Shown here: one piece after another, positions 1 to 64,000 of the stretch
Layout: each line of letters begins with the position of its first letter
Position numbering within the stretch: position 1 is the first letter of the stretch
DNA from: Zobellia nedashkovskayae
GTDB taxonomy: Bacteria; Bacteroidota; Bacteroidia; Flavobacteriales; Flavobacteriaceae
Reading direction: 5' to 3'
Length of the DNA: 64,000 bases
Assembly: GCF_015330125.1 (NCBI RefSeq)
Contig: NZ_JADDXR010000002.1
Span: 1,860,001-1,924,000 of the forward strand
Made by a program: the position numbers and the translations under genes
The notes under the pieces: model-generated
The model's input: the letters and a program-made list of their open reading frames with translations, nothing else
What the model was told of the DNA's origin: nothing
Databases searched by the model: none

Positions 1-626
1 ATCTGGCAGCAACAATAGATGCTTTTCTAGAAAAAAAGAAAATCACCTCTTATGCATTAATGATTCAAGATTACGGAGCTCCTGTAGGATTTAGAATCGC
101 AACAGCTCATCCGGAAAGGATTACAGCCATTATTAATCAAAATGGTAATGCCTATGAAGAAGGATTGGGAGCGGCTTGGAAGGAAACCAAATCTATGTGG
201 GCGAATAGAAATAAGCAGACAGAAGAGGCTCTATTGCATGCTTTTTCTTTGGATGGCCTAAAGTGGCAATATACACATGGAACGAGAAACCCGGAAAATG
301 TAAATCCCGATACTTGGAATTTGGATTATTTACGAATGTCTCGCCCCAATGCCCATGCTATGAATTTAAATTTATTCTATGACTATCGGAATAACATAAA
401 ATTGTATCCAAAATGGCAACAATATTTGAGGGATAATCAACCTCCGCTATTAATTGTTTGGGGAAAGAACGATGCTTTCTTTCCTGAAAGTGGTGCCATA
501 GCCTTCAAAAAAGACGTAAAAAATATTGATTACAATATTTATGATACCGGTCATTTTGCCTTAGAGGAGGATGCGGATAAGATTATCCCAAAAATGAGAA
601 GTTTTTTGAGGGAGATTAAAAAGTAG
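1..626 (+). CDS. Alpha/beta hydrolase, haloalkane dehalogenase/epoxide hydrolase-like (5' truncated)
   Basis: The reading frame is already open at base 3, so the start lies upstream of the window; an internal ATG at 60 is not the true start. The visible part begins in the core fold and carries the nucleophile elbow QDYGAPVG, which matches the Asp-nucleophile elbows of haloalkane dehalogenases and epoxide hydrolases rather than the Gly-X-Ser-X-Gly of esterases. The second acid sits in VWGKNDAFFP and the catalytic His in TGHFALEE near the C-terminus, giving an Asp-Asp-His triad. A cap domain lies between them. Haloalkane dehalogenase or epoxide hydrolase activity follows from family knowledge; substrate is unknown. 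It is probably cytosolic. A short hairpin with a T-run follows the stop. Confidence 0.8.
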   Translation, partial: LAATIDAFLEKKKITSYALMIQDYGAPVGFRIATAHPERITAIINQNGNAYEEGLGAAWKETKSMWANRNKQTEEALLHAFSLDGLKWQYTHGTRNPENVNPDTWNLDYLRMSRPNAHAMNLNLFYDYRNNIKLYPKWQQYLRDNQPPLLIVWGKNDAFFPESGAIAFKKDVKNIDYNIYDTGHFALEEDADKIIPKMRSFLREIKK

Positions 627-648
627 TTAGTTTTCAATATATAATAAT

Positions 649-674
649 AAAAGCCTATTAAAAAGGGGCTTTTT
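649..674 (+). terminator. Weak intrinsic terminator after the hydrolase
   Basis: AAAAGCC (649-655) pairs with GGCTTTT (667-673) across an 11-base loop and ends in a T-run, just downstream of the hydrolase stop. The stem is short, so confidence is moderate. Confidence 0.5.
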
Positions 675-714
675 GCATTGTAAAATTACTTGATGAATAA
701 CTCTAAAAAAGTAC

Positions 715-746
715 TTGATAGTAAAATACAACTTTCACTACCTTAG
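715..746 (+). promoter_or_regulatory. Bacteroidota-type promoter candidate for the HipA-like gene
   Basis: TTG at 715-717 and TACCTTAG at 739-746 are separated by 21 bases, which resembles the Bacteroidota consensus TTTG-N19..21-TAnnTTTG (one mismatch in the -7 box). The start codon at 752 is only 5 bases past the -7 box, so if this promoter is used the transcript would be nearly leaderless. This is inference from pattern only. Confidence 0.4.
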
Positions 747-751
747 CAATC

Positions 752-1531
752 ATGAATGCAATTGAAATTAGAACTGTAGATGTGGTTCAGTACATAAAGC
801 CTTTACGAGAAGGAGGTTCCCTTCCGGGTCTCGTAAAAGCGGATGATGAATTTCTGTATGTTATAAAGTTTAGAGGGGCAGGCCAAGGTAAGAAAGCTTT
901 GATTGCAGAACTTATAGGTGCCGAACTTGCACGGGCTATGGGTCTTCAGGTGCCTGAAATCGTTTTTATGAATTTAGACGATAGTTTTAGTAAGACGGAA
1001 CCTGACGAAGAAATTCAAGATTTACTGAAATTTAGTGTTGGTCTCAATCTTGGCTTGCATTTTCTGTCGGGATCAATTGTTTATGACCCGTTGGTTTCTA
1101 TTGCAGACCCTTTTACGGCTTCAAAAGTAGTGCTTCTAGATAGTATGATAAGTAATATAGATCGTACAGCAAAGAATACCAACCTTCTCAATTGGCATAA
1201 AGAACTTTGGCTAATTGATCATGGGTCTAGTTTTTATTTCCACCATAATTGGGAAACTTGGCAAACGCATTTAGAAAGAACTTTTCCGGCTATTAAAGAC
1301 CATGTGCTTTTGGAACGTGCTACTGAGTTGCCAAAGGCAGCAGCAGAAATAAGAGCGCAAATAGACGAAACTATTATTGCAGAAATAGTATCTAAAATAC
1401 CCGAAGATTGGCTTTTAAGTGAATCAGAGCCATTATCCCCAAAAGAGATGCGTTCAGCTTATAAAGAATTTTTGAATACCCGGTTGGCAAAACTAGAGGT
1501 ATTGGTTAAAGAAGCTCAGGATGCAAGATAG
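752..1531 (+). CDS. HipA-like kinase family protein (HipA_2 type)
   Basis: This 259-residue protein matches the compact HipA-like kinase family (HipA_2), which lacks the N-terminal subdomain of classical HipA. A putative ATP-binding lysine is at K39 in YVIKF. The catalytic-loop signature SNIDR (D137, R138) with nearby Asn residues is followed by LIDHG (D156), in the place of the kinase metal-binding DFG. The family is assumed to phosphorylate a protein or small molecule, but no substrate is known to me. The downstream gene overlaps it by 11 bases, so the two are translationally coupled. No HipB-like HTH protein is next to it, so a classical hipBA toxin-antitoxin pair is not supported. Confidence 0.8.
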   Translation: MNAIEIRTVDVVQYIKPLREGGSLPGLVKADDEFLYVIKFRGAGQGKKALIAELIGAELARAMGLQVPEIVFMNLDDSFSKTEPDEEIQDLLKFSVGLNLGLHFLSGSIVYDPLVSIADPFTASKVVLLDSMISNIDRTAKNTNLLNWHKELWLIDHGSSFYFHHNWETWQTHLERTFPAIKDHVLLERATELPKAAAEIRAQIDETIIAEIVSKIPEDWLLSESEPLSPKEMRSAYKEFLNTRLAKLEVLVKEAQDAR

Positions 1532-1904
1532 AGTTACTTATGAATTTGCCATTATTAGGCTTGTACCGAAGGTTGAGCGAGAAGAGTTTATAAACGTAGG
1601 TGCTATCGTATTCTCTAAAAGGAAAAAATATCTGCGCATGAGATTTATGATTGATAAGACACGGATAAAAGCATTCTCGCCTGAAATAGATGCTGAAGCT
1701 ATTGAAGCGTATCTAAAAGCTTGGGAGTTGGTTTGTACAGGTGAACCAAAAAGTGGAGCTATTGGAAAGCTAGATTTGCCATCAAGGTTCCGTTGGCTTA
1801 CAGCGTCTAGAAGTACAATTATACAAAGCTCAAAACCGCATCCGGGTCTCTGTTTTGACCCTCAGGAAGAATTGGATAGCCTCTTTGAAAAACATGTGCT
1901 TTAA
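1521..1904 (+). CDS. DUF3037 family protein
   Basis: This 127-residue protein starts with a conserved block (VTYEFAIIRLVPKVEREEF then NVGAIVF) typical of DUF3037. That family is repeatedly found next to HipA-like kinases. The start codon lies inside the end of the kinase gene (11-base overlap), which implies co-translation and probably a functional complex. It has no signal peptide or membrane segment, so it should be cytosolic. The biochemical role is unknown; it could be a partner, substrate or inhibitor of the kinase, but that is inference from the constant pairing. Confidence 0.8.
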   Translation: MQDRVTYEFAIIRLVPKVEREEFINVGAIVFSKRKKYLRMRFMIDKTRIKAFSPEIDAEAIEAYLKAWELVCTGEPKSGAIGKLDLPSRFRWLTASRSTIIQSSKPHPGLCFDPQEELDSLFEKHVL

Positions 1905-2196
1905 GTTATATTCTATGTGAATTTTTTTCTTCTTTGCTTCATTAATATAGAAATAAATTAGTCTCTTATTTTGGAGCGGTCCCCATGTCTTGTTAAAATC
2001 CAGAAGTTCTTCTGGTTAAATTGTCAGCAATTACCTCTGTTTTTCGGAAATAAAGGTTAAATTTAAGGACTGTTTTTTGTTGAATATCAGATTTCTGCAC
2101 CCTCACAGAAATAGAAGCAATAGACCCAGAGCTATTCTTCATAGTAGTAATTAATGGCCTTGTCCCCAATTTTATTTTTTAACCATAAAACCTAAA
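1905..2196. other. Intergenic region with two inverted repeats
   Basis: I see no convincing gene in these 292 bases. Two short dyads are present: CCAGAA (2000-2005) with TTCTGG (2010-2015), and TTTCTG (2092-2097) with CAGAAA (2106-2111). Neither is followed by a good T-run, so they may be protein-binding sites or weak transcript ends rather than canonical terminators. Confidence 0.4.
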
Positions 2197-3354
2197 ATGA
2201 GCCTACCAACTAGCCCGAATAATCATTTAGATAAAGACAATTTTTACACTCAAACTGTTCTTAACAACATGGGTGATTCTGTTTTTGTAAAAGATGCAGA
2301 AAGCAAAATGGTATTGGTTAACGATGCTTTTTGTAAAATGATGGGGCTTCCACGTGAGGAAATGATAGGTAAAACTCTTGCGGAAGAAGTTACACCAGAA
2401 GAACGAGAATCTTTTCTTAAGATTGATTGGCAAGTCTTGGCAGATGGTATAGAAAACATCAATGAGGAAGAGATGACAGTAAGAGGAGGTGAAACACATA
2501 TTTTATCAACTCGAAAATCACGTTTTATTGATGAAAATGGGGATAAATTTCTGATTTGTGTGGTACGGGATATCACAGATCAGAAAAAAGCAGAGGAAAA
2601 TTTACACGAAAGTGAGACTCAATTAAAAGAAGTGCTTGCGACTAAAGACAGATTACTGTCTATAATTGCACATGATTTAAGAAGCCCTTTCAATAATATT
2701 ACTTTATTGTCAGATTTGTTGGGTGATTCGGTTAAAAGGAATGATGTAGGACAATCTGAGGAATATTTGGAATTGATTAATAAAACAACCCAAAACACCC
2801 TGACTTTACTGGACAACCTTTTGAACTGGTCAAAATCTCAAACAGGACAACTAGATTTTAAATCGGAAAAAGTAGATGTTAACAAGGTAGTTAGCCAGAC
2901 GTTAGAACTGTCAAAAGCAATTGCGAGAACTAAAAATATAGAACTGAACTATGTAGAAAGCGATACTATTCAGGTATGTTCTGATCATAAAATAATAAAA
3001 ACAATAATCCGTAATCTTGTCTCAAACTCTATTAAGTTTACTAAGCCAGGAGGAAGTATTAATGTTTTAACAACACAGAATGAAACCCATTTAGAAGTAA
3101 CTGTTTCCGATAATGGAGTGGGTATGAGTCCGGATATCTGCGATAAATTGTTTTGTGTAAACACCAATATGGCCCGTGTTGGTACGGCAAGTGAAAAAGG
3201 CTCTGGTTTTGGGTTAGTGCTCTGTAAAGAGTTTGTAGAAAAACTTGGCGGAGAAATTTGGGCAGAAAGCACTTTGGATAAGGGTAGTGATTTTAAGTTT
3301 ACAATACCTCTGAATAATAATACAAAGCCCAATTTTAATTTAGCTCGAAATTAA
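2197..3354 (+). CDS. PAS-domain sensor histidine kinase, cytosolic
   Basis: The 385-residue protein has an N-terminal PAS domain (about residues 15-130, ending in the typical VRDITDQKKAE linker). A HisKA dimerisation domain follows, with the phospho-acceptor His at H159 in IIAHDLRSPF, and then a HATPase_c domain (about 235-375) with N-box NLVSNSIKF, DNGVGM and GSGFGL. There is no transmembrane segment, so it should sense an internal signal through PAS. No response regulator lies beside it, so its partner is encoded elsewhere (an orphan kinase). A well-formed terminator hairpin follows the stop. Confidence 0.93.
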   Translation: MSLPTSPNNHLDKDNFYTQTVLNNMGDSVFVKDAESKMVLVNDAFCKMMGLPREEMIGKTLAEEVTPEERESFLKIDWQVLADGIENINEEEMTVRGGETHILSTRKSRFIDENGDKFLICVVRDITDQKKAEENLHESETQLKEVLATKDRLLSIIAHDLRSPFNNITLLSDLLGDSVKRNDVGQSEEYLELINKTTQNTLTLLDNLLNWSKSQTGQLDFKSEKVDVNKVVSQTLELSKAIARTKNIELNYVESDTIQVCSDHKIIKTIIRNLVSNSIKFTKPGGSINVLTTQNETHLEVTVSDNGVGMSPDICDKLFCVNTNMARVGTASEKGSGFGLVLCKEFVEKLGGEIWAESTLDKGSDFKFTIPLNNNTKPNFNLARN

Positions 3355-3375
3355 ACTGAAATTATAATTTAAAAA

Positions 3376-3408
3376 GGGAAGATTCTAGTGAGTCTTCTCT
3401 TTTTTTTT
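3376..3408 (+). terminator. Intrinsic terminator after the PAS kinase
   Basis: GGGAAGATTC (3376-3385) pairs with GAGTCTTCTC (3390-3399) across a TAGT loop, allowing G-U pairing, and is followed by an uninterrupted run of T to 3408. This is a standard rho-independent terminator. Confidence 0.8.
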
Positions 3409-3576
3409 GGCTTTTATCTGTACTGTATTTTCTTATAACAAGCTTGTCCAAGAAATTAAACCAATGTAGTTTTAGAATTTGGTTGTTAAAGAAGATAACC
3501 CAAGTGTGACAACCCTCAGGTGAAATTTTTAACAGAAAATATTTAAAAAAGAGATAGGGGTTTAAAGTATAGCAAA

Positions 3577-3984
3577 ATGGCAGGAGAGAAGAACTTAGCG
3601 GAAATGATAAAGGGTATGACCCCAAAATTGAATGAAGGCGAATATGTATTTATAACCTTAACGGATGCAAACCAAATTTCTAGAGCTGATACCCTTTGTG
3701 AGTTCAAAGAGCAGGAGGGAACAACTGTTATAATAGCAAAACAAAAAGCTGATGCTTTACGTCTTCCGTATGAATATGTTGCTTCTTGGATAACTTTAGA
3801 AATCCATTCTTCTTTAGAAGGAGTAGGACTCACGGCCCTATTTTCTTCAGAGCTGGCAAAAAACAATATTAGTTGTAATGTGGTTGCCGCGTATTACCAC
3901 GATCATATTTTTATAGACCATAAAAATGCGGAAAAAGCCGTAACGGTCTTAAAGCAATTGTCTGAAAGTTATTCAGAAAGATAG
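3577..3984 (+). CDS. ACT domain-containing protein
   Basis: This small cytosolic protein (135 residues) resembles the two-part ACT family (COG3602 type). The N-terminal half runs from GEYVFITLTD and the C-terminal half carries EGVGLTALFSSELAKNNISC, followed by AAYYHDHIFID, which matches the ligand-binding fold of ACT modules. Stand-alone members are thought to bind amino acids or similar small molecules, but no ligand can be inferred here. It stands alone, about 100 bases ahead of the permease gene, with its own upstream gap. Confidence 0.8.
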   Translation: MAGEKNLAEMIKGMTPKLNEGEYVFITLTDANQISRADTLCEFKEQEGTTVIIAKQKADALRLPYEYVASWITLEIHSSLEGVGLTALFSSELAKNNISCNVVAAYYHDHIFIDHKNAEKAVTVLKQLSESYSER

Positions 3985-4085
3985 CTTCATTCATCATTTT
4001 AAAAATGACTTTTTAGAAGGTTTCTTCATAACTTTTAATTGTCATCAATTTTAGTATCTTAGAAGTCTCAACACCAATCTAGCCC

Positions 4086-5402
4086 ATGCCACTTGCCATT
4101 GTTATTGCCGGAATTTTCATTCTTTTTATTTTAATAGCCCGCTTCAAACTTAATGCTTTCATTGCTTTTATCATCGTCTCCCTATTGGTAGGTGTTGCCG
4201 AAGGAATGGATTTTGAAACCGTTACCAAGTCCATACAATCAGGAATAGGTAATACTTTAGGTTATTTGATCCTAATTCTTGGACTTGGTGCAATGCTGGG
4301 AAAGCTCGTAGCAGATAGTGGTGCGGCGCAGCGTATTACTACGCAAATGATAGAGAAATTCGGGAAGAAATATATTCAATGGGCCGTAGTTCTTACTGGT
4401 TTCATTGTGGGTATACCTATGTTCTATACGGTAGGTTTTGTTATTTTAATTCCGTTGGTATTCACCGTGGCTGCAGCTACTAGGCTTCCATTAATTTATG
4501 TGGGTCTACCCATGTTGGCATCCCTTTCGGTAACGCATGGGTACCTTCCTCCGCATCCGGCCCCTACAGGTATCGCTGTTATTTTTAATGCTGATATAGG
4601 GAAAACGTTATTGTATGGTATTCTTGTGGCTATCCCTGCCATAATTGTTGCGGGTCCTCTTTTGGCACGTTCCATTAAAAATGTAGAAGCAACACCTTTA
4701 AAAGAATTTTTAAACCCGAGAATTTTGACAGATGATGAAATGCCAAGTACGGCTACTAGTATTCTTACGGCCTTACTACCGGTTATTCTCATTGCTCTAG
4801 CCTCTGTAATTGCATTGGTACTTCCCGAAGAAAACCCGATTAGAAAAGCAACCGATATTTTAGGGAATCCTGTAATGGCTATGCTTATATCGGTTTTAGT
4901 GGCTATTTATACATTAGGATTGGCAAGGGGCAAAAAAATGAAAGATGTAATGGACTCCGTAGCGAGTGCAGTTTCGGGTATTACCATGGTACTTCTTATT
5001 ATAGCAGGAGCCGGTGCTTTAAAACAAGTGCTTATAGATAGCGGTGTAAGTGACTATATTGGTGATATGCTTAAAGGTTCTACGGTTTCCCCTTTAATAT
5101 TGGCTTGGCTTATTGCTACAGTCATTAGGGTGTGTGTAGGTTCAGCAACGGTTGCGGGTCTTACGGCCGCCGGTATAGTGTTGCCTTTAATTGCTAATAC
5201 AGATGTTAGCCCGGAGCTAATGGTTTTGGCCATTGGTTCTGGAAGTTTAATGCTGTCACATGTTAACGATAGTGGGTTCTGGCTTTATAAAGAATATTTT
5301 AATCTATCGGTAAAGGATACTTTAAAAACATGGACAGTAATGGAAACTACCGTTGGTGTTATGGGCCTTATTGGCGTTCTTGTTTTAGATATTTTCATAT
5401 AA
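4086..5402 (+). CDS. GntP-family permease (gluconate:H+ symporter-like)
   Basis: This 438-residue, very hydrophobic protein has about 12-14 predicted membrane spans. It shows family landmarks of the gluconate/D-serine/glycerate symporter group, such as LGLGAMLGKLVADSGAA near residue 65, GIPMFYTVGFVI near 110, and the C-terminal GSGSLMLSHVNDSGFW. GntP-family proteins import sugar acids or related carboxylates with protons across the inner membrane. The next gene, an SGNH hydrolase, starts 18 bases later, so the two are probably one transcript. Release of an acyl or sugar-acid ester followed by uptake is possible, but the substrate is not determined. Confidence 0.92.
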   Translation: MPLAIVIAGIFILFILIARFKLNAFIAFIIVSLLVGVAEGMDFETVTKSIQSGIGNTLGYLILILGLGAMLGKLVADSGAAQRITTQMIEKFGKKYIQWAVVLTGFIVGIPMFYTVGFVILIPLVFTVAAATRLPLIYVGLPMLASLSVTHGYLPPHPAPTGIAVIFNADIGKTLLYGILVAIPAIIVAGPLLARSIKNVEATPLKEFLNPRILTDDEMPSTATSILTALLPVILIALASVIALVLPEENPIRKATDILGNPVMAMLISVLVAIYTLGLARGKKMKDVMDSVASAVSGITMVLLIIAGAGALKQVLIDSGVSDYIGDMLKGSTVSPLILAWLIATVIRVCVGSATVAGLTAAGIVLPLIANTDVSPELMVLAIGSGSLMLSHVNDSGFWLYKEYFNLSVKDTLKTWTVMETTVGVMGLIGVLVLDIFI

Positions 5403-5420
5403 ATTATAGATTGTTGCACG

Positions 5421-6158
5421 ATGATGAAGAGAAGACAATTCATAAACCGAACGGCTCTTGCCGCAGTAGGTACTAGTTTAATAGGGTGTTTTGACCATTC
5501 CAAATTCGAATTAAAGAAAAATCAAGTAGTAGGTTGTTTTGGAGATAGCATCACCTACTCAGGTTATAATGGCTATGTTGAAATGCTACAAGAGAAGTTC
5601 AATAAAGAAAAACCGGAACTCAATATTAAGTTTATCAACTTTGGTAAAAGTAGTGAAACCGTAAGTGGACTCACAGAAGAAGACCATCCTGGCCCAAGGC
5701 CTTACCTTTTTGAGCGCCTAGATGAAATTCTTGACAAAAACCCAATAGATGTGGCACTTTTCTGCTACGGTATCAATGACGGAATTTATGGAAAACCTTC
5801 AGAGGAATTATTTAGAAGCTTTAAAATAGGGGTCTATTCGTTCCTTGAAAAAATGCGTCAGAGAGATATTAAGACCATTTTATTAACGCCACCGCCATTG
5901 GCCGAGCGGCATTTGGAAAATCAGAACACTGCTTCGTATAGCTATAAAAATCCGTATCCAAAATATGATAAGGAAGTATTGGAAAAGTTTACGGATATCA
6001 TTTTAGAAATGCAGCATCCTTATGCGAATGCCGAGATAAACATTCGCAAACCTCTTTTTAAAAATCAAAAGGAGTGCTATGATAAGGATCCAGTTCATCC
6101 AAATAAGAACGGTCATAGATTGATTGCCGATACGATTTTTGGTAATTTATCGTTTTAA
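5421..6158 (+). CDS. SGNH/GDSL hydrolase, exported lipoprotein
   Basis: The 245-residue protein begins with MKRRQFINR and a hydrophobic stretch ending in a lipobox-like LIGC (C23), so it is likely exported, possibly by Tat because of the RRQF pair, and lipidated. All four SGNH blocks are visible: GDSIT with nucleophile S43, the oxyanion Gly G75 in FGKSS, YGIND (N119), and DPVHPN (D223, H226). This family removes acyl groups from carbohydrates, lipids or other esters. It lies 18 bases after the GntP permease. The start at 5421 could also be the second ATG at 5424. Confidence 0.9.
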   Translation: MMKRRQFINRTALAAVGTSLIGCFDHSKFELKKNQVVGCFGDSITYSGYNGYVEMLQEKFNKEKPELNIKFINFGKSSETVSGLTEEDHPGPRPYLFERLDEILDKNPIDVALFCYGINDGIYGKPSEELFRSFKIGVYSFLEKMRQRDIKTILLTPPPLAERHLENQNTASYSYKNPYPKYDKEVLEKFTDIILEMQHPYANAEINIRKPLFKNQKECYDKDPVHPNKNGHRLIADTIFGNLSF

Positions 6159-6216
6159 CATTGCCTTAAGTCCCCATGGCAGGGTATTTGTTATCTTTAT
6201 CCTGATTTTTTATTCG

Positions 6217-6876
6217 ATGACCAAAAACTATTCGGTACTGTTGTTCGCTATGATGCTGTTTTCCTTTTCGGGGATGGCACAGACTGATATTCCTCAAAAG
6301 AAAGAGTTGAAAATAGAAACGGCGAATAAGATTGATGATAATGCTGAGCCTGATCAAGGTACTTCTTTAAACATTCCGTCTGTAGTAGAAGATCAACCTC
6401 AGGTAGATTTTGATATTGCTAAGCGTAATCCTGTAAAAATGATTGATGACCGCGAACTTGTTCAGGCAGGTGCCGGTATGAAAATTGATCCTAAAGTAGG
6501 GCCAAGACAACCTGAAGAAGGTTCTAAACAACACTTTGCGGACATGTACTTGGGCGACGTTAAAAACAACGGAAAATTCGTTGGTATTATGTGTCGTGAT
6601 CACGAAAACGTTGATGGGGACCGTGTAAAAATTTATGTGAATGGTGACGTGGTTGACACTAATATTCTTTTAACAAGCTCTTTTAAAGGGGTAAACGTTG
6701 ATTTAAAAAAAGGATTCAATCGTATAGATTTTGAAGCACTTAATGTTGGTGCGTATGCGCCTAATACCGCTCAGGTAAACGTCTATGATGACAAAGGAGA
6801 AATTATCTATGCCACCAAATGGTTACTTTCTGAAGGTTCAAAAGCTACTTTGATTATAACAAAAGAAGAAGACTAA
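6217..6876 (+). CDS. Secreted protein of unknown function
   Basis: I choose the ATG at 6217 because it gives a clean signal peptide (MTKNYSVLLFAMMLFSFSG, cut after AQ). A longer in-frame extension to 6124 would overlap the SGNH gene and lacks a signal sequence. The mature protein is about 198 residues. It is acidic and Asp/Val-rich, and has a beta-rich C-terminal half with repeated patterns such as KIYVNGDVV and NVYDDKGEI, suggesting an Ig- or jelly-roll-like fold. I do not recognise a family. It is probably periplasmic or surface-exposed. The neighbour on the other side converges on it. Confidence 0.75.
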   Translation: MTKNYSVLLFAMMLFSFSGMAQTDIPQKKELKIETANKIDDNAEPDQGTSLNIPSVVEDQPQVDFDIAKRNPVKMIDDRELVQAGAGMKIDPKVGPRQPEEGSKQHFADMYLGDVKNNGKFVGIMCRDHENVDGDRVKIYVNGDVVDTNILLTSSFKGVNVDLKKGFNRIDFEALNVGAYAPNTAQVNVYDDKGEIIYATKWLLSEGSKATLIITKEED

Positions 6877-6920
6877 AATTCAGTATTTTCTCTATTTATA
6901 CAGTGGGTTGCTTAAAAGAA

Positions 6921-9095
6921 CTAATCTCTTTTACCAGGTACATATTTCTCTTTAGCTCTTTTGACTACATCTTCATAGTAGAAAGGAACATCTTTCCAAT
7001 CCATATTTTTATATCTTTCAATCTGGTCGTTAAAATGAGGGGAACTTGGGTCTCCGCTTTGTCCACCTGCCAATATACTTTTAGCCTTTACTTTATCACC
7101 AAATTCCACAACCGCTACAAAACTATTTCCACGTGTTCCGTAGATTTTTTTTGCCCCTTCTGTGGTGTAACGAGCACCGTATGCAGCTAAAGCGCCCCAT
7201 CTTCCAGACGCAAATCCTATAGGAATACTTGGTTTAGAATCGTTGAAATGCTGCACTATATCTCCCGTAGTTCGCTGATATCTATTTACTTCTCCCCACG
7301 GTATTTTCCATGTTCCAAAGTCGGCCGTTAGGTCTTCTATTACTTCTTCAAATATCTTTAAACTCTCTTCCGTATGGGTCCCAAAATAGGTCATTCGTTC
7401 CATATCGCTAATCCCTTCTGGGTGTTTTGCCCTTTTGCCCATAGCAGTGCCGTAGTAATGAGCCAGCGTCATGGCCACTTGATTTTCTCCTGTAGTGTAA
7501 TCCCAATTTTTAAGAATGGAAATGGGTTCCTTTAATTTCGGGTTTTTATCATCGTGAGAATTGTAAGCTTTAACTAAGCCTGGAATCAATGCTTGAAAAG
7601 CCGGCAAAAAAGGGTCGTGTGCCAGTTGAATTAAACTGTCTATAGTATATCCTTTTCTATCTTTCAATAATTCAATAGCATGAACTCCTCTAAAATTCTC
7701 TTGGTCTCTGGACATGTAATAGGGGTAATCCTCTTTCTTTGGACTGAACCCCAGAGCAGAGGTATAGGGAGTGGAATTGCAATTTTGTATCCACCCATTT
7801 TCTGGATTCAATACTAAAATATTTTCATCTACCGTATGTAATCCCTGCCAATCGGTCTTTGGATTACTACCATCAACTGGCTCCGCATAATTAAACTGAA
7901 CATCTCGCTTAGGTACAAAATTACCATGGAAATAGGCAATGTTTCCCTCGGCATCTGCATACACCGTATTATTGCTAGAATTGGTGCGGATATCCATCAT
8001 ATCATGAAATCCTTTATAGCCTTTTTGTTTGGTACGTATAAAAGATTGTTCCAAAGCTTTTACTGGCTCCCACATCATAGCGGAAGCTGTCCATTGACCA
8101 TCGGCAACATGCGTTATTGGTCCGTGGTGGGTTCTATATGTCGGATATTTTTTTTCTTTCAGTTCATCGCCATCAAGATATTTCAACATTATTTCAGAAG
8201 ATTCAATAGGTCGTAATTCTTCTCCATATTGATAGAACAAATGGTCATCATTCTTAACAATTGTTTCCTTGAATTCATCCATTACATCCGTGTAAGTAGA
8301 TGTATGCATCCAACCGGTATTTTCATTAAATCCTTGATACACAAAAAACTGCCCCCAAGTTACCGCTCCATAAGCATTTAATCCTTCCTCAGAAACTACG
8401 TGAACCTCCCCTCTAAAATAAAATGAAGTATGCGGATTGATTAATAACAACGGATTTCCGGACTGTGTCAGTTTTCCTGAAATAGCAATACCGTTTGACC
8501 CTTGCGGTTCTTCAATCTCTTTTTCCTTTTTCATTTGAAGTATTTCAGCTTCTGGCAGCTCCATATCGCTTTCATAAAAAGCAGCTATTTTCTTTGTTGA
8601 AATTCGTTCAATATCTCCGCCAATAGACCCTTCGCTAAAATACATTGGCATCCAAGGTTCAAAATGTGTCAATAATTTTGGTGTTACTTCCGGGTGTGTG
8701 TATAAATAGTAATTGACTCCGTTGGCAAAGGCATCACATAATTCTTTTAGCCAAGCGGGGCTTTTTTCATAGTTAGCTTTAGCCTCTTCTTCGGTCATGA
8801 ACAGTTTTGCACGTAGATCACTATACAGCGCATCTTCACCGTCTACTTCTGCCAGTCTTCCTGTTGCCCAAATATAATTTTGCTCTACACGGTTAAAATC
8901 ATCTTCACATTGTGCGTATAATAACCCAAAGACTGCATCGGCATCTGTCTTTCCATAGATGTGAGGTACTCCAAAATCATCTCTTATAATCTCAACATTT
9001 GCAGTATGAGTCTTCCATTTTTCTACCTCTATGTTTTTCTGTTGTGCGCTACAGGAAAAAAGGAAGAAGTAACTTATTAGTACTACATATTTCAT
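6921..9095 (-). CDS. Penicillin acylase family (Ntn hydrolase) lipoprotein
   Basis: This 724-residue precursor starts with MKYVVLISYFFLFSC, a lipoprotein signal with C15. The N-terminal alpha chain includes RDDFGVPHIYG and QCEDDFNRV, typical of penicillin/acyl-homoserine-lactone acylases. The autoproteolytic junction is at EPQG/SNG, making S200 the N-terminal nucleophile of the beta chain; TGWMHTS supplies the oxyanion region. Family members hydrolyse amide bonds of beta-lactams, N-acyl-homoserine lactones or peptides in the periplasm. The physiological substrate is unknown, and quorum quenching is only one possibility. It is a single-gene unit divergent from the ABC transporter. Confidence 0.93.
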   Translation of the reverse strand: MKYVVLISYFFLFSCSAQQKNIEVEKWKTHTANVEIIRDDFGVPHIYGKTDADAVFGLLYAQCEDDFNRVEQNYIWATGRLAEVDGEDALYSDLRAKLFMTEEEAKANYEKSPAWLKELCDAFANGVNYYLYTHPEVTPKLLTHFEPWMPMYFSEGSIGGDIERISTKKIAAFYESDMELPEAEILQMKKEKEIEEPQGSNGIAISGKLTQSGNPLLLINPHTSFYFRGEVHVVSEEGLNAYGAVTWGQFFVYQGFNENTGWMHTSTYTDVMDEFKETIVKNDDHLFYQYGEELRPIESSEIMLKYLDGDELKEKKYPTYRTHHGPITHVADGQWTASAMMWEPVKALEQSFIRTKQKGYKGFHDMMDIRTNSSNNTVYADAEGNIAYFHGNFVPKRDVQFNYAEPVDGSNPKTDWQGLHTVDENILVLNPENGWIQNCNSTPYTSALGFSPKKEDYPYYMSRDQENFRGVHAIELLKDRKGYTIDSLIQLAHDPFLPAFQALIPGLVKAYNSHDDKNPKLKEPISILKNWDYTTGENQVAMTLAHYYGTAMGKRAKHPEGISDMERMTYFGTHTEESLKIFEEVIEDLTADFGTWKIPWGEVNRYQRTTGDIVQHFNDSKPSIPIGFASGRWGALAAYGARYTTEGAKKIYGTRGNSFVAVVEFGDKVKAKSILAGGQSGDPSSPHFNDQIERYKNMDWKDVPFYYEDVVKRAKEKYVPGKRD

Positions 9096-9214
9096 AAGGC
9101 TCTATTTATACTTACAATATACTACCAAACTCCAAATAAATCGAACCAACTTACGGGATAACCTGCTTGTTTTTTTCGTTTTGTGTACCTTGCAGGCTTC
9201 ATTTAATCATTATT

Positions 9215-10951
9215 ATGGCCGAGAAAAAAGTTAGTATGCTTACCGCGTTTAAGACCATTATATGGCCAAGAAGAAACCTTGTATTTATTGGACTCCTCCT
9301 TATAGTAATTAGTAAAGCAGCAAGTTTTGTGGCGCCTTTATCCCTCAAATATTTGATGGACGATATTATACCAAATAAGGATATAGATTTTTTAAAATTA
9401 CTTGTAGGTGCAGTTGCCCTGGCTATACTAGTGCAATCCGTCACTTCGTTTCTATTGACGAAAATATTGAGCGTTCAGGCACAGTTTCTAATCTCTGAAC
9501 TTAGGGCTCAGGTACAGAAAAAAGTACTATCGTTACCTATTAGCTTTTTTGATAATGCAAAATCTGGAGCTTTGGTGTCCCGTATAATGAGTGATGTAGA
9601 AGGGGTACGTAACCTAATCGGCACAGGTCTGGTACAACTTGTTGGTGGTACTATTACCGCGGTGGTTTCACTTATATTGCTTTTGCGGATTAGTTGGACA
9701 ATGACAATCTTCACATTAGTGCCTCTGGCCATTTTTGCATTGATTGCGCTTAAGGCATTTAAAATCATTAGACCCATTTTTAGAAATAGGGGAAAAATAA
9801 ATGCAGAGGTAACAGGACGTCTTACCGAAACTTTAGGCGGAGTGCGTGTAATCAAAGGCTTTAATGCCGAGGAACAAGAAAATAAAATATTTGAAAAAGG
9901 GGTTGATCGTCTTTTTCAAAATGTAAAAAAGAGTTTAACTGCCACTGCTTTCATGACTAGTTCGTCTACCTTCCTTTTGGGTATTGCCACAACGGGAATT
10001 ATGGGCATAGGTGGTTATAAGATAATGATGGATGAGCTTACGATAGGTGAATTCTTAACCTTTACCTTTTTATTAGGGTTGATGGTCGCACCTATTGTTC
10101 AGATGAGTAATATTGGTAGTCAGTTAACAGAAGCCTTGGCTGGTTTGGATCGTACCGAAGAACTTATGAATATGGTTCCGGAATCTGATGAAGAAAACCG
10201 GACCATAGTTCTGGACGATATTAAAGGTGATATTGTTTTTGATGATGTATCCTTTGCTTATGAGGAAGATAAAGAAGTGCTTCATAATATTAATTTTGAA
10301 GTAAAATCTGGTAACGTAGTTGCTTTGGTGGGTAGTTCCGGTTCTGGAAAATCTACCATAGCCGGGTTGGCAGCTACTTTTTTAAATCCTCAGTCGGGTA
10401 AGATTACCATAGACGGTAAGGATGTAGCAAAAGTTAACCTAAACAGTTTTAGGCAGCACCTTGGAGTGGTCTTACAAGATGATTTTCTTTTTGAGGGCAC
10501 TATACGTGAGAACATTCTATTCCCGCGACCTAATGCTACGGAAGAACAATTGCAGCAATCGGTAAAAGCTGCTTACGTAAATGAATTTACGGATAGGTTT
10601 GAAGATGGATTGGATACTTTGATAGGGGAGCGGGGCGTTAAACTTTCCGGTGGTCAACGCCAACGTATTGCTATTGCACGAGCTGTTTTGGCAGATCCTA
10701 AAATTTTAATTCTAGATGAGGCTACATCTAATTTGGATACGGAAAGCGAAGCTTTGATTCAAAAGAGTTTAGCGGCCTTAACAGAAGGTCGTACCACTTT
10801 TGTAATAGCACACAGATTGAGCACCATCCGAAAAGCAAATCAGATTTTGGTTATTGAAAACGGAAAAATTGCTGAACAAGGTACCCACGATGAGCTTATT
10901 GCCAAAGAAGGCAGGTACTTCAATTTATTTACCTATCAGGCAAGAATCTAA
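9215..10951 (+). CDS. ABC transporter, fused permease and ATPase (MsbA/ABCB type)
   Basis: The start at ATG 9215 (MAEKKVSML) is preferred over a TTG 48 bases upstream, which would add a Cys-rich unlikely leader. The 578-residue half-transporter has about six membrane spans in the first 310 residues and then a nucleotide-binding domain. That domain contains Walker A GSSGSGKST, Q-loop VVLQDDF, signature LSGGQRQRI, Walker B ILILDEAT and H-loop IAHRLS. It should work as a homodimer exporting lipids, peptides or drugs across the inner membrane. The last four bases overlap the convergent ferredoxin gene. No specific substrate can be named. Confidence 0.95.
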   Translation: MAEKKVSMLTAFKTIIWPRRNLVFIGLLLIVISKAASFVAPLSLKYLMDDIIPNKDIDFLKLLVGAVALAILVQSVTSFLLTKILSVQAQFLISELRAQVQKKVLSLPISFFDNAKSGALVSRIMSDVEGVRNLIGTGLVQLVGGTITAVVSLILLLRISWTMTIFTLVPLAIFALIALKAFKIIRPIFRNRGKINAEVTGRLTETLGGVRVIKGFNAEEQENKIFEKGVDRLFQNVKKSLTATAFMTSSSTFLLGIATTGIMGIGGYKIMMDELTIGEFLTFTFLLGLMVAPIVQMSNIGSQLTEALAGLDRTEELMNMVPESDEENRTIVLDDIKGDIVFDDVSFAYEEDKEVLHNINFEVKSGNVVALVGSSGSGKSTIAGLAATFLNPQSGKITIDGKDVAKVNLNSFRQHLGVVLQDDFLFEGTIRENILFPRPNATEEQLQQSVKAAYVNEFTDRFEDGLDTLIGERGVKLSGGQRQRIAIARAVLADPKILILDEATSNLDTESEALIQKSLAALTEGRTTFVIAHRLSTIRKANQILVIENGKIAEQGTHDELIAKEGRYFNLFTYQARI

Positions 10952-11277
10952 CTCTCCGGAGCTAGTTCTACTTCTAATCCGTCTAAATCTGGGGTCATGT
11001 GAATTTGACAACCCAAACGGCTGTTGTCCTTGACATCAAAAGCTTCGGCCAACATAGCATCTTCATCATCTGATTTCTCAGGAAGATTGTGGTCTGAAGT
11101 AACATAGCACTGGCAAGAAGCGCACATAGCCATTCCGCCACAAATACCAATAGTACCCTCAGGAGCTAATTCGTATGAGCGAACTACTTCCATAAGATTC
11201 ATATTCATATCAGTTGGGGCATCTACCTCATGGGCAACACCATCTCGGTCGGTAATTTTTATTTTAATGTCGGTCAT
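10948..11277 (-). CDS. 2Fe-2S ferredoxin, adrenodoxin type
   Basis: The 109-residue protein contains the vertebrate/ISC-type 2Fe-2S pattern: C46, C52, C55 (CGGMAMCASC) and C90 in RLGCQI. This spacing is that of adrenodoxin and ISC Fdx rather than plant-type ferredoxin. It should carry one electron in the cytosol. It is the last gene of a minus-strand series after a ferredoxin reductase (36 bases apart), an Nfu-type scaffold and an Mrp ATPase, so a role in Fe-S cluster assembly or reductive metabolism is likely. The reductase-ferredoxin pairing is inferred from adjacency. Confidence 0.93.
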   Translation of the reverse strand: MTDIKIKITDRDGVAHEVDAPTDMNMNLMEVVRSYELAPEGTIGICGGMAMCASCQCYVTSDHNLPEKSDDEDAMLAEAFDVKDNSRLGCQIHMTPDLDGLEVELAPES

Positions 11278-11313
11278 TAGGATACTTAATTATAATTTGG
11301 CCTTTAGTCACTT

Positions 11314-12372
11314 TTAATCAATAGACTTTACAACTGCCTTTGGTGCTTCTTTCTTACTACCGTCAAAACCGGTTACGCCCCCTACAGTAGTATATTTCAT
11401 TACATATTTCTTATCAGGATAAATACGCTGATAAGCACTTTGGCACATTAACGTTGCTTCATGAAACCCACAAAGAATCAACTTTAATTTTCCAGGATAG
11501 GTATTAACATCGCCAATAGCATAAATACCTGGTACATTAGTTTGATAATCGAATGTGTCTACTTTAATGGCATTTTTCTCAATATCAAGCCCCCAATCTG
11601 CAATTGGTCCTAATTTGGGAGAAAGCCCAAAAAGCGGAACAAAATTATCAACTTCCAAGATAACATCCTCATCAGGATTTGTTGTTTTTCTAATAGTAAC
11701 GGCCTCTAGGGTTTTCTCACCTTGGAGTCCCACAATTTCACCAGGAGTAACTAAATTAATTTTACCTGCGTTCTTAAGGTGTTGTACTTTTTCTACGGAG
11801 TCTAGTGCACCTCTAAATTCACTTCTACGGTGAACCAAAGTAACCTGCGAAGCTACATCTGCTAAAAATATACTCCAATCCAAAGCAGAATCACCACCAC
11901 CAGCTATAACCACTCTTTTATCACGGTAGACCTCAGGGTCTTTTATGATATAGGCAACGCCATTGTCTTCGTATTTATTGAGATTTTCAAGTAACGGTTT
12001 ACGAGGTTCAAAACTACCCAATCCACCTGCAATAGCTACAATAGGGGCATGGTGCTTGGTTCCTTTGTTGGTCGTTACTATAAATGTACCGTCTTCTAGT
12101 TTTTCTATGGTCTGCGCTCTTTCGCCTAAGGTAAACCCAGGTTCAAAAGGTTTTATTTGTTCCATTAAATTAGTCACCAAATCGCCTGCCAATACCTCGG
12201 GAAAACCTGGTATATCGTAAATTGGTTTTTTAGGATAAATTTCGGAACATTGACCACCAGATTGTGGTAGCGCGTCTATTAAATGACATTTGAGCTGTAG
12301 AAGGCCTGCCTCAAAAACGGCAAAAAGCCCTGTTGGGCCAGCTCCAATAATCAATATATCTGTTTTGATCAT
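11314..12372 (-). CDS. Thioredoxin-reductase-like ferredoxin-NADP+ reductase
   Basis: This 352-residue flavoprotein starts with IIGAGPTGLFAVFEAG (FAD Rossmann motif), followed by DALPQSGGQCSEIYP and YDIPGFP. It has a second dinucleotide-binding motif VIAGGGDSALDW and the C-terminal FAD motif GIYAIGDVNTYPG. It lacks the redox-active CxxC of thioredoxin reductase, which places it with the YumC-type ferredoxin-NADP+ reductases. It would pass electrons between NADPH and the ferredoxin encoded 36 bases downstream. The upstream neighbours are Fe-S biogenesis genes. Confidence 0.92.
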   Translation of the reverse strand: MIKTDILIIGAGPTGLFAVFEAGLLQLKCHLIDALPQSGGQCSEIYPKKPIYDIPGFPEVLAGDLVTNLMEQIKPFEPGFTLGERAQTIEKLEDGTFIVTTNKGTKHHAPIVAIAGGLGSFEPRKPLLENLNKYEDNGVAYIIKDPEVYRDKRVVIAGGGDSALDWSIFLADVASQVTLVHRRSEFRGALDSVEKVQHLKNAGKINLVTPGEIVGLQGEKTLEAVTIRKTTNPDEDVILEVDNFVPLFGLSPKLGPIADWGLDIEKNAIKVDTFDYQTNVPGIYAIGDVNTYPGKLKLILCGFHEATLMCQSAYQRIYPDKKYVMKYTTVGGVTGFDGSKKEAPKAVVKSID

Positions 12373-12442
12373 CGGGTTTACATTAAAATTCGGACAAAAT
12401 TAGAATTAAAAAATTGATAAGAATATGATTAAAATCAGTGTA

Positions 12443-12685
12443 TTATGCACCAATATTAATCACCTCTTCAATTTGTGGAGCGTATTTTTTTATAGTCATT
12501 TCAACACCACTTTTTAAAGTCATTTGATTAACGCTACATCCAACACATGCTCCTTCTAACTTCACCTTTACGGACTTCTCGTCATCTATGGAAACCAAAG
12601 AAATATCTCCTCCATCACTCTGTAAAAACGGACGAATCTCTTCTAGCGCTTTTTCTACATTCTGTTTTAATTCTTCAGATGTCAT
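12443..12685 (-). CDS. NifU C-terminal domain Fe-S scaffold
   Basis: This 80-residue protein consists only of the Nfu domain. It has the conserved start EEIRPFLQSDGGDI and the cluster-binding CVGC motif (C47, C50) in GACVGCSVNQMTLK. Such proteins accept or transfer a 4Fe-4S cluster between two monomers. It starts 1 base after the stop of the Mrp ATPase gene, so the two are co-translated. Both act on the same Fe-S delivery step according to family knowledge. Confidence 0.93.
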   Translation of the reverse strand: MTSEELKQNVEKALEEIRPFLQSDGGDISLVSIDDEKSVKVKLEGACVGCSVNQMTLKSGVEMTIKKYAPQIEEVINIGA

Positions 12686-12686
12686 A

Positions 12687-13826
12687 TTATTTTTTCTTAA
12701 CGACAGAACAACCCGCCATAGTTGTTATCTTAATTGCTTCGGTAGGGGGAAGATTTTTATTTCTACCCACAACTTCTCGCACTACATTTTTTGTTATCTC
12801 TTCAAACGCCAATTCAACTGGTGTAGCCGTTTGCATAGCAGCTGGTCTTCCAATATCACCAGCTTCTCGTATACTTTGTACTAAAGGAACCTCACCTAAA
12901 AAAGGTACTTTTAAATCTTCGGAAAGATTTTTTGCACCTTCTTTACCAAAAATATAGTACTTATTATCTGGAAGCTCATCAGGAGTAAAATAAGCCATAT
13001 TTTCCACGATTCCCAATACAGGAACATTTATGGATTCTTGCTGGAACATTGCAACTCCTTTTCTAGCATCTGCCAAAGCAACATTCTGTGGGGTACTAAC
13101 CACTACTGCACCGGTAATAGGCATAGCTTGCATGATACTTAAGTGAATATCACCAGTTCCCGGAGGAAGGTCAAGCAACATAAAATCCAATTCTCCCCAG
13201 TGTGCATCAAAAATCATTTGATTCAGTGCTTTTGCGGCCATAGGTCCACGCCAAATAACTGCTTGATCTGGTTGAGTGAAAAACCCAATGGAAAGTAGCT
13301 TTACGCCATAGCTCTCTACTGGCTTCATTTTAGATTTCCCATCAACATTTACGGCCAATGGTTTTTCCATAGGAACATCAAACATAATAGGAATAGAAGG
13401 CCCGTAAATATCTGCATCTAAAATTCCTACCTTAAAGCCCATTTTGGCTAGGGTAACGGCTAAATTTGCAGTAACCGTAGATTTTCCAACACCACCTTTG
13501 CCTGAAGCAACGGCAATTATGTTTTGGATACCCGGTAAAGGTTTTCCTTTTATTTCGTTGGTTTTTGGCTTTGCAGGAGCATCAACTTTAATGTTGATTT
13601 TTATCTTGGCCTTTTCATATACCTCCCGGTGTATGATTTTCAGAATTTCGACCTCGGTCTTTTTTCTAGCCTGTAAGCTTGGGTTGCTGATGGTAATATC
13701 TACCTCAACCTCATCACCAAAAATCTGTATATTCTTAACGGCACCACTTTCTACCATATTCTGTCCTTCGCCAGGTACGGTAATATTCTCTAGTGCTCTT
13801 AAAACTTCTTTTTTATCAATCTTCAT
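12687..13826 (-). CDS. Mrp/ApbC family Fe-S carrier ATPase
   Basis: The 379-residue protein has an N-terminal MIP18/DUF59-type domain (about 1-80) and then a ParA-like NTPase with a deviant Walker A, SGKGGVGKST (about 109-117). LLDLPPGTGD serves as the switch/Walker B region. Mrp/ApbC/Nbp35 proteins deliver 4Fe-4S clusters to targets. In the region where many homologues have CxxC after the ENM segment, this protein reads ENMAYFTPDELPDNKYY and has no cysteine pair. Only one Cys is seen near the C-terminus (AGCSV). It is first in the Fe-S cassette, with nfu following. Confidence 0.93.
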   Translation of the reverse strand: MKIDKKEVLRALENITVPGEGQNMVESGAVKNIQIFGDEVEVDITISNPSLQARKKTEVEILKIIHREVYEKAKIKINIKVDAPAKPKTNEIKGKPLPGIQNIIAVASGKGGVGKSTVTANLAVTLAKMGFKVGILDADIYGPSIPIMFDVPMEKPLAVNVDGKSKMKPVESYGVKLLSIGFFTQPDQAVIWRGPMAAKALNQMIFDAHWGELDFMLLDLPPGTGDIHLSIMQAMPITGAVVVSTPQNVALADARKGVAMFQQESINVPVLGIVENMAYFTPDELPDNKYYIFGKEGAKNLSEDLKVPFLGEVPLVQSIREAGDIGRPAAMQTATPVELAFEEITKNVVREVVGRNKNLPPTEAIKITTMAGCSVVKKK

Positions 13827-13994
13827 TATATAAAATCATTCTAAAGAACAAAGATACGCCATAGCGTCGAGAGGGTAAAGAGATGACATTGAAAAGTGGT
13901 ATGTCTTAATAGGTATTATTGATAAATAGCCGTAAAATAGTATTCAGAAGAAGTGTTTTTTAGACTAAAATTATATTTTTTAGAAAAAAAAGGA

Positions 13995-14330
13995 TTACCC
14001 TAGTTCTTTAAAAGGGTCCCAAAAGTGTTTTTCAAAATCTATGATCTGATTTTCTTTTATGGTAATACCCTCGTTTTCTAGTAGTTGTTGCATCAGGTTG
14101 GTGCCATCAAAATGATGCTTTCCGGTAAGTAATCCAATTTTATTCACCACTCTGTGAGCAGGTATTTCGGGCATATTTCCTGCTCCGTTCATTGCCCAGC
14201 CTACCATTCTAGCGCTTCGGGCAGCGCCTAGATATTTCGCTATGGCACCATATGAGGTAACTCTGCCCTCAGGTATGAGCTTGGCCACTTCGTACACTTT
14301 TTGAAAGAAATTTTTGTTCTCGGGATTCAT
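13995..14330 (-). CDS. Alkyltransferase-like protein (MGMT family without active Cys)
   Basis: This 111-residue protein has the DNA-binding winged-helix domain of O6-alkylguanine-DNA alkyltransferases, including GRVTSYGAIAKYLG and ARMVGWAMN. In place of the PCHRV active site it has PAHRV, with Ala at position 58. It therefore cannot accept alkyl groups and belongs with ATL proteins, which bind O6-alkylguanine and flag it for nucleotide-excision repair. The ATG overlaps the stop of the LysE gene (TAATG), so translation is coupled. Its place at the end of a two-component/trmB/LysE run is probably not functional. Confidence 0.88.
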   Translation of the reverse strand: MNPENKNFFQKVYEVAKLIPEGRVTSYGAIAKYLGAARSARMVGWAMNGAGNMPEIPAHRVVNKIGLLTGKHHFDGTNLMQQLLENEGITIKENQIIDFEKHFWDPFKELG

Positions 14331-14959
14331 TAGCGATAGGCTATTCTAAAAACGGTTATTGTCAATAATACCAACATTAGTCCGCTAAGGATGTAATTAC
14401 TATTCTTAGAAAAACGATTGGATTTATTCTCTAATTTATTAAAATATACCGTGTACATATAAAGTACTGTAAAAGTACCTGAACCTGCAGCGAATATAAA
14501 GACCAGAATATCCCAAACCTCAAACTTGATCCAACCTGATGCATTCCACATAATATTAAGCCCACTGTAATAGGGTATGGTCAAAAGGTTTAATCCCGCC
14601 AGAAGTATGCCTTTAAAGAAACTATTCTTCTTGCTGACCTTAACAATCTTTTTTACCTTCTTTTTATTTCGTCCTGCAGCTATGAAAAAATATACCATAA
14701 AAAAAGCAAAAACTACAACTGCAATTTTGAGTAGTACATCAACTACCTCAGGATTTTTATGAAGAAATTTTGATATATACACAGCAATTGTAGCCTGAAG
14801 AATAACCATAACGGCCACTCCCAGACTAAAAATTATACCGTTTAATTTGCCTTTTTCTACACTAACCTTTGCGGCGTTCATGTTTAGAAGCCCCGGAGGT
14901 ACGGTAGCCATGAAAGCTGCCGAGAACGTAGCAAAAAAAAGAATCAAAAGATGCTGCAT
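14330..14959 (-). CDS. LysE/RhtB family amino-acid exporter
   Basis: The 209-residue protein has about six membrane spans and the family's N-terminal pattern FSAAFMATVPPGLLNMNAAK, followed by spans with LGVAVMVILQATIAV. A basic cytosolic loop (RNKKKVKKIVKVSKKN) lies near the middle. LysE-type proteins export amino acids or related metabolites. It starts 3 bases after trmB stops and overlaps the next gene by one base. The substrate cannot be determined. Confidence 0.85.
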   Translation of the reverse strand: MQHLLILFFATFSAAFMATVPPGLLNMNAAKVSVEKGKLNGIIFSLGVAVMVILQATIAVYISKFLHKNPEVVDVLLKIAVVVFAFFMVYFFIAAGRNKKKVKKIVKVSKKNSFFKGILLAGLNLLTIPYYSGLNIMWNASGWIKFEVWDILVFIFAAGSGTFTVLYMYTVYFNKLENKSNRFSKNSNYILSGLMLVLLTITVFRIAYR

Positions 14960-14962
14960 GGA

Positions 14963-15631
14963 TTAGTTAACCTTGAATTGGATATAGGTAATGGGCTTAC
15001 CTCTTTCAAGATACTGTTTTTCGTAGAAAGTCTGAAGTTCTAATACTTCCTTGGGACTGCCTTCGTTTTTATATACATCGTGGTTGGCATAATTTATTTC
15101 CAAACCTAACCCTTGTAAAAGCCCTAAAGTATAGCCGTGCATAAACTCGCTATCTGTTTTTAGGTGCATAAGACCATCAGGGTGTAAAACTTTCTTGTAC
15201 TTATTTAAGAAGTTTTCGTTAGTCATTCGGTGTTTTGTACGCTGATACTTTATTTGTGGGTCAGGAAAGGTAATCCAGATTTCTGAAATCTCATTTTCAT
15301 CAAAAAGTTCATCTACCAGTTCAATTTGTGTTCTTAGAAAAGCCACATTTTTAAGGTTATCCTCTAAAGCGGTTTTTGCACCTCTCCATAAACGAGCCCC
15401 TTTAATATCAATACCTATAAAATTTTTATTTGGGTCTTGTTTAGCAAGGCCAATGGTATATTCTCCTTTTCCACATCCTAGTTCTAAGACAATAGGATTG
15501 TTGTTGCCAAAAAAGTCTTTCCACTTACCTTTTTGCTCAAACCCTTGTTTTACGTCTTCCCGTTTAGGTTGGATGACATTAGAAAAAGATTCGTTTTCTT
15601 TAAACCGCTTTAGTTTGTTTTTGCTTCCCAA
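14963..15631 (-). CDS. trmB: tRNA (guanine-N7)-methyltransferase
   Basis: The 222-residue enzyme methylates G46 of tRNA using S-adenosylmethionine. The SAM-binding motif LELGCGKGEYTIGLA lies near residue 50. The family signature WITFPDPQIKYQRTKHRM lies near 140, and there is a conserved C-terminal block with ERGKPI. Length and motif order are normal for TrmB. It starts 10 bases downstream of the histidine-kinase stop and is followed after 3 bases by the LysE gene, so it rides in a multigene transcript from the response regulator. Confidence 0.96.
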   Translation of the reverse strand: MGSKNKLKRFKENESFSNVIQPKREDVKQGFEQKGKWKDFFGNNNPIVLELGCGKGEYTIGLAKQDPNKNFIGIDIKGARLWRGAKTALEDNLKNVAFLRTQIELVDELFDENEISEIWITFPDPQIKYQRTKHRMTNENFLNKYKKVLHPDGLMHLKTDSEFMHGYTLGLLQGLGLEINYANHDVYKNEGSPKEVLELQTFYEKQYLERGKPITYIQFKVN

Positions 15632-15641
15632 TGATATAAAA

Positions 15642-16721
15642 TTAAATTTCAGATAAGGTTTTGACAGAATTTTTGGTTTCTGCTTTTTCTAAAGTAAAGG
15701 AAAATTCAGAACCCACGCCTATTTCGCTTTCTACATATATCTTTTCGCCATGGGCTTCAACAATATGCTTTACAATGGCAAGGCCAAGACCAGAACCACC
15801 TTCGCTACGGCTACCACTTTTATCTACTCTGTAAAAACGTTCGAACAGTCTTGGTATATGTTGCTTAGGGATTCCTTCGCCATTATCGGTAACTCGTACA
15901 ATAACCTTATTCTTAATCAGGTTTTCTACGCTTACCTCGGTAGTACCGTTGGTATGTCCGTATTTTATAGAGTTCACGAGAAAGTTAGTCAATACCTGTT
16001 GTATTTTTTCTTTATCGGCATTTACCATAATTGGCTCTACATACTCCATGTCAAAAGTAAGTATGATTTTCTTTTTAGCCGATTTCATTTCCAAAAGATC
16101 AAAGACATTTTGAATAAGTTCAATAATGTCAAAAGACTCTCTTTTTAGATTCAGGTCGCCTACTTCTAATTTAGTGATGAGGTCAAGATCTTTAACAATG
16201 TAAATAAGGCGGTCTACACCTTTGCTAGCACGTTGTAAATACTTTCGGCGTACATTTTTGTCGTCCATAGCTCCGTCTAACAACGTTTCTATGTAACCCT
16301 GTACAGTAAAAAGTGGCGTTTTAAGCTCGTGAGATACGTTACCTAGAAAGTCTTTTCGGTATTCTTCCCTGATCTTTAGGGTGTCTATTTCTACACGTTT
16401 ATCTTTTGCGAATTTCCCTATTTCTTCCGTTAGGGTTTTCATGTCCGTGGTAATAGGCCCAGCGTTAAGTGATGATGTCTCTAGCATAGCAACATCATCG
16501 TAAATTTTCTTTATACGGCGATAGATGAACTTTTCTATTCGTATTTGGGTTACTATAAATGCAATAGGAAACAACACCAGTACGGAAATTATTATAACCG
16601 TCCAGTCTAGTTTGCCAAAAAGGTATAAGAACAATACCAAAAGCGAAATAAATACAGCGGTTACCATTAAGGAAGACCTTAACGCAAAGCGATATGACCT
16701 TCTTAGCTTAGCAGCAGCCAT
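15642..16721 (-). CDS. PhoR-like membrane sensor histidine kinase
   Basis: The 359-residue kinase has two N-terminal membrane spans (about 18-36 and 40-58) with almost no periplasmic loop between them. A short linker leads to HisKA with H131 in NVSHELKTPLFT, and the HATPase has NSIKYG, DNGEGIP and GGSGLGLAIV. The tiny extracellular part suggests it senses via the membrane or a partner protein, as PhoR does with the Pst/PhoU complex. The partner is the OmpR/PhoB-type regulator encoded 111 bases upstream. Assignment to phosphate sensing is inference from family resemblance only. Confidence 0.9.
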   Translation of the reverse strand: MAAAKLRRSYRFALRSSLMVTAVFISLLVLFLYLFGKLDWTVIIISVLVLFPIAFIVTQIRIEKFIYRRIKKIYDDVAMLETSSLNAGPITTDMKTLTEEIGKFAKDKRVEIDTLKIREEYRKDFLGNVSHELKTPLFTVQGYIETLLDGAMDDKNVRRKYLQRASKGVDRLIYIVKDLDLITKLEVGDLNLKRESFDIIELIQNVFDLLEMKSAKKKIILTFDMEYVEPIMVNADKEKIQQVLTNFLVNSIKYGHTNGTTEVSVENLIKNKVIVRVTDNGEGIPKQHIPRLFERFYRVDKSGSRSEGGSGLGLAIVKHIVEAHGEKIYVESEIGVGSEFSFTLEKAETKNSVKTLSEI

Positions 16722-16832
16722 AAGAAACTTGTTTTATTTTCGTCAAAGAGCAGTTATACATCATTATAGGGCAACTCACGCCGCAAAATTACTATAAAAA
16801 TGACGTATAACTGAATTAATGTGGAGACTTAA

Positions 16833-17519
16833 TTAAAGAACGAACTTATACCCAACCCCTTTTACGGTCTTAAAATGCTCTTCGCCAATTTTTTCGCGTA
16901 GTTTTCTAATGTGAACATCAATGGTACGACCACCAACAACTACCTCATTACCCCAAACTCTATCTAGAATAACTTCCCTCTTAAATACCTTGCTTGGTTT
17001 TGAAGTGAGTAGAGACAGAAGTTCAAACTCCTTTCTTGGTAAAACAATCTCTACCCCGTCATTTACAATTTTGTACTCTTCTCTATTGATAACGATATTA
17101 CCAACCTGTACAATGTCTTCTTGTTGGGCGTTATCTTCTTTTAACCTTCTTAATAGGGCTTTCACCTTACTTACCAAAACTTTTGGTCTGATCGGTTTTG
17201 TAATATAATCATCGGCACCTGCATCAAAACCGGCCACTTGGGAATAATCTTCACCACGAGCGGTAAGGAAGGTAATGATAGAATTTTCAAGACCCGCTGT
17301 GCTACGAATAGTTTCACAAGCTTCTATACCATCCATCTCAGGCATCATTACATCCAAGATAATTAGGTGTGGCTGCTTTTTCTTTGCCATGGCAACACCC
17401 TCAACTCCGTTCTTAGCGGTAAAGACCTGGTAGCCCTCGTTAGTAAGATTGTAGCCCACTATTTCTAGTATATCTGGCTCATCGTCAACAAGTAATATCT
17501 TAATGTCTTTCTTTTTCAT
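16833..17519 (-). CDS. PhoB-like OmpR-family response regulator
   Basis: The 228-residue protein has a receiver domain with the phospho-acceptor D56 in IILDVMMPEMDG, acidic pocket VDDEPD and the conserved Lys in DDYITKPI. A winged-helix DNA-binding domain follows, with the recognition segment GGRTIDVHIRKLREKIG. It heads the run regulator-kinase-trmB-LysE-ATL. The divergent TonB receptor gene starts 178 bases away, so the shared intergenic region is a natural place for its binding sites. Confidence 0.93.
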   Translation of the reverse strand: MKKKDIKILLVDDEPDILEIVGYNLTNEGYQVFTAKNGVEGVAMAKKKQPHLIILDVMMPEMDGIEACETIRSTAGLENSIITFLTARGEDYSQVAGFDAGADDYITKPIRPKVLVSKVKALLRRLKEDNAQQEDIVQVGNIVINREEYKIVNDGVEIVLPRKEFELLSLLTSKPSKVFKREVILDRVWGNEVVVGGRTIDVHIRKLREKIGEEHFKTVKGVGYKFVL

Positions 17520-17601
17520 AGGTCTGTAAAGATGGTTAATTCTGTCAAAAGTAAATATATTCCCGACATACCAAGGTCTCTTAACGTTGATTTAATATAG
17601 T

Positions 17602-17640
17602 AACATTAACCTAACCTTATTGCAATAAAGGTTTAACATG
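17602..17640. promoter_or_regulatory. Candidate operator dyad and TAAC repeats between regulator and receptor
   Basis: The region holds TAAC-type direct repeats (TAACATTAACC then TAACCTTATTG, 11 bases per unit) and a dyad in which AACCTTATTG faces CAATAAAGGTT, with flanking TTAA on both sides. OmpR/PhoB regulators often bind direct repeats with 11-base periodicity. The site sits between the regulator gene and the TonB receptor gene. Assignment to this regulator is inference. Confidence 0.45.
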
Positions 17641-17697
17641 TACATAACCCGACTTTTACTTCACGTAGCGTTATTTGCGGCGTTATAAAACTAGATA

Positions 17698-20526
17698 ATG
17701 AGACTAATATATTCTATTGCCCTTTTGTTTTTTTCTTTTCAACTCAGCGCCCAAGATACGGGAAGCATAGTAGGTACACTTACAGACAAAGAGTTGAATG
17801 ATGATCCCCTGCCTTTTGCCAATGTAGTCATTAAAGGTACAACTATTGGAACTACTTCTGATTTTGATGGACTTTATGAAATTGCCGGACTTGAGCCAGG
17901 CACTTATATAGTATCCTATAGTTATTTAGGATATGAGACGGTAGATATTCCTGATGTAATAGTTGAAGCGGGAAAAGTAACGACTATTAACGTACCTATG
18001 AGCGCCTCGGAAGGTGTTTCTCTAGATGAAGTTGTGGTTACCACTACTGCTCGTAAAGATTCTGAAACAGCTCTTTTGCTTGATCAAAAGAAAGCGACAG
18101 AGATAAAAGAAAGTATAGGAGCTATTGAGCTTGCTAAAATTGGGGTGTCCGATGCTGCCACTGCTACTACCAAAATATCTGGTGTTACCACTAGTGAAGC
18201 TTCTGGAGATGTATTCGTAAGAGGTTTAGGTGATAGATACCTTTCTACAACCTTAAACGGTCTGCCAATTCCTTCTGATGATATTGATAAGAAGAACATT
18301 AATCTTTCACTTTTTCCAACACGTGTTCTTCAGAATGTAAGTATCAGTAAAACCTTTGCTGTTGATGGTTCTGCAGATGAGGCTTCTGGTGCGGTTAATA
18401 TTACTTCTAGAGAGCTTGCAGGTTCAAGTGAACTTGCAATTGGTGTTTCAGGAGGGCTTAACTCAAATGTATCAAAAAGCGGAGTCTACGATAACTTTAA
18501 AGTATCACCAAATTCAAAAAATACGGATTTTGGGTTTTACGATCAAAACCTTAGCACTCAAGAGTTAATAACTGGTCAGGGTTGGAACACATTGCAACAG
18601 GAGAACCCAATGGACTATTCCATGTCTATTGCAGCCGGTAAAAAATTTGCAGATAAACTTTCTGTTTTTCTTAGTGCATCACATTCCCGTTCTTTTGAAC
18701 ATAGAGAAGGTTTGTTTAGACAGTATCGTTCAAACTTTATTGATGACACGATTACGGATGCAACTACTTTCCGTAAGAAAATCGTGAACACGGGTCTTTT
18801 AGATATTACCTATTTGGCCAATGAGAAAAACAAAATTAAGTCCAGTACTTTTTTCGTAAACAAATTAGATGAGTCTGTCTTTGAAGGAGGCCGTAATGGT
18901 GAGGCTACTATTTTTGAAGAAACTGCAGAATCTGAAGGATTGTTTCAGTTCATAAGAGATCAGAACACTAAACAAACAAGATTATTTGTGACCCAATTAA
19001 TAGGTAGACACCAACTTGGGGAGAAGAATACATTGCATTGGGCAGGTGGTTACAACTTCTTAAAAGCAGATGAACCTAACCGTATTCGTAACGAAGTAAA
19101 CTTTGATCCAGACGGTACTTTTGTGCAATTGGGTAGAAACGGAGGTTTCCAACAGCGTAAATCTAGCCAGAATATTGAAGACATAGAGTATAGTGGTTAT
19201 ATCAAAGATGAGCTAAAAATCATAGATGAGGAGACAAGAACCTTTAAGATGAATTTTGGGGTTTCTTATAGAAATAAAGAAAGAGATTTTAGTTCAGAGT
19301 TTGTTGGTGTAGAAGAGCAAAGTACCAATACTATAAACCCACCTTCTATTGATAACTTGGGTAGTATCTTCCGTCAATCTAATTTTGATGCTGGTCTTTT
19401 AGAAATTAACCTTTTAGGGTCTAACGCAAATGGGGAAAGAAAAGATTTGTACTTAGGTACTTTAGATTCAAAGGCCGCATTCTTTGCTTTTAACGTGGGA
19501 CTTGATAAATGGAATTTTGACGCTGGTATCCGATACCAAAATGATGAGATAAATGTAACCTATGACATTGGTAACCTTTCACCTAGAACAGGAGAAAGTA
19601 ATCAAGATTATAGTAATTTCTATCCTAGTTTAAATATTAAGTATACTTTAAATGAGCTTCATGCATTACGTTTAGCAGTTAGCCGTACGATTACATTACC
19701 TGAGTTCAAGGAAATTGCACCATTCAGTTATGTGTCGCCTACAGGGCAGATTAGCCGTGGTAACCCAGATTTAATAGCTTCTAAAGATATCAACCTTGAT
19801 CTTAAATGGGAGTATTTCCCTTCTGCTGGTCAATTGGTTTCTGTTGCTGCTTTCTATAAAGATATTTCCGATCCAATAAACAGAGTTAGGGAAACAGGCT
19901 CTGCCGGTATTTTCTCTTATTTCAACTCTGGTGAGAAAGCTGAAATTTTTGGTCTTGAAGCCGAAACAAAGTTAGACTTGGTGAAGCCAATATTTAATGA
20001 TGACGACGGTTCAGAATCTGGATATGACCTTAATATGGTTCTTAACGTAACACGCATGTGGCACCAACAGGATCTTAAGGAAATATATAACGAAAACGGT
20101 ACACTCGTAAGAAGTTTTCAATATAAAGGAATTACGGAGTCTGACCTGCAGGGTGCATCTGATTGGATTTTTAATACAAGTCTAAATTTTGAGGCCGCTA
20201 CTGAAAATCCTTTTGCAGCTTCACTTACAGCCAATTACGCTTCCGATAAAATTTATTCTTTAGGAGTACCTACAGATCAGACCAACCGAGATATTTTTTA
20301 TGATGATGCAGTTGTAGAAAAAGGATTTGTTGTTCTAAACGCCCTTATAAGTAAAGAGATAGGGGAGCATTTAAAGATTAGCCTTACGGGTCAAAACCTT
20401 TTAAACCCAAAAATTGAACAAACCCAGCTGGTGCGCAACCCAGTTACTGAAATTGAAACAGAACAGACTGTGCTTTCTTATACTACTGGTATGGATATTA
20501 GCCTAGGTCTTAGCTATAAATTTTAA
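17698..20526 (+). CDS. TonB-dependent outer-membrane receptor with carboxypeptidase-like leader
   Basis: The 942-residue protein has a signal peptide (MRLIYSIALLFFSFQLSAQ) and an N-terminal CarboxypepD_reg beta-sandwich (about 22-105, with DFDGLYEI and YLGYET). The plug domain begins near GVSLDEVVVTT and includes VFVRGLGDRYLSTTLNG; a 22-strand-type barrel follows, ending in SLGLSYKF. It is not a SusC: there is no SusD next to it. Instead a repeated lipoprotein follows after 48 bases. The pair probably imports a ligand through the outer membrane. Its position opposite a PhoB/PhoR-like system suggests nutrient-dependent control, but the ligand is unknown. Confidence 0.92.
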   Translation: MRLIYSIALLFFSFQLSAQDTGSIVGTLTDKELNDDPLPFANVVIKGTTIGTTSDFDGLYEIAGLEPGTYIVSYSYLGYETVDIPDVIVEAGKVTTINVPMSASEGVSLDEVVVTTTARKDSETALLLDQKKATEIKESIGAIELAKIGVSDAATATTKISGVTTSEASGDVFVRGLGDRYLSTTLNGLPIPSDDIDKKNINLSLFPTRVLQNVSISKTFAVDGSADEASGAVNITSRELAGSSELAIGVSGGLNSNVSKSGVYDNFKVSPNSKNTDFGFYDQNLSTQELITGQGWNTLQQENPMDYSMSIAAGKKFADKLSVFLSASHSRSFEHREGLFRQYRSNFIDDTITDATTFRKKIVNTGLLDITYLANEKNKIKSSTFFVNKLDESVFEGGRNGEATIFEETAESEGLFQFIRDQNTKQTRLFVTQLIGRHQLGEKNTLHWAGGYNFLKADEPNRIRNEVNFDPDGTFVQLGRNGGFQQRKSSQNIEDIEYSGYIKDELKIIDEETRTFKMNFGVSYRNKERDFSSEFVGVEEQSTNTINPPSIDNLGSIFRQSNFDAGLLEINLLGSNANGERKDLYLGTLDSKAAFFAFNVGLDKWNFDAGIRYQNDEINVTYDIGNLSPRTGESNQDYSNFYPSLNIKYTLNELHALRLAVSRTITLPEFKEIAPFSYVSPTGQISRGNPDLIASKDINLDLKWEYFPSAGQLVSVAAFYKDISDPINRVRETGSAGIFSYFNSGEKAEIFGLEAETKLDLVKPIFNDDDGSESGYDLNMVLNVTRMWHQQDLKEIYNENGTLVRSFQYKGITESDLQGASDWIFNTSLNFEAATENPFAASLTANYASDKIYSLGVPTDQTNRDIFYDDAVVEKGFVVLNALISKEIGEHLKISLTGQNLLNPKIEQTQLVRNPVTEIETEQTVLSYTTGMDISLGLSYKF

Positions 20527-20574
20527 TTATTATCTAAATAAATAATCAAATCTTTAATCTTTAAAATGTTAATT

Positions 20575-22623
20575 ATGAAATTGAAAACGAGAAACTTTGT
20601 AAAAGTTTTGGCAATGGTAGCCGCCATTACCTTTGCAAGTTGTAGTAGCGATGACAATGCTCCGGACGATGGACCTGATGCAACTGTACCTACTTGTACC
20701 GATGGAATTCAGAACGGTGATGAAACGGGTATTGACTGTGGTGGTGCTTGTGCAGCATGTGAGGCAACTGAAGAAGGAACTACTCTAACGGGAACATTAA
20801 CAGAAGAGAGAACTCTAGATGCTACCAAGACCTATGATTTAGAAAAAAGCTATAGTATTGAAGCTGGTGGTAAATTAATTATTCCTGCAGGAACGGTAAT
20901 TAACGCTACAGTTGAGTCTGGTGATGAAACTGAAACTTTTATCGTTGTTCAGAAAGGTGGTGAGATTGATGTTCAAGGTACAGCTGCTGCGCCGGTAACA
21001 ATGCAATCTACAGGTGGCCAGCCAGGTGAGTGGGGTGGACTTGTTATTTTGGGAGATGCTACTACAACAGCTGGTGTAGATGCAACTGCTGAGGTAAGTA
21101 ACTTTAAATATGGTGGTTCTGCTGATGATGATAACTCAGGTTCTATTACATACTTGATCATTAAGCACGCTGGTGCACAAATTAATGCTGAGTCTCAGTA
21201 CAACGGTCTTACACTTTATGCTGTAGGTTCTGGAACAACTATTGACAATGTTGCAATGATAGATGGTGAGGATGATGGTGTTGAGTTCTTTGGTGGAACG
21301 GTTTCAGCATCCAACCTTTACTTTGAGAACAACCAAGATGATTCTATTGACTGGACAGAAGGTTGGAACGGTACGGTTACAAACGCATATGTTTTACATA
21401 CAGAAGAAGGTTTCTCTACTGCTGTTGAAGCAGATAAGGATAATGGTAACCCTAAGTTGATAAACTTTACTGCTGTTTCAACTGTTGGTGGTACTGCTTT
21501 ACAGTTCAAAGCTACTTCTGGTGCTACGATCACTGGTCTTTCTTTAAGCGGTTACGATACTTCAATAGATATGAAAGATGATGGTCCTTTGGCCAATGTA
21601 ATTATCGAAGGTGAAGACGGTGATCCAGAAAACAGCTATAATGCTAATGCAACTGTTGATGTTGCCATATTTGACTGGGTTAATGCAGATGCCGTTGTAG
21701 GTGGAAGTAGTATTCTAACAGGAAACATAACTAGCGACCTTACATTGGACGCTTCTATTAGCTATCTTTTAACTACAAGCTTAAGTGTTGAGTCTGGTGC
21801 TACGCTAACTATTCCTGCTGGAACTAAAATCAGTGCTCAGGTTGAGTCTGGTGATGAGACTGAAACTTTTATCGTTGTTCAAAAAGGAGCTATGATTATG
21901 GTTGAGGGTACTGAAGCTGCCCCGGTTGTTATGACTTCTACAAACGGTAACCCTGGTGATTGGGGTGGACTTGTTATTTTAGGAGATGCTACTACTACTG
22001 CTGGTGTAAATGCTACTGCAGAAGTAAGCAACTTTGAATATGGTGGAACCGATGATGAAGATAATTCAGGGGAGATAAGCTATTTAATTATTGAGAATGC
22101 CGGAGCACAAATCAATGCTGAGTCTCAGTACAACGGTCTTACACTTTACGCTGTAGGTTCTGGAACTACTATTGACAATGTTGCCATGATCGATGGTGAT
22201 GATGACGGTGTTGAGTTCTTTGGTGGAACGGTCTCTGCTTCTAACCTTTACTTTGAGAACAACCAAGATGATTCTATTGACTGGACAGAAGGTTGGAACG
22301 GTACAGTAACTACTTCTTATGTTGTTCATAGTAAAGAAGGATTTTCTACTGCTGTTGAAGCAGATAAGGCAAATGGCAACCCAAAATTGATTGACTTTAC
22401 AGCTGTTTCAACTGTTGGTGGTACGGCACTTCAATTTAAAGCGACTTCTGGTGCAACTTTAACTAACGTTAGCCTTACAGGTTACGATACTAACGTTGAT
22501 ATGAAGGATGCAGGACCTCTTGCAAACGTAATTGTTGATGAAACAGCTCTTACTACTGCTGAAGATGATGTTTTCAACGGTACTGCTGTTGATGTTGCAA
22601 TTTTTGATTGGGCTACTAAATAA
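20575..22623 (+). CDS. Two-repeat surface lipoprotein, partner of the TonB receptor
   Basis: Start ATG 20575 gives MKLKTRNFVKVLAMVAAITFASC, a lipoprotein signal; an ATG 9 bases earlier is also possible. After a low-complexity linker comes a Cys-rich motif (CTDGIQNGDETGIDCGG, then CAAC) seen in flavobacterial surface proteins. The rest is two copies of a domain of about 300 residues, which share long identical stretches (for example YNGLTLYAVGSGTTIDNVA). The pattern of short beta strands with Gly/Asp turns (GGLVILGDATTTAG) suggests a right-handed beta-helix. I do not recognise an enzyme. It probably binds ligand at the cell surface for the receptor encoded just upstream. Confidence 0.8.
   Translation: MKLKTRNFVKVLAMVAAITFASCSSDDNAPDDGPDATVPTCTDGIQNGDETGIDCGGACAACEATEEGTTLTGTLTEERTLDATKTYDLEKSYSIEAGGKLIIPAGTVINATVESGDETETFIVVQKGGEIDVQGTAAAPVTMQSTGGQPGEWGGLVILGDATTTAGVDATAEVSNFKYGGSADDDNSGSITYLIIKHAGAQINAESQYNGLTLYAVGSGTTIDNVAMIDGEDDGVEFFGGTVSASNLYFENNQDDSIDWTEGWNGTVTNAYVLHTEEGFSTAVEADKDNGNPKLINFTAVSTVGGTALQFKATSGATITGLSLSGYDTSIDMKDDGPLANVIIEGEDGDPENSYNANATVDVAIFDWVNADAVVGGSSILTGNITSDLTLDASISYLLTTSLSVESGATLTIPAGTKISAQVESGDETETFIVVQKGAMIMVEGTEAAPVVMTSTNGNPGDWGGLVILGDATTTAGVNATAEVSNFEYGGTDDEDNSGEISYLIIENAGAQINAESQYNGLTLYAVGSGTTIDNVAMIDGDDDGVEFFGGTVSASNLYFENNQDDSIDWTEGWNGTVTTSYVVHSKEGFSTAVEADKANGNPKLIDFTAVSTVGGTALQFKATSGATLTNVSLTGYDTNVDMKDAGPLANVIVDETALTTAEDDVFNGTAVDVAIFDWATK
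20770..22620 (+). repeat. Tandem intragenic duplication with 930-base period
   Basis: The two halves of the lipoprotein gene align with a constant offset of 930 bases (310 codons) across their central part. The longest identical run I see is 62 bases, at 21313-21374 and 22243-22304. Other blocks differ mainly at third codon positions, indicating a fairly recent duplication or ongoing gene conversion. Confidence 0.85.
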
Positions 22624-22651
22624 GCTACAAAAGAGCATTCATATAATTATC

Positions 22652-22681
22652 AAAGCCCGCATTAGCGGGCTTTGTTGTTTT
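22652..22681 (+). terminator. Intrinsic terminator after the two-repeat lipoprotein
   Basis: AAAGCCCGC (22652-22660) pairs perfectly with GCGGGCTTT (22665-22673) across a four-base loop and is followed by a T-rich stretch. It closes the receptor/lipoprotein unit and faces the convergent acyltransferase gene. Confidence 0.85.
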
Positions 22682-22748
22682 CTTATTTGAAATAGGATTT
22701 TAACTGGGACCGCATATAAATGGGTTATACTATAGTGTTTTTAATAAT

Positions 22749-23852
22749 CTATACCTTAATATAAATCTTTTTCTTATCCAACCAAAGGCCAAAACTCCAG
22801 CAAAAGAGCATGAAAACAATGGCGAAGGCAAATGACCCAAAGTAGGGGCCTATCCAACTAAATCCTTTTTCGTACACATAGCTATAAAGACTTTGCTCTC
22901 CATTCACACGAATAAAAAGCGCTCCAATAGCCACATATTCCGATAGTAGATAGATGAAAAGCGGATTCTTTCCAAAAACCTCAAAGAAATTATAATTGAT
23001 AGGTTTTTTTAAGAATTCTATGGTGTAGATTAATACAGATAGCACAATAATATCAAGACCAACAGTAAGTGTTACAAATGAGCTTGTCCATAATTTTTTG
23101 TTTACTGGAAAACCAAGATCCCATAGATAAGAAACAACTAATAAACCAGCTCCAACAAGCAACATCTTAGCCAATTTCTCGTAGCTAATAACACTATCTA
23201 TGATGTATTTACCTATAAGATAACCACCCAAAACGTTACAAATAGATGGTAAGGTGCTCAATAAGCCTTCAGGGTCAAACGGTATGCCGTTGCCCATATA
23301 TACATGGTTATCTCCTAAAAAAATGTGGTCTACTGTTCTTGCAAAGTTTCCTTCTAAAGTATAATCGCCAAAAGCACTCAGTACACCCCAGTACCCTAGG
23401 AGTATCACTACCGAAGCTATAATCAGTTGTTTATTGGTTAGAAAATATATCATAACGGCACCAATAAAGTAACAAAGGGCTATGCGTTGTAGAACGCCAA
23501 GTATTCTTGTTTCACTAATAGGAACGGCTGCAAGATCTCCGGTTTCTGTCCAAGAAACAAATGGAAACCAATACATACTGTATCCGATTAAAAATATAAT
23601 TAACGAACGCTTACCTACTTTTTTGAAAACTTCGGATAATGGTTTGTCGGCCCACTTGGCTTTGACGAAAGCAAATGCATTACCAACCGCAAACAGAAAT
23701 GAAGGAAAAACCAAATCGGTAGGGGTAAATCCATGCCAATTGGCATGTAGCAAGGGTGAAAAGGTCATGCTCCAGTCTCCGGGCGTATTTACGATAATCA
23801 TTAGGCAAATGGTCAATCCCCGAAATACATCGAGTGCTTTGAATCTTTTCAT
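22749..23852 (-). CDS. HGSNAT-like/DUF5009 membrane acyltransferase
   Basis: The 367-residue protein has about ten membrane spans. It opens with RFKALDVFRGLTICLMIIVN, the signature of the heparan-alpha-glucosaminide N-acetyltransferase/YeiB-like family, and has the conserved GFTPTDLVFPSFLFAVG. Bacterial homologues are presumed to move acetyl groups across the membrane to sugars; the acceptor here is not known. It is a single-gene unit. A common alternative name is DUF5009 domain protein. Confidence 0.85.
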   Translation of the reverse strand: MKRFKALDVFRGLTICLMIIVNTPGDWSMTFSPLLHANWHGFTPTDLVFPSFLFAVGNAFAFVKAKWADKPLSEVFKKVGKRSLIIFLIGYSMYWFPFVSWTETGDLAAVPISETRILGVLQRIALCYFIGAVMIYFLTNKQLIIASVVILLGYWGVLSAFGDYTLEGNFARTVDHIFLGDNHVYMGNGIPFDPEGLLSTLPSICNVLGGYLIGKYIIDSVISYEKLAKMLLVGAGLLVVSYLWDLGFPVNKKLWTSSFVTLTVGLDIIVLSVLIYTIEFLKKPINYNFFEVFGKNPLFIYLLSEYVAIGALFIRVNGEQSLYSYVYEKGFSWIGPYFGSFAFAIVFMLFCWSFGLWLDKKKIYIKV

Positions 23853-24006
23853 GGTCGGTTACTTTTTAGTTGCCCTCTAAGTTAAGCGCTCTTGTGATCT
23901 TTCCAAACAAATCGCTATTTTCATAAATTCCTTTGAAGGGAATATGTGTTCAGACAGAGTATTAACTCACCCCAATCCTCGCATCTCAAAATTTAACACA
24001 CTAGTT

Positions 24007-24023
24007 TTTGGATATAATCCAAA
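24007..24023. promoter_or_regulatory. Candidate operator ahead of the dinB-dnaE unit
   Basis: TTTGGAT (24007-24013) and ATCCAAA (24017-24023) form a perfect 7-base inverted repeat with a 3-base spacer. It lies 47 bases before dinB and just upstream of a -7-like box TAATTTAG (24041-24048). The position suits a repressor of a damage-inducible unit. No regulator gene of the LexA/S24 kind is in the window, so the link is inference. Confidence 0.5.
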
Positions 24024-24069
24024 TAACAGGAAATATTCCATAATTTAGCGTTGTTGTTTTGCGACAGTT

Positions 24070-25284
24070 ATGGAAAAAACCATTTTACATCTAGATTTGG
24101 ATACATTTTATGTATCCGTAGAGCGGCTCATCAATAGAGATTTGGTGAACAAGCCTCTACTTGTTGGCGGACTTAGCGATAGGGGCGTAGTGGCTGCCTG
24201 TAGCTATGAAACCCGAGGTTATGGTGTGCATTCCGGTATGCCCATGAAAATGGCAAAAGAACTTTGCCCGGAAGCTATTGCAATAAGAGGTAATGCGGGA
24301 ACCTATAGTAAACACTCAGATGTTGTAACGGAAATCATACAAGAGCAGGTACCTCTTTTTGAAAAATCCAGTATAGATGAATTCTATGCGGATCTCACCG
24401 GAATGGACCGCTTTTTTGGCTCTTATAAATATGCTTCAGAGTTGCGGCAGCGCATTATTAGAGAAACGGGATTACCTATTTCCTTTGGGCTATCGGCAAA
24501 TAAGGTGGTTTCTAAGGTGGCTACGGGCGAAGCAAAACCTAGTAATCAACTAAAAATAGATTACGGATTTGAGAAACCTTTCCTAGCACCCTTATCCATA
24601 AAGAAAATACCAATGGTGGGCGACAAAACGTATCAGACCCTTCGGAATTTGGGACTTCGTAAAATACATACTGTTCAAGAAATGCCCATAGAGGTCATGC
24701 GGAATGTACTAGGGAAAAACGGTGCGGTTATTTGGAAACGCGCCAACGGACTAGATAATACCCCGGTAATACCTTTCTGTGAACGGAAATCTATTTCTAC
24801 AGAGCGCACGTTCGATAAGGATACTATAGATGTAACCATGCTACGGGGCATTCTCATTGCTATGACAGAAAATTTAGCCTACCAATTGCGGCGTGGTGAA
24901 AAGCTTACAGCTTGCATTGCGGTAAAGATTAGATACTCAGATTTCAATACCTATTCAAAACAGTTGCGCATACCCTATACCAGTGGAGACCATATTCTGA
25001 TTCCCAAAATACTGGACCTGTTCAAAACACTATATAACCGCAGATTGTTGGTGCGTTTAATCGGTATTCGCTTTAGCCATTTGGTGGGGGGGAACTATCA
25101 GATTAATCTTTTTGATGATACGGAAGAGGCGCTAAACTTATATGATGCTATGGATAGAATTAGGAATAGATATGGCGATAAAAGTGTCATTAGGGCTTCG
25201 GCTATGGGAGCACGTAGTATTGGGCGAATGCAGAATCCGTTTGATGGTCGCCCTCCTGTTGTGTTGGCTCATAGGAAACAATAA
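24070..25284 (+). CDS. dinB: Y-family DNA polymerase IV
   Basis: The 404-residue protein carries the Y-family palm motifs: LHLDLDTFYVSVE (catalytic D9) and SSIDEFYADLTG (D103, E104). The fingers contain SYETRGYGVHSGMP, and a thumb and little-finger domain follow. QINLF near the C-terminal end of the little finger looks like a beta-clamp-binding motif. It performs translesion synthesis in the cytosol. The DnaE-like polymerase gene starts 78 bases later, and the pair resembles the mutagenesis cassettes in which a Y-family enzyme works with an error-prone DnaE. Confidence 0.95.
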   Translation: MEKTILHLDLDTFYVSVERLINRDLVNKPLLVGGLSDRGVVAACSYETRGYGVHSGMPMKMAKELCPEAIAIRGNAGTYSKHSDVVTEIIQEQVPLFEKSSIDEFYADLTGMDRFFGSYKYASELRQRIIRETGLPISFGLSANKVVSKVATGEAKPSNQLKIDYGFEKPFLAPLSIKKIPMVGDKTYQTLRNLGLRKIHTVQEMPIEVMRNVLGKNGAVIWKRANGLDNTPVIPFCERKSISTERTFDKDTIDVTMLRGILIAMTENLAYQLRRGEKLTACIAVKIRYSDFNTYSKQLRIPYTSGDHILIPKILDLFKTLYNRRLLVRLIGIRFSHLVGGNYQINLFDDTEEALNLYDAMDRIRNRYGDKSVIRASAMGARSIGRMQNPFDGRPPVVLAHRKQ

Positions 25285-25362
25285 CTACCGATTATAATTC
25301 TAAAGATTTTTCAGCTCAAAGAATCGAACACCATTTTTTTTAACCATTAACCACTAATCAAT

Positions 25363-28300
25363 TTGTATTTAAACTGCCATACATATTACAGTCTGCGCTA
25401 CGGTACTTTTTCAGAGACCGAACTCTTGCATTTGGCACAGGCCAATCATGTAACACAGGTGGTTTTGACAGATATTAATAATACTTCTGCTGCGCTTAAT
25501 TTTGTCAGAAAGGCTCCGGAATATAATGTCAGGCCTATATTAGGTCTCGATTTTAGAAATGGGGTAAATCAGTGCTTTGTAGGTATTGCAAAAAATAATG
25601 AAGGGTATCTGGAGCTCAATAATTTCCTGTCTAGGTACTTACATGAAAAAAAGGAAATACCCGTGGCAGCTCCCAAGTTTGAACATGCCTATGTTGTATA
25701 TCCTTTTGAAAAGGTAGTTGAGAACAACATGTCCATTTTTACCGAAAATGAATTTATTGGAATATCTATTTCTGATTTAAGGCGATTACCCTTTTCAAAA
25801 ATCTTGAATTTAAAGGATAAGCTGGTAGTTCAACAACCGGTTACGTTTCGTAATAAAGGTGATTTTAATGCGCATAGGTTATTACGGGCTATTGATAATA
25901 ATTGCTTGTTGAGCAAACTAGATAAGACCGAAGAGGGCAACGAGGAAGAAAAAATGTTCCCGATTCAAAACCTAGCTACGGTCTTTTCTGAATATCCTTT
26001 TATTCTTGAGAACACAGAACGCTTAATGAACGCCTGTTCCATTTCTTTTGATTTTTCAGTTGATAGGTCTCCTCAAAATCAAAAAACCTATTTAGATAGT
26101 AAAGAAGAAGATGAGGTGCTTTTGGAAAAGCTTTGCAAAGAAGGTTTGCCTTATAGATATGAAACGGTTGATCAGGATATATTGGATCGTGTGAGCAAAG
26201 AGTTAACGCTTATTAAAAGCATGGGATTTGTGTCCTACTTTTTGCTGAATTGGGATATTGTTTCTCATGCACGTAAACAAGGCTTTTTCTATGTAGGCCG
26301 TGGTAGTGGTGCTAATAGTATTGTAGCATATCTGCTTCGTATAACGGATGTGGACCCTATGGAGCTCGATTTGTATTTTGAGCGGTTCATTAATTTATAT
26401 CGTGCTAATCCGCCAGATTTTGATATCGATTTCTCCCATCGGGATCGGCCAGAAATGACCAAATATATTTTTGAGCGATTTAAAAATGTGGCCTTATTGG
26501 GTACCTATGTGACTTTTAAAGAAAGAGGTGTTATTAGGGAATTGGGTAAAGTATTTGGTCTTCCAAAAAGTGAAATAGATTTGCTTTGTGAGGGCAGATT
26601 GGACCTTTCTAGGATAGATGAGGTTTCGCGTTTGGTACTAAAGTATGGTCGCCTCATTAAAGATATGCCCAACTACCTGAGTATACATGCCGGAGGTATT
26701 TTAATTAGTGAAAAACCATTGCATTATTTCTCTGCTACGCATATGCCTCCCAAAGGGTTTCCGACCGTACAGTTTGATATGGTGATAGCGGAAGACGTAG
26801 GATTGTTCAAATTTGATATTCTTGGGCAGCGCGGACTCGCCAAAATACGGGAGGCGCTAGATATTATAGCGTATAATCAACCTGAAAAAAAGGACACGTT
26901 TGATATTCATAATATCAAAAAAATAAAGACTGACGAGTCGGTTAATACCTTGGTAAAGACCGCGCAATGTATGGGGTGTTTTTATGTGGAATCTCCTGCC
27001 ATGCGTATGCTTTTAAAGAAATTAGAGGTCGATAATTATTTGGGTTTGGTCGCTGCCAGTTCTATTATTAGACCTGGGGTAGCCAAAAGCGGAATGATGC
27101 GCGAGTATATTTTAAGACATCGGAATCCGGGTAGGACGGAAGAAAAAGCACATCCTGTTTTGCTAAGCATTATGCCGGAGACTTATGGTGTTATGGTCTA
27201 CCAAGAAGACGTTATAAAGGTGGCTCATCATTTTGCCGATTTGGATTTGGGCGAAGCCGATGTATTACGTCGCGGAATGAGCGGAAAATTTAGGTCACGA
27301 GAAGAGTTTCAGAAAGTAAAAGATAAGTTTATAGACAACTGCAGACGAAAAGGCGAAAGTGATGACGTTATTTTTGAAATATGGGAACAGATTGCAAGTT
27401 TTGCCGGGTATGCTTTTGCCAAAGGACATTCTGCTTCGTACGCTGTAGAAAGTTATCAGACGCTGTTTTTACGGGCATATTTCCCATTGGAATATATGGT
27501 GGCTGTACTTAACAATGGTGGCGGATTTTATCGTCCTGAATTTTATGTACACGAGGTACGTATGTTGGGTGGCACCGTACATCCGCCGTGTGTTAATAGG
27601 AGCCATTATGCAAATGCTATCTATGGAACCGATGTTTTTATAGGTTTTGGGTTTTTACGGGAATTAGAAAGTAGAGTAGTGGAACGCATTTTAAAAGAGC
27701 GCGCTGGCAACGGTTCTTTTTTGTCTTTGGAAGATTTTTTAGACCGTGTCCTTATTTCGGTAGAACAGGTAGATGTGCTTATTCGTATAAATGCATTTCG
27801 ATTTACGGCAATCAACAAACATGAGTTGCTATGGAAAGCTTATTTTTTTCTCAGTAAGGGAAAGAAAGTAGACCATCCCAAACTCTTCCCGCCCAAACAT
27901 CAAGATTTTAAGATTCCAGAGTTGTATACCACTCATTTGGAAATGGCCTTTACGCAATTGGAGCTGTTGGGTTTTTGTTTGTGCAGCCCATTTGAATTAT
28001 TGATAGAGCCACCTAAAAATAGCAGAGGCAGTAAAGACCTTGAAAAGTATCTTGGTCATCATATAGATATTTATGGGTACTTGGTAACGGTTAAAAATAC
28101 CAGTACGCATAATGGGAAACGTATGTATTTTGCCACTTTGGTAGATCAACACGGACAGGTTTTTGATACCGTTCTTTTTCCGCCGGTAGCCGCTAAATAT
28201 AACTTTAGAGGTAAAGGTATTTATCGGTTTTACGGTAAGGTGGTGAGCGAATTTGGTTTTTTAAGTATTGAAGTTATAAAAATGCAAAAGCAAGATTATG

Positions 28301-28389
28301 TGCAAGACCCAAGATATGCAGATATGAAAACCAGCACAAAAGTGTTTGAGAACAAGAAAGCAGAAGCTAAAGCAAACCGAATTTTATAA
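25363..28389 (+). CDS. DnaE-like DNA polymerase III alpha subunit, probably error-prone
   Basis: The start is a TTG at 25363; an in-frame stop at 25348 rules out an upstream ATG. The 1008-residue protein is shorter than replicative DnaE (about 1150 or more). It has an N-terminal PHP domain that looks degenerate: the usual TDH ligand reads TDI. The C-family palm contains YVGRGSGANSIVAYLL and PPDFDIDF, the latter with the catalytic Asp residues. A helix-hairpin-helix region and an OB-fold (about 890-980) follow. Being next to dinB, it fits the DnaE2-type translesion role rather than chromosome replication. Confidence 0.9.
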   Translation: MYLNCHTYYSLRYGTFSETELLHLAQANHVTQVVLTDINNTSAALNFVRKAPEYNVRPILGLDFRNGVNQCFVGIAKNNEGYLELNNFLSRYLHEKKEIPVAAPKFEHAYVVYPFEKVVENNMSIFTENEFIGISISDLRRLPFSKILNLKDKLVVQQPVTFRNKGDFNAHRLLRAIDNNCLLSKLDKTEEGNEEEKMFPIQNLATVFSEYPFILENTERLMNACSISFDFSVDRSPQNQKTYLDSKEEDEVLLEKLCKEGLPYRYETVDQDILDRVSKELTLIKSMGFVSYFLLNWDIVSHARKQGFFYVGRGSGANSIVAYLLRITDVDPMELDLYFERFINLYRANPPDFDIDFSHRDRPEMTKYIFERFKNVALLGTYVTFKERGVIRELGKVFGLPKSEIDLLCEGRLDLSRIDEVSRLVLKYGRLIKDMPNYLSIHAGGILISEKPLHYFSATHMPPKGFPTVQFDMVIAEDVGLFKFDILGQRGLAKIREALDIIAYNQPEKKDTFDIHNIKKIKTDESVNTLVKTAQCMGCFYVESPAMRMLLKKLEVDNYLGLVAASSIIRPGVAKSGMMREYILRHRNPGRTEEKAHPVLLSIMPETYGVMVYQEDVIKVAHHFADLDLGEADVLRRGMSGKFRSREEFQKVKDKFIDNCRRKGESDDVIFEIWEQIASFAGYAFAKGHSASYAVESYQTLFLRAYFPLEYMVAVLNNGGGFYRPEFYVHEVRMLGGTVHPPCVNRSHYANAIYGTDVFIGFGFLRELESRVVERILKERAGNGSFLSLEDFLDRVLISVEQVDVLIRINAFRFTAINKHELLWKAYFFLSKGKKVDHPKLFPPKHQDFKIPELYTTHLEMAFTQLELLGFCLCSPFELLIEPPKNSRGSKDLEKYLGHHIDIYGYLVTVKNTSTHNGKRMYFATLVDQHGQVFDTVLFPPVAAKYNFRGKGIYRFYGKVVSEFGFLSIEVIKMQKQDYVQDPRYADMKTSTKVFENKKAEAKANRIL

Positions 28390-28411
28390 AGAGGGAGAAT
28401 CAGATTACTTT

Positions 28412-28816
28412 TTATTCTGATACTTTTTGAACTTCACCCTTTATAGAGCAAGATAGTTTAACCGTATTATATATGGTTCCAAACTTTTCAATGTTCTTTT
28501 TTAATAAGTCAATATTTAGGCTTTCGTCTTGACTGTATACTTTCAGAACGTAATTGATATTATCCATTCTTGGAGGTTTCTCTAAACGCGTGGCTCTTAC
28601 CAAAATCTCAGCAGTGGTATACTCAAAATTCATCAAAATAGAAAAACGCTCCACGTTTTTAAGAATACAAGAAGAGAATGACCCTAAAAATAATTCGGCT
28701 GGGTTTGGTAAACTATCCTCTGTTTCTGGGGTAATTCCAAAACTAATTTCAGATTGCTTAATGTCTATTAAAGCATTAGCTTTTGAAGATGAACGTGATG
28801 CTATCGAATATTCCAT
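28412..28816 (-). CDS. OsmC family protein
   Basis: This 134-residue protein has the OsmC fold. PNPAELFLGSFSSCILKNVE carries the conserved Cys at the start of the long helix, and KLSCSI near the C-terminus carries a second Cys. OsmC/Ohr proteins reduce organic hydroperoxides through a Cys pair, though many paralogues are uncharacterised. It follows the GNAT gene by 16 bases on the same strand and converges on the DnaE gene. Peroxidase function is a family-level inference. Confidence 0.88.
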   Translation of the reverse strand: MEYSIASRSSSKANALIDIKQSEISFGITPETEDSLPNPAELFLGSFSSCILKNVERFSILMNFEYTTAEILVRATRLEKPPRMDNINYVLKVYSQDESLNIDLLKKNIEKFGTIYNTVKLSCSIKGEVQKVSE

Positions 28817-28832
28817 AACTTGAATACTAATG

Positions 28833-29345
28833 TTATTTAACCCCTTTCTTCAACTTAACCCAAAGGTAATCATCTATTATTTTATTGTTTTTGAATGCTG
28901 CATTTCTTTTAATGCTTTCTAAAGTAAAATCATTCTTTTCCAGAACACGCATAGAGGGTTTGTTGAATTCAAAAACGCCAGCTTCTATTCTTACGATATC
29001 AAAAGTACTGAAAGCATAATCGGTCATTAATGCTATGGCCTTGGTGGCAATTCCATTACCCCAGAAAGGCTCACCTATAAAATATCCCATTTCGGCACTT
29101 AATCTAAAAACATCTTTTTTAATATCTATTCCTATTTCGCCAACAAAAACACCTTTCCAATAGATTAATTTTCTTTCCGCAGGACTCTTTTTAAGTTGAA
29201 TAGCTATAAACTCTTCGGCATCCTTTAAAGTAAACGGATTAAGAACTTTATCATAACCATTATCAAAAATAATGGGGTTGTTTCTGAATTCAGTAAACTG
29301 TTCGGTAATATCCGTTTGATAGTTTTTTAATTCTACCATGCACAT
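28833..29345 (-). CDS. GNAT acetyltransferase, RimJ/RimL-like
   Basis: The 170-residue protein has the GNAT fold with MGYFIGEPFWGNGIATKAIALM, the acetyl-CoA-binding loop (the G-x-G-x-A element), and RIEAGVFEFNKPSMRVLEKNDF, typical of the RimJ/RimL branch. It would transfer an acetyl group to a protein N-terminus or small amine in the cytosol. An ATG two codons downstream of the first is an equally good start. It is followed by the OsmC gene and preceded by the amidase, all on the minus strand with short gaps. Confidence 0.88.
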   Translation of the reverse strand: MCMVELKNYQTDITEQFTEFRNNPIIFDNGYDKVLNPFTLKDAEEFIAIQLKKSPAERKLIYWKGVFVGEIGIDIKKDVFRLSAEMGYFIGEPFWGNGIATKAIALMTDYAFSTFDIVRIEAGVFEFNKPSMRVLEKNDFTLESIKRNAAFKNNKIIDDYLWVKLKKGVK

Positions 29346-29373
29346 TGAATATTTAAACTGACTTGCATTTCAA

Positions 29374-30951
29374 TTAATCTAGTTTTCCGTTAGTAGGGGC
29401 CTTTTGCAAGTTAGGTGTTTTTCTGTGTTTTGTTCCTTGTTCGTAAGAATATGCCAAGCCTATTAATATGGGTTCATCATACATTCTACCCAAGAATTGA
29501 AGTCCGGCTGGTAAGTTTTTGGCCGTAAAACCCATAGGAACCGTAAAGGCTGGTTGACCGGTATGCGGACTAATAATTTGATTATTATCTCCTAAATATT
29601 CTTCTTGGAAGTGGTCAATTCTTGCAGGAGGATTGTTCCAAGAAGGATACACTATTGCGTCTAGTTCTAAAGAATCCATTACATTTTCTATGGCTTCGCG
29701 AAAAGCAACCCTACGGGTATCTGTGTAGGCATCTAAACAAGGAATTTCTGAATCTTCCCATCTGCCGGTATGCTCGGCATTTCTTAATAATCTTTCTTTT
29801 GCAAATTCAGAAGTACTTCCTGCTTTAATAATATCTTCAATGGTTTTTATAGAATCATTTTTTACGTAGCTGGCCAAAAAGCCTTCAACATCTTCCCGAA
29901 ATGGAGCGCACCACTGGTTTTCTTTCAAACTAGCGAAACCGGGTACAACTACAGAATCCACAACAGTAGCGCCAAGAGAATCCAGTTCTGAAAGTGATTG
30001 TTCAAACAACGTTTTAATTTCGGGGTCAGGGTCATTGTCACTTAATTCTCTTAGGACACCAATTCTAGCGCCAACAAGTGCATCCTTTTTAAGGAACTGA
30101 GTGTAACTAGTAGGTATTTTGCCTTCTGAGTTTTTGGTAAGCGGGTCATCTGAATCATACCCAGCAATAATTTCTAATACTTTGGTGGCATCTTCAACGG
30201 TTCTGCACATAGGGCCAACCACATCATTTCTTAAATAAAGCGGAACAATGGCACTTCTACTGACTAATCCCAATGTAGTTCGGAATCCTACTAATGAATT
30301 ATGAGAAGAAGGTCCGCGAATAGAATTCCCGGTATCTGTACCCAGGCCGATAGTGCCAAAATTAGAAGCAATGGATGCACCTGTTCCACCACTTGATCCC
30401 GCGGGAACGTAATCTGTATTATATGGATTTCTTGTAGTTCCGGCTGTTGAACTTTCTGTATGCATGGGGCTAAAGGCCCATTCTGCCATGTTAGATTTGG
30501 CAATAATTATGGCACCGGCTTCAACAAGCTTTTTAATTATAAACGCATCTTCCTCAGGTATGAAATCTTTTAAAGCCAATGAGCCAGCTGTTGTTGGAAG
30601 ACCAGCAGTGTTAATATTGTCTTTTACAATTATTGGAATTCCGTGTAAGGGGCGTAAAATGCCAGTCTCCTTATATTCCTTATCAAGGGCTTCAGCAACC
30701 TGAAGCGCTTGCGGATTTAGTATGGTGATCGCATTTATGGTGCCGTCAAAATCTTTGATTCTTTGTGTATATGCCAGAACCAATTGTTCACTATTAAAAG
30801 AACCTTCTTCATATGCCTTGTGAATATCTGAAACGGTTAATTCAGATAGCTCTATAGCTTGATTGTCTGTTTGTGTGGTCTTTTGTTCTTTACAACTATA
30901 GAGACCTAATGTTAATACTACCAGTAAACAGAAAACTTTAGTTTTTATCAT
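29374..30951 (-). CDS. Amidase-signature hydrolase, lipoprotein
   Basis: The 525-residue protein begins with a lipoprotein signal ending in LYSC (C20). The amidase-signature triad is complete: K110 (PIIVKDNI), cis-Ser S186 (PAGSSGGT) and nucleophile S210 (TGNSIRG), with the usual 24-residue spacing between the serines. It hydrolyses an amide bond outside the cytoplasm, probably in the periplasm or on the surface. Fatty-acid amide, peptide-amide and other substrates are all possible. A strong terminator lies just upstream and separates it from the SDR/HAD unit. Confidence 0.92.
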   Translation of the reverse strand: MIKTKVFCLLVVLTLGLYSCKEQKTTQTDNQAIELSELTVSDIHKAYEEGSFNSEQLVLAYTQRIKDFDGTINAITILNPQALQVAEALDKEYKETGILRPLHGIPIIVKDNINTAGLPTTAGSLALKDFIPEEDAFIIKKLVEAGAIIIAKSNMAEWAFSPMHTESSTAGTTRNPYNTDYVPAGSSGGTGASIASNFGTIGLGTDTGNSIRGPSSHNSLVGFRTTLGLVSRSAIVPLYLRNDVVGPMCRTVEDATKVLEIIAGYDSDDPLTKNSEGKIPTSYTQFLKKDALVGARIGVLRELSDNDPDPEIKTLFEQSLSELDSLGATVVDSVVVPGFASLKENQWCAPFREDVEGFLASYVKNDSIKTIEDIIKAGSTSEFAKERLLRNAEHTGRWEDSEIPCLDAYTDTRRVAFREAIENVMDSLELDAIVYPSWNNPPARIDHFQEEYLGDNNQIISPHTGQPAFTVPMGFTAKNLPAGLQFLGRMYDEPILIGLAYSYEQGTKHRKTPNLQKAPTNGKLD

Positions 30952-30991
30952 ATTCGGGTTTTGTATAAATAGTTTCGGATGCTCTGCGCAT

Positions 30992-31029
30992 AAAAAAAGG
31001 TCATCTCGTTACAGATTAACGAGATGACC
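30992..31029 (-). terminator. Intrinsic terminator of the SDR/HAD transcript
   Basis: Read on the minus strand, GGTCATCTCGTT and AACGAGATGACC (31029-31018 and 31010-30999) form a perfect 12-base stem with a 7-base loop, followed by a T-run. It ends the transcript coming from the HAD/SDR genes and lies just before the amidase start. Confidence 0.9.
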
Positions 31030-31138
31030 CTAAGTTAAATAATAAACCAAAAGTTCCTTTATGAATTTCAGAATAGGATACTAAAATTATTAGGTTGATT
31101 TATTTTTGGATAGTTTTTTACTTAATACACAGTATAAT

Positions 31139-31873
31139 TTATACCAATGCTCCATTTGCACCTATAACTTGGCCTGAAATCCATTTAGAATCATCACTCG
31201 CTAGAAATAACGCAACTCGTGCAATATCTATAGGTTTTGCCAATCGGTTGAAGGCGTTCATAGAACTTAGTTTGTCAATGGTTTCTTGCGATTTTCCTTT
31301 CATGAACAAATCTGTTTCAGTAGCGCCTGGTGCAAGAGCATTTACAGAAATACCTCTACCTATTTCTTTTGAGAAAACACGAGTCATTTGCTCTACCGCT
31401 GCTTTGGAAGCCGAGTAAAGTGCGTAGGTAGGAAACATGAGTTTAACGGTACTTGATGATATATTAATGATAATACCATTATCGGCCAGCTTGGCATCTG
31501 CTTCTTTTAGGGTATTAAAAACGCCTTTTACGTTAATATCGAATTGTTTGCTAAAATCTTCTTGCGTATTGTCTTTTAATTTTTTTGAAATCATAACGCC
31601 CGCATTATTGATCAACACATCAACCTTACCATAAGTTTCAATGGCTTTGTCAAACAATTGGGTTACTTGAATTTCGTTACTCACATCAGCTTTTACTGCA
31701 ATGGCATTGCCACCGTTGCTATGTATAGTTTTTACGGTGTCTTTGGCTTCATCTTCACTGTTCGAGTGGTTGACAATTACTTTAGCTCCATTTTTGGCCA
31801 ACAAAATTGCAATTTCTTTTCCTATGCCTCTTGAGGCTCCCGTTACGATGATTACTTTGCTTTCTAGTTTCAT
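31139..31873 (-). CDS. Short-chain dehydrogenase/reductase
   Basis: I use the ATG at 31873 (MKLESKVIIVTGASRG); a TTG nine bases upstream is less likely. The 244-residue enzyme shows the NAD(P)-binding TGASRGIG, NNAG at the end of beta-4, the Ser of NISSSTVK, and the YALYSASK active-site Tyr/Lys. The chain ends in the usual SGQVIGANGA. Such SDRs reduce or oxidise keto/hydroxy groups of many substrates. It is 22 bases after the haloacid dehalogenase stop, so the two genes probably share a transcript with possible control by the upstream TetR gene. Confidence 0.93.
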   Translation of the reverse strand: MKLESKVIIVTGASRGIGKEIAILLAKNGAKVIVNHSNSEDEAKDTVKTIHSNGGNAIAVKADVSNEIQVTQLFDKAIETYGKVDVLINNAGVMISKKLKDNTQEDFSKQFDINVKGVFNTLKEADAKLADNGIIINISSSTVKLMFPTYALYSASKAAVEQMTRVFSKEIGRGISVNALAPGATETDLFMKGKSQETIDKLSSMNAFNRLAKPIDIARVALFLASDDSKWISGQVIGANGALV

Positions 31874-31895
31874 AATAGTCAATATGTTATTTTGT

Positions 31896-32696
31896 TTATT
31901 TTAGGGCAATCAACTTTTGAGCTATGGGAGTTAAGTTTGGCTCAATAATTTCAGGATTGGGAGCCAACGGATATAATTGTGCGCCAGGTCTACTGACAAA
32001 TGCGCCTCTCCAGTTAGCCCAAAGAGCACCTGCAATATCCCAACCATGGGCAGCAACCAACATACATTCGTTGGGCCGTATTCCCATTTTTCTTGCGGCC
32101 CAATCATAGGCATCTGCATCTGGTTTAAATTTACCCATATCTTCAATGCTCAAGCGTTCATCAAAATAATCAAGCAAACCGGCATTGGTAAATTGAGTCT
32201 CAACACCTTTGTTTGAAGAATTGGTAAAGGACACCAATTTATACCCGGCATCTTTTAATTGTTGAAGCGCAGGTTTTACATCTGGATGGGCAGGTAAGGA
32301 ACGAATAGGACCTAAAATCGCTTCTCTTGCTTTGTCTTCAGTTAATGTAATGCCGTTGTTGGCTGCTACTATTTGTAAGGCCGCTGCACCAATAATTCCA
32401 AAGTCATTGTATTGTCTTCCTACGGTAGTAACTAAAGAGTATTGAAGCATAGTAGTAAACCATAAAGGTAAAAGATCACTGCGGTTTCCTAATACAGCTC
32501 CAACACTCTCTTTCATGGCTGTTAGGTCAAGTAGGGTTTCGTTTACGTCAAAAAATAGCACCTTAGGTCTAATTTCACTGCCTGTAATAAATGGCTCTGC
32601 AGACTTATTTGCTGCATTACCGAACTGGGGTATTGTTGCGCCAGCTAAACCAAGTACAGTTGTTTTTCTAATAAAATCTCTTCTGTTGTTCTTCAT
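31896..32696 (-). CDS. Haloacid dehalogenase type II (HAD), Tat-exported
   Basis: The 266-residue protein starts with NRRDFIRKTTVLGLAGAT, a twin-arginine leader, with a likely cleavage after GNA. The HAD nucleophile is D50 in LFFDVNETLLD, the second motif is VSFTNSSN, and the fourth is MLVAAHGWDIAGA, which is characteristic of L-2-haloacid dehalogenases. It would release halide from 2-haloacids. Export to the periplasm is unusual for this class, although the specificity within the HAD family is inferred from motifs only. It lies between a TetR regulator and an SDR, all on the minus strand. Confidence 0.88.
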   Translation of the reverse strand: MKNNRRDFIRKTTVLGLAGATIPQFGNAANKSAEPFITGSEIRPKVLFFDVNETLLDLTAMKESVGAVLGNRSDLLPLWFTTMLQYSLVTTVGRQYNDFGIIGAAALQIVAANNGITLTEDKAREAILGPIRSLPAHPDVKPALQQLKDAGYKLVSFTNSSNKGVETQFTNAGLLDYFDERLSIEDMGKFKPDADAYDWAARKMGIRPNECMLVAAHGWDIAGALWANWRGAFVSRPGAQLYPLAPNPEIIEPNLTPIAQKLIALK

Positions 32697-32748
32697 AAAT
32701 TAGTAATATTTAAAAACATTCTTATAGGTATGTTTTGGGGTAAAAAAA

Positions 32749-33351
32749 TTAAGCTTCTATTTGTGTTAGGTACAAGGTGAGTCCTGATAAATATTCGTCT
32801 AGAATTGAATCATCATTGTAAAGTTTTCTGATGCCCCGTATGCCTTCAAATGCACTTATTAAATACACTGCTACGGCTTGGCTAGAAATATTTTTGTGGA
32901 TAGTGTTCTCTCTTTGACCTCTTTCAATTAAGAGAATTAAGGCCGATTTCCATTTTTCAACAATACTTTTTAAAGCTATTTGATAGGTTACTTCAAAATC
33001 ACCTATTTCATTAATGAAATTATTCATGGGGCAACCATGTTGCTTATCATAGAACGAAAAGGATTTTAAGCGGTGTATAAAAGTTTTTTCCAAAATCTTA
33101 AGTGGATTTCCATCGCCATATAGTGGTAAAATCATACTGTCGCAAACTCGCTTTTCAACTTTTAGGGCAATAACAGCTAAGCCTAATTCTTTCTTGTTTT
33201 TATAATGATGGTAGAATGCTCCTTTTGTAAGCTTGGTAGCTTTCATCACTTTATCAATACTTGTAGTCTTAAAACCATTCTCGTAAAAAATCTTAAATGC
33301 CTTATCAACAATGATTTGTTTCGTAAGTTCAGACTTTAGCTCTTGTTGCAT
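32749..33351 (-). CDS. TetR/AcrR family transcriptional regulator
   Basis: The 200-residue protein has the N-terminal HTH, with KAFKIFYENGFKTTSIDKVM and TKGAFYHHYKNKKEL, which is the TetR signature. The C-terminal domain resembles the TetR_C ligand domain of regulators such as those for quinone or halo-compound stress (CPMNNFINEIGDFE). It starts the minus-strand group TetR-HAD-SDR and probably controls it and itself. A short inverted repeat lies just upstream of the start. Confidence 0.93.
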   Translation of the reverse strand: MQQELKSELTKQIIVDKAFKIFYENGFKTTSIDKVMKATKLTKGAFYHHYKNKKELGLAVIALKVEKRVCDSMILPLYGDGNPLKILEKTFIHRLKSFSFYDKQHGCPMNNFINEIGDFEVTYQIALKSIVEKWKSALILLIERGQRENTIHKNISSQAVAVYLISAFEGIRGIRKLYNDDSILDEYLSGLTLYLTQIEA

Positions 33352-33359
33352 TTAGTAAA

Positions 33360-33377
33360 GGTATTCAAAAAAATACC
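33360..33377. promoter_or_regulatory. Candidate TetR operator
   Basis: GGTATT (33360-33365) and AATACC (33372-33377) are inverted with a 6-base spacer, 8 bases upstream of the TetR start codon. The placement suits autoregulation, but the site is short and the link is inference. Confidence 0.4.
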
Positions 33378-33541
33378 ATGTTGAATGTTTTTAACTTAAT
33401 GTCAACATCTTTTGCATTTAGGTTGCTCTCTGCAATCCTGTAATAGTTGTGCTGTTTGAGTCAGCTCTTTTATAAACAACACATATTCGTGTAGCATTTA
33501 GACCTTAATAAATCTATTTCTGGCTATAGTTGAAATAGGGA

Positions 33542-34144
33542 CTATTTTTTCACTGCTTTCACTCCGGCTTCAATTTTTACATCAAGGTCATTTTCCTTTG
33601 GCGGAATAGGGCAGGAGCTATAATTGTTGTAAGCGCAGTAGGGGTTGTAAGCCTTATTGAAGTCGATAGTAATTTGGTCTGACTCCGGAATTCTTAGATC
33701 AATATATCTTCCGCCACCATAAGTTTCCTCTCCGTTGGTCTGATCTGTAAACGGAAGGAATAAATAATCCTTAAATTCTTCAGTTTGCCGTAGACGATGG
33801 CTTTGGTAGATGGTTAATTTGCGTTGTTTGCCTTCTATCTCAAAAACAACTTCCCCATATTTTTCATAGGTAGGAGTTCTATTAGTTGTTGTTTTCATTT
33901 GAAACGGCAATGGGTCTAGAATCCTTGTGAATTTTGCCTCCACGCGGAATGTTTCATTTATGGGATAAAAGTCATGGCCCGTAAATTTCTTCTGTTCCCT
34001 TCTGCTTAAAGGCGACTTTTCAGGGTTTTTGAATTCTGTATTTAATTCCTCTTGAAATGCTTTGATTTCTTCTGTATGGGACTTGTTTTGTGCAAACAAC
34101 ATGGTGTTTGTAAGTAGCAGAACCAAGGCAATTGTTGTTTTCAT
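33542..34144 (-). CDS. DUF1684 family secreted protein
   Basis: The 200-residue protein has a signal peptide (MKTTIALVLLLTNTMLFAQ) and the DUF1684 core, including FTGHDFYPI, GGGRYIDLRIP and the C-terminal metal-site-like block NPYCAYNNYSSCPIPPKEN. The family is widespread and uncharacterised, with conserved His, Cys and acidic residues that may form a small binding site. A terminator hairpin lies upstream, so it is probably transcribed on its own. The upstream minus-strand lipoprotein is separate. Confidence 0.9.
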   Translation of the reverse strand: MKTTIALVLLLTNTMLFAQNKSHTEEIKAFQEELNTEFKNPEKSPLSRREQKKFTGHDFYPINETFRVEAKFTRILDPLPFQMKTTTNRTPTYEKYGEVVFEIEGKQRKLTIYQSHRLRQTEEFKDYLFLPFTDQTNGEETYGGGRYIDLRIPESDQITIDFNKAYNPYCAYNNYSSCPIPPKENDLDVKIEAGVKAVKK

Positions 34145-34176
34145 GTGGATTTATTTACTTCGCCAAACTAAGATAT

Positions 34177-34201
34177 AAAAACCCCTTTAAGTAAGGGTTT
34201 T
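34177..34201 (-). terminator. Intrinsic terminator of the coiled-coil lipoprotein gene
   Basis: Read on the minus strand, AAAACCC at 34201-34195 pairs with GGGTTTT at 34183-34177 (AACCCTTAC face AAGGGGTT with one bulged base), followed by a T-rich stretch. It lies between the lipoprotein stop and the DUF1684 start. Confidence 0.55.
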
Positions 34202-34243
34202 CATTTATTGTTTTATTAAATATACGCCTCACGGTATACTAAA

Positions 34244-34894
34244 TTACTCTCCAAGCTCCGTAATCTTCTGTTCGTAAAGCTTCTTGCTTTCTACCACGGC
34301 AACATTTAATTCTTGCATAATACCTTCGACACGGCCTTCTATGCTTTTCATTTGGTCATTAATATTATCAAAAGAATTAAGGGCGGCAGCTACTTCTAGG
34401 GCTTTTACTACTTCTACGGCATCACCGTGTAAGAGTTTCAATTTATCTATTGCTTTTGATGTATTGGTCAATGTGCCGTTATACTTCGTACGCGCTTTTT
34501 GAATGGCACTCAAAAGCGTTTTTTTGCTGGTTTCGTCGCTAAGGCTATTGGTCTGTTTTTCCATAGCAGTAAAAAGATTGGAGGCTTTTTCTTTTAAGTC
34601 TTCATATTCTTTGTTAAGATTATTTACACGACGGTCTACTTTTTCCCAATCGCCATATACTTTAGCAAATTCTTTATCCTCATTTTTAGTATCCTCTAAA
34701 GCAGCTTTTAGTGCGCTTAGAGATTCTAAGCCTTTGTTTACATTCTTATTGGCAGTTTCTTTTTTGCTTTCAAAAGTAGATACTTGACTTTTGAATTTGT
34801 CTTTTAAGCGAATAAGGTCTTCGGGGCTTTTGTCTTTCCAACATGAAGTCAGTACAAGCGCTGTAAGGGCAATAAATAGTGTTTTCTTAAACAT
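34244..34894 (-). CDS. Coiled-coil lipoprotein of unknown function
   Basis: The 216-residue protein has a lipoprotein signal MFKKTLFIALTALVLTSC (C18). The rest is almost entirely helical and charged, with heptad-like Lys/Glu/Leu patterns, for example FESKKETANKNVNKGLESL and NNLNKEYEDLKEKASNLFTAM. It could act as a periplasmic spacer or a helical bundle partner. I do not recognise a family. It lies 45 bases after the stop of the metallophosphoesterase gene on the same strand. Confidence 0.75.
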   Translation of the reverse strand: MFKKTLFIALTALVLTSCWKDKSPEDLIRLKDKFKSQVSTFESKKETANKNVNKGLESLSALKAALEDTKNEDKEFAKVYGDWEKVDRRVNNLNKEYEDLKEKASNLFTAMEKQTNSLSDETSKKTLLSAIQKARTKYNGTLTNTSKAIDKLKLLHGDAVEVVKALEVAAALNSFDNINDQMKSIEGRVEGIMQELNVAVVESKKLYEQKITELGE

Positions 34895-34939
34895 GTAATG
34901 TAATTATTAGTTAATGGTGCGGTAAAGATACGTATTCTT

Positions 34940-35857
34940 CTAACTTTTTGTTTTTTGGTAGTCCGTCAACTTTTGAGGACCTTCCAGTAAAACACGTACT
35001 ACACGAAGTGTGCCATCATCTGTGGTAGATATTTGCCATTTTATAAGTGAAATACTTCCTTTCTCAATTTCAATACCGGTTATGCTTCGTGGATGAACAC
35101 AGCTACCATCATTAAAAAAGGGAATGTCTCCGGGCTCGGGAAAGCGTGGCCGGTGGGTATGACCAACTATGGTGATTAAAAGGTTGTTTTTTAGTATCCA
35201 CTTTTTAATACGGCGTTCTATTTTTATAAGTTCCTTATAGTTCTTAGCCGGACTAGTAGGATCTGCAATGCCCCACACCTGTAGTGGTTTCCATAGTGCA
35301 CGCACTAAAAAGCGGCTCCAGCGCCAAAAGGTATAGTTCCACCAATCTGCCTGATGGCCGTGGGTCAGGAAAATTTTTTGTTCGGTATTTTTATGCTGCA
35401 GTATAATACCCTCATGATAGGTAATGCCTTCAAAAAGTTCTTTAGATTCCCCGTCTATAGGTTCAAAATAGCTGCTTAGATTCTTTTTTACATAATCTGG
35501 GTCTTTATAGACCATGTCATGGTTTCCCCATATCATATGAAGTCTGCGACCTAAATGATATTTTCGCAAAAGCTCATAAACATTCTTGTGGGCCTGAAAA
35601 ATAGATTCAAAAAATCGGTTTTCCCAAAGCTCGTCGCCATCGCCTATTTCGCAATAATCAAACCCATTTTTATAATAGAAATTTAGGGCATGAAAGTAGA
35701 TATTTCGGTTGTTTGCGAAGTCATCGGCAAAACTATTGTCACCCCTGTGGCAGTCACTAAAGAGGATAAATTTCGATTCATCGTCAAAAGGTACCGTTTT
35801 GGCAGTTTGGTACGCTTTGGATAACCTTGTATTGGACGACATATCGTAAATTTGCAT
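34940..35857 (-). CDS. Metallophosphoesterase (calcineurin-like)
   Basis: The 305-residue protein has no signal peptide. It carries the five metallophosphoesterase motifs: FSDCHRGD, EIGDGDELWE, WGNHD, LTHGHQAD and VGHTHRP. Two divalent metals would be held by these residues to hydrolyse a phosphoester. The size and motif spacing fit the UDP-2,3-diacylglucosamine pyrophosphatase/MPE branch, but the substrate cannot be fixed from sequence. An alternative start is the ATG 15 bases downstream (MSSNTRL). It is divergent from the GAF protein gene, 94 bases apart. Confidence 0.85.
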   Translation of the reverse strand: MQIYDMSSNTRLSKAYQTAKTVPFDDESKFILFSDCHRGDNSFADDFANNRNIYFHALNFYYKNGFDYCEIGDGDELWENRFFESIFQAHKNVYELLRKYHLGRRLHMIWGNHDMVYKDPDYVKKNLSSYFEPIDGESKELFEGITYHEGIILQHKNTEQKIFLTHGHQADWWNYTFWRWSRFLVRALWKPLQVWGIADPTSPAKNYKELIKIERRIKKWILKNNLLITIVGHTHRPRFPEPGDIPFFNDGSCVHPRSITGIEIEKGSISLIKWQISTTDDGTLRVVRVLLEGPQKLTDYQKTKS

Positions 35858-35951
35858 AAATATCTAAAAAAAGCGTTGAAGGGCATAAAGATTGCCTTAA
35901 CAATACAACATTTTATTTTGTAACTTTAAGAGGGTATTTAAGACTGATGAG

Positions 35952-38336
35952 ATGAGAATGGAGAAAAACTACGAAGCAGATTTACCAATTACCCAGCTAA
36001 TAAGCTTTAATAAGCTTATGGAGCAGTATGATGTCATGGCTAAAAGTGACAATTTCACTGAGGCGGAGAAGGCGCAGCGTATTTTAAAGGCAGCAGAACC
36101 GTATCCTGAACTTCGTGATGGTTTTAATGATGTTTCTTTACTTAAAAAGCATAAGAACATTATTCATTTCATTTTACAAGATATCTTCCCACAGGTTGTA
36201 ACCAATAATGAGATAAAGACCGCTTCTTTACCTTATAATGATGTAATCTTTAATTCCTCTAAGCGGTTTAAAAGAATATTGAAAGATGCAGGTGGTGAGA
36301 ATTTTATTCCACAAATGCGGAATCTACCTGAGCACCAAATGTACATTGTGGCGTGTACGGTAATTCTTAATTTTCACTATGGTTTCAATTTTGATTTTAA
36401 GAGACCATTTTTTTATGATCTTCCCGATAAGAATGGCGTAATGCGTCATTATAGAATCTTGTACAATGCAGATTTCATGGAAATTTTGCCTACAGATACG
36501 GCAAAGGAGCTTACCCAGAAAGATGTTGATGAATTGCTAGATAATTTTGATAATATAGAGCTTTGGAAGGAAAAAATTCCGCCACATAGTTTTGTGTCAA
36601 AAGGTTTTGTCATTTCCAATATGTTTGATGTAACTGCAGAACATTCTATCTCAGAAATAAAATCTAGCCTGATTGCTAATGACAAGCGCAGCAGTGATAA
36701 TTTCATGAGCGATTTGCAGGAAACTTTTAGATCTTTCTTCAATTCACCAGATATTAAGGTGGGCTTTGTGGAGTATAATCCTAAAGAGAATCGTTTTGAA
36801 AAAGTTTTTGCAAATGGTATGGAGAGTTTTCTTTTGGGAGATAAAGACGCTCTACATTGTACAACAGCCTTATGTAAAAGTTCATACAGCAGATTATTAG
36901 ATCAGAATAATTATTTTGCTATTTCAGATGTAGATCGTCATTACGATATTTCTGGAGGAATGGCTCTCTATGATGGTCTTAGGGAAAAAGGTATAAAAAG
37001 TGCTATTCTGGCGCCTATTGCAGATAATGGTGGTCTTTTAGGTGTATTGGAGCTTGTAGCATATGAGCCCAATGTATTGAATAGTGTGAATGCCAATAAA
37101 TTAGAAGACGTAATGCCTTTTATTGTATCGGCAGTATTACGAACTAAAGCAGAGGAAAGTAACCTGATTGATGCAGTTATTCAAAATGAATGTACATCGG
37201 TTCACGATTCCGTATACTGGCGTTTTGAGCAAGAAGCCAAACGTTTTGTTAAGGATAATTCAGAAGGTAGGAGTGCTACTTTTAAGGAAATTGTCTTTAA
37301 AAATGTGTACCCGTTATATGGTCAAATAGATATTAAAGATTCATCTCAGGCACGTAACACTGCAATTCAGCGCGACTTGATGATTCAACTTTCTACTATA
37401 AATAAAGTGCTTGAAACTGCATGGCAGCATAGTAAGTTACCTATTTATGAAGAGTTGATGTTCAGGGTGAATAATCATATGGACAGCATTAAAGAAAGCC
37501 TGCACACTAACAGCGAGCAAGCTATTTTTAATTTTGTAATGGATGAAATAAATCCTGTGTTCTCTCATTTGAAAAAATCTGATAATGAGTTGAATAATTT
37601 GATTCTTTCTTATGAGTCTTCCGTAGATATGGGAACAGATTCCTATTATGATCACAGACGTAATTATGACGAAAGTGTTACGCGAATCAATATGAGATTG
37701 GCTTCGTTGATCGATAAGAAGCAAAAGAATGCGCAAGGTATGTTTCCGCATTACTTTGAGCGGTATAAGACGGATGGTGTTGAGCACAACATGTACATTG
37801 GTAATGAGATTGTAGGTGATCAAGAATTTGATATGCTCTATCTCAATAACCTTCGCTTGTGGCAGTTACAGGTTATGTGCGAGATGGAAAATGCACATTA
37901 TGCTTTAAAGCCTAAATTAGCTGTGCCTTTAGACGTGGCTTCATTAGTTTTGGTTTATAGTACGTCACTTTCAATCCGTTTTAGAATGGATGAAAAGCGT
38001 TTTGATGTAGACGGCACGTACAATGCGCGATATGAAATTATCAAGAAACGTATAGATAAATCTTATATAAAAGGAACCGATGAGCGTTTAACGCAGGCTG
38101 GTAAAATGGTCATTGTCTATTCTCAGAAAAAAGATGAGCTAGAGTACCTCAGATACATTACTTTTCTTCGCTCTAAAGGCTACTTTACCGGTAAGGTAGA
38201 GATTGTTGAATTAGAGGGACTACAAGGCGTAAGCGGACTAAAAGCTATACGGGCAGACATTCTTTACAAAACTAAAGATAACAACCAGGAAAAGACGTAC
38301 ACGTACGAAGATCTTATGAATGAATTAAAGGCTTAG
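35952..38336 (+). CDS. Large GAF-domain protein of unknown function
   Basis: The 794-residue cytosolic protein has an N-terminal helical part (about 1-240) with no recognised family. A GAF-like domain follows (about 245-400), containing DIKVGFVEYNPKENRFEKVF and ISDVDRHYDISGG, then GIKSAILAPIADNGGLLGVLEL. Next comes a long, mostly helical region (400-720), and the chain ends in a small alpha/beta module (EYLRYITFLRSKGYFTGKVE). GAF domains bind cyclic nucleotides or other small ligands. The stop overlaps the convergent HD-PycTM stop by four bases. I do not know a function; homologues seem confined to Bacteroidota. Confidence 0.8.
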   Translation: MRMEKNYEADLPITQLISFNKLMEQYDVMAKSDNFTEAEKAQRILKAAEPYPELRDGFNDVSLLKKHKNIIHFILQDIFPQVVTNNEIKTASLPYNDVIFNSSKRFKRILKDAGGENFIPQMRNLPEHQMYIVACTVILNFHYGFNFDFKRPFFYDLPDKNGVMRHYRILYNADFMEILPTDTAKELTQKDVDELLDNFDNIELWKEKIPPHSFVSKGFVISNMFDVTAEHSISEIKSSLIANDKRSSDNFMSDLQETFRSFFNSPDIKVGFVEYNPKENRFEKVFANGMESFLLGDKDALHCTTALCKSSYSRLLDQNNYFAISDVDRHYDISGGMALYDGLREKGIKSAILAPIADNGGLLGVLELVAYEPNVLNSVNANKLEDVMPFIVSAVLRTKAEESNLIDAVIQNECTSVHDSVYWRFEQEAKRFVKDNSEGRSATFKEIVFKNVYPLYGQIDIKDSSQARNTAIQRDLMIQLSTINKVLETAWQHSKLPIYEELMFRVNNHMDSIKESLHTNSEQAIFNFVMDEINPVFSHLKKSDNELNNLILSYESSVDMGTDSYYDHRRNYDESVTRINMRLASLIDKKQKNAQGMFPHYFERYKTDGVEHNMYIGNEIVGDQEFDMLYLNNLRLWQLQVMCEMENAHYALKPKLAVPLDVASLVLVYSTSLSIRFRMDEKRFDVDGTYNARYEIIKKRIDKSYIKGTDERLTQAGKMVIVYSQKKDELEYLRYITFLRSKGYFTGKVEIVELEGLQGVSGLKAIRADILYKTKDNNQEKTYTYEDLMNELKA

Positions 38337-39535
38337 GTAGGTAATTCAATGATTCTTTCTGGGCCGTAGAATTTTAGGGCTACAAAAAATGCAATTACAG
38401 ATAACGTCATTCCAATCATAAAGACGGTATACGTCCAACGTAATAGTTTGTACTTTCTATCTAATACTAGACCTAAAAAGTAGAGGTCTTTCGTTAAGGA
38501 ATCGTACACGTATTTTTGGTCTTTAATCAATTCTTGAATGGCCCATTCGTAATCCTCAAGTTTCATTTTATGAAAGTTGCCAAAAAACAATAGGTTCACT
38601 TTCTTTTTAATGACATCATCTTTGGAAAACTCACCACTAGTAACATTAGGTCTTGTTGCCAATACGGACATGATCATAGAGGCTACACTAAAGAGAACAA
38701 AAATACCTGCAGGAATCACCAAATAATCGTTTGATGGATTATCTAACTTAGGAATAAGATTGGAAAGCATTAAAGAAATGATAATCGCATTTACAGACAA
38801 AAGAATGTTTGCCTTGGTATCTGCAATGTCACTCAGTTTTAAGTGATTTCGCATGGTAACGCGGAACATGGTCTGTATACCTCTCTCTGGGCTTTGGTTT
38901 TTAAGCTGAATTTTTAATTCTTCTTTTTTACGAGTCTTCTTTTGTTTCTTGTCCCGCTTTACTAATTTTTTAAGGTTATTGTCTTTTCCTTCTTGCCAGT
39001 TTTTTAAGGCATAGTCCGTATAAAAACGATGTTCTGTTTGGAACATTTTAATGTTGGTCCGGCGCCATTCCTTAGTTGAAATTTCGGCAATGCCTAATAG
39101 CTGCAATTCTTCTCGCAACATTTCACAGGTCTCGGGATAACTAGATCGTGCCAAGTGAGAGGAATCAGCATCTCTCATGATTTCTTCCATCAAGTTTTGA
39201 GGTTCATAGCCTCGTTTGGTAGCCATAATCAGACTGCAGACCGTTTCAATAGTTAGTGGTTCGCAATTTTGCTTGGTAAGAAATTCCTTTGCTATAACAC
39301 AGCTGCTTTCCTCGTGATTTTCTGAGCCTTTTGTATAACCCGTGTCATGAAGCCACGCAGCAAGTGTTATTGCGTCACTATCAATGGCGTTTAAGTTATA
39401 ATAATCAAGCAATTCTTTAGTACTTTTGACAACTCGCTGGGTATGCCTAAGATTATGATACAAATAGTTGGTATCTAATTCTTTGACTAGCAGGTTAATT
39501 GCAAATTCTTCGGTTTTCGATAGTAAATCCGGCAT
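38333..39535 (-). CDS. HD phosphohydrolase fused to Pycsar-effector-type membrane domain
   Basis: The 400-residue protein has an N-terminal HD domain with H31 (HNLRHTQRVV), H63-D64 (WLHDTGY) and D122/D124 (MRDADSSHL), a complete HD metal site. A basic, Lys-rich linker (185-215) leads to a PycTM module (about 225-390) with its hallmark SDIADTKANILLSVNA and membrane spans near 245-262, 271-293 and 368-390. PycTM domains are membrane effectors in Pycsar anti-phage systems, activated by cCMP or cUMP. Here no pyrimidine cyclase is nearby. The HD domain may degrade or sense a nucleotide. The start is 12 bases from the divergent phosphatase gene. Confidence 0.88.
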   Translation of the reverse strand: MPDLLSKTEEFAINLLVKELDTNYLYHNLRHTQRVVKSTKELLDYYNLNAIDSDAITLAAWLHDTGYTKGSENHEESSCVIAKEFLTKQNCEPLTIETVCSLIMATKRGYEPQNLMEEIMRDADSSHLARSSYPETCEMLREELQLLGIAEISTKEWRRTNIKMFQTEHRFYTDYALKNWQEGKDNNLKKLVKRDKKQKKTRKKEELKIQLKNQSPERGIQTMFRVTMRNHLKLSDIADTKANILLSVNAIIISLMLSNLIPKLDNPSNDYLVIPAGIFVLFSVASMIMSVLATRPNVTSGEFSKDDVIKKKVNLLFFGNFHKMKLEDYEWAIQELIKDQKYVYDSLTKDLYFLGLVLDRKYKLLRWTYTVFMIGMTLSVIAFFVALKFYGPERIIELPT

Positions 39536-39547
39536 GAAAAATTATTT

Positions 39548-42500
39548 ATGGTTCCAAATTACAAAATATTGAGAGTGAATAGTGTTCTATTTCGTAAACA
39601 TTTTGCACTAGTAGCATTGTTGGCTCTGTTTTCAGGTTGTGCTACCTTTAAAACAAAGTATGCAAACGAAGAAGGTAAAATAGATGTTCCTACTACAAAA
39701 GAAGTTTCACACACGTTTTATCTTATAGGAGATGCGGGTTTATCTCCTATGGATGGAATGAACGACGCGCTTAAAATTTTTAAAGATAAATTAGACAAAG
39801 CGGATAAGAACAGTACTGCACTATTTTTAGGGGATAATATTTATCCTGCAGGTCTTCCTGATCCTATAGATTCTACTGCTGCCTATATTTTGGCAAAAAA
39901 TGATTTGGATGCCCAATTAAAGACTTTGGCAGATTTTAAAGGGAAGCCCATTTTTATACCAGGCAATCATGATTGGTATACGGAAGGATTGGTAGGTCTA
40001 GAGCGAGAACAAGATTACATTCAGGAAAAGTTAGATAGTAAAGATGTTTTTTTTCCCGAAGATGGTTGTCCTATAGAAACAATAGAGGTAAATGATGATG
40101 TAACTATTATAGCAATAGATACGGAGTGGTACTTGACCAATTGGAACAAGCGCCCAGATATGAATGACAAGTGTGATATTAAGACCAGAGATAAATTCTG
40201 GTTGGAGCTTGAGGATAAAATTAAAGATAATAGACAAAAAACTACGGTCATAGCTATGCACCACCCAATGTTCAGTTATGGAACGCATGGTGGGCAATAT
40301 ACGTTTAAGTCGCATTTCTACCCCAAAGGGAAAATAGGGCCGTTGCCTATTCTTGGAAGCTTTATAAATGTTTTGAGGAGAACAACTGGTGCGTCTATAG
40401 AAGATATGACCAACAAGAGGTATACTGAGCTAAAAAAGCGTTTGTTGACTTTGGCTCAGTATTCAGAAAAAGTGGTATTGGCTTCAGGACATGAGCATAC
40501 ACTTCAATATATAGTAGAAGAAAATACACCACAAATCGTAAGTGGGTCCGGTGCTAAGACGGGAGCAACAAATTTATTGAACGGCAGTAAGTTTTCAACA
40601 GGAGAAAGAGGTTACGCCACTTTAGAGGTGTATACAGATGGTTCATCACAAGTGCGTTTCTTTGGAGTGGATGCTAATAAAAACGAAGAGTTTTTGTATA
40701 CGTCTCAGGTTTTACCTCCAAACAGGACGTTCTCTGAGGATAAGTATCCTGATACATTTCCGGCTACGGTAAAAGCTTCGATTTATTCGGAAGATGATGT
40801 GGATAAAAGCGGATTTTTTAAATTTCTGTGGGGCGAGCGTTATCGTAAATATTATGCAACAAAAGTAGAAGCTCCAACGGTAAATTTAGATACCCTTATG
40901 GGAGGTTTGGTTCCGGTTCACAAAGGAGGTGGGCATCAGTCCAAATCATTACGATTAAGGGATAAGGATGGTAAAGAATTTGTCATGCGAGCCCTTCATA
41001 AAGATGCGGAACTGTATTTACAGGCTATGGCTTTTCAAGATCAATTTGTAATGGGTGATTTTGAGAACACCTACACAGAAAATCTTCTTCTTGATTTTTA
41101 TACCGGCTCTAACCCATATGGGCCTTTTACAACTGGAGTTTTATCTGATGCAGTGGGTCTATATCATACTAATCCGGTTCTATACTACGTGCCAAAGCAA
41201 CCAGCGTTAAAGGAGTACAACCAATCTTTTGGGGATGAACTTTATATGATAGAAGAGCACGCAGGAGATGGTCACGGAGACTTAGAGAGCTTTGGTTATT
41301 CCAATGAACTAAAGAGTACGGATAGCATGCTTGAAGATTTACGTGATGACGAGAAGTACTCTGTAGATTCTGAAATGTATTTAAGAGCAAGACTTTTTGA
41401 TATGGTCATGGGAGATTGGGACCGTCATGTAGATCAATGGAGATGGGCGGAGTTTGAGGATAAAGAAAATGACAAAATACTATACCAACCCGTACCAAGA
41501 GATCGCGATATGGTCTATTCAAAACATGGGGATGGCTTCTTTATGAACTTGGCCACGAGAATTATACCCGGCTTACGTTTAATGGAAGGTTTTAATGAAG
41601 ACATAAGAAATGTAAAAGGCTTCAATTCTTCACCAAAAACCTATGTGCTGGATATGGCTCTTTTAACGCAGACCACACCACAAGAATGGCAAGAACAGGC
41701 CAAATTTATTCGTGAGAATCTTACTTCCGAAGTTATTGACAAAGCATTTATGCATTTTCCTGAAGAAGTTAGGGATGAGACGGTAGATGAAATAAAGAGT
41801 ATACTCTTGGCTAGAGCAGCCAATATTGAAGAAACTGCCCGAATTTATTACGGAGTTTTAAATAAGTACGCGGTAGTTGTAGGTACGGATAAAGATGATT
41901 GGTTTGAGGTGAATATCTTAAATGATAGGGAAACCGAGGTTAAAGTATATAGAAATATAAAAGGCGAAAGGGAGAAACTGTTCTTTAAAAAGGTTTTTAA
42001 TAAAAGTAGTACTAAAGAAGTATGGGTGTACGGTTTGGATGATGATGATATTTTTGAAGTAAACGGAGATGAAAGAAGTGCCATTAAGATGCGTTTGGTA
42101 GGAGGGCAGAATAATGATATCTATAGGGTAAATGAAGGTGGTAATATTGCCATTTATGATTATAAAACTAAAAAGAACACCATAGAAGAACTTAGTGGAG
42201 CTAAGTTAAAACTAACGGACGACTACAACACCAATAACTACTTGCCTTTGCAAATACGAAACTCGGTGAATCAAATTATTCCAACTATTGGTTATAACCC
42301 AGATGATGGGGTTAAAATAGGATTCAGTGATATCTATACTTTTAACGGTTTTAGACAAAATCCTTTTACACAACAGCATAAGCTAGATGCTTCATATTAT
42401 TTTGCAACCAGTGGTTTTGAATTAGGGTATAGCGGTGAGTTTGCTCATATTTTTGAAAATTGGAACTTGCATTTTGGAGCCCGTTTTACGAGTCCGAACT

Positions 42501-43300
42501 TCGCTATTAATTTCTTCGATTTTGGGAATAGTACCGATAATTTTGATGACGATTTAGGTTTGGATTATAACCGAGTGCGTTTGCAGACGCTTAAGTTTGC
42601 GCCCGCTTTGGTTTGGCGAGGAGATTTAGGCGCAAAATTTAAAGCAGGTGTTTCGTACGAGTCTATTGAGGTAGAAGAAAGTGATGATAGATTCATTAAT
42701 ACCTATTACCAGGCCAATGGTGAGGAAACTGTAAATAGGTTTGTAGGTGTTGATGCGGAATATTCATATGCCAATTCGGACAATGCGGCATTCCCAACTA
42801 TGGGTATGTCTACTTCTCTCTTAACAGGATATAAAAGAAGTACAGAGAACGGGAATGCTTTTGGATACATCATACCAAGCTTAAGTTTTGATTATAAATT
42901 GATACCTAGCGGTAGATTGGTTTTGGCAACAAAATGGAAAGCACATTTTAATATTGGCGATGATTACGAATTTTATCAAGGAGCTAGTATAGGTGGTTTA
43001 GATGGGTTAAGGGGTTTTAGAAACCAAAGGTTTACCGGTAAAAAATCGTATTATCAGAATACGGACATCCGCTATAGTCTTAGAAAAATAAAGACGCAAT
43101 TACTACCATTGGCCATGGGGCTTTATGGTGGTTTTGATTATGGTAGAGTTTGGTTGCCAAAAGAAAATTCCAAAGATTGGCATACCTCTTACGGAGGTGG
43201 TTTTTTCCTAAACGGAGCAGATATTGTTACGGCACGTTTAGCACTTTTTAATAGTGATGACGGACTTCGCTTTTCTTTTGGACTAGGTTTTGGGTTTTAA
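39548..43300 (+). CDS. Large lipoprotein: metallophosphoesterase, kinase-like middle part and Omp85-type barrel
   Basis: The 1250-residue protein has a lipobox at C31 (FSGC). A GTG at 39575 would give a tighter signal peptide than the ATG at 39548. Residues 55-350 are calcineurin-like: D62 (LIGDAGL), GDN 95-97, GNHD 139-142, MHHP and GHEH. Residues about 460-760 resemble a kinase-fold: GGGHQSKSLRLRD with FVMRAL, then MGDWDRHVDQWRW (D625, R626, H627) and PVPRDRD (D652, D654), like CotH/FAM20/HipA catalytic and metal motifs. The C-terminal third is beta-rich, with LRGF (1154-1157), as in Omp85 barrels, ending in GFGLGFGF-like strands. Likely outer membrane. The middle domain call is inference. 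Confidence 0.75.
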   Translation: MVPNYKILRVNSVLFRKHFALVALLALFSGCATFKTKYANEEGKIDVPTTKEVSHTFYLIGDAGLSPMDGMNDALKIFKDKLDKADKNSTALFLGDNIYPAGLPDPIDSTAAYILAKNDLDAQLKTLADFKGKPIFIPGNHDWYTEGLVGLEREQDYIQEKLDSKDVFFPEDGCPIETIEVNDDVTIIAIDTEWYLTNWNKRPDMNDKCDIKTRDKFWLELEDKIKDNRQKTTVIAMHHPMFSYGTHGGQYTFKSHFYPKGKIGPLPILGSFINVLRRTTGASIEDMTNKRYTELKKRLLTLAQYSEKVVLASGHEHTLQYIVEENTPQIVSGSGAKTGATNLLNGSKFSTGERGYATLEVYTDGSSQVRFFGVDANKNEEFLYTSQVLPPNRTFSEDKYPDTFPATVKASIYSEDDVDKSGFFKFLWGERYRKYYATKVEAPTVNLDTLMGGLVPVHKGGGHQSKSLRLRDKDGKEFVMRALHKDAELYLQAMAFQDQFVMGDFENTYTENLLLDFYTGSNPYGPFTTGVLSDAVGLYHTNPVLYYVPKQPALKEYNQSFGDELYMIEEHAGDGHGDLESFGYSNELKSTDSMLEDLRDDEKYSVDSEMYLRARLFDMVMGDWDRHVDQWRWAEFEDKENDKILYQPVPRDRDMVYSKHGDGFFMNLATRIIPGLRLMEGFNEDIRNVKGFNSSPKTYVLDMALLTQTTPQEWQEQAKFIRENLTSEVIDKAFMHFPEEVRDETVDEIKSILLARAANIEETARIYYGVLNKYAVVVGTDKDDWFEVNILNDRETEVKVYRNIKGEREKLFFKKVFNKSSTKEVWVYGLDDDDIFEVNGDERSAIKMRLVGGQNNDIYRVNEGGNIAIYDYKTKKNTIEELSGAKLKLTDDYNTNNYLPLQIRNSVNQIIPTIGYNPDDGVKIGFSDIYTFNGFRQNPFTQQHKLDASYYFATSGFELGYSGEFAHIFENWNLHFGARFTSPNFAINFFDFGNSTDNFDDDLGLDYNRVRLQTLKFAPALVWRGDLGAKFKAGVSYESIEVEESDDRFINTYYQANGEETVNRFVGVDAEYSYANSDNAAFPTMGMSTSLLTGYKRSTENGNAFGYIIPSLSFDYKLIPSGRLVLATKWKAHFNIGDDYEFYQGASIGGLDGLRGFRNQRFTGKKSYYQNTDIRYSLRKIKTQLLPLAMGLYGGFDYGRVWLPKENSKDWHTSYGGGFFLNGADIVTARLALFNSDDGLRFSFGLGFGF

Positions 43301-43316
43301 CGGCTAGGAGAAAAAC

Positions 43317-44183
43317 CTATTTAAGCACATATTCGTAAAGGTCTCTACCTTCTCTTTTTGTTTCCTCATCAGAAAGTAGAAGTGTGTTGTTGTCTAAAAA
43401 ACTAATGGATTCTAACTGAGTGCGGACCAATAAATCAATCTCTGTTCGGTTACTTTCCGGTAAATTCTCCAAGTCAAAATCAGTAATGGTCCAAATTTTT
43501 CCAGTGCTCAATAGAACCACGGTTTTTCCATCTGGAGAAATATCAGCGGAAGAAATTCTACAGGTATCCCAATCATCACACATGGTCATCTTGCCCAGAT
43601 ACTCTGCATCATAATCTCCTGGGGTATCAGGAACTCTATAAACAAGAGAAACACCAGTAAAAGGTCTTGTTCTGTTTTTAGTGAAAATATAGAGGTAATT
43701 ATTGTAGTGAAAAAAAGCTTCCGCATCGTAAAGTCGTTCGCTCTTTTTAGGAGGGAAATGCTTTTGTTGCGGATATTTAAAAGTTATTTTTTCTGCAGTG
43801 ATGTGATCTCCGCTTTCTAATTCTGGGTTGGGCAGTTTATAAATAACAAGGTTTTTTCGATCAATTTCATTATTACCAAAATCACCAATATATAAACTAC
43901 CTTTTTTGTCTTCAGTAAGGTCTTCCCAGTCGTGGTTTTTGGCGTTTTTTACTTTTAGTTCCCTTAAGACGTTTCCTTCATAATCTACTTGGGTAATGAC
44001 ATCATCATTACCACTATCTTCTATAAACCAAGCAGAATCCTTTGTGTAAGTAGCTATGCCGGAATTCTCTTTAAGGCTTTTTGGTAGTTTGGTCACATAG
44101 GTTAGTTGACCGTGATTAGCACAGCTATAGAAAAGAAACAGTACTACAACTTTAAGAGAAATTATTTTTGCTATTGATTTCAT
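43317..44183 (-). CDS. Lipoprotein, probable beta-propeller
   Basis: I take the ATG at 44183 (MKSIAKIISLKVVVLFLFYSC, lipobox Cys), since the longer extension starts with TTG. The 288-residue protein has repeated short beta-strand segments (GSLYIGDFGNNEIDRKN, DAEAFFHYNNYLYIFT, KTVVLLSTGKIWTI) that suggest a propeller fold, with possible catalytic or binding Asp/Asn loops. I do not assign an enzyme. It lies 33 bases after the GyrI-like gene on the same strand and may be the tail of the 13-kb operon. Confidence 0.7.
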   Translation of the reverse strand: MKSIAKIISLKVVVLFLFYSCANHGQLTYVTKLPKSLKENSGIATYTKDSAWFIEDSGNDDVITQVDYEGNVLRELKVKNAKNHDWEDLTEDKKGSLYIGDFGNNEIDRKNLVIYKLPNPELESGDHITAEKITFKYPQQKHFPPKKSERLYDAEAFFHYNNYLYIFTKNRTRPFTGVSLVYRVPDTPGDYDAEYLGKMTMCDDWDTCRISSADISPDGKTVVLLSTGKIWTITDFDLENLPESNRTEIDLLVRTQLESISFLDNNTLLLSDEETKREGRDLYEYVLK

Positions 44184-44216
44184 TGGGATGCGTTTTAATG
44201 AATACAAAGGTAAGTT

Positions 44217-45122
44217 CTATTCCGATTTTTGTACTTGTATCGGCATAAAAATTTCGGCTTCCCATTCTAATTCATTTCCACCCATATTCGGATTGGTGTG
44301 AAAGATTTCCAAAGGCTCTTTTGTAACTTTAATTTCGTTTTTATCAGCGTAATCAAGCAATGCGTACCAGGCACGGTCAGAAGTTAAGTAATTACCATTA
44401 TATACCGCTTTGATGGCTTTTCTCTCTTGAATTTCTTTATAGATAAGTTCTTCGGCTTGAGGAAGGCTATCTGTTTTAATTATAGGAAAACAAAAGTTGT
44501 AGGCAATGCTATCATTTCGTGTGTTCCATTGCTCTACTTCTACTAGAGGTCGTCCATCAAGTTCAATACTGTTTTTAGCCATTAAACCACTTAACCGCGA
44601 GTAGTGTTCCATCATTCCTTTTACTTTTTCCAATTGCGTATTTTTTAAAGGAATACAGGCACAGTACTTTTTAGGAATAACGGCTTCGCCAATAATTGTT
44701 GTTTTAAAATTAGAAAGATGGCTTTTTAGAAGGGAGTAAACTTCTTTTACAGTGCTTTTTGAACGTTTTTCAAAATCAGTATCGGAAAAGGGGAGAAGTA
44801 TTCTGTTTTTTAAGCTATTCTCGCTATCCGTAACATACACTTTTACTTGCGAAATGGAATCGTTCAGTGGGACAATTTTCCAATTGAAAGAAAGGGTCGT
44901 ATCGTTTAAAATAATTGTATTAGTAAAATCCGATAAGCTCTTTTGCTCTTGAAAATTGGCATTACCTTTTTGGCTCGCCCAAAATTTGACAATCTGGTTA
45001 ACCGTTCCAGATGATGCCTTCGTGCGAAACCGAACCACATAATCCTGAGGCATAATAAAGAGATACCAAATTAACCCCACTACCAATAGAGCGGATACAA
45101 CTAGCACAGATTTTTTGGTCAT
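44217..45122 (-). CDS. Membrane-anchored GyrI-like/effector-binding domain protein
   Basis: The 301-residue protein has one N-terminal membrane helix (VLVVSALLVVGLIWYLFI), an SRPBCC-like middle part (about 28-140), and a C-terminal region (about 145-300) that resembles the GyrI-like/AraC effector-binding fold (FCFPIIKTDSLPQAEE, AVYNGNYLTSDRAWYALLDYA). That fold normally binds small hydrophobic ligands. It begins 5 bases after the haloperoxidase stop, within the long minus-strand run. It would face the periplasm if anchored by its N-terminus; the orientation is inferred. Confidence 0.75.
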   Translation of the reverse strand: MTKKSVLVVSALLVVGLIWYLFIMPQDYVVRFRTKASSGTVNQIVKFWASQKGNANFQEQKSLSDFTNTIILNDTTLSFNWKIVPLNDSISQVKVYVTDSENSLKNRILLPFSDTDFEKRSKSTVKEVYSLLKSHLSNFKTTIIGEAVIPKKYCACIPLKNTQLEKVKGMMEHYSRLSGLMAKNSIELDGRPLVEVEQWNTRNDSIAYNFCFPIIKTDSLPQAEELIYKEIQERKAIKAVYNGNYLTSDRAWYALLDYADKNEIKVTKEPLEIFHTNPNMGGNELEWEAEIFMPIQVQKSE

Positions 45123-45127
45123 GAACC

Positions 45128-46480
45128 TTAGTTTTGAGCTGTTGCGTTATTTGTTGCCATGTTAAGGTTGTCAACTACAAACTTACCAAGGTCCCTTCCT
45201 TGCTTTACACCTACTTCTACAGCAGCACGGTAGTGAATACCACCGTACATACGGCTAATTGCTGCTTCGTCTGCTGCTTGTTTAAAAGAGGTGAAACTAC
45301 GAATAGGTAGTCCGTAAGGTATTTCGGTATCATCATCAAAAGCAAAGTCATCACCAAATACATCTGTTAACGCAACTGATGCAGCTCCTGATACAACACT
45401 ATGTCCACTTGTATATTCTGGAAATGGTGGTGTCTGCAAAACCGGCTTCCAGCTATCGTCTATATGTTGATTAATCAAAGTTTCTGGGCGAATAAGGTTA
45501 CTTCGGTATTTCTCGTCCCAACAACTGATAAAAGCATCTGCCATTGCAATGGACGCTTTGGTGTAAGCGTATAAAGATTTGCGGAAATCACTTTTAGTTT
45601 TACGTGCTGCTATTTTTGCTATACCCATCCAGTGTGCACCTGGGGTAATTTTTTTGGTAGCGAACATCAAATGGCCACGTGTAACTGAAACATAAGGGTT
45701 ACAATCCCAAAACTGGGCAATCTGGATTTCTTCGGAAGCATCACCTTCTTCGGTAATTCTATTACTGATATCGTAAACTTCTTTAAGTTCTTTATAAAAA
45801 GGGGAGTCCTCTTCAAGTGAAAACGCTGGTGGCGGAATTGGCATAAATTGAGAAGCGGAATCAATTACAAAAGTCCTGATTTTATTCCAATGAGGTTCAA
45901 TACCGTCCATATAAGCAGGAGGTGTAGGCTGCCATCTTGTTTCATCATCTGCATCTACCGTGAATTTTGGCATCGTCCGTGTTTGTGCATAGTTGTCTTC
46001 TTTCATCCAAGCAGCTATATGGTCTGCTACTTGCATGCCGTATTCTTTTGAGCTGGTAAACAGAACAGGGTTCTTACCTTCCCAAATTGTATAGAGGCTA
46101 TCACGGAGCATTTCCATACGATCTTCTGAAAAGATTAATTTCTTACTAAGCTCCATATGGGCCACCATGGCGGCAAGGTCATAGTTTACAGTATTAGTAG
46201 TGTCTGGCGAAGGAATGGCTGTAAGGCCATTAAGTTGCCCTGCTAAAGAGGTGTAATTATCGTCTGCCATAGCAACGATTTCATAAGCAGCAATATTTGG
46301 ATAAGCAAAAATTCTACTGGCTACAGGAGGGGAAAATATATCGTGAATCATAATATCCGTTACCTGGTTTATAGAAGCATCAAGATCTTCTGGGGTAATG
46401 GTTATAGGTTCTTCTTTTTGTGGAGCTTTACACGAAATCGCAAAAATAAGCGATAGTAATACGGTAATAATTTTGTTCAT
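45128..46480 (-). CDS. Vanadium-dependent haloperoxidase/PAP2-like lipoprotein
   Basis: The 450-residue protein begins with a lipoprotein signal (AISC, C17). The vanadate/phosphate-binding triad is visible: the Lys/Arg block KYRSNLIRP (K-x6-R-P), the TSGH motif (357-360, acid-base H360) and SRMYGGIHYRA (vanadate-ligand H416). Family members oxidise halides with hydrogen peroxide, or act as acid phosphatases with the same fold; sequence alone does not separate the two. It is the fourth gene of a run led by three CRTAC1 lipoproteins, which starts 7 bases upstream. Confidence 0.9.
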   Translation of the reverse strand: MNKIITVLLSLIFAISCKAPQKEEPITITPEDLDASINQVTDIMIHDIFSPPVASRIFAYPNIAAYEIVAMADDNYTSLAGQLNGLTAIPSPDTTNTVNYDLAAMVAHMELSKKLIFSEDRMEMLRDSLYTIWEGKNPVLFTSSKEYGMQVADHIAAWMKEDNYAQTRTMPKFTVDADDETRWQPTPPAYMDGIEPHWNKIRTFVIDSASQFMPIPPPAFSLEEDSPFYKELKEVYDISNRITEEGDASEEIQIAQFWDCNPYVSVTRGHLMFATKKITPGAHWMGIAKIAARKTKSDFRKSLYAYTKASIAMADAFISCWDEKYRSNLIRPETLINQHIDDSWKPVLQTPPFPEYTSGHSVVSGAASVALTDVFGDDFAFDDDTEIPYGLPIRSFTSFKQAADEAAISRMYGGIHYRAAVEVGVKQGRDLGKFVVDNLNMATNNATAQN

Positions 46481-46487
46481 TTGTTCT

Positions 46488-49400
46488 CTATTTTCTTTTC
46501 AGTAGGTAGACCTGTGCACTGGCATTATTTAAAGTTACCAAGAGGTATTTTTCTCCTTTTAGGTCAAGAATATTTAAATGTCTGACTGATTTTTGGCTAA
46601 GGTCTAGACCTATTTGAGCGCTTAAAATTACATTATTTTCACCTTTAACCAAGGCTCCTCCAAAAGAATCGAACCTCCCGTGATAAGGTTTAACACCAAA
46701 ATAGTTTCCAGCAGTCAGAACCTCTTCTTTTCCGTCACCATCAAAATCATAAGAGAGCATAGTCATAATGGGTGAAACTTGCAGTTCGTTTTGAAAAGGC
46801 ACAAAACTAAAATCACCGTTTTCATTTTTTAAATATCCCGAACGCAATTCCTGAACTTCTAGAATTTCCGCTTTTTCTAAGACATCCTTGTCTAGTATTT
46901 GTTCTATTGAGGAACCAGCGAAAGAAGCATAAGTGTTGAACTTCTTTTTAAGAAAAACCAGTTGAGATGAAAGTCCATCCAAGCCTTCTATTGGATAGTA
47001 TTTACCTTCTTTCTCAATAGTAGTTATAGTCTCGGTTTGTCTGTTTTTATCAAAATCGCCGTAGTACATTTTCATAGGATGTTCCGCAGATGCTTTAAAC
47101 TTGGTATTTGTGCCCCAATTACCCAGTAAGTAATCTGTATCCCCATCATTATCTATATCAAAAGGAACTATGCTTTGCCAGAGTCCGTTTAGGTCTTTTT
47201 GTATCATATTAACCTTGCTCAGTTTGCCTTTAGTATTCTTGAAAAAAGTGGGTGACATCCATTCACCAATCACGATGAGGTCTTTTGTGCCGTCATTATC
47301 GAAATCGGTCCAAATGGCATCGGTGACCATACCTAAACTGGTAAGCGATTTCTCGTTTTTATTTGTAAAAGTACCGTTGTCGTTTATGAGTAAAACTGAT
47401 TCAGGGACTTTTCCGAAGTCATTTGAAATAGCTTGACCGCCAACGAACAAATCAAGGTCTCCATCTCCATCAAAATCATAGGGAGCTAAAACGGATGTGT
47501 TTTGAAAGCTTTCTGGTAGGGTAGCTGTGTCAAATCCATTATTGCTTTGTATATAATACGAGTCTAGTAAGGCTGCCATTTTATTATAAAAATCACCTCC
47601 ACCTGCACCAATAACTAAGTCATTTTTCCCATCCGAGTTAAAATCCGAAATTACTGCTGATACGTCTTCCTTTATAGAATCTTTAGTTATTTGAGCAATA
47701 TGAAATGGTACGAATGCAGAATCATTTTGTATATAGATTTGTGAAGGAATGTATTTTGACCCTCCAAAGAAAATATCGTCCTTACCGTCTCCATTTAAAT
47801 CACCGATGGCAGTGGCAGGCCCGCGGTCTGATATCTGATAAGGAATAAGTTTTTGACGATTGAAATCCGTGTAATTATCCTCAACGTGACTAAAATTAAT
47901 CCCTAAATTGTTTTCGGTCTTTTCAAATATTGGTTTTTGATGGGGCAGCAAACTAGTATAGTCAAACTTTGCTGTATTCTCTGGCTTTACAATCACCGTT
48001 TGGTTAGTAGCGACATCTCTAAGTGTCTGATAAGAGCCATCGGGCCAAACCACTTTTATGGAGTCTACTTGAGTTATTTCTCCATATCCAAAATGAATTA
48101 TTGGTTCCGAAGAAGCCTGAAAACCTCTAACCGTATACAGTTCTTTATATTGTAATTTGCCTTTTGCATAGGAGAAGGCCTTGGTTCCTAAGCCAAATGT
48201 GTTTTTATTTTTGTATTGAATTTTTAATTTGAGATAGTTTGATTTACTATCTGTTTTGTTGATGTAGAGTGAAGCGGTACCATTAAGGTTGTTTGTTACC
48301 AAATCTAAGTCCCCATCATTATCAAGGTCGCCCATGGCCGTAGCTCCAGAAACTAAGGTGTCTTTTGACATCCATTGGCCAGATTGGTCTTTAAAAATCA
48401 AAACGTCAGAACCTTTAAAAACGTAATTATGGATATTTCCAGTCGGCATTTTGTCTAAAGCTTGCTGATCCATAAGCTTGGTGTTGTTCATCTTATTTTG
48501 AATCTGCTCACTACTCACAAAATTGATAAAATCAAGGTCGTTAGGCCTTTTAGGTATACCGTTAGATATGAACAAGTCTTGTTCGCCATCTTGGTCATAA
48601 TCGCCAAAAAGAGCGCTCCAGCTCCAATCTGTAGCAGCTACACCGCTCATAAGTGCCGTTTCTAGATAAGTGCTGATTTGCTGATTAATGTTCAGCATGT
48701 TTCTAGTAAACTGATATCCGTAGCCATACCGTTCTGTGCGTAATCTTTGGGTTTGCACATTATCATCCCCTTCAGAGGATTTTAGTACGTTTTCATCCTG
48801 CGGTAGCATATCTAAAGAAATCAAATCTGGCCAACCGTCATGGTTAATGTCCGCAACATCATTACCCATGGAAAAGCGGGAGGTATGACCAAAAAACTGC
48901 TTTGAGCTCTCGGTGAAAGTACCGTCGCCATTATTTAGATAATAATAATCATCTTCATGAAAATCATTACCTACGTAAATATCAGGATAACCGTCTTGGT
49001 TAAAATCGGAAACTGCCAATCCTAATCCGTATCCATTCACACCTCCGTAAATGCCTGCGGCCTCGCTTACATCCGTAAACTTGTCTCCATCGTTACGAAG
49101 TAGTTTGTCTCCTGTTTGATAGTTGCGTTTCAGGCGTAAGTCTGCTTTTCCAAAAGATTCTTGGGTGTGCACGGCATGGTTCAGGAGGTACATATCTAAA
49201 TCCCCATCCATATCAAAATCCAGAAATGCCGCATTAGAACTGTACGAATCAAAATCAAGTCCGTATTTGGTTGCACTTTCGGTAAATGATCCATCACCAT
49301 TGTTCAAAAACAGTTCGTTATAACCGTTAAAACCGTTAATGCCCACTACGGCACAAACATAGATATCCAAAAGCCCGTCTCCGTTTACGTCGCCCATGAC

Positions 49401-49793
49401 TGAGCCTGTATTCCATGTACTGTTGCCTTCAATGCCAGCAGTCTTGCTAATATCTTCAAATTGAAGGTTACCTTTGTTGCGGTACAATTTGTTCTTCACT
49501 TGATTACCAGAAAAGAAAATATCAGGTAGCCCATCATTATCTATATCTCCAATAGCCACACCACCGCCATTATAGAAATAGAGGTAGTCTAAAATATTTA
49601 GGTCATTGGTTTCAGTAAGGGTATTCTTAAACGTGATACCTGTTTCTGAAGCAGGAGGATTGGTAAAAAGTGAGCCTTGCTTATCACCGCAAGCGGTAAA
49701 GATTATAAGCACAAGGGAAAGACAAATATGGGTGTATTTAAAATGCACAGGTAGTATATTTTTTCTTTGAAGTTGTTGCTTTTGTATGGGCAT
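46488..49793 (-). CDS. CRTAC1/ASPIC-UnbV repeat lipoprotein, copy C
   Basis: The 1101-residue protein has an export signal ending in FTAC. It contains about a dozen FG-GAP/VCBS-type repeats with calcium-loop signatures such as DIDNDGLPD, DVNGDGLLD, DFDMDGDLD, DLDNDGDLD and DFDGDGDLD. The UnbV/ASPIC block (GYGEITQVDSIKVVWPDG) lies near residue 600. The fold should be a calcium-stabilised beta-propeller or tandem propellers at the cell surface. The first codon directly follows the stop codon of copy B, so translation is coupled. Binding of large polymers or an adhesion role is a family-level guess. Confidence 0.9.
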   Translation of the reverse strand: MPIQKQQLQRKNILPVHFKYTHICLSLVLIIFTACGDKQGSLFTNPPASETGITFKNTLTETNDLNILDYLYFYNGGGVAIGDIDNDGLPDIFFSGNQVKNKLYRNKGNLQFEDISKTAGIEGNSTWNTGSVMGDVNGDGLLDIYVCAVVGINGFNGYNELFLNNGDGSFTESATKYGLDFDSYSSNAAFLDFDMDGDLDMYLLNHAVHTQESFGKADLRLKRNYQTGDKLLRNDGDKFTDVSEAAGIYGGVNGYGLGLAVSDFNQDGYPDIYVGNDFHEDDYYYLNNGDGTFTESSKQFFGHTSRFSMGNDVADINHDGWPDLISLDMLPQDENVLKSSEGDDNVQTQRLRTERYGYGYQFTRNMLNINQQISTYLETALMSGVAATDWSWSALFGDYDQDGEQDLFISNGIPKRPNDLDFINFVSSEQIQNKMNNTKLMDQQALDKMPTGNIHNYVFKGSDVLIFKDQSGQWMSKDTLVSGATAMGDLDNDGDLDLVTNNLNGTASLYINKTDSKSNYLKLKIQYKNKNTFGLGTKAFSYAKGKLQYKELYTVRGFQASSEPIIHFGYGEITQVDSIKVVWPDGSYQTLRDVATNQTVIVKPENTAKFDYTSLLPHQKPIFEKTENNLGINFSHVEDNYTDFNRQKLIPYQISDRGPATAIGDLNGDGKDDIFFGGSKYIPSQIYIQNDSAFVPFHIAQITKDSIKEDVSAVISDFNSDGKNDLVIGAGGGDFYNKMAALLDSYYIQSNNGFDTATLPESFQNTSVLAPYDFDGDGDLDLFVGGQAISNDFGKVPESVLLINDNGTFTNKNEKSLTSLGMVTDAIWTDFDNDGTKDLIVIGEWMSPTFFKNTKGKLSKVNMIQKDLNGLWQSIVPFDIDNDGDTDYLLGNWGTNTKFKASAEHPMKMYYGDFDKNRQTETITTIEKEGKYYPIEGLDGLSSQLVFLKKKFNTYASFAGSSIEQILDKDVLEKAEILEVQELRSGYLKNENGDFSFVPFQNELQVSPIMTMLSYDFDGDGKEEVLTAGNYFGVKPYHGRFDSFGGALVKGENNVILSAQIGLDLSQKSVRHLNILDLKGEKYLLVTLNNASAQVYLLKRK

Positions 49794-52700
49794 TTAGTCT
49801 ATTGCATAAATTTTTGGTGCGCTATTATTTATGGCTGCAATGAGATAGATTTTGCCGTTTTTGTCTTTAAATTGTTTCAGGTGTTTGACCTCATTTTTAA
49901 TAAAAAATCCACTGGTATTATAATCTTGCCATTTAAAGTTGAGATTTCCATCACCTAGAAGAACGTTCCCGTAGCTGCCATCCAAACGTGAATATTGAGG
50001 TTTAAATTCAAAATTGTTTCCGGCCATAATTAAATCTAGGTTTCCGTCTTTATTGACATCGGCACAACTAATACCACAAACGCAAGAAAGTTGAACGCGC
50101 GCAGGTAGTTTTTTAATAGTGAATTTGCCGCCACCTTCATTTATGGCAATTACGGATGACATTGTATTGGCTACCTTAACAATACTACGATCAAATATTT
50201 CTTTAGGGAAGAGTTCGTTTATTGTCTTTTTAGCATACTCGGAAGCTTTTAAGCTTTGCTTCTTTAACGATACAATTTGCCCGGTCAGTTCCTTTTTTTG
50301 ATGGATGGGATAATCCTTTCCGTCAAACCCACGAGTAGTGATCTGTTCCAACGTTCCATTGTTGTCATAATCATTGATCCATAATTTCATAGGATGTTCT
50401 TTATCGGCTTCATAAGGAACGTTTGTGCCTTGGTTACCCAATACCAAGTCCATATCGCCATCATTATCTAAATCCACAGCTTCTACCGTATTCCACCAAC
50501 CGTATAAGCTATCAAGCGTGGAAGGAAGCCGACTCAAGCGCCTACCTGAATTTCTATAGATATCAGGTCGTCCCCATTCAGATACCGTAAGTAAGTCTTT
50601 CCTATCATCTCCATCTATATCGGCCCAAACGGCATCAGTAATCATGCCTGCATCTTTCAGGTCGTATGCCAGCCTTTCGGTTGCATTTATAAACTTCCCG
50701 CTTCCTTGGTTTTCTAAAAATAGGTGATCAGGGTCAACACCGTAAGTACCTACAACACTTCTAGAACCTACAAATAAATCAATATCTCCATCCTGATCAA
50801 AATCGTAAGGTGAAATAACTGAAATGTTTTTAAAGGCCGAAGGCAGCTCTTCTTCAGATTTACTGAAATTACCTTTACCATCATTAAGATACAATCGCGG
50901 TTTATAGGTGTTTTCTTGGTTGATTTGGTTACCGCCAGTACCAACAACTAAATCTTGGTCACCATCACCATCCGAATCAAAAAATGCCGCTGCGGTATCT
51001 TCAAAATCGATATCAAAGTTCAATGGTTTTTTCGTCAGTTTCCCGTTTCCTGAATGCGTATATAATATGCCGGCTTGGCCGTCTGCTCCTCCAAGGAAGA
51101 TATCTTCATTGCCATCGCCATTTATATCGCCTACTGCCAAAGCAGGACCTTCTTGCGATATGAGCTTAGAAATTAACCCCTCATAATCAAAATCTTGATA
51201 GGTGTCTTCTTTATGTGAGGCCAATTTTTGGCTAGTAATTTCGGTTAGCAATGTCTTTTTATTCGATTGCTTTTGTGGAACGTATTTTTCTATGGCATCT
51301 GATCTTTTTAAAATCAAAAGCTGGTCAGCGGAAACATTCTCTAATTTCTGTGTATAATCATCAGGCCAAATAACCCGTAAAGAATCTACAGTTGTGGTCT
51401 CGCCCAGACCAATATCCATCACATAATCTACGGAAGATTGAAAGCCTCGTGAGGGAATCAGTTCTTGCAAAACGATTTGGTCTTTGTAGTACATTTTAAT
51501 ACTGGCTCCCACCGCAAATGGGTTCTGGCCTTGACCTTCAAATTTTAATTTTATATAATGATTGTCGGTCAATTCATTAGTCCTGTTCTTATAAATGAAC
51601 GACTGCATGTTTACGTTATTAACTACTAAATCTAAATCACCGTCATTATCAAGGTCGCCATAAGCCGCACCGTTAGATAGGCTGGGTATTTCAAAACCCC
51701 AGTCAACGGCGGCATTATCAAAAGTAATATCGCCGTTGTTGCGATAGGCATAGTTTGGTTGCGGAGCAATTGGCATTTTATTGATAATAGAATCTATGGA
51801 TTCTTTTTTACCGGTTAAAGCCATTTTTTGGATAATCTCATTAGCAAAGAAATCTACGAAATCAAGGTCGGTAAGGTCATGGTTTACACCATTAGTGATA
51901 TAAATATCGCGAAGTCCGTCATTATCCATGTCAAAAAGAAGTCCTGCCCAACTCCAGTCCGTTTTTGCCACGCCGCTATGATAGGCGATTTCAGAAAAAG
52001 AACCGTTTCCATTGTTTAATTGCAAGGTGTTTTGAATGTACTGCTGATAAAAATCTTTACTCTGTTTTAACCTGAAAATATTGTAGCCTTCAAACTCCAT
52101 AACAGATTTTACGCGTTGGTCTCCCTCTGGGAGCATATCGGTAATAAAGATATCTGCATTACCATCATTGTTAATGTCTGCCATATCTATACCCATTGCA
52201 GAGAGGGATAAATGAGAGGTCCACTCTTTTATTTCTTCTTTAAAAGTGCCATCCTTTTGATTGATGTAGAGGTAATCCCGCTCATAAAAATCGTTGGAAA
52301 CGTAGATATCCGGCCAAAGATCTCCGTTAATATCACTTACCATAACACCAAGCCCAAATCCTATTAGGCTACCATAAATACCTGCCTTTTCGCTTACGTC
52401 AGTAAATTTACCGTTGTCATTACGTAAAAGCATATCGCCTACTCCTCTAAAAATATGAGGCACGCCTTCCCAATCTTGTGCACGAACGCTGCGTTGCTCC
52501 GCATAGCCCAAACTACTAACAGGAATATTACTATTATTCAAGATGTAGGCATCTAAATCTCCATCTTTATCATAATCAAAAAAGGAAGCGTGTGTTGAAA
52601 AACCTGTTTCTGCAAGATTGAATTCCTTTGCTTTTTCAGTAAAAGTGAGGTCTCCGTTATTTATATAAAGGTCGTTATCATGGTTGTTGCCTTCCATGTT

Positions 52701-53153
52701 TCCGGCATTACTTACGTAGATATCTAAAAATCCGTCAGCATTAATATCAGCCATTACTACTCCTGTAGACCACGGTTTGTTACCTACAACGCCCGCTTTT
52801 TTAGAAATATCCTCAAATTTAAAATTGCCTTTATTCAGGTAGAGTTTATTTGGGCCCATATTGGCCGAAAGGTAAATGTCTGCCAAGCCATCATTATTAA
52901 TGTCTCCAATGGCTACGCCTCCTCCGTTGTAAAAATTACGGTATTTAAAAATGTTGAAATTCTTTTCATTCTTAACAGAATTGATAAAATCAATACCCGT
53001 TTCATCTGCAGAAAGCATACTGAAAAGAGTTTCTTTTTTTGGGGTTTCAGGAGTTTCTTCCTTATTTTCAGAGTTGCATGAAACCATAAGGGCTATCATA
53101 AAAACAAACGCCCAAACGGAGCCATTAAAATCCTTGTTGGTTATTGATTGCAT
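49794..53153 (-). CDS. CRTAC1/ASPIC-UnbV repeat lipoprotein, copy B
   Basis: I choose the ATG at 53153 (MQSITNKDFNGSVWAFVFM, lipobox MVSC) because it sits 1 base after the stop of copy A; the longer start at 53195 would overlap copy A by 41 bases. The 1119-residue protein has the same layout as copies A and C: FG-GAP repeats (DINNDGLAD, DINADGFLD, DYDKDGDLD, DLDNDGDLD, DSDGDGDQD) and the UnbV block GLGETTTVDSLRVIWPDD. Sequence differs clearly from its neighbours, so the triplication is old. The C-terminal part carries VQLSCVCGISCADVNKDG, with an unusual Cys cluster. Confidence 0.9.
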   Translation of the reverse strand: MQSITNKDFNGSVWAFVFMIALMVSCNSENKEETPETPKKETLFSMLSADETGIDFINSVKNEKNFNIFKYRNFYNGGGVAIGDINNDGLADIYLSANMGPNKLYLNKGNFKFEDISKKAGVVGNKPWSTGVVMADINADGFLDIYVSNAGNMEGNNHDNDLYINNGDLTFTEKAKEFNLAETGFSTHASFFDYDKDGDLDAYILNNSNIPVSSLGYAEQRSVRAQDWEGVPHIFRGVGDMLLRNDNGKFTDVSEKAGIYGSLIGFGLGVMVSDINGDLWPDIYVSNDFYERDYLYINQKDGTFKEEIKEWTSHLSLSAMGIDMADINNDGNADIFITDMLPEGDQRVKSVMEFEGYNIFRLKQSKDFYQQYIQNTLQLNNGNGSFSEIAYHSGVAKTDWSWAGLLFDMDNDGLRDIYITNGVNHDLTDLDFVDFFANEIIQKMALTGKKESIDSIINKMPIAPQPNYAYRNNGDITFDNAAVDWGFEIPSLSNGAAYGDLDNDGDLDLVVNNVNMQSFIYKNRTNELTDNHYIKLKFEGQGQNPFAVGASIKMYYKDQIVLQELIPSRGFQSSVDYVMDIGLGETTTVDSLRVIWPDDYTQKLENVSADQLLILKRSDAIEKYVPQKQSNKKTLLTEITSQKLASHKEDTYQDFDYEGLISKLISQEGPALAVGDINGDGNEDIFLGGADGQAGILYTHSGNGKLTKKPLNFDIDFEDTAAAFFDSDGDGDQDLVVGTGGNQINQENTYKPRLYLNDGKGNFSKSEEELPSAFKNISVISPYDFDQDGDIDLFVGSRSVVGTYGVDPDHLFLENQGSGKFINATERLAYDLKDAGMITDAVWADIDGDDRKDLLTVSEWGRPDIYRNSGRRLSRLPSTLDSLYGWWNTVEAVDLDNDGDMDLVLGNQGTNVPYEADKEHPMKLWINDYDNNGTLEQITTRGFDGKDYPIHQKKELTGQIVSLKKQSLKASEYAKKTINELFPKEIFDRSIVKVANTMSSVIAINEGGGKFTIKKLPARVQLSCVCGISCADVNKDGNLDLIMAGNNFEFKPQYSRLDGSYGNVLLGDGNLNFKWQDYNTSGFFIKNEVKHLKQFKDKNGKIYLIAAINNSAPKIYAID

Positions 53154-53154
53154 A

Positions 53155-56100
53155 CTATTCGTTACTTTTTTTTGATAAGAAAATGGGGACGTCATTGTTC
53201 ATTCCAATGACATAGAACTCTTTGTTTTTTACATTAATTTTAGCAATGTTTCTTGCTGAACCTGCAACATCAAATTTTTGGTTGCTTAAACGCTCAAAAC
53301 CGCCCTCTTTGGTATTGCGTAAAATTAGACCATGTGAAGCATCCATTCTTCCCAATTGCGTGCTGATTTCAATTGTGTTACCTACTATTAAAAGGTCTTT
53401 AAATCCATCATTGTCAAAGTCTTCTACTGCAATATCATGAATTGTGGAAGCTTGTGCAATAGCTGGAAGTGGTTTTATAGTAAAATTACCAACTCCATCG
53501 TTTTCGTAAAATGAACTTCGCAATTCATAGACCTTTTTTTGGCTAGATTTTGTCAATTTCTCTTTTGAGAACAGGTTAGAAATAGAAGCTTGGGCAAAGT
53601 CTTTGTACGATAAGAATTGTTTATTCAAATAAGGCAGTTGTTTGACTAATTCGTCTTTTGAGGCAAACGGAGTTTCTTTATGTTGTTGAAAATGAGTGAC
53701 AATAGGGTCCATGTTTCCGTTATTGTCAAAATCAGCATTATAGAGTGTAATTGGTTCAGATAAAGATGCGTTAAACTTGCTGTTAAGACCCCAGTTTCCG
53801 ACAACAAAATCAATATCGCCATCATTGTCAAAATCATCGGTAACAATCGTATTCCACCATCCATTTGTATTTTTCAATGTGGGGTTATCTTGAAGTTGTA
53901 ATGATTTTCCATCATTGTAAAAAATGGTTATAGGCATCCAATGGCCTACTACAATGAGATCTTGAAAGCCATTGCCATTTAAATCTTTCCAGACAAACTC
54001 TTTTACATTGCCTATTTCTCGGAAAGCCTTGCCGACAGTTTCGGATACGTCTGCAAAATTTCCAGTACCGTCGTTTTCAAAAATATATTGCAAAGGTGTA
54101 ACACCAAATTGATGCGGAACTTGATCGGAAGTAATTATAATATCTTCATCACCATCATTATCAAAATCTACAGCGCCTACTTTTGATGCATTTATATATA
54201 CGCTGGTAAACTGCTGATCTTCTTTTTTAAATAGCCCAGTTTCATTTCTGTAAAAACGAGGTTGCAATGCTTTGCCTGATTTAAATTCGTTCCCCCCGCT
54301 AACTACAATTAAATCGTGGTCACCGTCTCCATCAGCATCAAAAAAGACTTGAGATACATCTTCATTTATAGCATCTTCTTCAAAAAGGGCAGTTTGTTGT
54401 GGTGAAAAATTTCCTTCTTGTTGCTGAACGAATAAAGCGGAAGCTTGGCCTTTTGCTCCACCAATTAAAATATCCTCTAAACCATCTGCATTAATATCGG
54501 TAACCGAAAGATTAGGGCCTTCATTAGTATTCGCAAAAGGAATCAACGGACTTCGGTTGAATTCAAGAGTCGGGCTATCTTTATGGAAAAAACCAAGAAA
54601 ATCTGGCACATTGTTTAATATGGAGGGAGTAAATTCTTCTGATTTTTCATAAAAATTACCGCTAGCCTCTGAAAAGTTGATAGTCAATTTTTGATTAGTA
54701 CCCAGTTTTTTAAATATTTGAAATCTTCCGCCAGGCCAGATAACTGTTAGCGAATCCAAAACTGAATCTTTACCAATACCCAAATGTAGTTGTGGAGATA
54801 CAGCCGATAAGTAACCTCGTGTTACAAAATTTTCAGCACTTAAAGCTGTGTTGTTACCATAGGCAATGACTTTAGCTCCAATTCCAAGTGGGTTATTTTT
54901 ACTTCCTTTAAAATCGATTTTTAGGAAATGGTTTTCAGTGGTGTAATTACTAGTATTTTCCAGAACAAAAGCTTCTTGGCCAACGTTATTTACCACAATA
55001 TCTAAATCACCATCATTGTCCAGATCCGCGTAAATACTGCCGTTACTATAGCTATCTTCTCCACTAGACCATGATTTTGATACGTTTTCAAAAGTTAAAT
55101 CGCCCTTATTCTTAAAAAAATAGTTAGGCACCTTTTTCTTTGGCATTTCGTTAATAAAAGCCATATCTTCTTTGGTCATGCCTTGTTCAATACGTTTTTG
55201 AATATTGTCGTTAGCAATGAAGTTTATGAAGTCCATGTCATTGGTAGCGCCTTTAATACCGTTAGAAACAAAAAGGTCTTTCAATCCATCGTTGTCATAA
55301 TCTGCCAGCAATGCTCCCCAAGACCATTCGGTGGCAGAAATACCTGCAAGATGGGCTATTTCACCAAAGTTGTTATTACCCAGATTTAAGTGAAGTGTAT
55401 TCTGCATGTATTGTGGTGCGTAGCCGTTGCGCAAATAGTTTTGATAGGTTGGGTAGGGGAATTCTAGGCCAGATGTTTTGTACGTTTCAAGATTTTCTGG
55501 AAGCATGTCTAACGAAACAATGTCAGTAAGGCCATCATTATTAATATCAGCCAAATCGTTGCCCATTGAGAAGTGGGAGGTATGCCCTAATTTATTGGAA
55601 TTAGTTGAGATTATGTCTTCAAAAGTTCCATCTTTTTGATTGATGTAGAGGTAATCGTTTTCAAAAAAGTCATTACCCACATAAATGTCTGGGTAACCGT
55701 CATTGTTAACGTCACTTATGCCTATTCCAAGGCCATATCCAATCTCACCTTGAAAAATTTTAGCTTCAGTAGAAACATTAATAAACTTCCCGTTTTCATT
55801 TTTATAAAGTCGGTCACCCGATAACGGATTTTCTTTCTTTCTTTTATCCCCCTTACCATAGGTTCTGTTAGGGTGCACTGAGTGATTGAGAAGAAATAGA
55901 TCCAAATCACCATCCAAGTCATAATCAAAAAATGCAGCCTGTGTTGAAAATCCTGAAAAGTCAAGACCGTATTTTTTTGATTCTTCCTTAAAAATGGGGT
56001 TTTTATCTTTGTCGTTGCCTTGATTTATATAAAGTAAATTAGAACCTTTCAGATGCTTATAGTTACTTACTTTGCAAACGTATAAATCTAGAAGGCCGTC

Positions 56101-56478
56101 ATTGTTTATGTCTACGTGGGTTACGCCGGTAGTCCAACCTTCAGTATTATTCAGGCCTGATTTTAAACTTGTTTCCTTGAACTTTAAGTTGCCCTTGTTT
56201 ATATAAAAATGGTCTGCACCTTCATTGGCTGTAAAATAAAGATCTACTAGTCCGTCGTTATTAAAATCAGCTGCGGCAACACCAGCTCCGTTATAGTAGT
56301 AGAGGTAGTTAAGAATATTAAGTTCAGGAGTATTTTTAAGAGAATTTTTAAAGTATATTCCCGTTTCTGAGGCTTCAATTTTTTGAAATAAGACAGGGGT
56401 TTCCTGCTTTTCTTCTGAGCAGGAATTCATTAAAAAGGACAGTGCCCAAACCCAAATAAAACCCAATACTTTTTTCAT
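53155..56478 (-). CDS. CRTAC1/ASPIC-UnbV repeat lipoprotein, copy A (operon head)
   Basis: The 1107-residue protein starts MKKVLGFIWVWALSFLMNSC, a standard lipoprotein signal. It has FG-GAP repeats (DFNNDGLVD, DINNDGLLD, DYDLDGDLD, DVNNDGYPD, DFDNDGDED, DLNGNGFQD) and the UnbV block GIGKDSVLDSLTVIWPGG. It is the first gene of the minus-strand series A-B-C-haloperoxidase-GyrI-like-lipoprotein. The intergenic region shared with the divergent symporter gene is 170 bases. Co-occurrence with a SusCD pair downstream of the symporter suggests a role in surface handling of a carbohydrate or polymer. Confidence 0.9.
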   Translation of the reverse strand: MKKVLGFIWVWALSFLMNSCSEEKQETPVLFQKIEASETGIYFKNSLKNTPELNILNYLYYYNGAGVAAADFNNDGLVDLYFTANEGADHFYINKGNLKFKETSLKSGLNNTEGWTTGVTHVDINNDGLLDLYVCKVSNYKHLKGSNLLYINQGNDKDKNPIFKEESKKYGLDFSGFSTQAAFFDYDLDGDLDLFLLNHSVHPNRTYGKGDKRKKENPLSGDRLYKNENGKFINVSTEAKIFQGEIGYGLGIGISDVNNDGYPDIYVGNDFFENDYLYINQKDGTFEDIISTNSNKLGHTSHFSMGNDLADINNDGLTDIVSLDMLPENLETYKTSGLEFPYPTYQNYLRNGYAPQYMQNTLHLNLGNNNFGEIAHLAGISATEWSWGALLADYDNDGLKDLFVSNGIKGATNDMDFINFIANDNIQKRIEQGMTKEDMAFINEMPKKKVPNYFFKNKGDLTFENVSKSWSSGEDSYSNGSIYADLDNDGDLDIVVNNVGQEAFVLENTSNYTTENHFLKIDFKGSKNNPLGIGAKVIAYGNNTALSAENFVTRGYLSAVSPQLHLGIGKDSVLDSLTVIWPGGRFQIFKKLGTNQKLTINFSEASGNFYEKSEEFTPSILNNVPDFLGFFHKDSPTLEFNRSPLIPFANTNEGPNLSVTDINADGLEDILIGGAKGQASALFVQQQEGNFSPQQTALFEEDAINEDVSQVFFDADGDGDHDLIVVSGGNEFKSGKALQPRFYRNETGLFKKEDQQFTSVYINASKVGAVDFDNDGDEDIIITSDQVPHQFGVTPLQYIFENDGTGNFADVSETVGKAFREIGNVKEFVWKDLNGNGFQDLIVVGHWMPITIFYNDGKSLQLQDNPTLKNTNGWWNTIVTDDFDNDGDIDFVVGNWGLNSKFNASLSEPITLYNADFDNNGNMDPIVTHFQQHKETPFASKDELVKQLPYLNKQFLSYKDFAQASISNLFSKEKLTKSSQKKVYELRSSFYENDGVGNFTIKPLPAIAQASTIHDIAVEDFDNDGFKDLLIVGNTIEISTQLGRMDASHGLILRNTKEGGFERLSNQKFDVAGSARNIAKINVKNKEFYVIGMNNDVPIFLSKKSNE

Positions 56479-56648
56479 GTCAAAATCACCTGCAAGATAA
56501 CCAATGCTCAGAGGTATAGAAAATTACAGGACTGTGAAATTTCATCTTATTTGATTGTCATATGTGATATTGAATATATTGTCAGTAAATCCTTAAGTTT
56601 TTCGCAAATAATCCAATATATTTAGCCGAAATATCAAACCAACACATA
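56479..56648. promoter_or_regulatory. Divergent promoter region between the CRTAC1 operon and the symporter
   Basis: These 170 AT-rich bases separate two divergent genes and must hold promoters for both. A -7-like TATATTTAG lies before the symporter start, but I cannot place a matching -33 box. I see no strong dyad. Confidence 0.4.
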
Positions 56649-58301
56649 ATGATAGGAATTTTGTCTTTTGTAGGCTTTACCGCTCTGGTGGCCATAATAT
56701 CTTATTTTGCAACACGATCAACAGATGAGAATTCTTCTGATGGGTATTTTTTAGGAGGAAGAAGTCTTACTGCAGGTGTAATTGCAGGATCCTTGTTGTT
56801 GACGAACCTTTCTACGGAACAGATTGTTGGTCTTAACGGACAATCATATACAGAAGGTATTGTTGTGATGGCTTGGGAAACACTTGCTGCTATCGCTATG
56901 GTGGTTACCGCTATTTTCTTGCTGCCTAGGTATTTAAAAGGAGGAATAACAACGGTTCCCCAGTTCCTTAAGGATAGATATGACGTTACAACAAAAACCC
57001 TTACCTCGGTTTTGTTTCTTACTGGTTATGTAGTGGTGTTGTTGCCAACTATTCTCTACTCTGGAGCGCTTGCAATCAGTACCATGTTTGATTTACCCAC
57101 TATGTTAGGTGTCTCTGATAGTACGGCCTTAAACATGAGTATATGGGGTATTGGTATCATTGGTTCTATATATGCCGTATTCGGTGGATTGAAGGCTGTT
57201 GCTGTTTCTGATACGATAAACGCTGTTGGGCTTCTGATAGGTGGACTGTTGATACCTATTTTTGGACTTATGGCCATTGGTGATGGAAGTGTTTTTGGAG
57301 GATTAGATGTTCTTTATCAAGCTAATCCTGATAAATTTGATTCTACGGGAGAAATTACGAACAGTGTGCCATTTTCTACTCTGTTTACAGGTATGATGTT
57401 GATTAACTTATTCTATTGGGGTACGAACCAACAAATAATACAAAGAGCTTTAGGTGCCAAAAACTTGGCCGAAGGGCAGAAGGGTTTGTTGCTAGCTTCT
57501 TTTATTAAGATTTTAGGGCCGTTAATTGTAGTGCTTCCTGGTATTATTGCTTTTCATTATTTTCAAGGCGGATTAGAAATGCCTGATCAGGCGTATCCAG
57601 CTTTGGTAAATGCAGTATTGCCTAAATATTTAGTTGGCTTTTTTGTAGCTGTACTTTTTGGAGCAATTTTAAGCTCCTTCAATAGTGTATTGAACAGTTC
57701 TGTTACTTTGTTCGGCTTGGATGTTTACAAGCAGCATATAAACCCAGAAGCTACTGAGCAAACGGTAGTGAAGTATGGTAAGATTTTTGGTATTGTTTTA
57801 GCTGTTGGGGCTATGCTTATTGCGCCACTAATATCTAATGCAGGTAGTCTCTTTGCCTATTTACAGGAGTTAAACGGTATTTATACCATTCCAATATTTA
57901 CTATAATCGTAGTGGGGTATCTTACCAAACGTGTTCCTGCAATTGCCGCTAAAATCGGTATTATTGCCGGTGTTGTACTGTACTGTTTCAGTCAGTTCTA
58001 TTTACAGCCTTTATTTGTTGATGGTGCTCTGGAAGAAGCTGCCGCAGCAGGTTTGACTGACCCTGAAGCATTGGCATTAGTGAAGGCAGAAGCATATCCG
58101 CACTTCATACATGTAATGGCCATTTTATTTGTGGTCAACGCATCAATTATGTTAATTATAGGTAAAATAAGACCGAACGAAGTACCATTTGAACTTGAGT
58201 ATACAAAACAAGTATCTATAGAACCTTACAAGTACGTGAAGCAAGTAGGTATTGTTATCTGTTTTATAGTGATTGCATTGTATGTATACTTTGCAAAGTA
58301 G
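56649..58301 (+). CDS. Solute:sodium symporter (SSS/SLC5 family)
   Basis: The 550-residue protein has about 14 membrane spans. It carries the SSS landmarks GGRSLTAGVIAGSLLLTN then STEQIVGLNGQ, which correspond to the sugar- and sodium-coordinating first helices of vSGLT, and later YAVFGGLKAVAVSDTI. Homologues of this branch take up sugars (glucose, galactose) or related solutes with sodium across the inner membrane. It is divergent from the CRTAC1 operon and is followed by a strong terminator, so it is a single-gene unit. Placement beside SusCD suggests it imports the final sugar. Confidence 0.9.
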   Translation: MIGILSFVGFTALVAIISYFATRSTDENSSDGYFLGGRSLTAGVIAGSLLLTNLSTEQIVGLNGQSYTEGIVVMAWETLAAIAMVVTAIFLLPRYLKGGITTVPQFLKDRYDVTTKTLTSVLFLTGYVVVLLPTILYSGALAISTMFDLPTMLGVSDSTALNMSIWGIGIIGSIYAVFGGLKAVAVSDTINAVGLLIGGLLIPIFGLMAIGDGSVFGGLDVLYQANPDKFDSTGEITNSVPFSTLFTGMMLINLFYWGTNQQIIQRALGAKNLAEGQKGLLLASFIKILGPLIVVLPGIIAFHYFQGGLEMPDQAYPALVNAVLPKYLVGFFVAVLFGAILSSFNSVLNSSVTLFGLDVYKQHINPEATEQTVVKYGKIFGIVLAVGAMLIAPLISNAGSLFAYLQELNGIYTIPIFTIIVVGYLTKRVPAIAAKIGIIAGVVLYCFSQFYLQPLFVDGALEEAAAAGLTDPEALALVKAEAYPHFIHVMAILFVVNASIMLIIGKIRPNEVPFELEYTKQVSIEPYKYVKQVGIVICFIVIALYVYFAK

Positions 58302-58322
58302 ACTTAAACTCACTAATACATA

Positions 58323-58362
58323 AAAGCCCCTTCTGATAAATCATCAGAAGGGGCTTTCCTTT
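58323..58362 (+). terminator. Intrinsic terminator after the symporter
   Basis: AAAGCCCCTTCTGAT (58323-58337) pairs perfectly over 15 bases with ATCAGAAGGGGCTTT (58343-58357), with a 5-base loop and a trailing T-run. One of the strongest terminators in the window. Confidence 0.93.
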
Positions 58363-58512
58363 TGGTATCACGTTGTTTTATAACTAAGAGGCTATGGTAA
58401 AACTCAATAGACTTGACACTTAACCAAAAACGGAAAAGCGGCATCCACTGTGGGCACAGTATTGTGTCATTCCCTATGCATACGGTTAGAGATAAGTGTT
58501 CATACTGTAATC

Positions 58513-58551
58513 AAAAAAACAGCCCTGACAAGTTAATGTCAGGGCTGTTTT
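58513..58551 (-). terminator. Intrinsic terminator after susD (minus strand)
   Basis: AAAACAGCCCTGACA and TGTCAGGGCTGTTTT form a 15-base stem (58516-58530 with 58537-58551) with a 6-base loop; on the minus strand it is followed by a T-run. It lies just past the SusD stop. Confidence 0.92.
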
Positions 58552-58570
58552 AAACACTTAAATTTAATTT

Positions 58571-60184
58571 CTAGTAACCTGGGTTCTGAACTAGGTTAGG
58601 GTTCAATATAATTTGTGTTGCAGGTATAGGAAACAATTGTTTGTTGGTGTCGCCTATAGCAGAAGGATCTTTAAACTCCCAGTCTTTAGTATATTGACCA
58701 AATCTAATCATATCATTTCTTCTCCAAAATTCAGCATACAGCTCTCTACCTCTTTCGTCTAATAAGTCTTGCTCGGTAACTGCAGCCAAAGGATCAGCTC
58801 CTCTCAAAACACGTAGTTCGTTAACCAAAACTGTTGGGTCTCCACCACTACGCATGATAGCTTCTGCTTTCATTAAATGGGCATCAGAGTATCTGAAAAA
58901 TATTTCATGCTCAGCAAATTCACCATATTGTGGGTGATACTTTATTACGCGAATACCGGTTACTTCGCTATTTTCAATTAAACTTTTTTCGCCGTTAGTT
59001 GAATTAGTGAAATCTCTTGTAAAGTTTAAAGGAGATGTGCCTCTGTCCGTAAGTTCGTCTCCATTAGGAGCAAACTGCTGGCCTATTAAGAAGCCAAAAC
59101 CAATATTAGATCCATCAGCTAGACCGTCTGCATCTTTATCGGTAGTTCCATCAATTCCAGCAGGTTTTCCAGCTGAAGGAACAAAGCCTCTTCTTTCTTC
59201 TTGGTCACCACCTTCTAAGTTAGAATTTGCGTCACCTTCAAATATATCATAAAATTCAGCTAAAGTACTAAAGCCATTCCATCCACCGGCTTGATCAGGT
59301 GTTGTAAGGTTGTAGTGAAGACCGTTCCAGATTCTATTACCAACAGAAGTCTTTACCCAAAAAATAGTTTCTTGGTCTGTGTCTGCTTTAAATATGTCAA
59401 AATATCCAGCGACCAATCCAAAACCATCACCGCTAATTTCATCTACTAAAGAAACTATTCTATTCATGTCTGCGGCTTCAGCTGTTCTTGTGCCATTGAA
59501 TATATGTTTGTTTAATAGAACCTTTGCTAATAAGTATCTGGCAGCTGATTTAGAAGCTGCTACGGTTTCGCCATCTGGGGCGGTCGCAGGTAGTGTTGAA
59601 ATAGCTGTCTCTAAATCTGCTACTATAAAATCAACAGCTTCGTTACCTGTTAAAACAGCAGGATCGTCTAATGGGTCTGCAGTTGTATCTCTATAAGGAA
59701 CTTGACCGTAATTATCTAAAATTACATACATACCCAAAGCTCTAAGGAATGCGGCATCAGCTCTTGATGCTTCAGATGAAGCTGATCTAGAATCTAGCAC
59801 TTCACTAGCAGTAAGTTGTAGCTCGTTCCATTGATTCCAAACGGTTGTAATATACTGATGGTCAGGTGTCCAAGTGTGTTGGTGTAATTGTCTCCAAATT
59901 CCGTTGTCTCCCCAGTCAGAACCTCTAGTAGGAACTAAAAGTTCGTCGGTGGTCACTTCGCTCAAAGCAAATAAGTTAGCTTGGTCACCAATGTATCCAT
60001 TAATCTGGTTGTACATAGCAGTAACAGAACTTGCAGCTTCTTCCGCGGTTTGTATTCCCTCAAAATTGGTAACCAATAAAGAGTCCGTTTCTTCAACCTC
60101 AAGGTCGCTACATGAGGATAGTACTGATAGGGCCAAGGCCGGAAGTATCAGAATCTTCGATGTATTTTTAATATATTTTATCAT
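58571..60184 (-). CDS. SusD/RagB family nutrient-binding lipoprotein
   Basis: The 537-residue protein has a lipoprotein signal ending in LSSC (C25). It follows the SusD layout: an N-terminal helical TPR-like part (EEAASSVTAMYNQINGYIG, WNQWNELQLTASEVLDS) and a C-terminal region with YSDAHLMKAEAIMRSGG and ERGRELYAEFWRRNDMIRFG, typical of the SusD lid. It would cap the SusC channel at the cell surface and bind a glycan or oligomer. It starts 17 bases after the SusC stop. Substrate is not determined; no glycoside hydrolase is in the window. Confidence 0.94.
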   Translation of the reverse strand: MIKYIKNTSKILILPALALSVLSSCSDLEVEETDSLLVTNFEGIQTAEEAASSVTAMYNQINGYIGDQANLFALSEVTTDELLVPTRGSDWGDNGIWRQLHQHTWTPDHQYITTVWNQWNELQLTASEVLDSRSASSEASRADAAFLRALGMYVILDNYGQVPYRDTTADPLDDPAVLTGNEAVDFIVADLETAISTLPATAPDGETVAASKSAARYLLAKVLLNKHIFNGTRTAEAADMNRIVSLVDEISGDGFGLVAGYFDIFKADTDQETIFWVKTSVGNRIWNGLHYNLTTPDQAGGWNGFSTLAEFYDIFEGDANSNLEGGDQEERRGFVPSAGKPAGIDGTTDKDADGLADGSNIGFGFLIGQQFAPNGDELTDRGTSPLNFTRDFTNSTNGEKSLIENSEVTGIRVIKYHPQYGEFAEHEIFFRYSDAHLMKAEAIMRSGGDPTVLVNELRVLRGADPLAAVTEQDLLDERGRELYAEFWRRNDMIRFGQYTKDWEFKDPSAIGDTNKQLFPIPATQIILNPNLVQNPGY

Positions 60185-60201
60185 TGCTCTTTTTTTTTAA
60201 T

Positions 60202-63200
60202 TTAGAATCTAGCATTTATTCCTAAGGTGAATGTTCGAGGTCTTGGGAAAGAAGTATAATCTATACCTTGACTCGGTATTCCTCCTGTAAAATCCCCATC
60301 TGAAGAAGTCGATGATGAAACTTCTGGGTCTAAGCCACTATAATCGGTAATCAAAAATAAGTTTTGACCGGTAAGTGATAATCTTAGGCTGTTTAGAGCT
60401 CCTTTTCCACTTAGTGGTACATTGTACCCAATACTCGCATTTTGCATACGAACGAAATCACCTTTTTCTAAATATAGTGTAGAAACTTCTGATGATTGAA
60501 GCTCAAGAGCTTCTGGAGTTACATTTCTAGAGGTTTGAAAAGCTGCAGCGTTTAAGAATGCATTTGCTGTATTATTATATACAGAGAATCCGAATTGTCC
60601 TGTAAAAAATGCTGATACATCCCAGTTTTTGACTGTCAAATTTAGTGCTAAACCTGTAGTAATATCCGGTACAGCATCTTCATCTACAAAATCCTTGTCA
60701 TCTGCATTGAAATTTGGATTACCATCTGCATCTTCAGAATAAGTAGCCATGTAGTATGAAAAAAGCGATCTTCCTTCACCAAGACGTTGTGCAAATGCAC
60801 CTGTAAGCCCAGGACCGTTCAATACACCAAAATCTGCAGTAGCTCCTTTTAATCCTTCTACGGTGTTGTCATTGTAGGCTATATTGAAAGATGTAGAAAA
60901 GGTAACATCATCCGATTGGATGAAATCGTAATTTAGACCAAGCTCAACACCTTGGTTTATTAAAGTACCATCTTCTAAGTTAGTAAATTTAAAAGGGTCA
61001 AAAGCTGGTGCCGCCGCAGGCTGTCTAAATAATAAATCCTTAGTCTCTCTTCTATATAAATCTATTGATCCATTAAAACGGTCATCTGCAAATCCAAAAT
61101 CTATACCTAAGTTGTAATCTGTAGTAGATTCCCATTTTAAATCTGAATTTTGTACAGCAACCGTTTCTGTACCGGGTCTGTTTATACTGCCGTCATTATC
61201 TATAGTAGGTTTGCTATAACGAACTCTTTTTAGATAGTTGGCGTAACCTAAACCTTCTTGATTACCTGTTGAACCAGCACTTACTCTAAGTTTAAGAGTA
61301 GAGAATGCATCCCCAATGAAGTCTTCATCACCTAATTGCCATGCAAATGCACCAGAAGGGAAGTAGCCGTATTTGTTGTTCGTACCAAATCTTGAAGAAC
61401 CATCAGCTCTAAGTGTTACGGTAAATAAATATTTGCTGTTCAAAGAGTAGTTGATTCTACCGAAAAACGACTGCAACTCATCCGTATTATCAAAAGCATC
61501 ACCCCATGCTGATCGAAAAGAATTTGATTTTGTTCCTAAAGTGCCAGCATCATTAAAAGGGTTTAGCGAGTTTACGAAACTGTCATCGGCATCATACCCA
61601 AACTGTTGGTAAGGAGTATTTATAGAATAACGTAAGTCATATATAGATTGCTTTAACTCTTGACCTATTCTATCAAGGTTGTTAAGGGATGTTCCCCAGC
61701 CTTGAGAGTTTATACCTTGTCTCTGAAAATCTTGAAAAGTGAAACCTACAATAGCATCTATTGATGAGTTTGTAAACTCTTTTTTGTAATTCAAAGTAGC
61801 TTCCAACAATTTGCTGGTGGCTTCTAGCGTGTTGAATGCTGCTTGACCATTATCAACAACTCTATCAAAATTTCTTACTCCCGGAGATATGACTGTAATT
61901 GCTTGCGCATCTGATCTGTCATAACCAACTGATATCTTTGCGGTAAGTTCTTCTGTAAGGTCATATTCCGCCGAAAGGTTGGTTAAAAACCTATCAGTAT
62001 GCGTTTCCGATTGCCAGTTGGCTAAGTAGTTTGCTGGATTTACAAGATTTCCATCTATACTAAATGTACTACTTGAAGGCCAAGTTGGGTTAGCTGCATA
62101 AGCTGCACCAATTAAGTTTCCACTTGATCCTGAAGCACCACTAATTGGCGGAGCTTCATCATTTACTCTAGAAAGGGTAGATTGAAAATTAATTCTTAAT
62201 TTATCATCTAAAAATCTTTGAGCTATGTTTACTCTACCTGTAATTCTTTCTTGTGAAGATTTTTGAATTACACCAAATTGCTTTCCATAAGAAAAAGTAG
62301 CTCTTACGTTTCCACTACCGTAGTTATTGCTATAAGCTAAGTTTTGGTTCTGAGAAGCAGTATTTCTAGTAATGTAATCCTGCCAATCTGTATTTTGTCC
62401 AAAATCTAAGCCGTCTGCAATTTCTTGAGATCGTAAGCTTGCTGATCTAGAAATAAATTCAGGTCCATCAAACAAGTCGTATTCGTCTGCTGGTGAAGAA
62501 ACACTAAATGTTGAGTTGAATTCCCAGTTTCCTCCTGCACCTGCTTTTCCACTTTTAGTGGTTACGATAACCACACCATTTGCACCCCTTGATCCGTAGA
62601 TTGCTGTTGCAGAAGCATCTTTCAATATAGAGATACTTTCAATATCACTAGGGTTTATAAAGCTTAGAGGGTTTTTTGTTGCATTTCCTCCGTTAACAAT
62701 ATCTCCACCGCTTGGAGTAGTGGATTCCCCTGAAAGCGGAACACCATCAACTACAAATAATGGATTGTTGTTAGAACGAATTGAATTTGCTCCTCTAATA
62801 CGAATATTAACGCCAGCTCCAGGTTCTCCACTTGATTGTGAAATCTGTACCCCAGCACTTTTACCTTGTATTAGTTGTTCAGGAGACGCTATAACACCTC
62901 CGTTGAAATCTTCGGCCTTTACTGCGGTAACTGATCCCGTAGCATCCTTTATAGTAGTTGAGCCATAACCTATAATAACAACCTCATCCAAAGCTTGAGC
63001 GTCTTCTTGTAAGGTAATGTTAAGTGTAGATTGACCATTAACCGGTACTTCTTGAGAAGCATAGCCAATGTAGCTAAATATTAATGTAGCATCTTCGGGC
63101 ACGCCGCTTATTGCGTAGTTCCCATCAAAATCCGTTTGTGCTCCAGTAGTTGTGCCTTTAATAACAACACTTGCTCCCGGCAAAGGGCCACTGGCGTCGG

Positions 63201-63291
63201 AAACGGTTCCCGATACATCCTGAGCCTGTGCTATGCCAAAGCTTAGAAAAGCCGCAACCATAACCAGGTTTTTTAGTAGCATAATCTTCAT
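60202..63291 (-). CDS. SusC/RagA family TonB-linked outer-membrane protein
   Basis: The 1029-residue protein has a signal peptide (cut after AQAQ), a CarboxypepD_reg domain with DFDGNYAISGVPED (about 24-95), then the TonB-box region EVVIIGYGS, and the plug with VNIRIRGANSIRSNNNP and DVPLS-like elements (PLFVVDGVPLSGE). A large beta-barrel ends in FTLGINARF. It imports glycan oligomers with energy from TonB and works with the SusD gene 17 bases downstream. The promoter and a LacI-type operator lie upstream. Start codons at 63291 and 63282 (third Met) are both plausible. Confidence 0.95.
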   Translation of the reverse strand: MKIMLLKNLVMVAAFLSFGIAQAQDVSGTVSDASGPLPGASVVIKGTTTGAQTDFDGNYAISGVPEDATLIFSYIGYASQEVPVNGQSTLNITLQEDAQALDEVVIIGYGSTTIKDATGSVTAVKAEDFNGGVIASPEQLIQGKSAGVQISQSSGEPGAGVNIRIRGANSIRSNNNPLFVVDGVPLSGESTTPSGGDIVNGGNATKNPLSFINPSDIESISILKDASATAIYGSRGANGVVIVTTKSGKAGAGGNWEFNSTFSVSSPADEYDLFDGPEFISRSASLRSQEIADGLDFGQNTDWQDYITRNTASQNQNLAYSNNYGSGNVRATFSYGKQFGVIQKSSQERITGRVNIAQRFLDDKLRINFQSTLSRVNDEAPPISGASGSSGNLIGAAYAANPTWPSSSTFSIDGNLVNPANYLANWQSETHTDRFLTNLSAEYDLTEELTAKISVGYDRSDAQAITVISPGVRNFDRVVDNGQAAFNTLEATSKLLEATLNYKKEFTNSSIDAIVGFTFQDFQRQGINSQGWGTSLNNLDRIGQELKQSIYDLRYSINTPYQQFGYDADDSFVNSLNPFNDAGTLGTKSNSFRSAWGDAFDNTDELQSFFGRINYSLNSKYLFTVTLRADGSSRFGTNNKYGYFPSGAFAWQLGDEDFIGDAFSTLKLRVSAGSTGNQEGLGYANYLKRVRYSKPTIDNDGSINRPGTETVAVQNSDLKWESTTDYNLGIDFGFADDRFNGSIDLYRRETKDLLFRQPAAAPAFDPFKFTNLEDGTLINQGVELGLNYDFIQSDDVTFSTSFNIAYNDNTVEGLKGATADFGVLNGPGLTGAFAQRLGEGRSLFSYYMATYSEDADGNPNFNADDKDFVDEDAVPDITTGLALNLTVKNWDVSAFFTGQFGFSVYNNTANAFLNAAAFQTSRNVTPEALELQSSEVSTLYLEKGDFVRMQNASIGYNVPLSGKGALNSLRLSLTGQNLFLITDYSGLDPEVSSSTSSDGDFTGGIPSQGIDYTSFPRPRTFTLGINARF

Positions 63292-63313
63292 AAATGAATT
63301 GTTTTAAGTTGAG

Positions 63314-63346
63314 TTAAATTATAATATAATGTTAAATGTATACAAA
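63314..63346 (-). promoter_or_regulatory. Promoter candidate for susC
   Basis: On the minus strand, TTTG (63346-63343) and TAATTTAA (63321-63314) are separated by 21 bases, close to the Bacteroidota TTTG-N19..21-TAnnTTTG consensus. The start codon is 22 bases downstream. Confidence 0.55.
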
Positions 63347-63385
63347 ATCGATGTTAATACCTGCTAATTGCCACAAGCTAAAACT

Positions 63386-63401
63386 ACGAAAACGGTTTCG
63401 T
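63386..63401. promoter_or_regulatory. LacI-family operator
   Basis: ACGAAAACGGTTTCGT is a 16-base near-perfect palindrome with a central CG and seven of eight matching positions, the usual shape of LacI-family operators. It lies 40 bases upstream of the susC -33 box and about 235 bases from the divergent LacI gene. That placement suits control of susCD, possibly as an activator-type site. Confidence 0.7.
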
Positions 63402-63635
63402 GTTAATAACTTTCATAAAATTCGATACTATTAAAAATTATATCGAATTAATATTGAATCAATAAAAAATGTGGCTGAAAATGGGGAGACGGTATCTAAT
63501 TCCAAATATACAGATTTCTTTCCAATTGAAAAATGGTCGAAATCTGATGATGAATAGTTAAGATTGTTAAAAATTATAGAAGGTTATCATTTGCCCATAT
63601 TAAAGTTTAATTTCACTACCCAAAAGTCATAAGAT

Positions 63636-64000
63636 TTGAAGCGAAAGATTACTCTAAAACAAATTGCACGAGAATTAGGCGTGTCTATCTCTACGGTTTC
63701 AAAATCGTTAAAAGACAGCGATGAGATAAGTACGGACACCAAACAAAAGGTACAAGCCTTTGCCAAACTTTACAATTATAGGCCTAATAATATAGCCCTT
63801 AGCCTTAAAAATAGAAGGACTAAAAATATAGGAGTCGTCATTCCGGATATTGTTCATCATTTTTTTACGACTGTTTTTAGGGGTATTGAGAAATATGCCA
63901 ATGAACATGGTTATAATGTGGTGGTATGTGTTTCTGACGAGTCTTATGAAAAAGAAGTGTTCAATATGGAGCTTTTAGCGAATGGAAGTATTGACGGTTT
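63636..64000 (+). CDS. LacI-family transcriptional regulator (3' truncated)
   Basis: The reading frame runs to the window edge. The start is TTG at 63636, preceded in frame by a TAA at 63630, so no ATG is available. The first 50 residues form the LacI HTH and hinge (LKQIARELGVSISTVSKSL with EISTDTKQKVQ and NYRPNNIA), and the sensor domain begins with KNIGVVIPDIVHHFF. It would bind the operator 235 bases away and control the susCD genes, responding to a sugar ligand. The ligand-binding part beyond residue 121 is outside the window. Confidence 0.93.
   Translation, partial: MKRKITLKQIARELGVSISTVSKSLKDSDEISTDTKQKVQAFAKLYNYRPNNIALSLKNRRTKNIGVVIPDIVHHFFTTVFRGIEKYANEHGYNVVVCVSDESYEKEVFNMELLANGSIDG

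Follow-up and report, generated by a model that had tools for sequence, protein, structure and literature searches.

Few kinase-like enzymes are known from outside the bacterial cytoplasm. Among Omp85 proteins, the main text of Heinz and Lithgow 2014 (PMC4104836) distinguishes a subfamily, 'Metallo', with PF00149 and genus-level conservation; it also describes one Omp85 group without an N-terminal part, and Metallo is not counted there among the POTRA-bearing clusters. For PlpD, an enzyme on an Omp85 barrel, the cited sections of PMC11116518 place the enzyme domain in the periplasm, like the POTRA of other Omp85 proteins. A Riemerella metallophosphoesterase, a possible relative of the protein described here, is counted among type IX effectors in the cited section of a review (PMC10202324). 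Within the open-licence literature, screened by title and start of abstract, we found no description of an Omp85 protein with phosphatase and kinase domains.

Gene layout, phosphatase domain and barrel

We analyzed a 64,000-nucleotide stretch of DNA from Zobellia nedashkovskayae (the window), which contains a 1250-aa ORF with an ATG start at 39548-43300 on the + strand. A preliminary description had read this ORF as one lipoprotein joining a phosphatase, a kinase-like segment and an Omp85-type barrel; the motifs that it quoted (D62, GDN 95-97, GNHD 139-142, GGGHQSKSLRLRD, GDWDRHVDQW, PVPRDRD and LRGF) were each recovered once, at the same residues. The gene is laid out as follows:

39548..43300, + strand: whole gene (1250 aa), lipoprotein signal, phosphatase, kinase-like domain, small beta domain and Omp85 barrel
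39548..39640, + strand: putative signal peptide with lipobox-like LFSGC, ending at C31 (assigned by motif only, not by a dedicated predictor)
39698..40726, + strand: purple-acid-phosphatase-like domain, residues 51-393
40760..41878, + strand: kinase-like domain, residues 405-777 (AlphaFold model, Foldseek, VIA-align)
40925..40963, + strand: glycine-rich loop and strand GGGHQSKSLRLRD, residues 460-472 (model, conservation)
41411..41440, + strand: catalytic-loop motif GDWDRHVDQW, residues 622-631, with putative catalytic D625
41489..41509, + strand: metal-loop (DFG-like) motif PVPRDRD, residues 648-654, with D652
41879..42217, + strand: small beta domain, about residues 778-890, between the kinase-like domain and the barrel (secondary structure of the full model)
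42266..43297, + strand: 16-stranded Omp85 barrel, residues 907-1250, with LRGF at 1154-1157

Glycines and aspartates are conserved in the small beta domain. In the window protein, Pfam detected a calcineurin-like phosphoesterase (56-253, E 1.5e-7) and a short ShlB match (1147-1210, 22.8 bits, just over the cut-off), and NCBIfam gave Omp85_fam NF047779 at 1074-1245 (E 1.9e-12, below the model's cut-off). The middle region had no match to Pfam or NCBIfam in the window protein, save one chance-level Pfam row (E 0.16), or in the 36 relatives scanned. In a search of Bacteroidota genomes, open frames of at least 1150 aa hold 83 of the 140 matches to the kinase-like domain; since the long architecture recurs in many genomes, an accident of frame or assembly is excluded.

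The model of residues 51-393 has a purple-acid-phosphatase fold. Its motifs GDAG 61-64 (with D62), GDNIY 95-99, GNHD 139-142, H238 and GHEH 314-317 correspond to the metal-site motif set of purple acid phosphatases (GDxG, GDxxY, GNHD, xxxH and GHxH), and the eight metal-site residues (D62, D96, Y99, N140, H141, H238, H315 and H317) are present in the window protein. Fold and motifs thus confirm the phosphatase assignment of the N-terminal domain. For comparison across the family we used 62 full-length members (61 plus the window protein, from 80 loci minus near-duplicates, cut frames and a few doubles), picked by the pattern DW[DS]R[HR]x[DE][QN]W (residues 623-631), and only residues outside this pattern were counted. 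All eight metal-site residues were kept in 46 of them, and the site was altered in 16.

The Omp85-type barrel also held up, with 16 strands in the model. PF01103 was found by Pfam in 19 of 36 members and is not listed for the window protein. When a profile of 36 whole proteins was compared with solved structures, 30 of 31 rows were BamA-type barrels, with one row at chance level. No POTRA was matched by Pfam in the 36 members, and none was apparent in the secondary structure of the window protein's model. By regular expression, a lipobox-like motif was present in 48 of 118 long proteins and in 6 of 8 proteins of 480-600 aa, and five solo kinase-like proteins start with a hydrophobic anchor. 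Neither sign was seen in 13 of the 118 long proteins and in 5 of 20 proteins of 690-1050 aa; perhaps the missing export signs stem from wrong starts.

Fold and site of the kinase-like domain

The AlphaFold model of residues 405-777 (pLDDT 93.5, pTM 0.91) is a two-lobed kinase-like fold according to Foldseek and VIA-align, as a predicted structure and not a solved one. The preliminary description had set a kinase fold in residues 430-800 against an ordinary beta-rich linker; such a linker was absent from this high-confidence model, and the structural matches to the region include CotH, HipA and FAM20, the relatives named there. Foldseek TM-scores were low (0.36-0.40 on the query, rmsd 8-12 A for the first five matches), with identities of about 10%, and the nearest structural neighbours of the model were lipid kinases and CotH; the FAM20 and PI4K families were compared as folds only. 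At E up to 1 for the window protein and up to 10 for the middle-domain profile, sequence searches of solved structures returned no match. Judged by the model, the middle region almost certainly has a kinase fold.

In this model, a hairpin (455-471) bears GGGHQ, and the following strand bears R481 and K485. E569-E570 stand at the end of a strand. GDWDRHVDQ (622-630) comes directly after a helix (608-621), and R651-D652-R653-D654 directly after a hairpin (631-650). Such an order of elements is usual for a kinase. The catalytic and metal-binding aspartates are in the expected places, as seen from this order and from a CotH profile alignment that scored above its shuffles. R481 takes the position at which a kinase would normally have lysine, and Q630 stands where HipA has asparagine. 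A predicted kinase family in which arginine replaces the lysine in an otherwise conserved site is described in the cited part of PMC9758233.

Among 77 domains gathered by similarity and not by motif, R481, K485, D618, D623, D625, D652 and D654 were all present in 64, indicating that the kinase-like motifs are real and not due to chance. The other 13, including a paralogue from the source genome (L003), are without at least one of the seven. In the full-length members, six kinase-site residues outside the selection pattern were kept in 61 of 62, as against 46 of 62 for the phosphatase site, so conservation is stricter at the kinase site. Both sites were kept together in 45 of 62, and both are present in the window protein.

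Profile-profile comparison (hhalign) with CotH scored 24.6 (P 0.043); the highest of 60 column-shuffled controls reached 21.0, and reversed profiles gave 13.3 and 14.0. The alignment paired D625 with NWD and D652 with PWD of CotH. These values point to a weak sequence link between the kinase-like domain and CotH. The HipA alignment covers the same loop (D625 to D, H627 to H, Q630 to N), and its score of 19.3, versus a best of 19.2 in 40 shuffles, was at the control level, so a sequence link to HipA was rejected; HipA_C (PF07804) had no profile match in the window protein or in 36 members. Profile-profile comparison does not connect CotH and HipA with each other either (P 0.15). Another profile-comparison setting, run first, had returned HipA with P 0.0018 and no CotH, and the second setting inverted this order; because the two settings disagreed, we drew no conclusion from HipA, and from CotH we took only the residue pairing. 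Of 20 CotH loci, 17 entered the profile (three proteins of more than 600 aa were dropped); for HipA, all 20 of 20 did.

Distribution and genomic setting

Kinase-like relatives were found in 112 of 296 Bacteroidota genomes sampled, giving 140 matches to query residues 385-834. Besides the 83 long frames, these comprise 43 of 690-1050 aa, which is the length of forms without the phosphatase, 8 of 500-600 aa, 5 of 420-440 aa and 1 cut frame. The best 80 of 592 relatives all have titles that name Bacteroidota, and it is from such named relatives that the phylum of the 296 genomes was judged. For plasmid relatives, four of five matched records read 'hypothetical protein', and the fifth carries no annotation there. 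Flavobacterium johnsoniae, a laboratory species, has a full-length member (L109), which opens the family to testing.

By region, 151 proteins were sorted into 119 with phosphatase, kinase-like domain and barrel, 19 with kinase-like domain and barrel, and 13 with the kinase-like domain with or without the small domain, counts that are not frequencies, as the screen includes close relatives and the pattern-selected set. Phosphatase and barrel alone occurred in 0 of 151, a zero that says little because loci were chosen by the kinase-like domain. At one locus (L050), three genes follow one another directly, namely kinase-like (5751-7385), Metallophos (7402-8610) and Omp85 (8610-9794), and the same trio was recognized by similarity in L051; because the two genomes share one genus, we count the trios as one event. 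This separate-gene arrangement supports the idea that the three parts work together. The kinase-like domain is a movable domain. The neighbours of short forms revealed no common theme in 10 proteins scanned.

Side observations concern other loci. L041 (5129-10148) and L042 (5436-8775) encode adjoining kinase-like proteins without a barrel, and SR-R replaces DR-H in the catalytic loop of 2 of these 5 proteins, one per locus. In L095 (7869-11529), the phosphatase-kinase-barrel gene appears as two split frames.

The source genome has three copies of the kinase-like family, of which the window copy looks complete. The paralogue L002 (43% identity) is without the usual phosphatase residues and keeps GDWDRH and PRDRD. 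A Crp-type regulator precedes this copy with its worn phosphatase site, and six same-strand genes follow (L194, 7369-18039): Rieske/glutamate-synthase-like, YjeF, TPP-enzyme and Na/H-exchanger genes, one without a match, and, as the last, a PycTM gene. The paralogue L003 (30% identity) has GDWGKH in its catalytic loop.

The window gene itself is flanked by the following genes:

34940-35857, - strand: second calcineurin-like phosphoesterase
35952-38336, + strand: 794-aa protein without a Pfam, NCBIfam or PADLOC match
38333..39535, - strand: HD domain and PycTM membrane protein, a conserved neighbour (PF18967 E 6.6e-37, PF01966 E 1.2e-6)
43317-44207, - strand: SdiA-regulated-like protein (below Pfam's cut-off)
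45128-46480, - strand: PAP2 phosphatase

The HD-PycTM gene, which PADLOC also labels PycTM (E 1.2e-18), is divergent from the phosphatase-kinase-barrel gene, with start codons 12 bp apart. PycTM is an effector of Pycsar defence. In 118 genomes (taken as G000-G117 of the 296-genome sample; the listing fits, and full correspondence is assumed), the kinase-like domain occurs in 42, a relative of the HD-PycTM neighbour in 52 and both in 36 (Fisher p 6e-12, uncorrected for kinship); some of these relatives are PycTM-only or HD-only pieces. Of the 36 genomes with both, 28 have their nearest pair of matches within 12 kb, 25 within 6 kb and 17 within 3 kb. Among 120 loci bearing the kinase-like domain, a relative of the 794-aa protein occurs in 33 and of the SdiA-regulated-like protein in 19, downstream and opposite in all 19; no relatives of the second phosphoesterase or of the PAP2 phosphatase were found in the 120. 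By eye, a middle stretch of the 794-aa protein seems GAF-like.

Proposed role and relation to known systems

We propose an outer-membrane enzyme in which a new exported kinase-like family and a dispensable phosphatase share a barrel mount, a reading that we hold to be evenly balanced between right and wrong. The protein would be exported by its signal peptide with the lipobox; the C-terminal 16-stranded Omp85 barrel of the model would sit in the outer membrane, and the N-terminal half would hang into the periplasm. D625 would act as the catalytic base, D652 with Q630 or D629 would bind metal, and R481/K485 and the 460-464 loop would hold the phosphoryl donor. The kinase-like domain would then modify some molecule of the envelope with phosphate or a similar group. 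Because lipid kinases and CotH are the nearest neighbours of the model, and because the enzyme would be held at the membrane, a lipid or lipid-linked glycan is our first, tentative guess at the substrate. A second enzyme, which is dispensable, would be the purple-acid-phosphatase domain; it would either strip phosphate from the target of the kinase-like domain or from a related molecule, or recycle the spent donor. The small beta domain and barrel would form the mount. Its fold and conserved site residues predict that the kinase-like domain is probably active as a phosphotransferase, and the 'phosphotransfer machine' of the preliminary description is what we infer. The analysis suggests that molecules of the cell envelope receive phosphate groups and in some cases lose them again. 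ATP is not known from the periplasm, which raises the question of how phosphate would reach such molecules. In a rather doubtful extension, one chain would carry writer and eraser: the new-family kinase would draw on a donor as yet unrecognized in the periplasm to mark a lipid, glycan or protein of the envelope there, the phosphatase would reset the mark, and the membrane-bound HD-PycTM partner would tie the cycle to nucleotide signals inside the cell.

The kinase fold may instead catalyse a different reaction, for example AMP transfer or glutamylation, or form a nucleotide-binding pseudokinase that regulates the phosphatase or the barrel. We give this a minority share of our belief. In its favour, ATP is not expected in the periplasm, R481 and Q630 replace the usual lysine and the asparagine of HipA, and site residues are missing in 13 of 77 domains. 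The retention of six unselected site residues in 61 of 62 members argues against it, as does the conserved site of the predicted kinase family with the same arginine (PMC9758233, part cited), and regulating the phosphatase is impossible as a sole role, since many forms are without one. The 43 of 140 matches with frames of the phosphatase-less length, and the alteration of the phosphatase site in 16 of 62 members while the kinase site stays, also make it very unlikely that the protein is mainly a phosphate scavenger, whose phosphatase would free phosphate from organic esters and whose kinase-like part would only bind nucleotides or sugars.

On the grounds of Omp85 topology and PlpD, the N-terminal half of our proposed enzyme has a good chance of lying in the periplasm; by analogy with PlpD and other Omp85 proteins, the enzymes more likely face the periplasm than the surface given in the preliminary description. 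Display on the cell surface for the use of outside phosphates, as first proposed for PlpD or in the manner of a surface lipoprotein, would fit the lipobox-like motifs of the 48 long proteins, and surface lipoproteins are common in Bacteroidota. The 2014 Omp85 review, in its main text, did not decide between the two orientations of the Metallo proteins (PMC4104836). We regard surface display as unlikely, because the N-terminal domains of studied Omp85 proteins are periplasmic, the PlpD enzyme likewise (PMC11116518, cited sections), and the hydrophobic anchor of solo forms would keep the domain in the periplasm. It is highly improbable that the protein is a BamA/TamA-type assembly factor of the outer membrane that carries accessory domains, given conserved enzyme sites and a POTRA neither matched by Pfam in 36 members nor apparent in the model's secondary structure.

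Several known systems resemble parts of this protein. One is the mammalian purple acid phosphatase, whereas here the domain belongs to a larger envelope protein. Unlike CotH kinases, the family has no PF08757 match, with E up to 10 for the window protein and up to 1 for 36 members, and a true CotH is encoded elsewhere in the same genome. Type II phosphatidylinositol 4-kinases share 10% identity, whereas the family is bacterial and exported and has no PF00454 (PI3/PI4 kinases) match in the window protein or 36 members; a search of 99 Bacteroidota genomes found no PI3/PI4-kinase relatives. FAM20 secretory kinases differ in that the family is fused to a barrel and has no Pfam match to the Fam20 profile in the window protein or 36 members. 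PlpD shares the design of an enzyme ahead of an Omp85 barrel, placed in the periplasm, but has a lipase-type domain and one POTRA, whereas the window protein has two enzyme-type domains and no POTRA was seen (PMC11116518, cited sections). In the Metallo subfamily, as the paper describes it, PF00149 lies ahead of the Omp85 barrel on one chain, as in the window protein; PF00149 is taken there for a metalloprotease, whereas it has a purple-acid-phosphatase-like fold here, and the word 'kinase' is absent from the main text (PMC4104836). The preliminary claim of a new type of protein thus stands for the kinase-like part, while the phosphatase-plus-Omp85 half is already known as 'Metallo'. The middle domain is a new, so far unnamed exported kinase-like family on a known chassis, common among the Bacteroidota genomes sampled (112 of 296) and with a clear active-site pattern.
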